Positions 1 to 36,705 of a stretch of 36,705 bases of DNA are shown here, piece after piece; positions within the stretch are counted from its first letter, which is position 1, and each line of letters begins with the position of its first letter. This DNA is from Candidatus Nitrosocaldus tengchongensis. GTDB lineage: Archaea; Thermoproteota; Nitrososphaeria; Nitrososphaerales; Nitrosocaldaceae. Below the pieces are notes generated by a model, which had not been told where the DNA came from, made no database searches, and saw only the letters and a list, made by a program, of their open reading frames with translations. Where the stretch lies: NCBI GenBank assembly GCA_013538675.1, contig JACAFJ010000010.1:1-36705 (forward strand), given 5' to 3'. Made by a program: the position numbers and the translations under genes.

Positions 1-177
1 ACTATTAGGCTCCCATTCCCTTATAGCATTAAGATCATCCTCTGTTATACTCTTACCATCAATGTTCCTTGCTATGCTCTCCATTATGATGCGTACTGTA
101 TAGGGCATATAGGAGTACTTGCTAACATCATAGTACCTTACAGAGACACCGTTCAGATCAAGCCTGCTTGTTTGCAT
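1..177 (-). CDS. acnA: Aconitate hydratase, N-terminal fragment (cut by window edge)
   Basis: The first 59 residues are visible and the frame stays open to base 1, so the gene continues off the left edge. The translation holds the stretch RYYDVSKYSYMPYTVRIIMES, followed by an R-N-I-D-G segment and an acidic helix ending in EWEP. This matches the extreme N-terminus of AcnA/IRP-type aconitases, which isomerise citrate to isocitrate in the TCA cycle with a [4Fe-4S] cluster. The cluster cysteines lie outside the window. An AT-rich TATA-like stretch (GGTTAAAAT) sits about 25 bases before the ATG, which suits a leaderless start. The family call rests on a short but characteristic segment; the AcnA subtype is less certain. 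Confidence 0.8.
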   Translation of the reverse strand, partial: MQTSRLDLNGVSVRYYDVSKYSYMPYTVRIIMESIARNIDGKSITEDDLNAIREWEPNS

Positions 178-232
178 AATACGCATAAGACTGCATGGAA
201 TTTTAACCTATCTATCTAAAAATAAAATGGAG

Positions 233-763
233 TTACTTTAGTATTGCATTAACCCTTATCAGATGCTCCATGCTATACACTGCTGGGCATCTCTCCCTTG
301 CTAGTCTGAGGATCTCTTCAAGCTTAGCCTTATCTGCATTCTCAGCCTCTGCATCAACATCAAAGTTTATGCTCTCTGTTATTGGCTCATCTGCAACATC
401 AAGGGTCTTTGCAAAGTTTATGGTGCAGTTGGATGATACCTTAAGCCTCTTGAGCCTTATGCCCTTGCTTGCTGCTACACTTGCAAATGTTGCTATGAAG
501 CATGATGTTAGCCCTGCTATACAGTATGCCATAGGCCCAAGTCTATTGCCTTGACCCCCAAGCCATGTTGGACTATCTATCTCTAACACTTGCCTACCCT
601 TCTCATAAGCCATCTCACTCCTGAACTGGAAGCCCTTACTCTCATCCAGTATCCACTCACCCTCAAGCCTGATGATCTTCCTTAACGCACTCTTATCCTT
701 CTTGCCTTGCTCTATGAGTGCTGAGACCTTACTGAGATCCACGTTGTTCACTATGCTAGTCAT
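233..763 (-). CDS. OsmC/Ohr family peroxidase-like protein
   Basis: The protein has 176 residues. OsmC-family proteins reduce organic hydroperoxides with two cysteines. Both expected sites are present: Cys88 in GLTSCFIATF, at the start of the central helix, and Cys159 in RERCPAVYSM. Two further cysteines (81 and 113) are extra. The N-terminal 30 residues are charged and precede the usual beta region. A box reading CTTTTTATACG lies about 25 bases before the ATG, so the mRNA is probably leaderless. It lies between aconitase and a YHS protein on the same strand, each apparently with its own promoter. A role in peroxide defence is inferred from the family; the substrate cannot be told. Confidence 0.85.
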   Translation of the reverse strand: MTSIVNNVDLSKVSALIEQGKKDKSALRKIIRLEGEWILDESKGFQFRSEMAYEKGRQVLEIDSPTWLGGQGNRLGPMAYCIAGLTSCFIATFASVAASKGIRLKRLKVSSNCTINFAKTLDVADEPITESINFDVDAEAENADKAKLEEILRLARERCPAVYSMEHLIRVNAILK

Positions 764-820
764 ACCCTACCTAAGGAAGGATCGTATAAAAAGTCTATCA
801 TCTGACTAATAATCTCATCC

Positions 821-964
821 TCACTTCCTGTACTTCTTTGGGTTCTTGAGGAATATCTTCTTGCATCCATCGCAGCAGAAGTAGTACACCTTGCCCTCAT
901 ACTCTGCTTTAACAGCAAGTTCATCATCAAGCTCTATACCACATACTGGATCAAGTACTCTCAT
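821..964 (-). CDS. Small YHS-domain metal-binding protein
   Basis: This 47-residue protein begins MRVLDPVCGIEL and ends with FCCDGCKKIFLKNPKKYRK. The DPVCG opening followed by YYFCCDGCKKIF is the signature of the YHS domain, a TRASH-like treble-clef module found alone or attached to metal transporters and monooxygenases. Candidate metal ligands are the cysteines of DPVCG and FCCDGC. An ATG five codons upstream (base 979) would give 52 residues. However, the TATA-like box at 987-994 is centred about 26 bases before base 964, which favours the shorter leaderless form. The role is probably metal binding or trafficking, not further defined. The neighbouring OsmC gene hints at stress or metal handling, but this is inference. 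Confidence 0.8.
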   Translation of the reverse strand: MRVLDPVCGIELDDELAVKAEYEGKVYYFCCDGCKKIFLKNPKKYRK

Positions 965-986
965 GATGCCAACATCCATAGCCTAG

Positions 987-994
987 TATTTAAA
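987..994 (-). promoter_or_regulatory. TATA-like box for the YHS gene
   Basis: The minus strand reads TTTAAATA here, centred about 26 bases before the ATG at 964. This is the usual archaeal spacing from TATA box to transcription start, so it predicts a leaderless mRNA and decides between the two possible starts. Confidence 0.55.
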
Positions 995-1013
995 GCATTA
1001 TTCGCACTCAATA

Positions 1014-1679
1014 TCATGGCAGATGCTTGAGGAACCAATCCCTTGCCTTATCTGCTACTTGCTCAAGCGCACCTGGCTCCTCGAAGAGGTGTGTGGCATC
1101 TGGTATAACCTCAAGCCTAACCATGCAGTCCCTAGGGAACATATCCATAGCCTCCCTGTTCAATCTAAGCACTGTGGTATCATAACCTCCAACTATGAGC
1201 AGTGTTGGTACCTTTATGCTCTGAAGGTAATGAGCAGCAAGATCAACCCTGCCCCCCCTTGAGACTATGGCTCTTACATTGTCTGGGTATCTAGCATATG
1301 CTATGAGTGCAGAAGCAGCACCAGTGCTTGAGCCAAAGTAACCTATCCTTAGATTGCTTCCATACTCTCCTTCAAGCCATCTTACAGCATCAACAAGCCT
1401 TGAGGCTAACAACTCAACATCGAACCTATACCTTCCAGTTAGAGAGTCTATAGCATCCTCCTCCCTTGTTAGTAGATCTAGCAGTAGTGTACTCAACCCA
1501 GCATTATGTAGTGCACTTGCCACAAACCTGTTCCTTGGGCTGAACCTTGAACTTCCAGAGCCATGTGCAAATACAACCATGCACTCTCTAAGTGATGAGA
1601 GAGCTAGGTCTCCTTCGATGAACCTACTCTTCCCTTCCTCTACACTGCCAACATCTATCCTTACACTCCTTGCTTCCAT
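1014..1679 (-). CDS. Alpha/beta hydrolase, dienelactone hydrolase-like
   Basis: The protein has 221 residues with a complete alpha/beta-hydrolase triad visible. The nucleophile elbow GYFGSSTGAASAL places Ser118. The acid is probably Asp167 in IVGGYDTTV, and the histidine is His197 in PDATHLFEEPG. The oxyanion-hole segment VVFAHGSGSSRFSPRN lies near residues 35-50. The length and layout resemble the dienelactone-hydrolase-like proteins common in archaea and sometimes fused to phosphoribosyltransferases. No signal peptide is seen, so it is probably cytoplasmic. It diverges from the PadR gene across about 90 bases, so it is a candidate PadR target. The substrate is unknown. Confidence 0.8.
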   Translation of the reverse strand: MEARSVRIDVGSVEEGKSRFIEGDLALSSLRECMVVFAHGSGSSRFSPRNRFVASALHNAGLSTLLLDLLTREEDAIDSLTGRYRFDVELLASRLVDAVRWLEGEYGSNLRIGYFGSSTGAASALIAYARYPDNVRAIVSRGGRVDLAAHYLQSIKVPTLLIVGGYDTTVLRLNREAMDMFPRDCMVRLEVIPDATHLFEEPGALEQVADKARDWFLKHLP

Positions 1680-1745
1680 ACAGATATGTGATGATGCAAG
1701 ATCAAGATAACCATTTCAGTTAGAGTAGATACAAAACATTTATAT

Positions 1746-1779
1746 ATATCGCATACGATATCACTAGCGATATGATATC
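1746..1779. promoter_or_regulatory. Operator-like repeats over the PadR start codon
   Basis: The inverted repeat ATATCG-CATA-CGATAT spans 1746-1761. CGATAT recurs at 1768-1773, twelve bases after its copy at 1756, and GATATC occurs at 1757-1762 and again at 1774-1779. The cluster lies between a TATA-like tract (about 1737-1748) and the first codons of the PadR gene, so bound protein would block a leaderless promoter. Autoregulation is inference. Confidence 0.5.
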
Positions 1780-2299
1780 AGAATGGCTACAGAGGATTAG
1801 TGGGGCAGTGCCAAAGGGATTCTCAAGGTACTATGTGCTGAGCCTACTGAATGAGCATCCTATGACAGGTAAAGAGATAATAGAGGAGGCAGCAAGGAGG
1901 AGCAACAACCTATGGAAGCCATCTCCAGGACTGGTCTATCCTTTGCTCGGTAAGCTACTTCAGGAGGGGCTCATAGAGGAGGATGACTATGGAAGGTATA
2001 GGATAACTGGCAAGGGCAAGGCTGTTCTAGCAGATATAAACGTAATTCAAGGCATAGTTAGGAAGCAGTTGGATGTTATGATGCACTTCAGCACACTAAG
2101 CATGTTCATTGCAAAAGACCTGCTGGAGAGGATAACCTCCCTAGGCTCTATGCTTGCAGCAAACATAGACAAGATGACACAGCAGGAGAAGGAGAGGTAT
2201 AGAGAGTTCCTAATTGCTCAACTAAAGAGGTTGGATGAGAGTGAGGCTAAGAGAAGGGAGCAAGAGCATAGGGGTAAGGAGAGTATAGATGTAGAGTAA
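1772..2299 (+). CDS. PadR-family transcriptional regulator
   Basis: The protein has 175 residues. The N-terminal domain (about residues 15-85) is a PadR winged helix: YYVLSLLNEHPMTGKEIIEEA, then the diagnostic PSPGLVYPLLGKLLQEGLIEE, then a wing ending in YRITGKGKAVL. The C-terminal half is long and helical with many charges and probably dimerises; it holds a methionine-rich stretch around residues 95-130. The start codon sits about 30 bases after a TATA-like tract and inside an operator-like repeat cluster, which suggests a leaderless, self-regulated gene. It diverges from the hydrolase gene. The ligand is unknown. Confidence 0.9.
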   Translation: MISEWLQRISGAVPKGFSRYYVLSLLNEHPMTGKEIIEEAARRSNNLWKPSPGLVYPLLGKLLQEGLIEEDDYGRYRITGKGKAVLADINVIQGIVRKQLDVMMHFSTLSMFIAKDLLERITSLGSMLAANIDKMTQQEKERYREFLIAQLKRLDESEAKRREQEHRGKESIDVE

Positions 2300-2330
2300 T
2301 GCTAACGATATAGTAGAAATAAATAAGACC

Positions 2331-2355
2331 TTGTTTATTTTTGAATCAATTTCTT
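2331..2355 (+). terminator. T-rich terminator after the PadR gene
   Basis: A run of T-clusters (TTGTTTATTTTT, then AATTTCTT) follows the PadR stop codon without a clear hairpin, as is usual for archaeal termination. The convergent GAPDH gene ends just beyond. Confidence 0.4.
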
Positions 2356-2361
2356 ATATGC

Positions 2362-3408
2362 TCAACCAAACTCACTTGTAAGAGCCTTCTTCCTCTCATT
2401 CAACCTGAATATACGCTCAGTCCTCTCAAGTGCTTCCCTCCTACTCCTCCTGAAGAGCATAGCCTGCATTAGCATATGATTCTCTGGTGCAACTATCCCA
2501 GTCTGATCATCTGAGTAGGTTATCTTCAACATGTCTCCTTGTACCTTGAGTACATCAGCATGTATATGGACCATACATGTATCTCCAAATGGGAATCCAA
2601 GTTCTAAAGCCTTCTTCCTTACATCTGCAGTACCCTTTGCATTGCTTAGAAGTGCTACACCCCACTCCTTCTCAAACACATCAAGTATTGAATCCTTGCT
2701 TGGACACTCATCCTTGAACCTAACATACAACTGGTGTAGATGCATCATCCTGCTAGGAACCTTGTATACATCAACGTAGAGCGCATGACTCTTTATAAAG
2801 TCAGCAACATCCTTCTGATGGTGAGGATCCCTATCCCATTCTATAGAATCCTTCACCTCCTTCTTATCCTCAAGATCAGCCCATCTTCTGATGAGTGTAG
2901 CATCGAACCTTGCTATCTCATCACCATAACGCTCTATCAATGGTTGCATTATCCTTCCTAGGCCAGTTACATTGCAACTCCCCTGTATAACATAACTCTT
3001 CCCATAAACCTGCTCGTAGTTCACCCTTGAGTTGTGTATAATATCAGCAACGCTATGCTCACCATATCTATCCTCCCCTCCCTGGAATATTGCTCGCTTG
3101 CTCAATGGTAGATAGTAGTTGATCTTGTTCTCATACCCTAGCCCATCCTTTGATGCATCTACTATGAGATCACTAGCCTTTATCGCATCTATTATACTAC
3201 CTTCTACTGCATAACCCTTGCCCTTGAACTCATCCATCTTTGCTTCTGGTACGAATATCTTAAAGCCTTGATCCTTTGCCTCCTTCACTCTCTCATCTAC
3301 ACTGTACTTCCCTATTCCTATGAACTCTATCTCTCTGTCATTTGCTAGAGCATATGCAACCCTTCTCCCTATGGTACCATAGCCATTTAGGAATACCTTG
3401 AATACCAT
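2362..3408 (-). CDS. gap: Glyceraldehyde-3-phosphate dehydrogenase, archaeal type II
   Basis: This is phosphorylating GAPDH, which interconverts glyceraldehyde 3-phosphate and 1,3-bisphosphoglycerate. The Rossmann motif NGYGTIGRRVAYAL starts at residue 8, and the catalytic cysteine is in QGSCNVTGLGR (Cys145). The archaeal class is further shown by HQLYVRFK and the C-terminal region with NHMLMQAMLFRR. An upstream ATG at 3441 adds eleven residues (MKYKVMQARLG) that the family lacks. A TATA-like stretch (GAAATATAA) lies inside that extension, about 25-30 bases before 3408, so the 348-residue start is chosen. In an autotroph it probably serves gluconeogenesis. Confidence 0.92.
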   Translation of the reverse strand: MVFKVFLNGYGTIGRRVAYALANDREIEFIGIGKYSVDERVKEAKDQGFKIFVPEAKMDEFKGKGYAVEGSIIDAIKASDLIVDASKDGLGYENKINYYLPLSKRAIFQGGEDRYGEHSVADIIHNSRVNYEQVYGKSYVIQGSCNVTGLGRIMQPLIERYGDEIARFDATLIRRWADLEDKKEVKDSIEWDRDPHHQKDVADFIKSHALYVDVYKVPSRMMHLHQLYVRFKDECPSKDSILDVFEKEWGVALLSNAKGTADVRKKALELGFPFGDTCMVHIHADVLKVQGDMLKITYSDDQTGIVAPENHMLMQAMLFRRSRREALERTERIFRLNERKKALTSEFG

Positions 3409-3466
3409 GCCTAACCTTGCTTGCATAACCTTATATTTCAATATTTTGAGTATGGTAGTGATACAT

Positions 3467-3488
3467 AGTTGGTTAGTTGGTTAGTTAG
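3467..3488. repeat. Short tandem repeat, GGTTAGTT unit
   Basis: About two and three-quarter copies of an 8-base unit lie in the gap between the divergent GAPDH gene and the small anchored-protein gene. It could be an operator for either gene or simply slippage. Confidence 0.4.
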
Positions 3489-3537
3489 CAGTTACGTATA
3501 GATTTAAACTTAAATACCTGGATAGCATAGCTGTTCT

Positions 3538-3900
3538 ATGGCACTCATCTATGTAGTGCCTGCTGGTGCTGTAGGCGCAGTGATGCTTGCTATATTCCTT
3601 ACAAGTATACCTATGGCAAGCAAGGATTATGCATTAGAGGTTGATGCATTCAAGGATAACGATGATATGATGCTCATGTACAGGGTAGTTATAGTAAACA
3701 CTGGTAGGAACGATGTTACAGATGTTGTAGTTGATTATGGTACATACAAGGACTTCATACCAAGGATAAAGCCTGGTGAGAAGATCATGCTCTCGCCTAG
3801 AGATGATGCAAGTAAGGAACAGGTTACGGTTACTGCAGAACCAGGTATATACATAGTTAAGGAGTACAGGAGTCTACCAAAGATGGTAAAGGTACATTGA
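3538..3900 (+). CDS. Small membrane-anchored protein with an Ig-like outer domain
   Basis: The protein has 120 residues and I do not recognise its family. Residues 2-25 form one hydrophobic segment, probably an uncleaved signal anchor. The rest is rich in predicted beta strands (YRVVIVNTGRNDVTDVVVDYG, then PRIKPGEKIMLSP and PGIYIVKEY). This looks like the Ig/CARDB-type folds that archaea put on the outer membrane face: a strand carrying VNTG, a D-V-V-V strand, then a PGE turn. A TATA-like CTTAAATACC lies about 26 bases before the ATG, suggesting a leaderless mRNA. It diverges from GAPDH. Function unknown. Confidence 0.65.
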   Translation: MALIYVVPAGAVGAVMLAIFLTSIPMASKDYALEVDAFKDNDDMMLMYRVVIVNTGRNDVTDVVVDYGTYKDFIPRIKPGEKIMLSPRDDASKEQVTVTAEPGIYIVKEYRSLPKMVKVH

Positions 3901-3957
3901 TCCTTGTGTAATGTAGAATAAATAAATGGGCAAGGCTTATATAAACAAGCCTGTCTG

Positions 3958-4797
3958 CTACTCCAGCCAGAATATTACCTGCACAGATGCCGATACACTC
4001 TGCTCGCTTGGGGGTACTATTGGAGTTGCTGCCTGTGCTGCATCAACCCTTAGAGCAGAGTATATTGGTACAGGGTAGTAACCATCCATTATACTCACGC
4101 TCTTAACCCCAACTACATTCAGGTTAAGTGCTATAGCGACGCTCTCAGCCTTGCTCCTTGCATCCCTTGCAGCCTTATCTAGCAATGAAGCCCTTACAAC
4201 ATCCAGACTCTCTTGGGAGATGAAGAAACTTATTCCATACACCTGGTTTGCCCCAGCATTGACAGCAGCATCTATAACCTTGCCTATATCCTGTGCCTTA
4301 TCAAGTTCTACGTTTACCGTTATACTGTTAACAGCCTTGTAGCCAACAAGGACCTGCTCTAAGCACTCTGGTGGTGGAGGATATATTGCTATGCATACCT
4401 CAGCCTTGCTCCTAGGCTCATACACAGGGTATACACTGTAGTAGTTTGTGCTTATCTGCTCCTCCCTTATACCTGTAGCCTTTATAGCCTCTATCACACT
4501 GCTCATGATCTCAGCATTCTTCCTTGCTGCTTCCCCTGCTGTCTTCTCTTGTACCTCAACACCTACGCTTATGCTAGCCATATCAGGCCTGATCTTCTGT
4601 GTTGCATTCCCTATAACTGAGAGTTCTATCCTCTCTACACCCTTTGCATTATTTGCATTCTCCTGCTGCTGCTGCTCCTGTGCCCTTGCATCCATCGCTG
4701 TATACTGCACTGCCACAAATGCAAGTAGCAGAGTGAATACTACTGCTATGCCTGCACCTGTAATACCCATCATCTTCTTGCTCATCCTGTTTGCCAT
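3958..4797 (-). CDS. SIMPL-domain (DUF541) secreted or anchored protein
   Basis: The protein has 279 residues. A hydrophobic segment (about residues 10-35) ends near a possible signal-peptidase site before a glutamine-rich linker. The body then opens RIELSVIGNATQKIRPDMASISVGVEV, the typical start of the SIMPL/DUF541 domain. The later stretches VGYKAVNSITVNVEL, DAAVNAGANQVYGISFFIS and AARDARSKAESVAIALN are also characteristic. The region around residue 120-130 carries extra Cys and Pro (EVCIAIYPPPPECLEQ), perhaps a disulfide loop. Family members are periplasmic or outer-face proteins of unclear function linked to stress. The ATG at 4785 is an alternative start. A strong inverted repeat lies upstream at 4876-4898. 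Confidence 0.85.
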   Translation of the reverse strand: MANRMSKKMMGITGAGIAVVFTLLLAFVAVQYTAMDARAQEQQQQENANNAKGVERIELSVIGNATQKIRPDMASISVGVEVQEKTAGEAARKNAEIMSSVIEAIKATGIREEQISTNYYSVYPVYEPRSKAEVCIAIYPPPPECLEQVLVGYKAVNSITVNVELDKAQDIGKVIDAAVNAGANQVYGISFFISQESLDVVRASLLDKAARDARSKAESVAIALNLNVVGVKSVSIMDGYYPVPIYSALRVDAAQAATPIVPPSEQSVSASVQVIFWLE

Positions 4798-4846
4798 TGC
4801 TATCCCTCGCCATTATATACACATGCACCAGGATTAAGCCTATGCT

Positions 4847-4898
4847 TTAGAACCCTACAACTAACATTAGAATACATTGTTCTAACCTTTAGAACAAT
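4847..4898. promoter_or_regulatory. Perfect 10-bp inverted repeat plus TTAGAA half-sites
   Basis: ATTGTTCTAA (4876-4885) and TTAGAACAAT (4889-4898) form a perfect inverted repeat with a three-base spacer. TTAGAAC recurs at 4847-4853 and TTAGAAT at 4867-4873. It lies after the zinc-ribbon gene and before the SIMPL gene, both on the minus strand. It could be an operator for the SIMPL gene or, as RNA, a hairpin after the upstream gene. The extra half-sites favour a protein-binding site. Confidence 0.5.
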
Positions 4899-4937
4899 AA
4901 AAATGGTTATATTTCTAGTAGAGATTGAAGATTTTGA

Positions 4938-5825
4938 TTAGGACTGTTGAGGTGCACCGCACTGCAAGCAGAATCTTGCACTCTTTGGTATCTCTGCACC
5001 GCACTTTATACAGTATCTTACATCGGTTATCACATTTGCATGTTCTATGCTCTTCAATGCTCTATCTTCGCTTACAAGCTCGTTTATACCAGCAAGCACA
5101 CCAGCGATTATATCATCCTTCAGGTTGAATACAGGCTTTATGCTCTTCCCATCATGCTTCATAACCATCTGTATCATGAGATCATGCTCATGCAGACCTT
5201 TCCTCCTTGCTATTATCTGTGTCTGCTCTATGCTGCTAGCAGGTATAACTATCTCTCCCTTGCCTGATGTGAATAGCACTCTATTGCTCCCATCCCTGCT
5301 CCTCTCCAGTATAAGTTTGCCGCCTTCAACGCTATCCTTCCAGCCTGGATAGCCCTCAACATAATCACAATCGTAAACCCTCTTATCCAATCTCTCACCA
5401 CCCTCTCTACTTGTCTGTACTGCACTGTTGCTCAAGAACCTAGCCTGATCCTTTATGTACTTCCATAGGTTCGATTCGAAGCTCTTTGCAGTGTACAGCT
5501 TTGCTACTGTAGCAGTTATCCCAACTATTGGTATTATGAATAGTGGAGCTGATGAGAGCATGTTCTTACCCCACTCTCCAGTGCTTATAGCAACCTCAAA
5601 GTCATCTGGTTTACCCTTTATTGTTATGTCTGTGCTCCTCCTTGCACCTGCTATGCTCCTCAGAGTGCTAACCTTCCTAGCCTGTATGAAGAACCACGAT
5701 GGTGGAGCAGTAGAGTCCTTGGAGTATGCAACCTCGAATCCGTTCTCCTGTAAGTACATCTGTATCCTGTTTGCCAACCTCTCCAGATCAACGTTGAGCC
5801 CTGTGAACCTTTCAGTCTTACCCAT
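4938..5825 (-). CDS. Uncharacterised protein with hydrophobic segment and C-terminal zinc ribbon
   Basis: The protein has 295 residues. The C-terminal 25 residues form a two-knuckle zinc ribbon: CIKCG, then a 12-residue spacer, then CLQCG, as in the small ribbons found in many archaeal and bacterial membrane proteins. The N-terminal 110 residues are alpha/beta-like, with a W-F-F-I-Q-A-R strand. One hydrophobic stretch follows (SSAPLFIIPIVGITATVAKL, about residues 90-112). The central part (about 165-250) is strand-rich and resembles a PH-like or DUF4429-like module, judged only by pattern. A palindromic TATA-like ATGATATATCAT is centred 25.5 bases before the ATG, suggesting a leaderless start. 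Function unknown. Confidence 0.75.
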   Translation of the reverse strand: MGKTERFTGLNVDLERLANRIQMYLQENGFEVAYSKDSTAPPSWFFIQARKVSTLRSIAGARRSTDITIKGKPDDFEVAISTGEWGKNMLSSAPLFIIPIVGITATVAKLYTAKSFESNLWKYIKDQARFLSNSAVQTSREGGERLDKRVYDCDYVEGYPGWKDSVEGGKLILERSRDGSNRVLFTSGKGEIVIPASSIEQTQIIARRKGLHEHDLMIQMVMKHDGKSIKPVFNLKDDIIAGVLAGINELVSEDRALKSIEHANVITDVRYCIKCGAEIPKSARFCLQCGAPQQS

Positions 5826-5886
5826 AGCCTTAATCTAGTGAACTATGATATATCATTTACTAATCTATGCAACAAAATAAGGTTAG

Positions 5887-6375
5887 TTAATATACTGCTG
5901 CCACACTGCTCAGCATATTCCTTGCTGGATTAAGTACCTTGCTTGTTATATCAGATAGGTTAACCAGCATGTTATACCATCTATCTGCATCATCATCACT
6001 TATCTCAACCCTTGCATGTTCTACATCCTCCTTGCTCTGAAGCCTCTCCATCTCTGCTGCAGCAGCGATGCTATCCAGTGTAGTTATACTGCTTATAACA
6101 TAACCTGGATACCCTGGATACATTGAACTCTCTTGTTGCACAACCTTGAACCCGAAGAGGCTATACCTACTCCTCTCAACTATGATTACCCATGACTCCT
6201 CTACACTCTCATCCCCCTGCATAACCTGCTCATGGAATACCCATAGGCTTGCCTTACTATCCTTACCAATGCTAGTAAGATTACTATGCATATAGAATAT
6301 AACACGATTAACTATTAATCTCTTTCTTGTTTGTCTTACAGTATCATTTATTATTACTATGATATGATTAAACAC
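5887..6375 (-). CDS. Hypothetical protein, 134-162 residues
   Basis: I do not recognise the family. The coding frame is clean from a GTG at 6375. A TATA-like box (TATAAAAA complement, 6394-6401) is about 23 bases upstream, which permits a leaderless GTG start. An ATG at 6291 (MHSNLTSIGKDSK) would drop a 28-residue basic, hydrophobic extension and is equally plausible. The body has a strand-rich middle (SWVIIVERSRYSLFGFKVVQ), a proline and glycine loop with two P-G-Y repeats, and an acidic helical C-terminus with a tryptophan. No cysteines and no convincing membrane segment are seen in the shorter form. It diverges from the radical SAM gene. Confidence 0.6.
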   Translation of the reverse strand: MFNHIIVIINDTVRQTRKRLIVNRVIFYMHSNLTSIGKDSKASLWVFHEQVMQGDESVEESWVIIVERSRYSLFGFKVVQQESSMYPGYPGYVISSITTLDSIAAAAEMERLQSKEDVEHARVEISDDDADRWYNMLVNLSDITSKVLNPARNMLSSVAAVY

Positions 6376-6434
6376 TAAGCATAATCTGAATGCTATAAAA
6401 AGAGTTTTATACTATTATGCCAAGATCTGCATAG

Positions 6435-7985
6435 ATGAGCGGTAAGCGCATAGTGCTGACTGCAGATAGAAGCCTAACAACCAATTACAGGGGTAACTTT
6501 CTGTATGGTTTCATAGCCTGTGGCCCATACGAACTAGTGCCAGAGTGGGTATTCGATAGGGTCTTCTGTCCAAGCGTTGAGACTGATCAACTCACTGGAG
6601 AAGCAAAGGTTGCTCAATGTGGGCTTAGAAGGATAGAATCTGCACTACTCAAGGAGTATAGGAGGGATGAGGTCTTCATAGCCCATCCAGATATGCTTGA
6701 GAAGGCAATAGGTGAGGATACAAAGGTTGTAGGCATAAATGTTATGGACCCTCTAGGCATGGCCCCAGTAACAACCACCATGAGTCCAGAGAAGTTATCC
6801 TATATAGCGATGAAGTTCAAGCGTATGTGTGCAAAGATCATCCAGTTGAAGAAGAGATACAACTTCAAGGTTCTGGTTGGAGGTAATGGCTCATGGGAGT
6901 TGGCAAAACTGGATAGGATGAGGATACATGGTATAGACTCTGTTGTAATAGGGGAGGCAGATGAGATAGCAGTAGATCTCTTCAGGGATGCAGAGCAGGG
7001 CAATGTGCAGCCATTGGTGCATGCAATGGTCAGGAATATAGACAACATCCCAGAGATACAAGGACCAACAGTAAACTCCCTAATAGAGGCCATGAGGGGA
7101 TGTGGGAGAGGCTGTGACTTTTGTGATGTTAACAAGAGATCAAAGAAGGACTTCCCTCTGGAGAGGTTGCAGAGAGAAGCAAAGATAAACCTTGACTATG
7201 GCTTTGATAGCATCTGGCTCCAATCTGATGAGATACTGCTGTATGGTTGTGATAACAAGGACTTCATACCCAACAAGGATGCAATAACATATCTATGGCG
7301 AGGCCTGAAGTCCCTGGGCGCAAGGTTCGTAGGCACAACACACATGACATTATCTGGCGTTGTTGCAAAGCCAGATCTCATAGAGGAGTTGAGTAGGATA
7401 AATGGGATGAGCAATGAGAGGTGGCTTGCTACAAATCTAGGCTTAGAGACTGGTTCTCCAAGACTAGCAAGAAGGCATCTGGGCATGAAGACAAGACCAT
7501 TCTCGCCAGAGGAGTGGCCATGGGTTGTGAAGGAAGGATGCAGCATACTAAACAAGAACAACTGGTTCCCTGCATTAACACTCATAGTAGGCTGGCCAGA
7601 TGAGAGTCCAGATGATACAAGGGATACCCTTGACCTTATAGATAGCCTCATAGCGATGAGGATGAGAGGTTTGATAGCACCATTATTGTATCAAGACTTT
7701 AGTGAGCGCAACTCTATGCACTTCAGGAACCTTAATGAGATGCAGTTCACAGTATTCTGGCGTTGTTGGGAGCATAACCTTCAGGTTATAAATGATATAA
7801 TACCGATAATAGTCAGGAACAAGACATATGGACCAGCGATGAAGGTATTCATGACCATGCTCATAAAGGCTGGTACATGGGCAATAATGAGGTATCTTAG
7901 AGGGTTATGCAAAGAACTCTTTGGCAGAACACCAGATGACATAGTTGATAGGTATAGGAGACCAATAACTGTAGCAGCAGGATAG
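6435..7985 (+). CDS. Radical SAM enzyme with N-terminal cobalamin-binding-like domain
   Basis: The protein has 516 residues. The radical SAM cluster motif is CGRGCDFC, with Cys223, Cys227 and Cys230. Before it lies a Rossmann-like region with VVGINVMDPLGMAP, then FKVLVGGNGSWEL and GIDSVVIGEADE, typical of the B12-binding half of class B radical SAM proteins. The classical DxHxxG base-off motif is not seen, as is common in this class. After the motif come the barrel strands and a long C-terminal helical part. Such enzymes do methylations, ring closures or other carbon chemistry. The archaeal GDGT ring synthases (GrsA/GrsB) share this architecture, so a lipid role is possible but unproven. A TATA-like TTTTATAC sits about 26 bases before the ATG. 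Confidence 0.85.
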   Translation: MSGKRIVLTADRSLTTNYRGNFLYGFIACGPYELVPEWVFDRVFCPSVETDQLTGEAKVAQCGLRRIESALLKEYRRDEVFIAHPDMLEKAIGEDTKVVGINVMDPLGMAPVTTTMSPEKLSYIAMKFKRMCAKIIQLKKRYNFKVLVGGNGSWELAKLDRMRIHGIDSVVIGEADEIAVDLFRDAEQGNVQPLVHAMVRNIDNIPEIQGPTVNSLIEAMRGCGRGCDFCDVNKRSKKDFPLERLQREAKINLDYGFDSIWLQSDEILLYGCDNKDFIPNKDAITYLWRGLKSLGARFVGTTHMTLSGVVAKPDLIEELSRINGMSNERWLATNLGLETGSPRLARRHLGMKTRPFSPEEWPWVVKEGCSILNKNNWFPALTLIVGWPDESPDDTRDTLDLIDSLIAMRMRGLIAPLLYQDFSERNSMHFRNLNEMQFTVFWRCWEHNLQVINDIIPIIVRNKTYGPAMKVFMTMLIKAGTWAIMRYLRGLCKELFGRTPDDIVDRYRRPITVAAG

Positions 7986-8058
7986 GATGAATGATCGTCC
8001 TAGAACTTTCTCTCAATTTGTTGATTCATGTATTATTATGTTATGGATAAGCATGGCA

Positions 8059-8081
8059 TATAAATAAAATAAATAAATAAA
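8059..8081 (-). terminator. T-rich tract after the PEFG-CTERM gene
   Basis: The plus strand reads as TAAA repeats, so the minus-strand transcript of the PEFG gene meets a run of TTTA units about 20 bases after its stop. This fits T-tract termination in archaea. The plus-strand radical SAM gene converges here. Confidence 0.4.
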
Positions 8082-8102
8082 GGAGAATCCTGTATAGAGC
8101 CT

Positions 8103-8948
8103 TTATAGAGGAACCCTTATCATTTGTCTTCTGCTAACTGCTATGAAAGCACCTATGCTAACAGCAAGTATGAGAGCTGCTATTACACCAAACTCTGGTA
8201 CAACGGCTATATTCTCTGGAGCAATAACTATCTCTAGAGTCTCAACACCAGCAGGAACGTCTATCTCTAGAGTTGCCTCATTGGCAGTATGCCTAGTTAT
8301 ATTTACTGGGAACTCTGTATCTGCCTCCTCACTGAATACTATGAACTCCTCGATATCCATGAACTGATCCCTGAACTCATCCCTTATCACTGTGGAGGGT
8401 ATTGTTATCGTTAACTTGCTATCAGCGTTCACACCAGAGAGCTGTAGTACTATGCTGTTGAAGTCCTGATCTATGGTTGCTGATTGCACATTACCAACTG
8501 TTATTGTACCTCTAAGCGTTATGTTCTCCTGTATCCCGCTTATCCTAACACTGAACTCCCTAACTGTTGGCTGTGCTTGTGCAGTAAATGCAAACTCTGC
8601 CCTGCTCTGAATATCGCCATATGTTACAACAACCCTGTATGTTCCAGAGTTGCTCATCAATGGACCTCCAAGCCTGAACTCTGCACTGAAACTACCATCG
8701 CTTGCTGGTGTAACCTGTGTTAACGCTGCCTGAACATTCCTCTCATTCATGACCTGGATGATAACATCCAGACCTGTTATAACCCTAGGTACATTTCCAG
8801 TAACCCTTAGTGTATCTCCAGTGCTGTATGACTGTTTATCTAGCGTTATGGTTATCTGTTGCTGTTGTGCATACACTGCAAATGGCACTGCTAGAAGCAT
8901 CATCGATGCTACAAACGCTCCTATTACTGTATATCCGTATCTAGCCAT
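8103..8948 (-). CDS. Secreted PEFG-CTERM surface protein
   Basis: From the ATG at 8948 the protein has 281 residues. It begins MARYGYTVIGAFVASMMLLA and a signal peptide ends near VYAQQQQ. The body is beta-rich and looks Ig/CARDB-like (SYSTGDTLRVTGNVPRVITG, then SGTYRVVVTYG). The C-terminus holds VVPEFGVIAALILAVSIG and then a basic SRRQ segment. This is the PEFG-CTERM tripartite sorting tail (motif, hydrophobic segment, basic end) known from Thaumarchaeota and thought to be handled by an archaeosortase. A longer frame to 8999 exists, but a TATA-like GATATATACT about 26 bases before 8948 supports the shorter leaderless form. The ligand or structural role is unknown. Confidence 0.85.
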   Translation of the reverse strand: MARYGYTVIGAFVASMMLLAVPFAVYAQQQQITITLDKQSYSTGDTLRVTGNVPRVITGLDVIIQVMNERNVQAALTQVTPASDGSFSAEFRLGGPLMSNSGTYRVVVTYGDIQSRAEFAFTAQAQPTVREFSVRISGIQENITLRGTITVGNVQSATIDQDFNSIVLQLSGVNADSKLTITIPSTVIRDEFRDQFMDIEEFIVFSEEADTEFPVNITRHTANEATLEIDVPAGVETLEIVIAPENIAVVPEFGVIAALILAVSIGAFIAVSRRQMIRVPL

Positions 8949-9068
8949 TGAGACCCTATATACATAATAGTATATATCTTTTATGTACAAAAGGTTCAAC
9001 TAAATTCATTTATTTATTTTATTAATCATTCTACATCCTTTATTTTATATTGCTTTCTCCACCAACCC

Positions 9069-9183
9069 TCCTTATTTATTATCAACTTTCATTGTAGTAG
9101 AGATATCATACAGGGGAAAGGTGTAAATTTGGGTAGTAAAGTAGTGTTAGCGAGGGTAGATTCTTAGGTAGGTGATAGAATGC
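9069..9183 (+). promoter_or_regulatory. Upstream region of the rpo operon
   Basis: A TATA-like TTATTTATTATC lies near 9070-9081, which would start RNA near 9100-9107 and leave a leader of about 80 bases before rpoH. This is longer than for most genes in the window. A Shine-Dalgarno-like AGGTGAT lies just before the rpoH ATG. No clear riboswitch or strong hairpin is seen. Confidence 0.4.
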
Positions 9184-9423
9184 ATGAGCGATAGAACAAT
9201 AATAAGGCATGAGTACGTGCCTGAGCATATACTTCTCAGCAAGGAAGAGGCTGAAGAGGTATTCAAGAGGTACCATGTGAAGCCTAACCAACTCCCGTTC
9301 ATACTTGCAAGTGACCCAGCGATAAGGAACCTTAACGCAAAGCCTGGGGATATAGTTAAGATAATAAGGAGGAGCCCAACAGCAGGGGTAAGTATATACT
9401 ATAGGTATGTTGTAGAGGGGTGA
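9184..9423 (+). CDS. rpoH: RNA polymerase subunit H (Rpo5)
   Basis: This 79-residue protein equals the archaeal RpoH, homologous to the C-terminal domain of eukaryotic RPB5. Visible hallmarks are the H-E-Y-V-P-E-H start, [40 protein letters not shown] and the YYRYVV end. RpoH sits on the jaw of the polymerase. The ATG at 9184 is preferred over the in-frame GTG at 9172 because AGGTGAT is well placed upstream and the family starts near here. It is the first gene of the operon, and rpoB begins only eight bases after its stop. Confidence 0.95.
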
Positions 9424-9430
9424 AGAAGTG

Positions 9431-12400
9431 ATGAGTACATCATCATCAGCAACAACGATAAAGCATCAGGGTTTCTGGCCTATAATATACGATATACTAA
9501 CTAGGGAAGGGGTTGCTAGGCAGCATCTCAACTCCTATAACGAGTTCATAGAGCGAGGGATACAGAGCATAATAGATGAGGTTGGGGAGATAGAGATAGA
9601 GAACCCAGAGTACCCATACAAGGTTAAGCTTGGTAGGGTGAAGTTGCAGTATCCAAGGGTTACTGAGATAGATGGTTCTACAACATATGTAACTCCTATG
9701 GAGGCAAGGCTTAGGAACCTAACATACGCTGCACCAATAATGGTTGAGTGCAGCATAGTGGAGGATGGGAGGATAGTTGAGACTAGAGGCATACATATAG
9801 GAGATCTGCCAGTCATGGTGAAGTCAAACCTATGCGTATTGCATAACATGTCTGAGAGCAAGCTCATAGAGGTCAATGAAGATCCTAGAGATCCAGGAGG
9901 TTACTTTGTAATAAATGGATCTGAACGTGTAATAGTTGGGCTAGAGGACCTATCATACAACAAGATCATAGTTGATATAGAGGAGGTTAGTGGTGTTAAG
10001 GTACATACAGCAAAGATATACTCCTCAATAGTTGGTTATAGAACAAAGTTGGAACTCGTAATGAAGCAGGATGGCTCTATAGCAGCAAGGATCTCAGGCT
10101 CTCCTGTTGATATCCCATTGGTTGTGCTTATGCGTGCATTAGGACTAGAGACTGATAAGGAGGTTGCAGACGCTGTATCACTGAAGTCAGAGATTCAGGA
10201 TGAGTTGGAACCTTCGTTCGAGAAGGCTACAGAGGTTACAAGTACGAAGGAGGCTATAGACTATATAAGTAAGAGGATAGCACCAAACATGCTTGAGGAG
10301 TTCCAGTTGAAGAGGACAGAGAACCTCCTTGATTGGGGTTTGCTTCCTCATCTTGGAAGGACTCCAGATAACAGGCTTGACAAGGCGTTATTCATAGGCG
10401 AGGCAGCATGCAAACTCATAGAACTAAGGCTAGGATGGATAGATCCTGATGATAAGGATCACTATGGCAACAAGATGATAAAGTTTGCAGGCCAGATGCT
10501 TGCAGATCTCTTCAGGACAGCGTTCAGGAACTTAGTTAGGGATATGAAGTACCAACTCGAACGTTCGGGTCAGAAGAGAGGCATAAATGCTGTAATGGCT
10601 GCTGTTAGACCTGGTATAATAACAGATAAACTCAACAATGCAATAGCAACTGGGAACTGGGGTAGAGGAAGGGTAGGAGTAACCCAACTCCTCGATAGAA
10701 CCAATTACCTCTCAACGATAAGCCATCTTAGGAGGATACAGTCGCCATTGAGCAGGAGCCAACCAAACTTTGAGGCTAGAGATCTACATCCAACACACTT
10801 TGGTAGGATATGCCCTAACGAGACTCCTGAAGGTTCAAACTGTGGGCTTGTTAAGAACCTTGCCTTATCTGCAGTACTCTCTGTAACAGTACCTGCAGCA
10901 GAGGTGATAGAGATGCTTTATGAGCATGGCGTGATATACCATCAGGATGCTTCAGATGAACTGAAGAGGGATGGGAGCAAGGTCTTTGTAGATGGGAGGC
11001 TAGTTGGCTTTGTGAAGGATGGAGAGGCACTCATTGGCAAGTTGAGATCATTGAGGAGGAGTGGACAACTGCACCCCCATGTTGGTATATACCACTACAA
11101 GTCTAGGGTTGAGAAGGCTACAAGCAGGGTATACATAAGCTGCAATGCTGGAAGAGTGCTAAGACCACTAATAGTACTCAACAATGGTAGGCATGGGGTT
11201 GGTGAGGATGTGCTTGAGAAGTTGAAGCGTAGGTTGATATCCTATGAAGACTTACTCTACAAAGGCATAATAGAGTTGATAGATGCCAATGAGGAGGAGA
11301 ACTGTTACATAGCCTTAGAACCATCTCAGATAACAGAGAGGCATACACACCTCGAGATATTCCCTGCTGCGTTGTTTGGTGTTGCAGCATCCATGATCCC
11401 ATACCCAGAGCATAACCAATCTCCTAGGAATACATACGAGTCTGCAATGGCAAAGCAGTCTCTAGGCTTCTCAACACCAATGATGAACTTCAACACATAC
11501 GTTAGGCAGCACTTCCTTGTCTATCCTCAGATACCATTGGTTAGGACCAGAGCAATACCATTACTGGGCATAGAGGAGAGGCCCACTGGCACAAACTGTA
11601 TAGTTGCTGTTCTACCATTCGAAGGTTACAACATAGAGGATGCTATAGTTGTTAACAAGGCATCCGTAGAGCGTGGCTTGGCAAGATCCTTCTTCTACAG
11701 GGTGTATGAGGCTGAGGCAAAGCAGTACCCTGGAGGTATGAAGGATAACTTTGAGATACCATCATCTGATGCAAACGTTAGAGGCTACAAGGGCGAGAGG
11801 TTCTATAGGCTGCTTGAGGCTGATGGTGTTGTTATGCAGGAGGCGGTTGTTACTGGAGGGGATGTGCTTATAGGTAGAACTAGCCCACCAAGGTTCATGG
11901 AGGAGTACAAGGAGTTCGAGGTGAAGGGTCCATACAGAAGGGATACAAGTGTAAGCATGAGACCATCGGAGACTGGTGTTGTTGATACAGTGATAATGAC
12001 CCAGTCTACTGAGGGGGGCAAACTCTACAAGGTTAGGGTTAGGGATATGCGTATACCTGAGATAGGCGACAAGTTTGCATCCAGGCATGGGCAGAAGGGT
12101 GTCATAGGTGTACTTGCAAACCCTGAGGATCTTCCATACACTGAACAGGGTATAGTGCCAGATGTGATAATAAACCCACATGCATTCCCCTCAAGGATGA
12201 CCGTAGGCCAGTTCATGGAGTCAATAACTGGCAAGGCAGCAGCATTAGCAGGAAGGTTCATGGATGGAACAGCATTCTATGGAGAGAAGGCCAATGATGT
12301 CAGAGCAATACTTGAGGCCTATGGATTCAAGTATACGGGCAAAGAGATAATGTACGATGGTAGGACAGGGAAGAGGTATCCTGTTGAGATATTCATGGGT

Positions 12401-12802
12401 GTAGTGTACTATCAGAAGTTACACCATATGGTTGCAGATAAGATGCATTCTAGGGCTAGGGGGCAGGTACAGATGCTAACGAAGCAGCCAACAGAGGGAA
12501 GGGCAAGGGGAGGAGGCCTCAGATTTGGGGAGATGGAGAGGGATTGCTTGATAGGGTATGGAGCTGCAATGCTACTCAAGGACAGGCTTCTGGAGGAGTC
12601 TGATAAGGCTGAGGTGTATGTATGCGAGCGTTGTGGCCTGATAAGTTACTATGATGCGAAGCAGAGGAGGTACATCTGCAGGATATGCGGTGAGAAGGCT
12701 AGGGTATCATCAGTAACTATAGCATATGCATTCAAACTACTACTGCAAGAGATCATGAGCCTTAACATACTGCCTAGGCTCATCCTGAAGGAGAAGGTGT
12801 AG
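9431..12802 (+). CDS. rpoB: RNA polymerase subunit B (Rpo2), unsplit
   Basis: The second-largest polymerase subunit is intact at 1123 residues, unlike the B'/B'' split of many euryarchaea. Visible landmarks include FVINGSERVIVGLEDLSYN, the long GRICPNETPEGSNCGLVKNL, the hybrid-binding GYNIEDAIVVNKASVERGL, IPEIGDKFASRHGQKGVIG, and the KMHSRARGQVQMLTKQPTEG region. A C-terminal zinc ribbon (CERCG, then CRICG) is also present. The GAGGGGTGA at the end of rpoH is a good Shine-Dalgarno site seven bases before the ATG; a GTG three bases earlier is a weaker choice. Four bases separate it from rpoA. Confidence 0.97.
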   Translation: MSTSSSATTIKHQGFWPIIYDILTREGVARQHLNSYNEFIERGIQSIIDEVGEIEIENPEYPYKVKLGRVKLQYPRVTEIDGSTTYVTPMEARLRNLTYAAPIMVECSIVEDGRIVETRGIHIGDLPVMVKSNLCVLHNMSESKLIEVNEDPRDPGGYFVINGSERVIVGLEDLSYNKIIVDIEEVSGVKVHTAKIYSSIVGYRTKLELVMKQDGSIAARISGSPVDIPLVVLMRALGLETDKEVADAVSLKSEIQDELEPSFEKATEVTSTKEAIDYISKRIAPNMLEEFQLKRTENLLDWGLLPHLGRTPDNRLDKALFIGEAACKLIELRLGWIDPDDKDHYGNKMIKFAGQMLADLFRTAFRNLVRDMKYQLERSGQKRGINAVMAAVRPGIITDKLNNAIATGNWGRGRVGVTQLLDRTNYLSTISHLRRIQSPLSRSQPNFEARDLHPTHFGRICPNETPEGSNCGLVKNLALSAVLSVTVPAAEVIEMLYEHGVIYHQDASDELKRDGSKVFVDGRLVGFVKDGEALIGKLRSLRRSGQLHPHVGIYHYKSRVEKATSRVYISCNAGRVLRPLIVLNNGRHGVGEDVLEKLKRRLISYEDLLYKGIIELIDANEEENCYIALEPSQITERHTHLEIFPAALFGVAASMIPYPEHNQSPRNTYESAMAKQSLGFSTPMMNFNTYVRQHFLVYPQIPLVRTRAIPLLGIEERPTGTNCIVAVLPFEGYNIEDAIVVNKASVERGLARSFFYRVYEAEAKQYPGGMKDNFEIPSSDANVRGYKGERFYRLLEADGVVMQEAVVTGGDVLIGRTSPPRFMEEYKEFEVKGPYRRDTSVSMRPSETGVVDTVIMTQSTEGGKLYKVRVRDMRIPEIGDKFASRHGQKGVIGVLANPEDLPYTEQGIVPDVIINPHAFPSRMTVGQFMESITGKAAALAGRFMDGTAFYGEKANDVRAILEAYGFKYTGKEIMYDGRTGKRYPVEIFMGVVYYQKLHHMVADKMHSRARGQVQMLTKQPTEGRARGGGLRFGEMERDCLIGYGAAMLLKDRLLEESDKAEVYVCERCGLISYYDAKQRRYICRICGEKARVSSVTIAYAFKLLLQEIMSLNILPRLILKEKV

Positions 12803-12806
12803 GTTT

Positions 12807-15800
12807 ATGAGCATAGCAGAGGAGGTTACAAAGGTTATAGCAGGAATAAAGTTCGCTTTATGGTCACCAAGTGAGATAAGACGATACTCTGTTGCAGAGA
12901 TAACTGCTCCAGAGACATATGATGAGGATGGCTTACCAGTGCAAGGCGGGCTCATGGATAGCAGGCTGGGTATATTAGAGCCTGGACAAAAGTGTGCTAC
13001 CTGTGGTAATACATCAGCAAGATGCCCTGGGCACTTTGGTCACATAGAGTTGGCTGAACCAGTACTTCACATATCATTCGTTGATGACATCTACCAGTTA
13101 CTGCAGGTTACATGTAGAGGTTGCTCAAGGCTCAAACTCTCTGCTGATGAGCTTGATGAGTACAAGGCAAGGCTGAGTAGTGGGGAGATACATACGCAAC
13201 TAGCAGTTGAGAGGATGAAGGATGAGCTTATAGAGAAGGCAAAGAAGGTAAAGACATGCCCCCATTGTGGTAAGGAGCAGTACGATATAATATTTGTAAA
13301 GCCAACAACGTTCTTTGAGAAGACTGAGAGCGGGGAGGAGAATAGGCTGCTACCCATAGCGATAAGGGATAGGCTGATCAATATACCTGATGATGATCTG
13401 AGGCTCCTAGGCTACAACCCAGAGACTGCTAGACCAGAGTGGTTCATCCTCCAGGTATTGCCTGTAGCACCAGTGACCGTTAGACCATCCATCATACTTG
13501 AGACTGGTATGAGATCTGAGGATGATCTAACCCATAAGTTGGTAGATATAATAAGGGTTAACCAGAGGTTGAAGGAGAGCAAGGAGGCAGGTACCCCTCC
13601 CCTCATAGTGCAGGATCTTGTTGACCTACTCCAGTACCATGTAACAACATACTTCGATAACGAGGTGTCTGGGATACCACAGGCTCACCATAGGTCTGGT
13701 AGACCATTGAAGACATTATCGCAGAGGCTGAAAGGTAAGGAAGGAAGGTTCAGGGGCAGTCTATCAGGCAAGAGGGTTGACTTTGCTGGAAGAACCGTGA
13801 TCTCTCCAGATCCAAACCTTGATATATCTGAGGTTGGTGTGCCAGAGGAGATAGCCAAGAAGTTGACCATACCAGAGGTAGTATCCCCTTGGAATATAGA
13901 TAGGCTTAGGGTACTTGTCATGAACGGACCAAACAAGCATCCTGGAGCAAACTACATAGTTAGGCCAGATGGTGTGAAGATAAGGCTTGATTACGTGGCA
14001 GATAGAAGGGCATTGACAGAGTCTCTAGCCCCAGGGTTCATGGTTGAGAGGCATCTCATGGATGGTGATATAGTGATATTCAACAGGCAGCCATCACTAC
14101 ACAGGATATCCATAATGGCCCATCTTGTCAAGGTACTCCCATACAGAACGTTTAGGCTTCATCCATCTGTATGCCCACCATACAATGCTGATTTCGATGG
14201 CGATGAGATGAACCTTCACGTTCCTCAGAGCGTAGAGGCTAGGGCAGAGGCAAAGATACTCATGCAGGTTCACGATCAGTTGATATCCCCTAGGTATGGT
14301 GGCCCAATAATAGGAGGCATAAGGGACTTTATAACAGCAGCATATCTACTCACGAAGGATGATACACTGCTAAGCAGGGAGGAGTTTGTGAACCTAGCAT
14401 TCATAGGAGGAATAAAACATGATCTAGATCTGCTCATGAGAAATGGTGCTGGTAGCAGTGATGGTGGTGATGATGATGGTCATTATAGGAATGGCAAGTA
14501 CACTGGTAAGCAGTTGTTCTCCCTCCTCCTTCCAAAGGACTTCAACTACACCTTGATATCGAAGTGGATGAAGAGCGCAAAGATAAGCAAGCAGCCAGAC
14601 GTGATCATAAAGAATGGTAGGTTGATCAGTGGTGTTATAGACAAGGCATCTATAGGTGCAGAGGAGCCAGATAGCATACTGCATAGGCTTGCTAAAGACT
14701 ATGGCACATCATTTGCCAGATCCTTCCTTGACTCACTCTTCAGGATACTAACCCACTTCATAACCCACTATGGCTTCAGTTACGGCTACGATGATCTCCT
14801 TCTCCCTGAAGAGGCAAGGAAGGAGATAGATGGTATAATAAAGAGTGCGTATGAGAAGGTGTATGACCTGATAAGGCAGTATAGAGAAGGTATACTCCAG
14901 CCCATAAGAGGGTTATCGCCAGAGGAGACGTTAGAACTTCAGATAGTCAATGAACTATCAAGGGCTAGAGATAGAGCAGGAAGGGCAGCAGATAGATCGT
15001 TACCAGATAACAATGCTGGGGTTATAATGGCAAGTACTGGGGCTAGAGGTTCAACACTCAACATAGGCCAGATGACTGCTCTTCTAGGTCAGCAGTCGAT
15101 AAGAGGCAGGAGGATAGAGAGAGGTTATCAGAGGAGGGCATTACCTCACTTCCTTCCAGATGATATAAACCCAGATGCAAAGGGCTTTGTAAGGTCGAAC
15201 TTCAGGGATGGGTTAAATCCATTAGAGTTCTTCTTCCATGCAATGGGTGGTAGAGAAGGGCTGGTAGATACTGCAGTTAGAACCCAGCAGAGTGGGTATC
15301 TTCAGAGGAGACTCATAAATGCTATGGAGCATCTAAGGATAGAGTACGATGATACAGTTAGGGATTCATTTGGTAACATAATACAGTTTGTGTATGGAGA
15401 GGATAGTGTAGATCCAGCGAAGAGCGATCATGGTAGTGCTGTTAACATAGAGAGGCTTGTTAATGCACAAGCACTTATAGATGAAGATAAAGATAAGGCA
15501 AGTGATGATGAGATAAAGAGCATAGTTGATAGATACAGTAAGATGCTTAATCCAAGTATAGCAGAGATGCTCAAGGTAGAGTTGATGAAGATCAGGTTAA
15601 GCAGGGATGGGGTTGAGAAGGTATGTAAGCATGTAGTTGAACTCTTCGATAAGGCTAGGGCAGAGCCAGGGGAGGCAATAGGCATAGTTGCTGCCCAGTC
15701 TATAGGAGAGCCTGGTACACAGATGACCCTAAGAACGTTCCACTTCGCTGGTATAAAGGAGAGGAACGTAACCCTAGGATTGCCAAGGCTTATAGAACTC

Positions 15801-16691
15801 TTGGATGCAAGGAAGAAGCCAGAGACACCAACGATGGACATATACCTGCTCCCAGATTATGCAAAGTCTAGGGAGAGTGCCTTACAGGTAGCAAAGAACA
15901 TACTCTTCACAAAGCTCAATGATCTTGTGGAGAGTGCTGAGGTTGATGTAGATGGTGCACTCCATCTAGTTCTTAGTACAGGTAAGATGGAGGAGAGGGG
16001 ATGCGATATGGATACGATAGTAAATGCACTCAAGTCCTCCAAGAAGAAACTCAACGTTGGTGTTGATGATAACAATAGGATAACGATAAGGCCTCCAGCA
16101 GGTACAGATGCTAGAACTATGAGCACACTCAAGGGTAAGATACTCAACACAAAGATAAAGGGTATACCTGATATAGAGCGTGTTACTGTTGTTAAGCAGG
16201 GTGATGAGTGGGTTATACAGACTGCAGGTTCAAACCTACAGAAGGTTCTTGATGTTGATGGAGTTGATACAAGCAGAACAACTACAAACAATATATACGA
16301 GATAGCAAACGTGCTTGGCATAGAGGCTGCAAGGACAGCACTTGTAAAGGAGATAATGAACACTCTAGAGGAGCAGGGTCTGGAGGTTGATATAAGGCAT
16401 ATAATGCTTGTTGCAGATGTGATGACAAGCAAGGGTATACTCCAGCAGATAGGTAGGCATGGTGTTGCTGGAACCAAGGTTAGTGTACTTGCTAGAGCAG
16501 CATTCGAGATAACTGTTCCAACCATAGCAGAGGCAGCACTCAAGGGTGAGGTAGAGCCCTTGAAGGGTGTTACAGAGAATGTTATAGTTGGCTCAACGGT
16601 GCCAGTAGGTACTGGTATGGTAGATCTATACATGAAGGTTGGCGATGGTATAGCTTCAGGCGTGAAGGAGGGTAAGGAGGAAGGAAGATGA
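12807..16691 (+). CDS. rpoA: RNA polymerase subunit A, fused A' and A'' (Rpo1)
   Basis: The 1294-residue chain carries both halves of the largest subunit. The A' part has the zinc motif CATCGNTSARCPGHFGH and the catalytic NADFDGDEMNLHVP (magnesium ligands Asp462, Asp464, Asp466). It also has the bridge-helix region before the trigger loop and the LSGKRVDFAGRTVISPDPN segment. The A'' part continues without a break, with EAIGIVAAQSIGEPGTQMTL from residue 956 and the usual C-terminal domain. Most archaea split this gene; an unsplit form is known for Thaumarchaeota and Korarchaeota. A Gly/Asp-rich insert occurs near residues 545-560 (NGAGSSDGGDDDGHYRNG). It overlaps rpl30e by four bases, implying coupled translation. 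Confidence 0.97.
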   Translation: MSIAEEVTKVIAGIKFALWSPSEIRRYSVAEITAPETYDEDGLPVQGGLMDSRLGILEPGQKCATCGNTSARCPGHFGHIELAEPVLHISFVDDIYQLLQVTCRGCSRLKLSADELDEYKARLSSGEIHTQLAVERMKDELIEKAKKVKTCPHCGKEQYDIIFVKPTTFFEKTESGEENRLLPIAIRDRLINIPDDDLRLLGYNPETARPEWFILQVLPVAPVTVRPSIILETGMRSEDDLTHKLVDIIRVNQRLKESKEAGTPPLIVQDLVDLLQYHVTTYFDNEVSGIPQAHHRSGRPLKTLSQRLKGKEGRFRGSLSGKRVDFAGRTVISPDPNLDISEVGVPEEIAKKLTIPEVVSPWNIDRLRVLVMNGPNKHPGANYIVRPDGVKIRLDYVADRRALTESLAPGFMVERHLMDGDIVIFNRQPSLHRISIMAHLVKVLPYRTFRLHPSVCPPYNADFDGDEMNLHVPQSVEARAEAKILMQVHDQLISPRYGGPIIGGIRDFITAAYLLTKDDTLLSREEFVNLAFIGGIKHDLDLLMRNGAGSSDGGDDDGHYRNGKYTGKQLFSLLLPKDFNYTLISKWMKSAKISKQPDVIIKNGRLISGVIDKASIGAEEPDSILHRLAKDYGTSFARSFLDSLFRILTHFITHYGFSYGYDDLLLPEEARKEIDGIIKSAYEKVYDLIRQYREGILQPIRGLSPEETLELQIVNELSRARDRAGRAADRSLPDNNAGVIMASTGARGSTLNIGQMTALLGQQSIRGRRIERGYQRRALPHFLPDDINPDAKGFVRSNFRDGLNPLEFFFHAMGGREGLVDTAVRTQQSGYLQRRLINAMEHLRIEYDDTVRDSFGNIIQFVYGEDSVDPAKSDHGSAVNIERLVNAQALIDEDKDKASDDEIKSIVDRYSKMLNPSIAEMLKVELMKIRLSRDGVEKVCKHVVELFDKARAEPGEAIGIVAAQSIGEPGTQMTLRTFHFAGIKERNVTLGLPRLIELLDARKKPETPTMDIYLLPDYAKSRESALQVAKNILFTKLNDLVESAEVDVDGALHLVLSTGKMEERGCDMDTIVNALKSSKKKLNVGVDDNNRITIRPPAGTDARTMSTLKGKILNTKIKGIPDIERVTVVKQGDEWVIQTAGSNLQKVLDVDGVDTSRTTTNNIYEIANVLGIEAARTALVKEIMNTLEEQGLEVDIRHIMLVADVMTSKGILQQIGRHGVAGTKVSVLARAAFEITVPTIAEAALKGEVEPLKGVTENVIVGSTVPVGTGMVDLYMKVGDGIASGVKEGKEEGR

Positions 16692-17050
16692 GTAAACTGG
16701 TATCAAAGATAGTTAGGAATGCCATGGCAAGTAATGCATGCAGGATAGGTAGTAGAGAGGTGCTGAAGGGTATAGGCAATGCTAAACTGATCATATGCTC
16801 CAGATCTGTTAGCAAGGATATGGTAGATAAGATAAGAAGTAATAGCAATGCTTCAGCCTACATCTACCACATAGATAAGAACTCTCTGGAGCTGGGTAGG
16901 CTCTGTGGCAGACCATTCAGGATATCGGTGGTATCTGTTGAGGATGTAAGCAAGGAGGATCTAGATGCTTTGATGGCAGAGGAAGGAAGAGCAAGTACAG
17001 ATGCTAACGAAGCAGCAACAACAAGAAGAAGAGCATCATCCTTATCCTGA
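16688..17050 (+). CDS. rpl30e: Ribosomal protein L30e
   Basis: The 120-residue protein has the L7Ae/L30e fold pattern: a basic first helix, GSREVLKGIGNAKLIICSRS, a later short acidic helix, and the AYIYHIDKNSLELGRLCGRPF stretch typical of L30e. It ends in a hydrophilic tail of about 20 residues rich in Ala, Thr, Arg and Ser that is not part of the family core. Its ATG overlaps the rpoA stop (ATGA). In many archaea nusA and rps12 follow; here a T-rich tract follows instead and the operon appears to end. Confidence 0.9.
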   Translation: MSKLVSKIVRNAMASNACRIGSREVLKGIGNAKLIICSRSVSKDMVDKIRSNSNASAYIYHIDKNSLELGRLCGRPFRISVVSVEDVSKEDLDALMAEEGRASTDANEAATTRRRASSLS

Positions 17051-17066
17051 TCCTAGACGCTCAATC

Positions 17067-17082
17067 ATTTATTTTTAATTTG
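17067..17082 (+). terminator. T-rich terminator of the rpo operon
   Basis: Base runs CATTTATTTTTAATTT follow the rpl30e stop by about 17 bases. There is no clear hairpin, as expected for archaeal T-tract termination. Confidence 0.45.
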
Positions 17083-17122
17083 GATTAGTAATAAATAGTA
17101 GATTAACTTAATCTATAATGTC

Positions 17123-17356
17123 ATGGATGCAAGGCTATTGATGATGATAGGTCTTGCATTAGTGCTAGTAGGCATGCTGATAATAACATTCTCTCTTGCG
17201 ACTAGGGGAGGTTCTACTAGAGGTAGATCTACAGGGTTCATACTTCTAGGTCCTATACCCATAATCTGGCAGGGTTCAAGATCCCTACTACTTATACTGC
17301 CTATCGCCATACTCATTATGCTCATACTCTTCATCATGGTGGTGAGCATGAGATGA
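17123..17356 (+). CDS. TIGR00304/DUF131-type small membrane protein
   Basis: The 77-residue protein has two hydrophobic segments (about residues 5-26 and 54-75) joined by a glycine and arginine loop and the phrase GFILLGPIPIIWQGSR. The G-P-I-P-I motif before the second membrane helix is typical of the archaeal TIGR00304 (DUF131) membrane proteins, whose function is unknown. It overlaps the next gene by four bases (ATGA), so the two are surely co-expressed. Confidence 0.7.
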   Translation: MDARLLMMIGLALVLVGMLIITFSLATRGGSTRGRSTGFILLGPIPIIWQGSRSLLLILPIAILIMLILFIMVVSMR

Positions 17357-17868
17357 GTCATAGGGTTAGATGCAGCATATGCGATGGGATTGCTGTTGTT
17401 GATTACTGCAGCGTATGCAAAAAGCCAGTATGCTCCCTCTGCATGAATGAAGATGATGGTATATGTAAGAGATGCTCAATGTATATGCATGATATGGGTA
17501 GTATAGGTGATAGCAGTAGTGGTGAGGAAGAGGAGGCGAGGAGTGGTTTCAGGGTAGGGTATACAGCGCTAAGGGATGTAGCAAATATACCCCTGCTACT
17601 CATTGGTATTGCTGTGATCATCATAGGCATGATCCTGATCTCCTATGCATCCATGAACATGGTTGATATGCTCAACCAGATTGGACAGAGAGATGGGCTG
17701 AGTGGTGTAGAGGATGGCGGTGGTGGCGGTATCGTTGTGATCTTCCCCTTCCCATTCCTTATACTTGTGCCAGATGCTGGTATGCTAGCACTGATAATAC
17801 TGCTAGTTATACTTGTACCATTCATACTCTTCTTCCTTCTTTTAAGAAGGGGATTCAGGATACCCTAG
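17353..17868 (+). CDS. Membrane protein with N-terminal zinc-finger motif and DUF131-like body
   Basis: The 171-residue protein opens with closely spaced cysteines: CSIC, CSVC, CSLC and CKRC within residues 7-40. These resemble a B-box or treble-clef zinc finger. After an acidic linker there is a membrane helix (about 75-97), a glycine-rich loop, the stretch IVVIFPFPFLILVP, then a long second helix and a basic end (RRGFRIP). The helix, then hydrophobic F-P-F-P, then helix pattern mirrors the GPIPI layout of the preceding DUF131-type gene, so the membrane part may be a paralogue. A 16-base perfect palindrome follows at 17882. The function is unknown; a membrane sensor or scaffold is possible. 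Confidence 0.7.
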   Translation: MSHRVRCSICDGIAVVDYCSVCKKPVCSLCMNEDDGICKRCSMYMHDMGSIGDSSSGEEEEARSGFRVGYTALRDVANIPLLLIGIAVIIIGMILISYASMNMVDMLNQIGQRDGLSGVEDGGGGGIVVIFPFPFLILVPDAGMLALIILLVILVPFILFFLLLRRGFRIP

Positions 17869-17881
17869 TTGGCGAACCTGC

Positions 17882-17897
17882 AAGAAAGATCTTTCTT
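17882..17897. terminator. Perfect 16-bp palindrome after the membrane-protein pair
   Basis: AAGAAAGATCTTTCTT is its own reverse complement and lies 13 bases after the stop, before a convergent gene. It could fold as an RNA hairpin or bind a protein. The terminator role is inferred from position only. Confidence 0.35.
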
Positions 17898-17993
17898 AAG
17901 GCTGCAAGAAGCTATCTAACTAACCTCAACATTAATTAATAATTAATCTTTCCAACCAATGCATACACCAAATGGCAGTAATAAATTTAGGGA

Positions 17994-18404
17994 TTAGGTT
18001 CTCATTCCTTCCCTTAGAGTATCCTCGCATGCTTTGCATATATCCTTGTCTATGCTCTTCTCTATGGCATGGTGTATATCGCATATGAGCAGGCTATGCC
18101 TTATGTAGTTTAGCAGACCTATGTACTTTGCCATGGTAGATGGCATGAATGCCTTGTTCATGGCAAGTTCCTTGCTTATCTCATCTATCCTCCTAACCAC
18201 ACTAGGCTCGCTCATGAGCCTCTTTGCAAGTTCTGCATCACCCCTAGTACCCCTTATGTAGTTGCTCACAGCAGCCTGTGTTATACCCAAGAGTCTTGCA
18301 ACATCCTCCTCCTTCATGTTGTACTCATTCACTAACCTCCTAGATATTATCGCCCTTATTGCAGGGATCAGCGACCTTGACTCTATCTCGGAAGGGAGTA
18401 GCAT
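17994..18404 (-). CDS. COG2522-like HTH transcriptional regulator
   Basis: The 136-residue protein carries a clear Cro/C1-type helix-turn-helix near residues 25-60: RRLVNEYNMKEEDVARLLGI followed by TQAAVSNYIRGTRGD. The opening MLLPSEIESRSLIPAIRAII and a C-terminal pair of cysteines (CDIHHAIEKS, CKACEDTLREG) match the small archaeal regulators grouped as COG2522, where the cysteines may bind metal. Its start faces the asparagine-synthase-like gene across 48 bases, and one symmetric TATA box seems to serve both, so it may control that gene. Confidence 0.82.
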   Translation of the reverse strand: MLLPSEIESRSLIPAIRAIISRRLVNEYNMKEEDVARLLGITQAAVSNYIRGTRGDAELAKRLMSEPSVVRRIDEISKELAMNKAFMPSTMAKYIGLLNYIRHSLLICDIHHAIEKSIDKDICKACEDTLREGMRT

Positions 18405-18422
18405 ATCAACTATCTCTCTACA

Positions 18423-18434
18423 ATTTATATAAAT
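18423..18434. promoter_or_regulatory. Palindromic TATA box of a symmetric divergent promoter
   Basis: ATTTATATAAAT is a perfect palindrome centred at 18428.5, exactly 24.5 bases from the ATG at 18453 on the plus strand and from the ATG at 18404 on the minus strand. Both genes would be leaderless. TATA-bound TBP could therefore start either gene. Confidence 0.6.
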
Positions 18435-18452
18435 ATTCCTCTATTCTATCTC

Positions 18453-19469
18453 ATGCCTTCAGCAGGTTTTGATAACACTGCTATCTGCAACAGGCTAAGG
18501 GAGATGCTTAGGGGTATCATGTATAAACATATTGCCAGTGCTTCAGACTCTAGGGTAGCAATGCTGCTCTCTGGAGGCTTGGATAGTAGTATACTTGCTG
18601 CACTTGCATCGAGCAGCAGCATGGATAGAGATGTGTTTGCATTATGCATAGGCCATGAAGGTGCCCAAGATACCAAGTATGCTAGGATTGTAGCAGATAG
18701 ATTCAGGATAAGGCTGCTCATCAAGTATATCAGCATGGATGGGATGCTCAATGCAGTAAGAGAAGTCGTTAGAATAATGCACTCATTCGACCCAATGGAG
18801 GTTAGAAACTCAATAGTGCTATACCTTGCTATGAAGGAGTTGAAGGAGTATGGTTTAAGGCATGTTATCACAGGGGACGGGTGCGATGAGATATTCGCTG
18901 GCTATTCATATATGCTAAAGATGAGTTATGAGCAGTTGGAGCATGAACTTACTAGGCTTGAGAGGATAATGCACTTCTCCTCCATAGCAATAGCAGAAGA
19001 TCTTGGTATGAGTGTATCATTACCCTATCTGGACGTATTGGATTATGCTAAGAGTATACCAGTGGAGTTGAAGGTTAATGAGCATGAAGGTAAGAGGTAT
19101 GGCAAGTTCGTGTTAAGATCATGCTTTGAGCATATCCTAGGCAAGGATATAGCATGGAGGGTAAAGATGCCAATGGAGCAAGGGGCAAATACAAGCATAT
19201 TAAGCAGTTATCTTGCCTCTCTTGTTAGTGATGAGTACCTTGCCAGAAGGAGTAAGGAGCACCTTGATAAAGATAGGGTTAGGATAAGGAGCAAGGAGCA
19301 CCTCTACTACTATGAGATATATAGAGCAATGTTTGGTGCACCATACTTAATGGATTATGATAGTAGTAGAGATAAGGCAAGGTGTAGTGAATGCAATGCA
19401 TATGTGAGCACTGATGCAAGATTCTGCAGGATATGCGGTGCATTCCCTATAACCCCTATACCTATATGA
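18453..19469 (+). CDS. Asparagine-synthase-domain ATP-pyrophosphatase with C-terminal zinc ribbon, no glutaminase
   Basis: The 338-residue protein has the PP-loop SGGLDSS (residues 40-46), then HVITGDGCDEIFAGYSYML and SVSLPYLDVLDYAKSIP. These are landmarks of the synthetase domain of asparagine synthase (AsnB). The N-terminal glutamine amidotransferase domain is absent: the protein begins only about 35 residues before the PP-loop. The C-terminus adds a zinc ribbon (Cys311, Cys314, Cys325, Cys328). It might use free ammonia, or be a different amide- or carrier-modifying ligase of this fold. It is divergent from the HTH gene. The substrate cannot be read from the sequence. Confidence 0.82.
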   Translation: MPSAGFDNTAICNRLREMLRGIMYKHIASASDSRVAMLLSGGLDSSILAALASSSSMDRDVFALCIGHEGAQDTKYARIVADRFRIRLLIKYISMDGMLNAVREVVRIMHSFDPMEVRNSIVLYLAMKELKEYGLRHVITGDGCDEIFAGYSYMLKMSYEQLEHELTRLERIMHFSSIAIAEDLGMSVSLPYLDVLDYAKSIPVELKVNEHEGKRYGKFVLRSCFEHILGKDIAWRVKMPMEQGANTSILSSYLASLVSDEYLARRSKEHLDKDRVRIRSKEHLYYYEIYRAMFGAPYLMDYDSSRDKARCSECNAYVSTDARFCRICGAFPITPIPI

Positions 19470-19520
19470 TATCCAGTAAGTAAGTGCAAAGTTTATTTGC
19501 TCATTGTACATGCCATATGC

Positions 19521-20303
19521 ATGGCATCACCACAGCAGCAACAGCAGCAGTACATGCTCGTAGAGAAGAGGGATGATGGTATAGCAGTGGTAAGGATAAA
19601 CAGGGTAGAGAAGTTGAATGCGATGAACCTTGATGTTATAGCGCAACTGAGTAGTGCAATGGATAATCTTGCTAGTGATGAGCAGGTAAAGGTAGTGATA
19701 ATAACTGGTACTGGGGAGAAGGCATTCTCTGCTGGAGCGGATATAGAGTATATGAGTAAGATATCTCCTCTAGAGGCTGAAGAATACGCTAGGAGAGGGC
19801 ATGCAGCAATGAGCAAGGTTGAGAACCTCAACAAGCCAGTGATAGCAGCAGTCAATGGCTATGCTCTAGGAGGAGGATGTGAACTTGCTTTAGCATGTGA
19901 TGTAAGGATAGCAAGCAGGAACGCTGTGTTAGCACAGCCAGAGGTTGGACTGGGGATATGCCCAGGTTGGGGAGGTACACAGAGATTGGCAAGGATAGTT
20001 GGGGTAGCAAAGGCAAAGGAACTGATATTCACAGGCAGGAGGGTTAATGCTGAAGAGGCATTGAGTATAGGGTTGGTTAACAAGGTTGTAGAGTTGCCTC
20101 AACTCCTGGATGAGTCCATTGCAATGGCAAAGGAGATGGCAAAGAATAGTGCCCTAGCAGTGAGAGTATCAAAGATGCTTATAAACAGAGGAGTAGAGAG
20201 CGATATAAACACTGGACTTGCACTTGAGCTATGGGGCTGGAGTCTATGCTTCACACATCCAGATAGAGTAGAGAGGATGACCAAGTTCCTGCAGAAGAAG
20301 TAG
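19521..20303 (+). CDS. Enoyl-CoA hydratase/crotonase, possible 3-hydroxypropionyl-CoA dehydratase
   Basis: The 260-residue protein has both catalytic glutamates of the crotonase fold: in YALGGGCELALACD and in AQPEVGLGICPGWGGTQRLAR. The oxyanion-hole segment AFSAGADIEYM is also complete. The N-terminus has a run of glutamines (SPQQQQQQYM). In Thaumarchaeota a crotonase of this type dehydrates 3-hydroxypropionyl-CoA and hydrates crotonyl-CoA in carbon fixation; that role is inferred. A frame extends to a TTG at 19497, but TTTATTTG lies about 26 bases before the ATG at 19521, so a leaderless start there is chosen. Confidence 0.88.
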   Translation: MASPQQQQQQYMLVEKRDDGIAVVRINRVEKLNAMNLDVIAQLSSAMDNLASDEQVKVVIITGTGEKAFSAGADIEYMSKISPLEAEEYARRGHAAMSKVENLNKPVIAAVNGYALGGGCELALACDVRIASRNAVLAQPEVGLGICPGWGGTQRLARIVGVAKAKELIFTGRRVNAEEALSIGLVNKVVELPQLLDESIAMAKEMAKNSALAVRVSKMLINRGVESDINTGLALELWGWSLCFTHPDRVERMTKFLQKK

Positions 20304-20405
20304 GCAATGCTGGTAGCTGGTAATACCATTATCCAGTCATATTACTATTTTTCTCTAACCATTAGAAAGTAAAGCTTATTATATTGTATAAGCATAGATG
20401 AGGGT

Positions 20406-20753
20406 ATGGAGAAGAGTATTCAGAGGTTGATAGTACTAACACCAAAGGCTGCTGAGAAGGTGAAGGAGTTCATGAAGCAGGAGGGTAGGGAAGATCTATA
20501 CCTTAGGGTGTATGTTGCTGGTGGTGGTTGTGCTGGTCTCTCCTATGGTATGGGCTTTGAGGAGAAACCTTCTGAGGATGATATAATGCTAGAGGAGCAT
20601 GGCGTTAAGATACTAGTAGACTCTTACAGCTCCAACTACCTGAAGGGTAGCGAGATAGACTACATAGAGAGCCTCATGGGCGCTGGTTTCAAGATAAACA
20701 ATCCAAACGTTGTAAGAAGCTGTGCTTGTGGGCATTCATTCAGTACAGAATAG
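20406..20753 (+). CDS. A-type iron-sulfur carrier (HesB/IscA family)
   Basis: The 115-residue protein has the three conserved cysteines of A-type Fe-S carriers: one in VAGGGCAGLSYGMGF and two in the C-terminal SCACGHSFS. The stretch KILVDSYSSNYLKGSEIDYIE matches the family's central region. Such proteins hold or deliver clusters to enzymes such as aconitase and radical SAM proteins, both encoded in this window. A TATA-like stretch lies near 20372-20383, and GATGAGGGT precedes the ATG. It appears to stand alone as a transcript. Confidence 0.93.
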   Translation: MEKSIQRLIVLTPKAAEKVKEFMKQEGREDLYLRVYVAGGGCAGLSYGMGFEEKPSEDDIMLEEHGVKILVDSYSSNYLKGSEIDYIESLMGAGFKINNPNVVRSCACGHSFSTE

Positions 20754-20896
20754 CTGGCAGGAAGGATACCTCTCAGTTAGTACATCCCTTTATCATGTCT
20801 TCTACTTTTATTATAAGATATAATCACTCCTTCCTTCCCTCCTTCTAGTATAATGGAAGGATAAAACCTATTAATGTGATTGTATAACTTATATAC

Positions 20897-21436
20897 ATGG
20901 CTGGTTCAGAGGATGAACCAAAGGATGTTATGGTGTTGAGTGCTATAGCCAAGGGTTACAATACAGAGGAGAAGATAGCAAAGGCTACAGGGTTATCAGC
21001 ATTCGATATTGCTATGATAGTTGAGAGGTTGATCCTGCATGGGCTTATAGTAAAGAGGGAGAAGAAAGGGTTCTTAGGAAGAAGGAAGGTTGAGTTAACC
21101 ATTACAGAGAAGGGCACTAGGGAATTACAAGAGCGAAGGTTTGAGTTGGAGCAGAAGTGGCAGAGGATGGTTATGCTTGCTGAGCAAGGGAAGAAGCAGG
21201 AGTTCGAGAGGGAAGCACTATCTATGAGGAGTTGGATACCCATAATGTTATTCATGGGCATAATGGATATGATGATGTGGATGACCATGCTCAACATGAT
21301 GAACCTTGCTGCACAGGATTACATGCCAGAGCAAGTTCCTGGTGCTGGTGCTGGAGGGGGTGGTGATATGGGAGGAGAGGCTGGAGAAGGAGGAGGGGGC
21401 TGGGACTGGGGAGACTTTGGTGATGTAAACATATAG
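20897..21436 (+). CDS. Winged-helix protein with methionine-rich hydrophobic segment and glycine-rich tail
   Basis: The 179-residue protein has three parts. Residues 8-75 look like a MarR/ArsR-type winged helix (MVLSAIAKGYNTEEKIAKAT, HGLIVKREKKG, VELTITEKGTRELQ). Residues 76-110 form a charged helix. Residues 113-140 form one hydrophobic stretch with ten methionines in the nineteen positions 117-135, then a tail of about 35 residues made mostly of Gly with Asp, Glu and Trp. A single membrane anchor or an oligomerisation helix is possible. I do not recognise the full architecture, and function is unknown. Confidence 0.7.
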   Translation: MAGSEDEPKDVMVLSAIAKGYNTEEKIAKATGLSAFDIAMIVERLILHGLIVKREKKGFLGRRKVELTITEKGTRELQERRFELEQKWQRMVMLAEQGKKQEFEREALSMRSWIPIMLFMGIMDMMMWMTMLNMMNLAAQDYMPEQVPGAGAGGGGDMGGEAGEGGGGWDWGDFGDVNI

Positions 21437-21552
21437 CTATGAGATGATAGCCGAATTAGATAGGAAGGTAGGTTGTTGCTAGTATGACATTGTAATACAG
21501 TATCATATTATCATCCTACTGCACAGTTCAATGCATAACAGTAGATCTTGTG

Positions 21553-21885
21553 TTATTTCTTCTTCTCTTCCACTATCTTATATTTGGTTAACTGCTTATA
21601 TGCTATGAATACTATGAATGCTATTATGGCGAACTCTATTATGACTGCAATGAGATCCCCGTATAGGAACGTGGAGTTTCCTACAGTTGTAGATAGATCC
21701 CTTAACTCCCCTGCATCTACAAGGAATAATCCTATGAACGGATTTATTATATCATTGACTATAGCATTCACTACTTTTGAAGCTGCTTGACCTATAACGA
21801 ATGCTATTGCTAAGCCTATAACACCAAATGTCTTTAGAAAATCAACGAACTCTTGAATTAAAGAACGTTTCTGTTGTTCGGCCAT
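21553..21885 (-). CDS. mscL: Large-conductance mechanosensitive channel
   Basis: The 110-residue protein shows the MscL layout: an amphipathic start (SLIQEFVDFLKTFGVIGLAI), then AFVIGQAASKVVNAIVNDIINPFIG as the pore-lining first helix. A short outer loop follows (about residues 55-75), then the second helix AVIIEFAIIAFIVFIAYK and a charged end. MscL pentamers open under membrane tension and release solutes on osmotic downshock. The length is slightly below bacterial MscL, mainly because the loop and C-terminal bundle are short. The gene appears single. Confidence 0.93.
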   Translation of the reverse strand: MAEQQKRSLIQEFVDFLKTFGVIGLAIAFVIGQAASKVVNAIVNDIINPFIGLFLVDAGELRDLSTTVGNSTFLYGDLIAVIIEFAIIAFIVFIAYKQLTKYKIVEEKKK

Positions 21886-22090
21886 GTATGCACTGCGATA
21901 TTTAACAGTAAGATATAAATTTATCTAACAGATTACTAGTTTTTGTAATTTATACCTGCACCTATATCTAATAGTTGATCCCATCTATTAATTTGCATCA
22001 AGAAGAATGGTATAACCATGATAGCATATAAAATAATTATTATAATAAAATTATCAACTACGAATTATGGATACGAACAGGCAGAACTAC

Positions 22091-22118
22091 TAAAAATAAT
22101 TCAATCTAGTTGATTGAA
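22091..22118 (-). terminator. Hairpin and T-tract terminator after gdhA
   Basis: On the minus strand, TTCAATC and GATTGAA arms (22118-22100, five-base loop) are followed at once by TTATTTTT. This resembles an intrinsic terminator about 20 bases after the glutamate dehydrogenase stop. The rest of the gap back to mscL (about 250 bases) is AT-rich and holds no gene that I can see. Confidence 0.5.
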
Positions 22119-22137
22119 TAAATAATATGCTATTCGT

Positions 22138-23391
22138 TTATGGCCATATACCCCTAGCCTTTATTGCATCTACCACCCTGTTAACTGCAAGTACCATGCT
22201 ACCCTTACGCATATCAACTCTGTACTCCTGTGCAGTTCTATACACATCATTGAATGCTGTGGTCATCTTCCCTTCAAGCATACTATGCACCTTCTCATAG
22301 CTCCAGTAATCCCTTGTTAGGTTCTGTACCCACTCAAAGTAACTTACTGTTACACCCCCAGCATTTGCAAGTATATCTGGTACTACTAACCTGCCCTTCT
22401 TGAAGAGTATCTCATCAGCCTCTGGCGTGGTAGGACCATTCGCAGCCTCTGCAACCATCTTCGCCTTTATATTCTCAGCATTATCCTCTGTTATCTGATT
22501 CTCGTATGCTGCTGGTACAAGTATATCACACTCCAGCTCAAGCAACTCCTTGTTAGTTATCTCTCTAGCATTCCTGAACCCTTTAACCATGCCAGTCCTT
22601 GTCTTATGCTCTATTAGCGCTTCAACATCCAACCCATTACTCCCATCGTAGTATATGCCTCCCTTTGAGTCACTAACAGCTATTATGCTTGCGCCCATCT
22701 GCTTCAAGAACCTTGCTGCGTACGTTCCTGCATTACCAAACCCTTGTATGGCAACCCTTGAGCCCTTCAGATCAACATTGAGCCTCTTTGCACCTTCCCT
22801 TACACAGAATGCAAGTCCTAAGCCTGTTGCTTCAGTCCTACCCTTAGAGCCCCCTATGTTCAATGGCTTACCTGTTATTACACCTGGGCTTATGCTACCC
22901 TTCAATGCACTATAGGTATCCATTATCCACGCCATCTCCTTTGGCCCTGTATAGACATCTGGAGCAGGTATATCCACATAAGGTCCTATTATATCAGAGA
23001 TCATGTAGGCATACCTCCTTGTTAACCTCTCCAACTCACTCTCGCTCATACTCTTAGGATCGCATGCTATGCCTCCCTTACCTCCTCCAAATGGTATATC
23101 TACTATGGCACACTTCCAAGTCATCCACATGGCTAGTGCTTTGACCTCATCCAGAGTAACTTGCGGATGGTACCTTATTCCTCCCTTGTATGGACCTCTA
23201 GCATCGTTATGCTGCACTCTATGCCCTATGAAGACCCTGACTTTACCATCATCCATCTTCACTGGTATGGATACTGTAAGCACTCTCTTTGGTGTTTTAA
23301 GCACTTCATACATCCCTTCATCAAGATGCATTATCCTTGCCGCCTCATCCAGCTGCTTCAGTGCGTTCTCGAATGGATTTATATCTGACAT
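22138..23391 (-). CDS. gdhA: Glutamate dehydrogenase
   Basis: The 417-residue protein links 2-oxoglutarate and ammonia to glutamate. Visible family marks are FIGHRVQHNDARGPYKGGIR, the catalytic lysine region WKCAIVDIPFGGGKGGI, the PAPDVYTG stretch, the Rossmann motif VAIQGFGNAGTYAARFL, and AANGPTTPEADEIL with PDILANAGGVTVSYFEW. NAD or NADP preference was not determined. A TATA-like CTTTATTTATTAG lies about 27 bases before the ATG, suggesting a leaderless start, with a TTTCC/GGAAA inverted repeat just upstream of that box. In an ammonia-oxidising lineage it would be a main route of ammonia assimilation. Confidence 0.95.
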   Translation of the reverse strand: MSDINPFENALKQLDEAARIMHLDEGMYEVLKTPKRVLTVSIPVKMDDGKVRVFIGHRVQHNDARGPYKGGIRYHPQVTLDEVKALAMWMTWKCAIVDIPFGGGKGGIACDPKSMSESELERLTRRYAYMISDIIGPYVDIPAPDVYTGPKEMAWIMDTYSALKGSISPGVITGKPLNIGGSKGRTEATGLGLAFCVREGAKRLNVDLKGSRVAIQGFGNAGTYAARFLKQMGASIIAVSDSKGGIYYDGSNGLDVEALIEHKTRTGMVKGFRNAREITNKELLELECDILVPAAYENQITEDNAENIKAKMVAEAANGPTTPEADEILFKKGRLVVPDILANAGGVTVSYFEWVQNLTRDYWSYEKVHSMLEGKMTTAFNDVYRTAQEYRVDMRKGSMVLAVNRVVDAIKARGIWP

Positions 23392-23504
23392 ATCTGCAGG
23401 TGTAAGATGCTAATAAATAAAGTTTCCTAAAGGGAAAGATGTGAGTATAAGTGGTTAACATAATGATAGAGTAAATACTCGCTTACAATTCAGGTATTAT
23501 TAAA

Positions 23505-23843
23505 TTACCTGATACTGCCCAACCTCTCATGTATCAACCTCTTCAACTCATCATCACTTAAACCATTGGGGTCTATACCCAATGCCTGTGCTACAACCTC
23601 CAACTTTGCTCTCTCGCTCTCCACTGGCCCTTTGATGGGCATGGTTATACCTCTTTCAATACCCGTATTAGAACCTGTGTTGATCTTCTCCAGTTCTCTC
23701 CTTATGCTTGTCCTTGTCCTCTCATACTCCCCAACAGCTCTACCTATACCTCTTGCTAAACCTGGAAGATGTTTGCTCCCAACTATGAGTATGAGGAATA
23801 ACAGTATTATGATTACCCATTCACTTGCACCTATGTTAAGCAT
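23505..23843 (-). CDS. tatA: TatA-type twin-arginine translocase subunit
   Basis: The 112-residue protein begins with one short membrane helix (WVIIILLFLILIVGSKHLPG) followed by the hinge and the amphipathic helix GLARGIGRAVGEYERTR, the standard TatA/TatB layout. The C-terminal half is charged and ends with a small helical segment (LGIDPNGLSDDELKRLIHERL) that resembles an extra helix-loop-helix. It lies 15 bases after purD on the same strand, but a TATA-like TATTTATTAAAT in the end of purD is about 27 bases before its ATG, so it can also be transcribed alone. Confidence 0.85.
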   Translation of the reverse strand: MLNIGASEWVIIILLFLILIVGSKHLPGLARGIGRAVGEYERTRTSIRRELEKINTGSNTGIERGITMPIKGPVESERAKLEVVAQALGIDPNGLSDDELKRLIHERLGSIR

Positions 23844-23858
23844 CGATAATATAGCGAT

Positions 23859-25163
23859 TCATCCATTTAATAAATACCTTAGTGCCCTCCTCCCTATATC
23901 CCTTCTATAGTGTATCCCTTCCCAATATACGCTATTGATTGCAGTATATACCTTCTCTATTGCATCACTCATATCATTGCCCAATGCTACAACACTAAGA
24001 ACCCTGCCCCCATCAGTTACTACCCTACCACTACAATCATCTATAACCCTTGTGCCAGCATGGAATACTAATACATCATCATCCATACCAGCCAGTTTAT
24101 CTAGCCCTGTTATAACCTTGCCCTTCTCATACTCATTTGGATAGCCTTTAGATGCTAGCACTACACACACTGCTACTCTATCATCCCATACCATATCCTC
24201 AGCCTCATCGAGTGTACCATCTATGCAGTGCTCAACATACTCAATGAGATCTGATCTAAGCCTTGGGAGTATCACTTGGGTCTCTGGATCGCCAAGTCTT
24301 ACATTGAACTCTAGAACATAGGCCTTGTCATCAACAAGCATGAGTCCAGCGTATAGGAAGCCCTTGAACTCAATCCCTTCCTGTCTTAACCCATCTATAG
24401 CCTTCTGCATTATGTTATGCATTATCCACTCATGCATCTTCTCATCTATCATAGGGTTGGGAGAGTATGCACCCATACCACCAGTGTTTGGTCCCCCATC
24501 GTTATCATAGGCTCTCTTGTGATCTTGGCTAGTTGCCAATGGGATGATATGCTTACCATCACTCATGCATATGAAAGATACCTCCTCTCCATAAAGTCTC
24601 TCCTCCAACACTACCCTATTACCAGCATCGCCGAATACCTTATCCTTCATCATCTTATCCACTGCTGCATATGCTTCCTCCTTGCTGTTGCACACCACTA
24701 CACCCTTCCCAGCAGCAAGTCCATCTGCCTTTACAACTATACCACCATCCTTCTTACTTCTTGCAATGTAATCCTTTGCAGCCTCTGGCTCATCAAATAC
24801 ATCAGACTCTGCAGTTGGTATACCATGTCTTCTCATGAACTCCTTTGCCCATACCTTGCTACTCTCCAGTCTTGCTGCATCTCTGCTAGGACCCAGTATC
24901 CTTAGCCCATTGCTCTTGAATAGATCCACTATGCCATTTGCCAATGGCTCTTCAGGTCCAACTATGGTTAAACATCCATGCTCAGTTGCAAACCTTAGGA
25001 GTTTATCATGATCCTTTATACTTACCTTGAGGTTCTCATAACCCGCAAGTTGGGTACCACCATTCCCAGGTGCAAAGAGCACCTTCTTGACCCTACTACT
25101 CTTTGAAACCTTCCAGCCTATTGTATGTTCTCTTGCACCAGAACCTATTACAAGTACATTCAT
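23859..25163 (-). CDS. purD: Phosphoribosylamine-glycine ligase (GAR synthetase)
   Basis: The 434-residue ATP-grasp enzyme makes glycinamide ribonucleotide in purine synthesis. Visible marks are the N-terminal MNVLVIGSGAREHTIGWKV, then TIVGPEEPLANGIVDLF, the ATP-grasp lid region VVKADGLAAGKGVVVC, and the metal and ligand segment YVLEFNVRLGDPETQVILPRL. The length is typical. It lies third in a minus-strand run after the SWIM-like and peroxiredoxin genes, about 80 bases downstream, so it may have its own promoter. The gap holds CAT and ATT trinucleotide repeats. Confidence 0.96.
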   Translation of the reverse strand: MNVLVIGSGAREHTIGWKVSKSSRVKKVLFAPGNGGTQLAGYENLKVSIKDHDKLLRFATEHGCLTIVGPEEPLANGIVDLFKSNGLRILGPSRDAARLESSKVWAKEFMRRHGIPTAESDVFDEPEAAKDYIARSKKDGGIVVKADGLAAGKGVVVCNSKEEAYAAVDKMMKDKVFGDAGNRVVLEERLYGEEVSFICMSDGKHIIPLATSQDHKRAYDNDGGPNTGGMGAYSPNPMIDEKMHEWIMHNIMQKAIDGLRQEGIEFKGFLYAGLMLVDDKAYVLEFNVRLGDPETQVILPRLRSDLIEYVEHCIDGTLDEAEDMVWDDRVAVCVVLASKGYPNEYEKGKVITGLDKLAGMDDDVLVFHAGTRVIDDCSGRVVTDGGRVLSVVALGNDMSDAIEKVYTAINSVYWEGIHYRRDIGRRALRYLLNG

Positions 25164-25243
25164 ACATGTCTCACCATCTCAATCATGAAAGATGGTATGG
25201 TATTGTATCATCATCAGCACCACTATTATCATCACCATTATTA

Positions 25244-25705
25244 TTATTGCATCTTGCCGAGTATATCTATAACATCCTTAGCATGGTTATCAACATCTAC
25301 CCTGTTCATTATATGCCTTATTATTCCATCCTTATCTATTATGAAGGTTACTCTCCTTGCCCTCCTCTTCTCCTCATTGAATACACCATATGCCTTGCTT
25401 ATGCTGTTATCCACATCACTAACCAAGGGGAAGTTGAGTCCATACCTTGAAGCGAACCTCTTGTGAGACTCTATATCATCACTACTTATGCCTATAGCCT
25501 CTGCTCCTAGAGCCTTTATCCTCTCAATATTATCCTTTATGCTTATTGACTGCACTGTACATCCAGGGGTCATATCTTTGACATAGAAGTAGAGTACTAC
25601 ACTCTTCCTGCCTTTATAGTTGCTTAGCGTTATCCTCCCTAGTGTAGAGTCTGCAGTGAAGTCTGGTGCTGCATCACCTATGCTTAAACTCATCTTCTCA
25701 CTCAT
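25244..25705 (-). CDS. Peroxiredoxin of the Bcp/PrxQ type, single cysteine
   Basis: The 153-residue thioredoxin-fold protein has the PrxQ start (SLSIGDAAPDFTADSTLGRI) and the peroxidatic site DMTPGCTVQS, with Cys49. In most PrxQ proteins a resolving cysteine lies five residues later; here that position is Ile, and Cys49 is the only cysteine in the protein. It should therefore work by a 1-Cys mechanism with an outside reductant. The later SRYGLNFPLVSDVDNSISKA and VTFIIDKDGIIRHI segments are typical. It follows the SWIM-motif gene by about 30 bases. Confidence 0.9.
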   Translation of the reverse strand: MSEKMSLSIGDAAPDFTADSTLGRITLSNYKGRKSVVLYFYVKDMTPGCTVQSISIKDNIERIKALGAEAIGISSDDIESHKRFASRYGLNFPLVSDVDNSISKAYGVFNEEKRRARRVTFIIDKDGIIRHIMNRVDVDNHAKDVIDILGKMQ

Positions 25706-25736
25706 ATCCTATAACCTATATTGCAAAGATAAAAGT

Positions 25737-26081
25737 CTAACTAGTTACCCCTCTATATATCATATCTATAAGTGCCCTTATGAAGCCATCATACTCATCA
25801 TCATCAAAGTGTACCTCATCAACCATACCTGAACCTTCGGCTACCTCAACTGCCTTCAGATGGTAGCATGAGACCTTCTCTTTCTCTTCCTTGCCTTCTA
25901 TCATCAGTGCTCTTGTCCTAAAGTAGTAATCCTTACATGTACAGAAGTGAGGAGGATGGACCCAGTACTCATACTTACTACCTACAACAGTCCATATCTT
26001 TCTATTGCTAGGCATGAATATATGCAACTTGACAGCTCTCTTGCATGCTATCCTTTCTGCTCTCTCCATAGGCTCACCCAT
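25737..26081 (-). CDS. SWIM-type zinc-finger protein
   Basis: The 114-residue protein has a CxCx(n)CxH pattern, FCTCKDYYFRTRAL then VSCYHLKAVEVA, which is the SWIM zinc-finger signature. Before it lies an alpha/beta start with W-T-V-V-G and Y-W-V-H-P; after it an acidic, aspartate-rich end. Small archaeal SWIM proteins are linked to recombination factors, but no partner is seen here. The ATG at 26081 lies inside a CCAT repeat and is preceded in frame by a stop; the ATG at 26069 is an alternative start. It heads the run toward the peroxiredoxin gene. Confidence 0.75.
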   Translation of the reverse strand: MGEPMERAERIACKRAVKLHIFMPSNRKIWTVVGSKYEYWVHPPHFCTCKDYYFRTRALMIEGKEEKEKVSCYHLKAVEVAEGSGMVDEVHFDDDEYDGFIRALIDMIYRGVTS

Positions 26082-26097
26082 TCATCCATCCATCCAT
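26078..26097. repeat. CCAT tetranucleotide repeat over a start codon
   Basis: About four imperfect copies of CCAT/TCAT cover the start of the SWIM-type gene. On the minus strand they give several ATG codons in different frames, including a short overlapping frame that ends within the SWIM coding start. Confidence 0.6.
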
Positions 26098-26124
26098 ATA
26101 TTATATAATAGGATATATCTGCCT

Positions 26125-26144
26125 GATTAATTAATTAATTAATC
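26125..26144. repeat. TTAA repeat, perfect palindrome, upstream of cdvB
   Basis: About four TTAA units flanked by G and C make a self-complementary 20-base site in the gap between the divergent SWIM and cdvB genes. A near copy occurs at 27552-27570 before cdvC, and a weaker one at 17931-17947. Confidence 0.6.
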
Positions 26145-26255
26145 AATCCCTTGTCATTACCATGGCATGTTACGCTAGTAAATATTATTTGTAGCGTTGA
26201 TCAAATAATCGACACACTTCCATATTAGTCATCTTAATAACATCAATGCTAGTGA

Positions 26256-26894
26256 ATGGATATGGCATTTGCATCAAGATGGGCAAAACCAAACGAACCT
26301 AGTATGGGCGAGAAGTTACAGGGTGTAGTGAAGCCAACTGGTCCACTCAAGCCAAGGATAGAGCATGCACAGAGGAAGTTGCAGATGCAGATAATGAAAC
26401 TTGATACAATAGCACAGAAGTTGAGGGAGAAGGATCAATCACTCTTCAAGAGGATAGTACAGTCAATACAGCAGCATGATACGCAGTACTCAGCAGTACT
26501 CTCTAATGAATTAGCTCAGATAAGGAAGTTGAGCAAGATGGTTAATCAAGCAAAACTAGCATTGGAGCAGATACAGTTAAGGCTTAGCACTATAACTGAG
26601 TTAGGTGATGTAGTAGTTACGCTAAGCCCAGCTATGGCTGTTGTTAAGAATGTAAGATCTGGCTTGGCAACTATGATGCCCGAGGTAGATAATGAGATGG
26701 GCGAGATATCTGAACTACTAGGAGGCATACTTATGGATGCAGGGCAGGTTGGAGGCTACAATATAAACTTCGAATATGCCAATGAAGAAGCAACGAAGAT
26801 ACTTGAAGAGGCAGCAAGCGTAGTTGAGAGCAAGATGAAGGAGAAGTTCCCAGATCTACCTAGCATGAGTGATGAGAGCAAGATAATGAGTTAG
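26256..26894 (+). CDS. cdvB: CdvB, ESCRT-III division protein
   Basis: The 212-residue protein matches archaeal CdvB. A basic N-terminal helix (PLKPRIEHAQRKLQMQIMKL, about 29-48) leads into a second long helix through residue 115 or so, then ELGDVVVTLSPAMAVVKNVR and an acidic C-terminal part (MPEVDNEMGEISELLGGIL). ESCRT-III proteins polymerise at the division site and constrict membrane. The end of the chain has a proline segment (EKFPDLPSMSDE) that could act as an MIT-interacting motif for CdvC. The ATG two codons on (26262) is an alternative: a weak TATA-like CTTAATAAC fits it better for a leaderless mRNA. Its neighbours are the CdvB-like and CdvC genes. Confidence 0.9.
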   Translation: MDMAFASRWAKPNEPSMGEKLQGVVKPTGPLKPRIEHAQRKLQMQIMKLDTIAQKLREKDQSLFKRIVQSIQQHDTQYSAVLSNELAQIRKLSKMVNQAKLALEQIQLRLSTITELGDVVVTLSPAMAVVKNVRSGLATMMPEVDNEMGEISELLGGILMDAGQVGGYNINFEYANEEATKILEEAASVVESKMKEKFPDLPSMSDESKIMS

Positions 26895-27025
26895 ATGATG
26901 TATAATATATACGACAGATGATAAACAAATGAGAGAGTAAGAGAGGGAGGTGGTGGATAATAATGAATACCACATCATATACTTTTTATTATTATATTAT
27001 ATTGCACAGTTAAGGGGTGCCCATT

Positions 27026-27508
27026 ATGATACTCAATCGTAACATGTATGATGCAAGAGATAAGGTAATATCTGCAGTGTCTCATCTTGAGATGGAACTA
27101 AAGGCTATAAACTCTCTTTACAATAAAATACAGAGAGATCTGGAACTGCATACTATTGGTTATCCAACTAAGCATAGTAATAACGGTAGAAGCAGTAATG
27201 CCTTATTCAACGGTTCTACTCAAGATAATAATAGCGATGATGATATAACTACACTATTAACATTGTTGCAGACTACACAGTTGGCATTACAGAGTATAAC
27301 TATTCGTATTGATGCACTCATCTACATTCAAGAACTACTCATACTACTTGAGAAGACTATGAATATACTCAATTCAATAAGATCTGATATAAAGAGGATG
27401 GAGCAAGGGATGCAGAGTATAATGAAAAGCATAGGTACATCCTTCATAGAGTCGAAGGTAGAGTTTGGATATAGCGAGAGGATTGAACTACCAAGGATAG
27501 ATGAATGA
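27026..27508 (+). CDS. Small divergent ESCRT-III (CdvB) paralogue
   Basis: The 160-residue protein was recognised by hand alignment with CdvB next door. QLALQSITIRIDALIYIQELL followed by EKTMNILNSIRSDIKRM lines up with CdvB KLALEQIQLRLSTITELGDV followed by SPAMAVVKNVRSGLATM without gaps. The N-terminal helix (ARDKVISAVSHLEMELKAIN) matches the basic helix of CdvB, though it is less basic. Between the first two helices is a low-complexity loop rich in Asn, Ser and Asp (about residues 47-75). The chain stops soon after an F-x-Y match (VEFGYSERIELPRIDE), so the CdvB C-terminal helix is missing. AAGGGGTG lies seven bases before the ATG; a GTG nine bases earlier is less likely. A role in division or membrane remodelling is inferred. 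Confidence 0.65.
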   Translation: MILNRNMYDARDKVISAVSHLEMELKAINSLYNKIQRDLELHTIGYPTKHSNNGRSSNALFNGSTQDNNSDDDITTLLTLLQTTQLALQSITIRIDALIYIQELLILLEKTMNILNSIRSDIKRMEQGMQSIMKSIGTSFIESKVEFGYSERIELPRIDE

Positions 27509-27521
27509 ATGAATGAATATG
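27501..27521. repeat. GAAT tetranucleotide repeat over the stop codon
   Basis: About four and a half ATGA/GAAT units cover the end and stop codon of the CdvB-like gene. Slippage by one unit would change its last residues. Confidence 0.55.
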
Positions 27522-27551
27522 CGTATAACCATACTAATGTATTGAATGTAC

Positions 27552-27570
27552 GATTAATTAATTAATTAAG
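27552..27570. repeat. TTAA repeat upstream of cdvC
   Basis: This is nearly the same sequence as the palindrome at 26125-26144, differing only at the last base. It lies in the 191-base gap between the CdvB-like gene and cdvC; otherwise that gap holds a TATA-like stretch near 27641-27655. Confidence 0.55.
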
Positions 27571-27699
27571 TTATACCAGAACCAACCATTAATCAAGCAT
27601 ACACTAAAAGCGATTGTCAATATTAGTTGAGTTATTTTGCTATTAAATTTTACACTATGGTATAGGTAAATCCTTATCCCTACTGCAGGTGAGTGTTAA

Positions 27700-28983
27700 T
27701 TGACCCTTGCACCCCAAGAGTTGGAGAATATTGCAAGTAAGCATGCTGCAGAGGCCATCAAGTTAGATTCACAAGGAGCAAAGCCACATGCTATACTACA
27801 CTATCAGAAGGCTGTTGACGCATTGTTGAAGTTGGTGCACCTCTATCCAGATTACAAGCTGAACAAGATATATGTTGAGAGGGCAAAGGCATATCAGAAC
27901 AGGATAAAGGCATTGCAGGAGGCTAGAGGACTTGATGGTATACATGATGTAATCCACGAGGATAATAAGGGTAATAGCAAAGGCATAGATCAAGGTAATG
28001 CAGGTATAAACAGGGTTAGACAGGATGGCGTTGGAGGTGAGAGAAGTACCAGTGTTAATGGTAATGGGTTCAGTAATAATGCTGATACAAATGTTGAGAT
28101 CCTCAAGGCCGACTTCGATGATCTAGTGCTTAAGGATAAACCAAATGTAAAGTGGGACGAGGTTATAGGGCTTGAGGATGCAAAGAGAGCGTTGAGAGAG
28201 AGCATAATATACCCTACCCAAAGACCAGATCTATTCCCTCTAGGTTGGCCAAAGGGTATACTGCTCTATGGTCCTCCAGGCAACGGCAAGACACTTCTAG
28301 CAGCAGCAACTGCAAGTGAGATAGATGGTTACTTCATAAACGTAGATGCAGCATCGATGATGAGCAAATGGCTTGGTGAGGCTGAGAAGAATGTAGCAAA
28401 ACTATTCTCTATGTCAAGGAGGGTAGTTAGCAAGGAGAATGTGCCAGTGATACTCTTCATAGATGAGGTTGACTCCCTGCTAGGTACAAGGAGCAATGAG
28501 ATAGGAGGAGAGGTTAGGGTCAAGAACCAGTTCCTTACAGAGATGGATGGTATTACAAGCAAGTCTGGCAAGTCGCCAATATACGTTATAGGTGCTACAA
28601 ACAAGCCTTGGAGCCTAGACTGGCCATTCCTCAGGAGGTTCCAGAAGAGGATATACGTAGGCTTACCAGATTACAATGCAAGGTTACAGATGTTCAGATC
28701 ATACACTACCCAACTCAACATAGACCCATCTCTAAAGCTTGAGGATCTGGCAAAGATAACAGAAGGATACTCAGCAAGTGATATAAGGGATATCTGCCAG
28801 GGTGTGCAACTGAAGGTAGTAAATGAACTCTTTGAGAGTGGCAAGGCATTCGATGGTAATGCTCAGACAAGGAGCATAAGCATGAACGACTTTAAGGAGA
28901 TACTAAAGAACAGGAAGCCTAGTGTTAGCCAGGAGATGATAAAGGCTTATCTGAGGTGGACTGAACAGTTCAAGGCACTCTAG
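27700..28983 (+). CDS. cdvC: CdvC, Vps4-type AAA ATPase
   Basis: The 427-residue protein has an N-terminal MIT domain (about 4-75: ELENIASKHAAEAIKLDSQG, then HYQKAVDALLKLV), a linker of about 60 residues rich in Gly, Asn and Ser, and one AAA domain. Visible there are Walker A GPPGNGKT (191-198), the pore loop MSKWLGEAEKN, Walker B FIDEVDSL (Asp255, Glu256), sensor 1 GATNKP and the arginines of LRRFQKR (312-313). Vps4 enzymes pull apart ESCRT-III filaments, here CdvB and perhaps its small paralogue. The start is TTG: an in-frame TAA lies just before it, and AGGTGAG is a good Shine-Dalgarno site about seven bases upstream. Confidence 0.93.
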   Translation: MTLAPQELENIASKHAAEAIKLDSQGAKPHAILHYQKAVDALLKLVHLYPDYKLNKIYVERAKAYQNRIKALQEARGLDGIHDVIHEDNKGNSKGIDQGNAGINRVRQDGVGGERSTSVNGNGFSNNADTNVEILKADFDDLVLKDKPNVKWDEVIGLEDAKRALRESIIYPTQRPDLFPLGWPKGILLYGPPGNGKTLLAAATASEIDGYFINVDAASMMSKWLGEAEKNVAKLFSMSRRVVSKENVPVILFIDEVDSLLGTRSNEIGGEVRVKNQFLTEMDGITSKSGKSPIYVIGATNKPWSLDWPFLRRFQKRIYVGLPDYNARLQMFRSYTTQLNIDPSLKLEDLAKITEGYSASDIRDICQGVQLKVVNELFESGKAFDGNAQTRSISMNDFKEILKNRKPSVSQEMIKAYLRWTEQFKAL

Positions 28984-29063
28984 AGTCATGTATTTATAAC
29001 TTATTTCTAAACCACCAACTCATCAGTCTTTATAAAACACCTCCCCCTCCTACAATACCAGTG

Positions 29064-29531
29064 ATGAGATGGAGCATAGAGCAGGAGGAGTACTACTTCA
29101 AGATATATGATGAGGATAAGAACGTTGTAGCGTATTTCCAACCAGACTATGGTCAGATAGAGCCGAGGGAGAGGGAGTATGAGATAATTGAGAGGATGTT
29201 GAAGAGTGGAGATACTATAACCTCTGGCCTACTCTACATGCCCATGGTGAAGTTTAACATAAGGGATGATGCTGATTACAGCATAGACGAGATCATTACT
29301 AGCATAGAGACTGCACTAGCAAGGATAAGGCAATGGAGAGAACTCATAGGTGCAGATGGTTCAGACTATGGTATAGAACATGCATGGGTTAGGAGAGCAC
29401 ATACAGACTATGATATGCTTGCCATACTACTTGTAGTTAGGTTCAATAGGCAGGTTAGACTCTTCAAGAAGGATATACTTGATACTGTATCCAAGTTACT
29501 CGAACCATTGGTTGAGAAGGGTCTAATCTAA
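29064..29531 (+). CDS. Hypothetical protein downstream of cdvC
   Basis: The 155-residue protein is not recognised. It begins MRWSIEQEEYYFKIYDEDKN with aromatic and acidic residues; the middle has a helix with IDEIITSIETALARIRQWRE; and the end (MLAILLVVRFNRQVRLFKKD then ILDTVSKLLEPLVEKGLI) looks like a strand followed by a helix. There are no cysteines or membrane segments. A TATA-like TTTATAAAA is centred about 29 bases before the ATG, so it is probably leaderless and transcribed separately from cdvC; a GTG three bases earlier is also possible. Its place behind the cdv genes may be meaningful or chance. Confidence 0.65.
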   Translation: MRWSIEQEEYYFKIYDEDKNVVAYFQPDYGQIEPREREYEIIERMLKSGDTITSGLLYMPMVKFNIRDDADYSIDEIITSIETALARIRQWRELIGADGSDYGIEHAWVRRAHTDYDMLAILLVVRFNRQVRLFKKDILDTVSKLLEPLVEKGLI

Positions 29532-29569
29532 TAATAGAGGCTCTAATACAAAACATTATAGATTGGTTC

Positions 29570-30076
29570 ATGTTATCTAATAGCATGAGGAAGGAGTACA
29601 TAGTTGTGAGGATAGATGCAGCACCAGATGGCAGTCCTTACATATTCGTATCGTTGGCGGAGCCTAGGGATATCAAAGAGAAGGGTCAGAGCCCATTTGG
29701 AGTACAGGTGGTAAGTAACTTCACATCATTCGAGGATCTCATGAAGAACCTCAACAAGATGATAACAAGTCAGTTGATGGGAGGTTTCACAACAACGCTG
29801 AAGTTGAGCATAAGGGAGTATGAGGAGTCAGGCATAAAGGTTGGGGATAAGATTTACCTAGATATAATAAAGCCAGATATCATAGCAGGTAATGAACTGC
29901 TCTTGAGCCAAGAGCAGATGCAGAAGTATGAGATGGTCTTGAGTATACTAAGCGAGAGAGGCATAGGACCTAGTGTATGGGCTACAAGGCGTAATGAGAT
30001 CCTTACAATGATAAATAAAGGTCTATCAGCAGAGGAGATAGCCAATACCATAATCAAGGAGATCAACGATGAGTAA
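29570..30076 (+). CDS. Hypothetical protein, possibly co-transcribed with the preceding gene
   Basis: The 168-residue protein is not recognised. It has an N-terminal strand-rich half (EYIVVRIDAAPDGSPYIFVS, then FGVQVVSNFTSFEDLMKN), a middle with the phrase GIKVGDKIYLDIIKP that suggests a small beta-barrel, and a helical C-terminal third ending in SAEEIANTIIKEINDE. No cysteines are present. The start could also be the ATG at 29585 (MRKEYIVV). It follows the preceding hypothetical gene by 38 bases on the same strand and ends before a pair of hairpins. Confidence 0.65.
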   Translation: MLSNSMRKEYIVVRIDAAPDGSPYIFVSLAEPRDIKEKGQSPFGVQVVSNFTSFEDLMKNLNKMITSQLMGGFTTTLKLSIREYEESGIKVGDKIYLDIIKPDIIAGNELLLSQEQMQKYEMVLSILSERGIGPSVWATRRNEILTMINKGLSAEEIANTIIKEINDE

Positions 30077-30183
30077 ATCCATCAATAGATAGTAGACTAT
30101 TTGCTTTTGTAAACGCATCTTAGACATACATAGTTCGCTCGTACGATACTCATTCAGAAGGGTAGGAGAAGATATAAACCAAT

Positions 30184-30214
30184 CATCTATAGTAGATGGC
30201 AGAAGTAATCTTCT
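30184..30214. terminator. Tandem small hairpins between convergent genes
   Basis: CATCTA-TAG-TAGATG (30184-30198) and AGAAG-TAAT-CTTCT (30201-30214) are two adjacent perfect inverted repeats in the 195-base gap before the convergent thiC gene. ATT-rich repeats follow to 30270. The terminator role is inferred from place. Confidence 0.35.
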
Positions 30215-30271
30215 AGATAGCCAAATCATGTATTATTACTATTATTCTTATTATTATTATTATTCATTACA

Positions 30272-31600
30272 TCAATCTTTCTCATTTACCTCCACATCCA
30301 CCTCATACTTGCGCTGCTGAGGTAGCATTATGTATACACATGCTGAGCCACACATCGTGCATGGTACATTATTGCCCTGCAACTGTCCATCCCTACTATG
30401 TATCCTTGCTGCTTCATCAGGATCTATCGCAAGAGAGATCTGTTTAGCCCAGTCTAGCATCCTTCTAGCCTTTGTCATCTCAGCATCCCACCTTATTGCT
30501 CTATCCCTTATCTTAACTATATCTCCAGCATGTGCTGCTATCCTGTATGCTATCAGCCCTTCCTTTACCTCCTCTGATGTTGGTAATGCTAGATGCTCAG
30601 ATGGTGTAAGATAGCAGAGTAGATCTACACCCTCGCTAGCTGCTATTGCGGCGCCTATAGCACTTGCTATATGATCATAACCCGCTGCTATATCTGTAAC
30701 CAATGGTCCAAGCACGTAATAGGGGATATCGCCAAACAATGACTTGGCAAGCCTTACATTTGCTGCAACCTCATTCAATGGAACATGCCCTGGACCCTCT
30801 ATCATGACCTGCACATCCATTGCATATGCTCTCTTCGCTAGCCTAGCAACGTTTATCATCTCCGCTACCTGGAGTTCGTCATGGGAATCAAGTATAGAGC
30901 CAGGACGAAGAGCATCACCCAGGCTGAATGTAACATCGTACTCCCTTGCTATCTCACACAGGTAATCGAAGTGCTCGTAGTATGGATTCTCTTTGCCATG
31001 TTTAAGCATCCATGCTGCAGTTATCGTGCCTCCCTTGCTCACTATCCCAGCATGCCTCTTCACCTTGAGCAATCTATCTGCAAGTTCTCTTGTAAGTCCA
31101 GCATGTATCGTAGTGTAATCAACACCATCCCTCGCACATTGCTCAAACGCATTAAGAAAGTCATCCTCATCCATCTCTAACGGGTTCTTGTGCCTCTGCA
31201 CAGCCTCAGCATAAGCCTGGTACACTGGTACATAACCAAACTGTATCCTTGCCTCATCCATCAGGATTCTCCTTATTGTTGGCAGATCACCAGCATCGCT
31301 AAGATCCATTATTGTATCTGCACCATACTTCACAGCTACCCTAGCCTTCTCCACCTCCTCCTGTAGGTTGACCCTTAAGGTTGAGGTACCTATGTTCACA
31401 TTAACCTTGGTACTTAAACCCTTTCCTATGCCTACTAACCTGATCAATTTCTGCTTCCTTGCAATGTTCCTAGGTATTATTACTGAGCCATTTGCGATAC
31501 CTCTAACTACAAGATCTAGGCTGACCTGCTCGCTCTCTGCTACATGTTTCATCTCCTCAGTAGCAACCCCTCTCCTAGCATAACTAAGCTGGGTTACCAT
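30272..31600 (-). CDS. thiC: Phosphomethylpyrimidine synthase (ThiC)
   Basis: The 442-residue protein makes the pyrimidine half of thiamine from aminoimidazole ribotide by radical SAM chemistry. Visible marks are GADTIMDLSDAGDLPTIRR, DYTTIHAGLTRELAD, FSLGDALRPGSILDSHDELQ, the MIEGPGHVPLNEV segment and YYVLGPLVTDIAAGYDHI. The C-terminal cluster site is CTMCGSAC (Cys414, Cys417, Cys421), with three residues in the second gap where the well-studied bacterial form has four. A TATA-like GTTTATATTTG is centred about 26 bases before the ATG, so it is leaderless; no TPP riboswitch core is seen. Confidence 0.95.
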   Translation of the reverse strand: MVTQLSYARRGVATEEMKHVAESEQVSLDLVVRGIANGSVIIPRNIARKQKLIRLVGIGKGLSTKVNVNIGTSTLRVNLQEEVEKARVAVKYGADTIMDLSDAGDLPTIRRILMDEARIQFGYVPVYQAYAEAVQRHKNPLEMDEDDFLNAFEQCARDGVDYTTIHAGLTRELADRLLKVKRHAGIVSKGGTITAAWMLKHGKENPYYEHFDYLCEIAREYDVTFSLGDALRPGSILDSHDELQVAEMINVARLAKRAYAMDVQVMIEGPGHVPLNEVAANVRLAKSLFGDIPYYVLGPLVTDIAAGYDHIASAIGAAIAASEGVDLLCYLTPSEHLALPTSEEVKEGLIAYRIAAHAGDIVKIRDRAIRWDAEMTKARRMLDWAKQISLAIDPDEAARIHSRDGQLQGNNVPCTMCGSACVYIMLPQQRKYEVDVEVNEKD

Positions 31601-31726
31601 TGTATAGACTCCCTATTCATCAAATATAAACGATGTTATTGCATGTAGCATATCATATATACGCGTATTGGAAATAAAGAGGGTTTAGTTGTGCTATCTT
31701 CCTCTCTACCTCTACCTCTACCCTAT

Positions 31727-32635
31727 CTATATATCCTCTACACCACTACTAGCACTCAAGATGATGGATACTTGGTTCACGACATACATAAGCCTTAGAA
31801 TATGCCTAGATACATTCACAATGGCCTTATCATACCATCTCTTGTACACTAGGAGTATAACTGTAGTGCTTGCTATATTTGCAATGCTTGTTACTGTTAT
31901 GCTGAGCATGTTGATATTCATACTCATAAAGAGCAAGAGCGTTACCATGAATGGTATGGAGAGCATCATAGCTATGGTTGTATTAACCCCTAGCACTACG
32001 GGGAATGTACGCTTCCCAGCAGCCTTGTCACCCTCATAATCCTGTATATCCCCAAGTGGGGCAAGTATGAATAGGAAGAGGAATGATATCACTGCTAACA
32101 TCATTACATGAGCACTTAGATTATCAGCAGCAAAACCACCTATCAACGCTGCCAATCCTGCACCAGATGCATTGACTATGGTCTTGTAGGGAAACCTATC
32201 CTTCAGACTTGTCTTGGGATGAGAGTATGCCACTGCTAAGACTGTACAGGTTAATGCTATGATAGCAGTGTACATGTTTATATGCATAAGGATGACCATT
32301 CCTACCAAGAATAGTGCTATAGAGACCCTCTTTACGGTCTTATCATCCACCTTGCCCCTTGCCAGAACCCTATCAACCTTATTTATCCTATCTGCTAGTG
32401 CATCAGTAACATCGTTGTAAGCATAGGTTGCAAGGCTTATCAGATATGTTCCAAGGGCAAGTTTGATGGCAAGTATAGGTTCTACGATTCCTTTTGATGC
32501 TATTGCGAGTGATAGAAGTGCAGATGCTACAAATATGTACACCTGCGATCTCTGTTTTATATAGTATATTAAACACCTGAGATAGTCGGTGAATTGTATA
32601 CTATTCTCACCTTCTTTGTATAGTATTGGTATCAT
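31727..32635 (-). CDS. UbiA-family prenyltransferase, probable DGGGP synthase
   Basis: The 302-residue membrane protein has both aspartate-rich motifs of UbiA enzymes: YNDVTDALADRINKVDRVLA (about residues 73-92) and LGDIQDYEGDKAAGKRTFPV (about 192-211). Between and around them are some eight hydrophobic helices. In archaea this family includes geranylgeranylglyceryl-phosphate geranylgeranyltransferase, which adds the second ether chain of membrane lipids; the D-K-x-x-G-K-R-T-F-P stretch fits. Heme or quinone prenyltransferases are alternatives. The last 20 residues are short and polar. It ends about 130 bases before thiC starts. Confidence 0.82.
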   Translation of the reverse strand: MIPILYKEGENSIQFTDYLRCLIYYIKQRSQVYIFVASALLSLAIASKGIVEPILAIKLALGTYLISLATYAYNDVTDALADRINKVDRVLARGKVDDKTVKRVSIALFLVGMVILMHINMYTAIIALTCTVLAVAYSHPKTSLKDRFPYKTIVNASGAGLAALIGGFAADNLSAHVMMLAVISFLFLFILAPLGDIQDYEGDKAAGKRTFPVVLGVNTTIAMMLSIPFMVTLLLFMSMNINMLSITVTSIANIASTTVILLVYKRWYDKAIVNVSRHILRLMYVVNQVSIILSASSGVEDI

Positions 32636-32833
32636 TTCCCTGATCTAGGAGAAGATTGGAATATGGTATCTAATAAGGTCTACTCTACTTGTATTATATT
32701 AAACGATGATATTATCTAGGGCAATTTATAAAATATTATAGATTTAAAAAAGAATGAAGAATATATTAAATAATATAGGATTAATACAGCCATAACAGTA
32801 ATTATTATTCTTATTACATCACCAAAACTATAA

Positions 32834-33097
32834 TTATAGTTGAGATCTGATATTATTCTTCATCATTACAAGGAACTGCTTGCCCTTCTCTGTGGTTATG
32901 TAACCCTTGAATGGTACATCCACTTCCCTTACTAATCCAAGGCTTACAAGCTCATTTATGTACCTATTGAGCTGGTAGAAGTTAAGGTTAGCCTTATACA
33001 GTATATGGGTCTTCTTTGCAGGTGTCATTGTAACCTCCACTATCCTTAGCAGTATATCCAACTTGTCCCTCTTTGTCTCGTGTGTAGCAATGCTCAT
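32834..33097 (-). CDS. Small winged-helix DNA-binding protein
   Basis: The 87-residue protein is a single winged helix of the archaeal HTH_45/COG3432 type. LDILLRIVEVTMTPAKKTHILYKANLNFYQLNRYINELVS carries the helices, and VPFKGYITTEKGKQFL is the wing with its typical T-E-K-G turn. Many such proteins exist in Thaumarchaeota. The regulon is unknown. It lies alone between UbiA and the nucleotidyltransferase gene. About 200 bases downstream to UbiA are AT-rich with no gene seen. Confidence 0.85.
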   Translation of the reverse strand: MSIATHETKRDKLDILLRIVEVTMTPAKKTHILYKANLNFYQLNRYINELVSLGLVREVDVPFKGYITTEKGKQFLVMMKNNIRSQL

Positions 33098-33210
33098 GAA
33101 GGCTTTATCGTGAGATTAAGTTATATATTTTATGTGATTGATTACATGTAACTCACACTATATGATAATTTGATCACCGATTATGGATAAAATTTTATAT
33201 TATCACCCTA

Positions 33211-33978
33211 TCACTTAGTGTGGTTAACTAGTACCTTGATTGCCCTCTCATACTCCTTGAGTGTATTTATTGGCAGCCAAGAGTTTGAGTCTATGATGAA
33301 ACCATGCAGCAGTCCTCTCTCTGCAAGTATAGGAAAGATGACCGACTCCAACTCCACAGCCTTTGGATTATCCATATCAACATGCTCATCTATTATAGAA
33401 TAGACAGCAGGCTCAAATATGTATAGCCCTATAGATGTTGGTATACTAAGCATAGGTTTCTCTATGAACTCAACTATGTTACTGCTATCATCAAGTTTAG
33501 CTATGCCATATGGGTATTCAACCTTATCGATGAGTGTTATGGACGCATAAACACCATACCTGCTCACTGCCTCGAGATGATCCTGCATGAACTTAGCATA
33601 TATCCCATCCTCAAGCATTATATCGTCTGGGAATGTGACCAGGGTCCTCCTGCTCCTATCTATTGTGTTGTTGAGTAAGGCGTACTTGAATGCCTTTCCC
33701 TTACCCCATCCTATACTATGCTTTGGGTCTATGGAGTACTTTACCTTTATACCATATCTTTCGCCATCCCTTACATGCTCCTTAACCATCTCATGTTTGT
33801 AACCTAGCATTAGTATGAACTCCTTATCCTTGAATCCATTCTTGATCAGTCCCTCTACACATATATCTAGAATGGTAGAGTTGCCTATCTTTAGTAGGCA
33901 TTTTGGCGCATCTATGCCAAGCCTCTTACCCATACCACCAGCCAATAGTGCTATCTGTACATCCCTACCATTGATCAT
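33211..33978 (-). CDS. Sugar-1-phosphate nucleotidyltransferase
   Basis: The 255-residue enzyme has the nucleotidyltransferase signature ALLAGGMGKRLG with the lysine region DAPKCLLKIGNSTILD, then KVKYSIDPKHSIGWGKGKAF and the metal-site segment VTFPDDIMLEDG. It is short, with no left-handed beta-helix domain, as in archaeal glucose- or mannose-1-phosphate nucleotidyltransferases. The sugar and nucleotide are not readable. A GTG at 33993 overlaps the upstream isomerase gene by eight bases; the ATG at 33978 is preferred because AAAGGGGGTG lies about twelve bases before it. The isomerase beside it suggests a shared sugar-nucleotide route. Confidence 0.85.
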   Translation of the reverse strand: MINGRDVQIALLAGGMGKRLGIDAPKCLLKIGNSTILDICVEGLIKNGFKDKEFILMLGYKHEMVKEHVRDGERYGIKVKYSIDPKHSIGWGKGKAFKYALLNNTIDRSRRTLVTFPDDIMLEDGIYAKFMQDHLEAVSRYGVYASITLIDKVEYPYGIAKLDDSSNIVEFIEKPMLSIPTSIGLYIFEPAVYSIIDEHVDMDNPKAVELESVIFPILAERGLLHGFIIDSNSWLPINTLKEYERAIKVLVNHTK

Positions 33979-33985
33979 TATTAGG

Positions 33986-35008
33986 CTAGACACCCCCTTT
34001 CTTGATGTAATCTATGTTTGGTATCTTCGTTGGGTCTATACCTCTAGCATACGCCAAGTGCACGCTCAGAAGGTCCCCTAAATAACTGAGTGAGAGTAGT
34101 CTTGCTAGAGGAGATCTTCCAACGCTCCAGAGTTCTGTTACCTTGATACCCTTACTGCTGAGGAGCCTCTTGCTCTTATTTATTGTAGTATAGAGATCAT
34201 AGTCATTGTGTACCTGCTCCCTTTCATACATCTCATCCCTAAGCAGTATCAAGGCTGTATCATTATTGTTAGCGTTATGCTCATGCCATACCTCTATCTC
34301 ATTATGTAGTAACTCTGGGTATACATCGTAGTAGCACTGTACCTTTGCATTCTCATTGAGCATCTGCTTCCATCTTAGCGCTGCTGCTCTAGCAAACTCA
34401 TCCCCATATATGACTACTAAGGGCTTCCCAAGCATTGATCGCTTGAGCATCTCCAACCTGTTCCTATCACCTGCTAGAGTAGAGAGCAGGTCGCTAGCCT
34501 CCTTTATATCCTTGCATGCACTGCTCAGTATCCTAGAGTTCTCAAGCACTAGGAGTGCTGGTGCAAGCATATACCCAAGGGATGCTCTACTATATGAATT
34601 GTTGACTATCCTAACGTACATTATACCTTGTTCACTGCATAACTGCTCCATCTCCCTGCTGGATGTTATCATAACTATCTTACTGGTATACTTCCTAGCC
34701 TTGTTGACTGCAGCAATGGTCTCCCTTGTACCCCCTGAGTATGTAACTGCTATAGCAAGTGTTCTATCCCCTAATCTGGGTAGATCACTACTCTTTACAA
34801 CATGAACCCTATGATCCCTTACAACTGTCTTTATGAAATCCCCAACTATACCAGAACCTCCCATGCCTATAACTACTACCTCATCGATGCTATCAAATGC
34901 TGGTATGCTATCCTTAAGGGATAGGGATTGGAGTAGTTGGACTGGGAGATCTGCAACTTTGCTCAACATTAACATTTGTTCTCCATTCAACATATCAAAT
35001 TTTATCAT
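33986..35008 (-). CDS. Bifunctional phosphoglucose/phosphomannose isomerase
   Basis: The 340-residue protein is an SIS-fold isomerase of the archaeal PGI/PMI family. EVVVIGMGGSGIVGDFIKT opens the first SIS domain, AIAVTYSGGTRETIAAVNKA is the sugar-phosphate loop, and the second domain has KPLVVIYGDEFARAAALRWK and ELLHNEIEVW with the conserved His-Asn-Glu. The C-terminal DPTKIPNIDYIKK is also typical. It interconverts fructose 6-phosphate with glucose 6-phosphate and mannose 6-phosphate. An ATG five codons on (34993) better fits a leaderless start from the TATA-like stretch near 35020. Confidence 0.9.
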   Translation of the reverse strand: MIKFDMLNGEQMLMLSKVADLPVQLLQSLSLKDSIPAFDSIDEVVVIGMGGSGIVGDFIKTVVRDHRVHVVKSSDLPRLGDRTLAIAVTYSGGTRETIAAVNKARKYTSKIVMITSSREMEQLCSEQGIMYVRIVNNSYSRASLGYMLAPALLVLENSRILSSACKDIKEASDLLSTLAGDRNRLEMLKRSMLGKPLVVIYGDEFARAAALRWKQMLNENAKVQCYYDVYPELLHNEIEVWHEHNANNNDTALILLRDEMYEREQVHNDYDLYTTINKSKRLLSSKGIKVTELWSVGRSPLARLLSLSYLGDLLSVHLAYARGIDPTKIPNIDYIKKGGV

Positions 35009-35109
35009 CTATAAGTAAATAAATATTTTGTAATGTCAGTAATATAACAGACGTTATGTAATAGTAGTTATAGAATTATATACACTAAAACTAAAAATAA
35101 AAATTGTTA

Positions 35110-35442
35110 TTATTGCTGAGGCTTTGGACAGCCCTCCATGGGCCATATGTAGATATCCTTGCCTGGTAACTGCCACAACTCCCCAGTGTAAAAGTCAGTA
35201 TTATCTATATGGCATCTGTAGCATATGTTAACCTGCACATCAGTATCTGGTTTGCCTATGAGTCTCAGGAACTCCTTTGCATACTCCACAGCCTTCTTAT
35301 CATACTCTGCTGGTACCTCATCAACATCCTCAGCATCAGTTGGGATGAACACATCGAAGTGTATCCTCCTCCCATCTGCATATGTGTTGTAGACTACAAC
35401 ATTCTTTGCCTTACCAATGTATGGCTTTAACTGTGCCTCCAT
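35110..35442 (-). CDS. DUF2024-family protein
   Basis: The 110-residue protein has the DUF2024 pattern: an early V-V-Y-N-T-Y strand, then GRRIHFDVFIP, a helix with AVEYAKEFLRLIG, a CYRCH knuckle (VNICYRCHID) and the closing IYIWPMEGCPKPQQ. The Cys/His set may bind metal. The function of the family is unknown. A TATA-like TTTAAA near 35464-35472 is about 26 bases before the ATG, so it is leaderless; it diverges from the CoaD gene across 62 bases. Confidence 0.8.
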   Translation of the reverse strand: MEAQLKPYIGKAKNVVVYNTYADGRRIHFDVFIPTDAEDVDEVPAEYDKKAVEYAKEFLRLIGKPDTDVQVNICYRCHIDNTDFYTGELWQLPGKDIYIWPMEGCPKPQQ

Positions 35443-35480
35443 AGGCTAATCCCTCTTGCAATCTCATTTAAATCTTTTTA

Positions 35481-35503
35481 TTACAAGGTATATAACCTTG
35501 TAA
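35481..35503. promoter_or_regulatory. Perfect 9-bp inverted repeat against the coaD start codon
   Basis: TTACAAGGT, a five-base ATATA spacer and ACCTTGTAA form a perfect inverted repeat ending one base before the coaD ATG. It lies between a likely TATA box (TTTTTATTAC, about 35475-35484) and the start of a leaderless mRNA, where a repressor would block transcription. Confidence 0.55.
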
Positions 35504-35504
35504 G

Positions 35505-35978
35505 ATGAGGTACAGGAAGGTTGCTGTAGGAGGTACATTCGATATAGTACATAAAGGGCATATAGCATTGCTGGATAAAGCATTTGAGGTTGGGGAGCAT
35601 GTGATTATAGGTGTGACTAGCGATACTTTAGTTGCAAGGATGGGGAAGAGGAGGGTAGTTAACGATTACAGCATGAGGATAAGGAACCTCTCATCCATGT
35701 TGAGTAGTAAGTACCCATCTAGAAGGTTCGATATCATCATGCTTGATGATGAGTTTGGTCCAACTGTTACAGATCCAAGTATAGAGGCTATAGTGGTGAG
35801 CAGGGAGACGGAGCATAAGTGTAAGAGGCTTAATGAGATTAGAGAGGCTAATGGCATGGAGCCATTGCATATAATCGCTATAGATCTACTGCTTGCAGAT
35901 GATGGAGAGAGGATATCATCTAGCAGGATAAGAGCTGGGGAGATAGATGCTGATGGTAGAGTGCTGAGAGCAAGGTGA
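35505..35978 (+). CDS. coaD: Phosphopantetheine adenylyltransferase, archaeal type
   Basis: The 157-residue protein is a nucleotidyltransferase of the HxGH class. VAVGGTFDIVHKGHIALLDK holds the HKGH motif, and ISSSRIRAGEID is the second ATP-binding motif. IIGVTSDTLVARMGKRRVVN and VVSRETEHKCKRLNEIR are typical of the archaeal/eukaryotic CoaD type, which adds AMP to 4'-phosphopantetheine in CoA synthesis. The length is normal. A perfect inverted repeat abuts the start codon, which hints at transcriptional control. Confidence 0.9.
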   Translation: MRYRKVAVGGTFDIVHKGHIALLDKAFEVGEHVIIGVTSDTLVARMGKRRVVNDYSMRIRNLSSMLSSKYPSRRFDIIMLDDEFGPTVTDPSIEAIVVSRETEHKCKRLNEIREANGMEPLHIIAIDLLLADDGERISSSRIRAGEIDADGRVLRAR

Positions 35979-36006
35979 ATTGTTAGAGGTTTAGGTGATT
36001 AATCAA

Positions 36007-36705
36007 TCAGTCAAGCATGAATCTATCCACCATGTCCCTTGCCTTCTCCCTCCTGATCTGGAACTCCTTCAGATACCTCTTCACAGCATCTGCAAGTACA
36101 TGTTTGCACTCATAGCATAGCAGTGAGCCACTCCTACACTTCACGTATCGCTCATCTGAACTCTTCTCATCCTCGAACATATACCTTAGGTACCAGAATA
36201 CAGGGCATCTATCTGCATCAGCACCAAGCCTTCTCTGCAATGCTATTGTTGGTTGACCTCCAGTGAATGCATTCATAACCTTCCTCTCAGCAACCTCTGG
36301 CTCATCTGTAGTGAATATTGCTGTCTCTGGCTGCGATGATGACATCTTGCCCTGCATCCCTAACCCTGGAAGGAACTTGGAGTGTATCTGTGCTGGCTTG
36401 TAGTATCCTAACTTCTCAGCAACATCCCTTGTAATCCTCCAGTATGGATCCTGATCTATTGCAGCAGGGATGAGGCATGGTGTAGGCTTCCCTTCAAGCC
36501 TAGATGGAAGGAAGCATGGTGCAGCCTGTATTGCAGGGAAGAGTATCATCCCTATGTTAGTTGAGGATGTGAATCCAAATGTAGCCCTTACAGTTGAGAA
36601 GGTTAGCCTCTTTGCAATCTCTATAGCAATTGGGTAGAGATGGTTCATATGCTTTGTATCAACTATTATCCTGCTCATCTCTGGCTTGAAGCCTACAGCA
36701 ATTAT
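36007..36705 (-). CDS. trpS: Tryptophanyl-tRNA synthetase, C-terminal fragment (cut by window edge)
   Basis: The last 232 residues or so are visible, and the frame is open to the right edge (IIAVGFKPEMSRIIVDTKHM at the cut), so the N-terminal part with the HIGH motif lies beyond. The KMSSS loop is present in GLGMQGKMSSSQPETAIF. The segments FPAIQAAPCFLP and CLIPAAIDQDPYWRITRDVA are typical of the archaeal/eukaryotic TrpRS, which charges tRNA-Trp. Near the end is a Cys-rich patch (VKCRSGSLLCYECKHVLADA). It converges with coaD; about 28 bases separate them. Confidence 0.93.
   Translation of the reverse strand: MIAVGFKPEMSRIIVDTKHMNHLYPIAIEIAKRLTFSTVRATFGFTSSTNIGMILFPAIQAAPCFLPSRLEGKPTPCLIPAAIDQDPYWRITRDVAEKLGYYKPAQIHSKFLPGLGMQGKMSSSQPETAIFTTDEPEVAERKVMNAFTGGQPTIALQRRLGADADRCPVFWYLRYMFEDEKSSDERYVKCRSGSLLCYECKHVLADAVKRYLKEFQIRREKARDMVDRFMLD

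Follow-up and report, generated by a model that had tools for sequence, protein, structure and literature searches.

What is the small protein encoded between a CdvB-like gene and cdvC in Candidatus Nitrosocaldus tengchongensis, from which ancestor does it descend, and what could it do in a Cdv system? The three genes lie on the forward strand of the window, i.e., the 36,705-nucleotide stretch of contig JACAFJ010000010.1 analyzed here. The first gene (26262..26894, +) codes for 210 amino acids, or 212 if translation begins at the ATG at 26256, and a canonical MIM2 core, FPDLP, can be read in its product at 26847..26861 (core expression as given in the passages of PMC8970359 on this motif). A sequence-only reading of the window had named this gene cdvB, which is right as to its ESCRT-III nature; by NCBIfam score, however, its type is rather CdvB1/B2-like (195.9 bits vs. 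108.6 bits for the CdvB model, both under the curated cut-offs). The third gene, cdvC (27700..28983, +), encodes a Vps4-type ATPase of 427 amino acids with Pfam matches to MIT (residues 12–74), AAA and Vps4_C. Between them, the small open reading frame (27026..27508, +) codes for 160 amino acids followed by a stop codon, with the GTG at 27017 as a possible alternative start. Hereafter, X designates the gene in the second ESCRT-III position, directly upstream of cdvC, and the small protein is the X of the window's family, f1. The same genome harbors three full-length CdvB proteins and no match to CdvA, and in this respect resembles Ca. N. cavascurensis, for which CdvC and three paralogues of CdvB are described, along with an absence of CdvA; no small paralogue is named in the corresponding part of the report (PMC5797428).

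The small gene is present and open in all seven genomes of f1, the window's included, and in all six relatives it is found between a CdvB-like gene and cdvC. Identity to the window's protein is 72–81% in the five other members of the genus and 24% in the second genus (G006). All 15 pairs within the genus give dN/dS ratios of 0.11 to 0.32, indicative of purifying selection, and 23 columns of the protein alignment are invariant, including a Glu-Leu-Pro (ELP) tail (27485..27493, identical in 7/7 orthologues). Constraint is unevenly distributed along the gene: the two helices have pN/pS values of 0.26 and 0.24 and the tail 0.23, and the link between the helices reaches 0.63; the corresponding values for the neighbors are 0.06 (cdvB) and 0.08 (cdvC). 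Likewise, median dN is 0.164 for the small gene, 0.026 for cdvB and 0.041 for cdvC (four sequences for the latter), with similar dS. The AlphaFold2 model (mean pLDDT 76.7, pTM 0.33) comprises a first helix (residues 2–44, 27029..27157), a disordered link with pLDDT below 50 (residues 45–68, 27158..27229), a long helix (residues 69–146, 27230..27463) and a tail of 14 residues (27464..27505) that is too short to accommodate helix 5 or a winged helix. The Asn/Ser/Asp-rich loop that had been noticed in the sequence is real, replaces the hairpin tip, and varies in length within the genus; G006 has a short link.

Kinship with ESCRT-III is faint in single sequences and distinct in profiles. The small protein and its neighbor share an ungapped block of 43 residues (starting QLALQ and KLALE, respectively) with 10 identities and a BLOSUM62 score of 56, far above shuffled controls (mean −23.9, s.d. 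13.2, maximum 35; n = 20,000), and the alignment originally made by eye over the core helices is therefore beyond chance. Compared as single sequences, the two proteins match weakly (E 0.06), the ORF of G006 matches neither the small protein nor CdvB at 1e-3, and the three Pfam matches of the small protein are sub-threshold, include no ESCRT-III family and are uninformative alone. A profile of the seven orthologues, however, matches the neighboring CdvB in 7/7 family genomes (E 1.6e-7 to 1.5e-6) and keeps register from helix 1 through helix 4. At E < 1e-3, the same profile matches the X of other families (2/2 in f2, 6/7 in f7, 1/15 in f9 and 27/39 of the long X proteins described below) and 46/55 CdvB1-type proteins. 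Conversely, the f2 and long-X profiles, both built without any f1 row, each recover 7/7 f1 proteins at the same threshold. None of the decoys searched with six profiles (reversed and shuffled sequences and 1409 real frames) reached 1e-3, the best values being 0.06 for the f1 profile and 0.023 overall. Among solved structures, the top match is CdvB of Sulfolobus islandicus (9s9j, E 2.7e-6), followed by CdvB2 (0.014) and then by unrelated helices from 0.041 onward. The NCBIfam models that reach the most f1 members are those of CdvB and CdvB1/B2, with 6/7 each, far below cut-off; that of CdvB3 reaches only 3/7. Foldseek and VIA-align returned no matches for the small-protein model with its pTM of 0.33. 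A 357-residue protein of G001 with an E-value of 0.007 was attributed to chance similarity between helices.

Aligned with crenarchaeal CdvB (profile positions 61–151), the long helix of the model corresponds to ESCRT-III helices 2–4, and the last modeled helix stops at residue 146 of 160, in agreement with the absence of the CdvB C-terminal helix proposed from the sequence. Indeed, helix 5 of the five-helix ESCRT-III core is absent throughout the family, f1 chains ending 14–22 residues after the helix 2–4 block. The small protein hence appears to be an ESCRT-III relative that has kept helices 1–4 and lost helix 5, much as had been supposed, and its conservation in relatives holds as well. Helices 1–4 are kept under purifying selection.

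To place this gene in its wider context, 83 cdvC loci from 81 genomes of the order (Nitrososphaerales) were surveyed. Of 90 genomes in which cdvC was matched, the survey omits the window's own together with G029, G046, G059, G084, G087, G090, G093, G096, G097 and G099; G114 and G129 were added and stand outside the amoA search. X was taken to be the first same-strand ORF of at least 130 amino acids located at most 600 bases upstream of cdvC, with exceptions set by hand (G009b, G035, G086b and G095 excluded; the second ORF used in G088). Up to 16 loci were seen with only about 1500 flanking bases, and the flank of G051 is too short to show the gene before X. An X lies directly upstream of cdvC at 69 loci and is preceded by a CdvB-like gene at 68; the 14 loci without X are nine of the 16 in f7, those of G016 and G025 at contig ends, the loci of the second cdvC copy in G009 and in G086, and that of G095. 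The second cdvC copy of G009 has a CdvB1-type gene directly upstream. Relocation of X in the f7 genomes that lack it was considered and rejected, as the six g8 candidates score far better as CdvB1-type (about 1e-24 to 1e-26) than as f7 X (1.5e-3 to 4.6e-3). Outside the order, ESCRT-III, ESCRT-III and CdvC follow each other at 10 of the 30 loci that the CdvB model had retrieved, and all nine loci above the cut-off of that model read CdvB then CdvC. The position of the small gene had been considered remarkable on the premise that thaumarchaeal cdv genes are mostly scattered; with the order found at 68/83 loci within Nitrososphaerales and 10/30 outside, and with an extra gene upstream of cdvC in Thaumarchaea already reported in the relevant passages of PMC10936438, the position is not exceptional.

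The length of X follows the distribution of amoA, which was found in 42/101 genomes, all belonging to families f1, f2, f7 and f9. In these four families X has 135–224 amino acids (30 proteins, short X), and in families without amoA it has 245–329 amino acids in 38 of 39 cases and 192 in the remaining one (long X). At its C-terminus, long X carries a domain whose homology to the winged helix of crenarchaeal CdvB is shown by hhalign (E 9.3e-13). This domain is detected in 25/39 long X at E < 1e-3, with none at this threshold in the other 14; it is found in 0/30 short X under E 1 (the window's own protein, which by its model has no room for it, is outside this set) and, up to E 10, in none of the CdvB1-type proteins, the best decoy scoring 0.019. 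One long X protein, when modeled (mean pLDDT 66, pTM 0.44), displays helices matching 1–5 plus three terminal ones, and with Foldseek its model retrieves CdvB2 (2.4e-5) and CdvB (8.8e-4) with low TM-scores. The helix 2–4 block has a nearly constant length in short and long X (61 residues in 7/7 f1, 2/2 f2 and 5/7 f7; 60–61 in 39/39 long X), and what varies is the remainder of the chain: 14–22 residues follow the block in f1, 31–37 in f2, 53–108 in f7 and 52–181 in long X, and the segment ahead of helix 1 measures 9–11 residues in f1 vs. 19 (median) in long X. The published MIM2 core expression fits 0/7 f1 proteins and 0/39 long X, so the idea that the small protein retains MIM2 was rejected; its invariant ELP may at most represent a degenerate MIM2. 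A canonical MIM2 occurs instead in the CdvB1/B2-type proteins at 36/38 amoA-negative loci.

Which ESCRT-III protein does X descend from? Profile comparisons, whose median bit scores cover reported hits only, bring the small protein closer to long X (25.1 bits) than to CdvB1-type proteins (19.4 bits), and hhalign gives the same order for its profile (6e-9 vs. 8.8e-6). The f9 proteins connect only through f7 (f9 vs. long X, hhalign 0.033). In the trees, a branch separates X from crenarchaeal CdvB, CdvB1 and the CdvB1-type genes (96/99 in the first tree, 99/99 once one long row had been removed). The first tree places one f7 row with the long X proteins; in the second, all X proteins came together (99/99). 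X and crenarchaeal CdvB do not group, in trees where long branches abound and make placement unsure. The long-X core also leans away from CdvB, the CdvB1/B2 model giving three of four a better score than the CdvB model does, and the long-X profile matches CdvB2 with 91.6 bits and CdvB with 82 among solved structures. Since X stands opposite crenarchaeal CdvB in the trees, the identification of long X with CdvB relies on the winged helix and gene position: by these two traits long X corresponds to crenarchaeal CdvB, and core sequence and trees alone do not tie them. The link between short and long X is fairly firm, and the small protein is probably a worn-down CdvB.

Taken together, we consider it likely that, at an old locus with the order [CdvB1/2-type]-[X]-[CdvC], the small protein is the form which the second ESCRT-III gene takes in ammonia oxidizers, eroded from long X; our confidence goes no further because core sequence and trees by themselves leave X unlinked to crenarchaeal CdvB. 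The ancestral type of X would have been a long ESCRT-III protein, mostly with a winged-helix end, directly before cdvC like crenarchaeal CdvB, and the window's lineage would have lost the winged helix and helix 5, ended up with a short N-terminal segment and turned the hairpin tip into a disordered link. A different origin would be tandem duplication of the CdvB1-type neighbor, with truncation of the copy at its C-terminal end and disappearance of the original second ESCRT-III gene. The AU test does not reject short X together with CdvB1-type proteins (p-AU 0.239, log-likelihood 10.83 lower), and the f1 profile recognizes most of the latter, as stated above. Nevertheless, such a duplicate is unlikely: the small protein occupies the exact place of its relatives' long X, profiles and hhalign set it closer to long X than to CdvB1-type proteins, all X are joined in the free tree, and the intermediates of f2 and f7 are clearly nearer to long X (medians of 63.3 vs. 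34.0 and 34.3 vs. 14.7 bits, respectively). The sequence-only label of an ESCRT-III paralogue holds as a description of general kinship; as to the closest kin, long X is favored.

Two further explanations deny the small protein either a function or an ESCRT-III ancestry. Its several-fold faster evolution compared with both neighbors, together with the lack of X at more than half of the f7 loci, would fit a gene remnant in decay that no longer serves a function; yet the frame is open in every family genome, dN/dS stays low in every genus pair and the invariant columns extend into the ELP tail, which makes decay highly improbable. That the protein is an unrelated two-helix coiled-coil adaptor, resembling ESCRT-III through helical composition, is the least credible proposition and can hardly be expected to hold. 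Weak single-sequence similarity, the lack of a Pfam ESCRT-III match, and a low pTM with no Foldseek match would be in keeping with such an adaptor. They are opposed by clean decoy controls, by the rank of CdvB and CdvB2 above all other helices of solved structures, by matches of 6/7 members to each of two NCBIfam models (far under cut-off), and by the constant length of the helix 2–4 block.

If the small protein is indeed an eroded long X, its mode of action can be tentatively pictured. In open ESCRT-III polymers, helix 5 touches the hairpins of neighboring subunits. In CdvB crystals, helix 5 is either folded over the helix 1–2 hairpin or swung out, and in Sulfolobus membranes are bound by short N-terminal helices, according to the corresponding passages of PMC12818579. 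As it has a changed tip and a short N-terminus and lacks helix 5, the small protein is not expected to polymerize in the usual way. The constitutive filament former envisioned from the sequence is thus disfavored, the protein having neither helix 5 nor the usual hairpin tip, and a capping subunit, the other role put forward, would fit better. Residues 1–192 of Nitrosopumilus maritimus CdvB do polymerize without MIM2, in a construct that retains the whole core (1–181), as reported in the relevant section of PMC3684127. A possible mechanism, which we hold with less than even confidence, is that helices 1–4 of the small protein pack against a CdvB1-type subunit, that its altered tip and its lack of helix 5 permit neither auto-inhibition nor the usual entry into a filament, and that it ends, spaces or seeds the CdvB1-type filament; CdvC would then be contacted chiefly by the neighbor, via its canonical MIM2. 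More doubtful still is the full scheme in which, in ammonia oxidizers, CdvB eroded stepwise in place into a non-filament end-cap or spacer, leaving a rewired Cdv system without the winged-helix link, and in which arCOG08707 is the small protein.

The passages of PMC10936438 devoted to arCOG08707 describe it as a coiled-coil component upstream of cdvC/vps4 in Thaumarchaea, unlike any known protein, with a helical hairpin that its authors regard as common to ESCRT-III and CdvA; within the open-licence literature arCOG08707 was found in this article only. Like the small protein, it is small, helical and upstream of cdvC, a likeness of position and size; unlike arCOG08707 as reported, the small protein is linked by sequence to ESCRT-III, which would give a Cdv component hitherto presented as lacking known relatives an origin. 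No derivation of a small cdvC-upstream gene from CdvB was recognized in the accessible portions of open-licence literature on archaeal CdvB/ESCRT-III. The same article states, in the part concerned, that Thaumarchaea have no CdvB-family protein with a winged helix; by contrast, a winged-helix ESCRT-III is present at the cdv locus of amoA-negative Nitrososphaerales, and the absence is thereby located to the ammonia-oxidizer families.

Other ESCRT-III proteins share some of these traits. Crenarchaeal CdvB, the top solved-structure match, also possesses ESCRT-III helices 1–4 and directly precedes cdvC, whereas the small protein is devoid of helix 5 and of the winged helix, as well as of the canonical MIM2 that in CdvB lies between these two, and trees keep X apart. 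Long X shares with it the locus and the helix 2–4 block and differs by its length, its helix 5 and, mostly, its winged helix. CdvB1/B2 proteins have the ESCRT-III core in common with it and are full length, with helix 5 and, at nearly all amoA-negative loci, a canonical MIM2. CdvB3 of Sulfolobales is likewise a short CdvB paralogue without a winged helix, for which a CdvC-binding domain was not found according to the relevant passage of PMC8970359; unlike the small protein, it has core helices 1–5 and lies away from the main locus, in the description given by the pertinent part of PMC5840170, where a short cdvB is also mentioned at the main locus of N. maritimus. Should the proposed function be true, the small protein would be a natural ESCRT-III without helix 5, making the role of this helix testable, and a candidate for explaining the unexplained division mode of abundant ammonia oxidizers.

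CdvA is found in 0/6 genomes of the genus and 0/2 of f2, under the cut-off in G006, and in 17/17 genomes of f7 and 15/16 of f9. The notion that loss of the winged helix was paired with loss of a CdvA C-terminal peptide was dropped, as 14 CdvA proteins from amoA-negative genomes had no clear counterpart by eye even though X is winged there; a PIPV-type C-terminal end is common to nine crenarchaeal CdvA proteins.

Of the 83 cdv loci surveyed across the Nitrososphaerales, 41 carry a gene coding for a TrmB-type regulator on the opposite strand and a single one carries such a gene on the same strand, with examples at L048:890-2101 and L047:1422-2588. Two of these regulators matched the TrmB family of Pfam (E-values of 2e-19 and 8e-21), and the gene is a candidate regulator of cdv. 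No TrmB-type regulator was seen in families f3, f4, f8, f13, f16, and f17 of this survey. In the window, a divergent gene upstream of cdvB (25737-26081, minus strand) codes for a 114-aa protein bearing a CxCxxxxF...CxH pattern, presumably SWIM-like; this protein had no match in Pfam, and its gene is also found upstream of cdvB in four relatives of the same genus.

The ORF directly upstream of cdvC that codes for the small ESCRT-III-like protein in the window is absent from 9 of the 16 loci of the ammonia-oxidizing family f7, namely in genera g8, g25, and g36 (e.g., L104, L102, and L112). Weak matches located elsewhere in g8 were considered as relocated copies of this ORF and rejected, these matches being CdvB paralogues. 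The longer form encoded at this position in families devoid of amoA (L106 and others) shares LLATG and EFKP-LL stretches in the linker that connects helix 5 to the winged helix.

In ammonia oxidizers, most of ten CdvA tails (L157-L186) end with a short common motif around W-L/I/F (e.g., DWLARMEAQ and AWLNQVIQQ), preceded by a long variable stretch, whereas the C-terminal end of crenarchaeal CdvA is unlike this motif. A second cdvC-like gene occurs in two genomes, G009 (contig C57), where a CdvB1-type gene directly precedes it, and G086 (C1:437471-438403). Finally, contig C26 of the window's own genome (L023:1369-2139) codes for a CdvB paralogue with a Ser-rich C-terminal extension following an LPDLP-like stretch, which resembles the extension reported for NCAV_0805 (PMC5797428).
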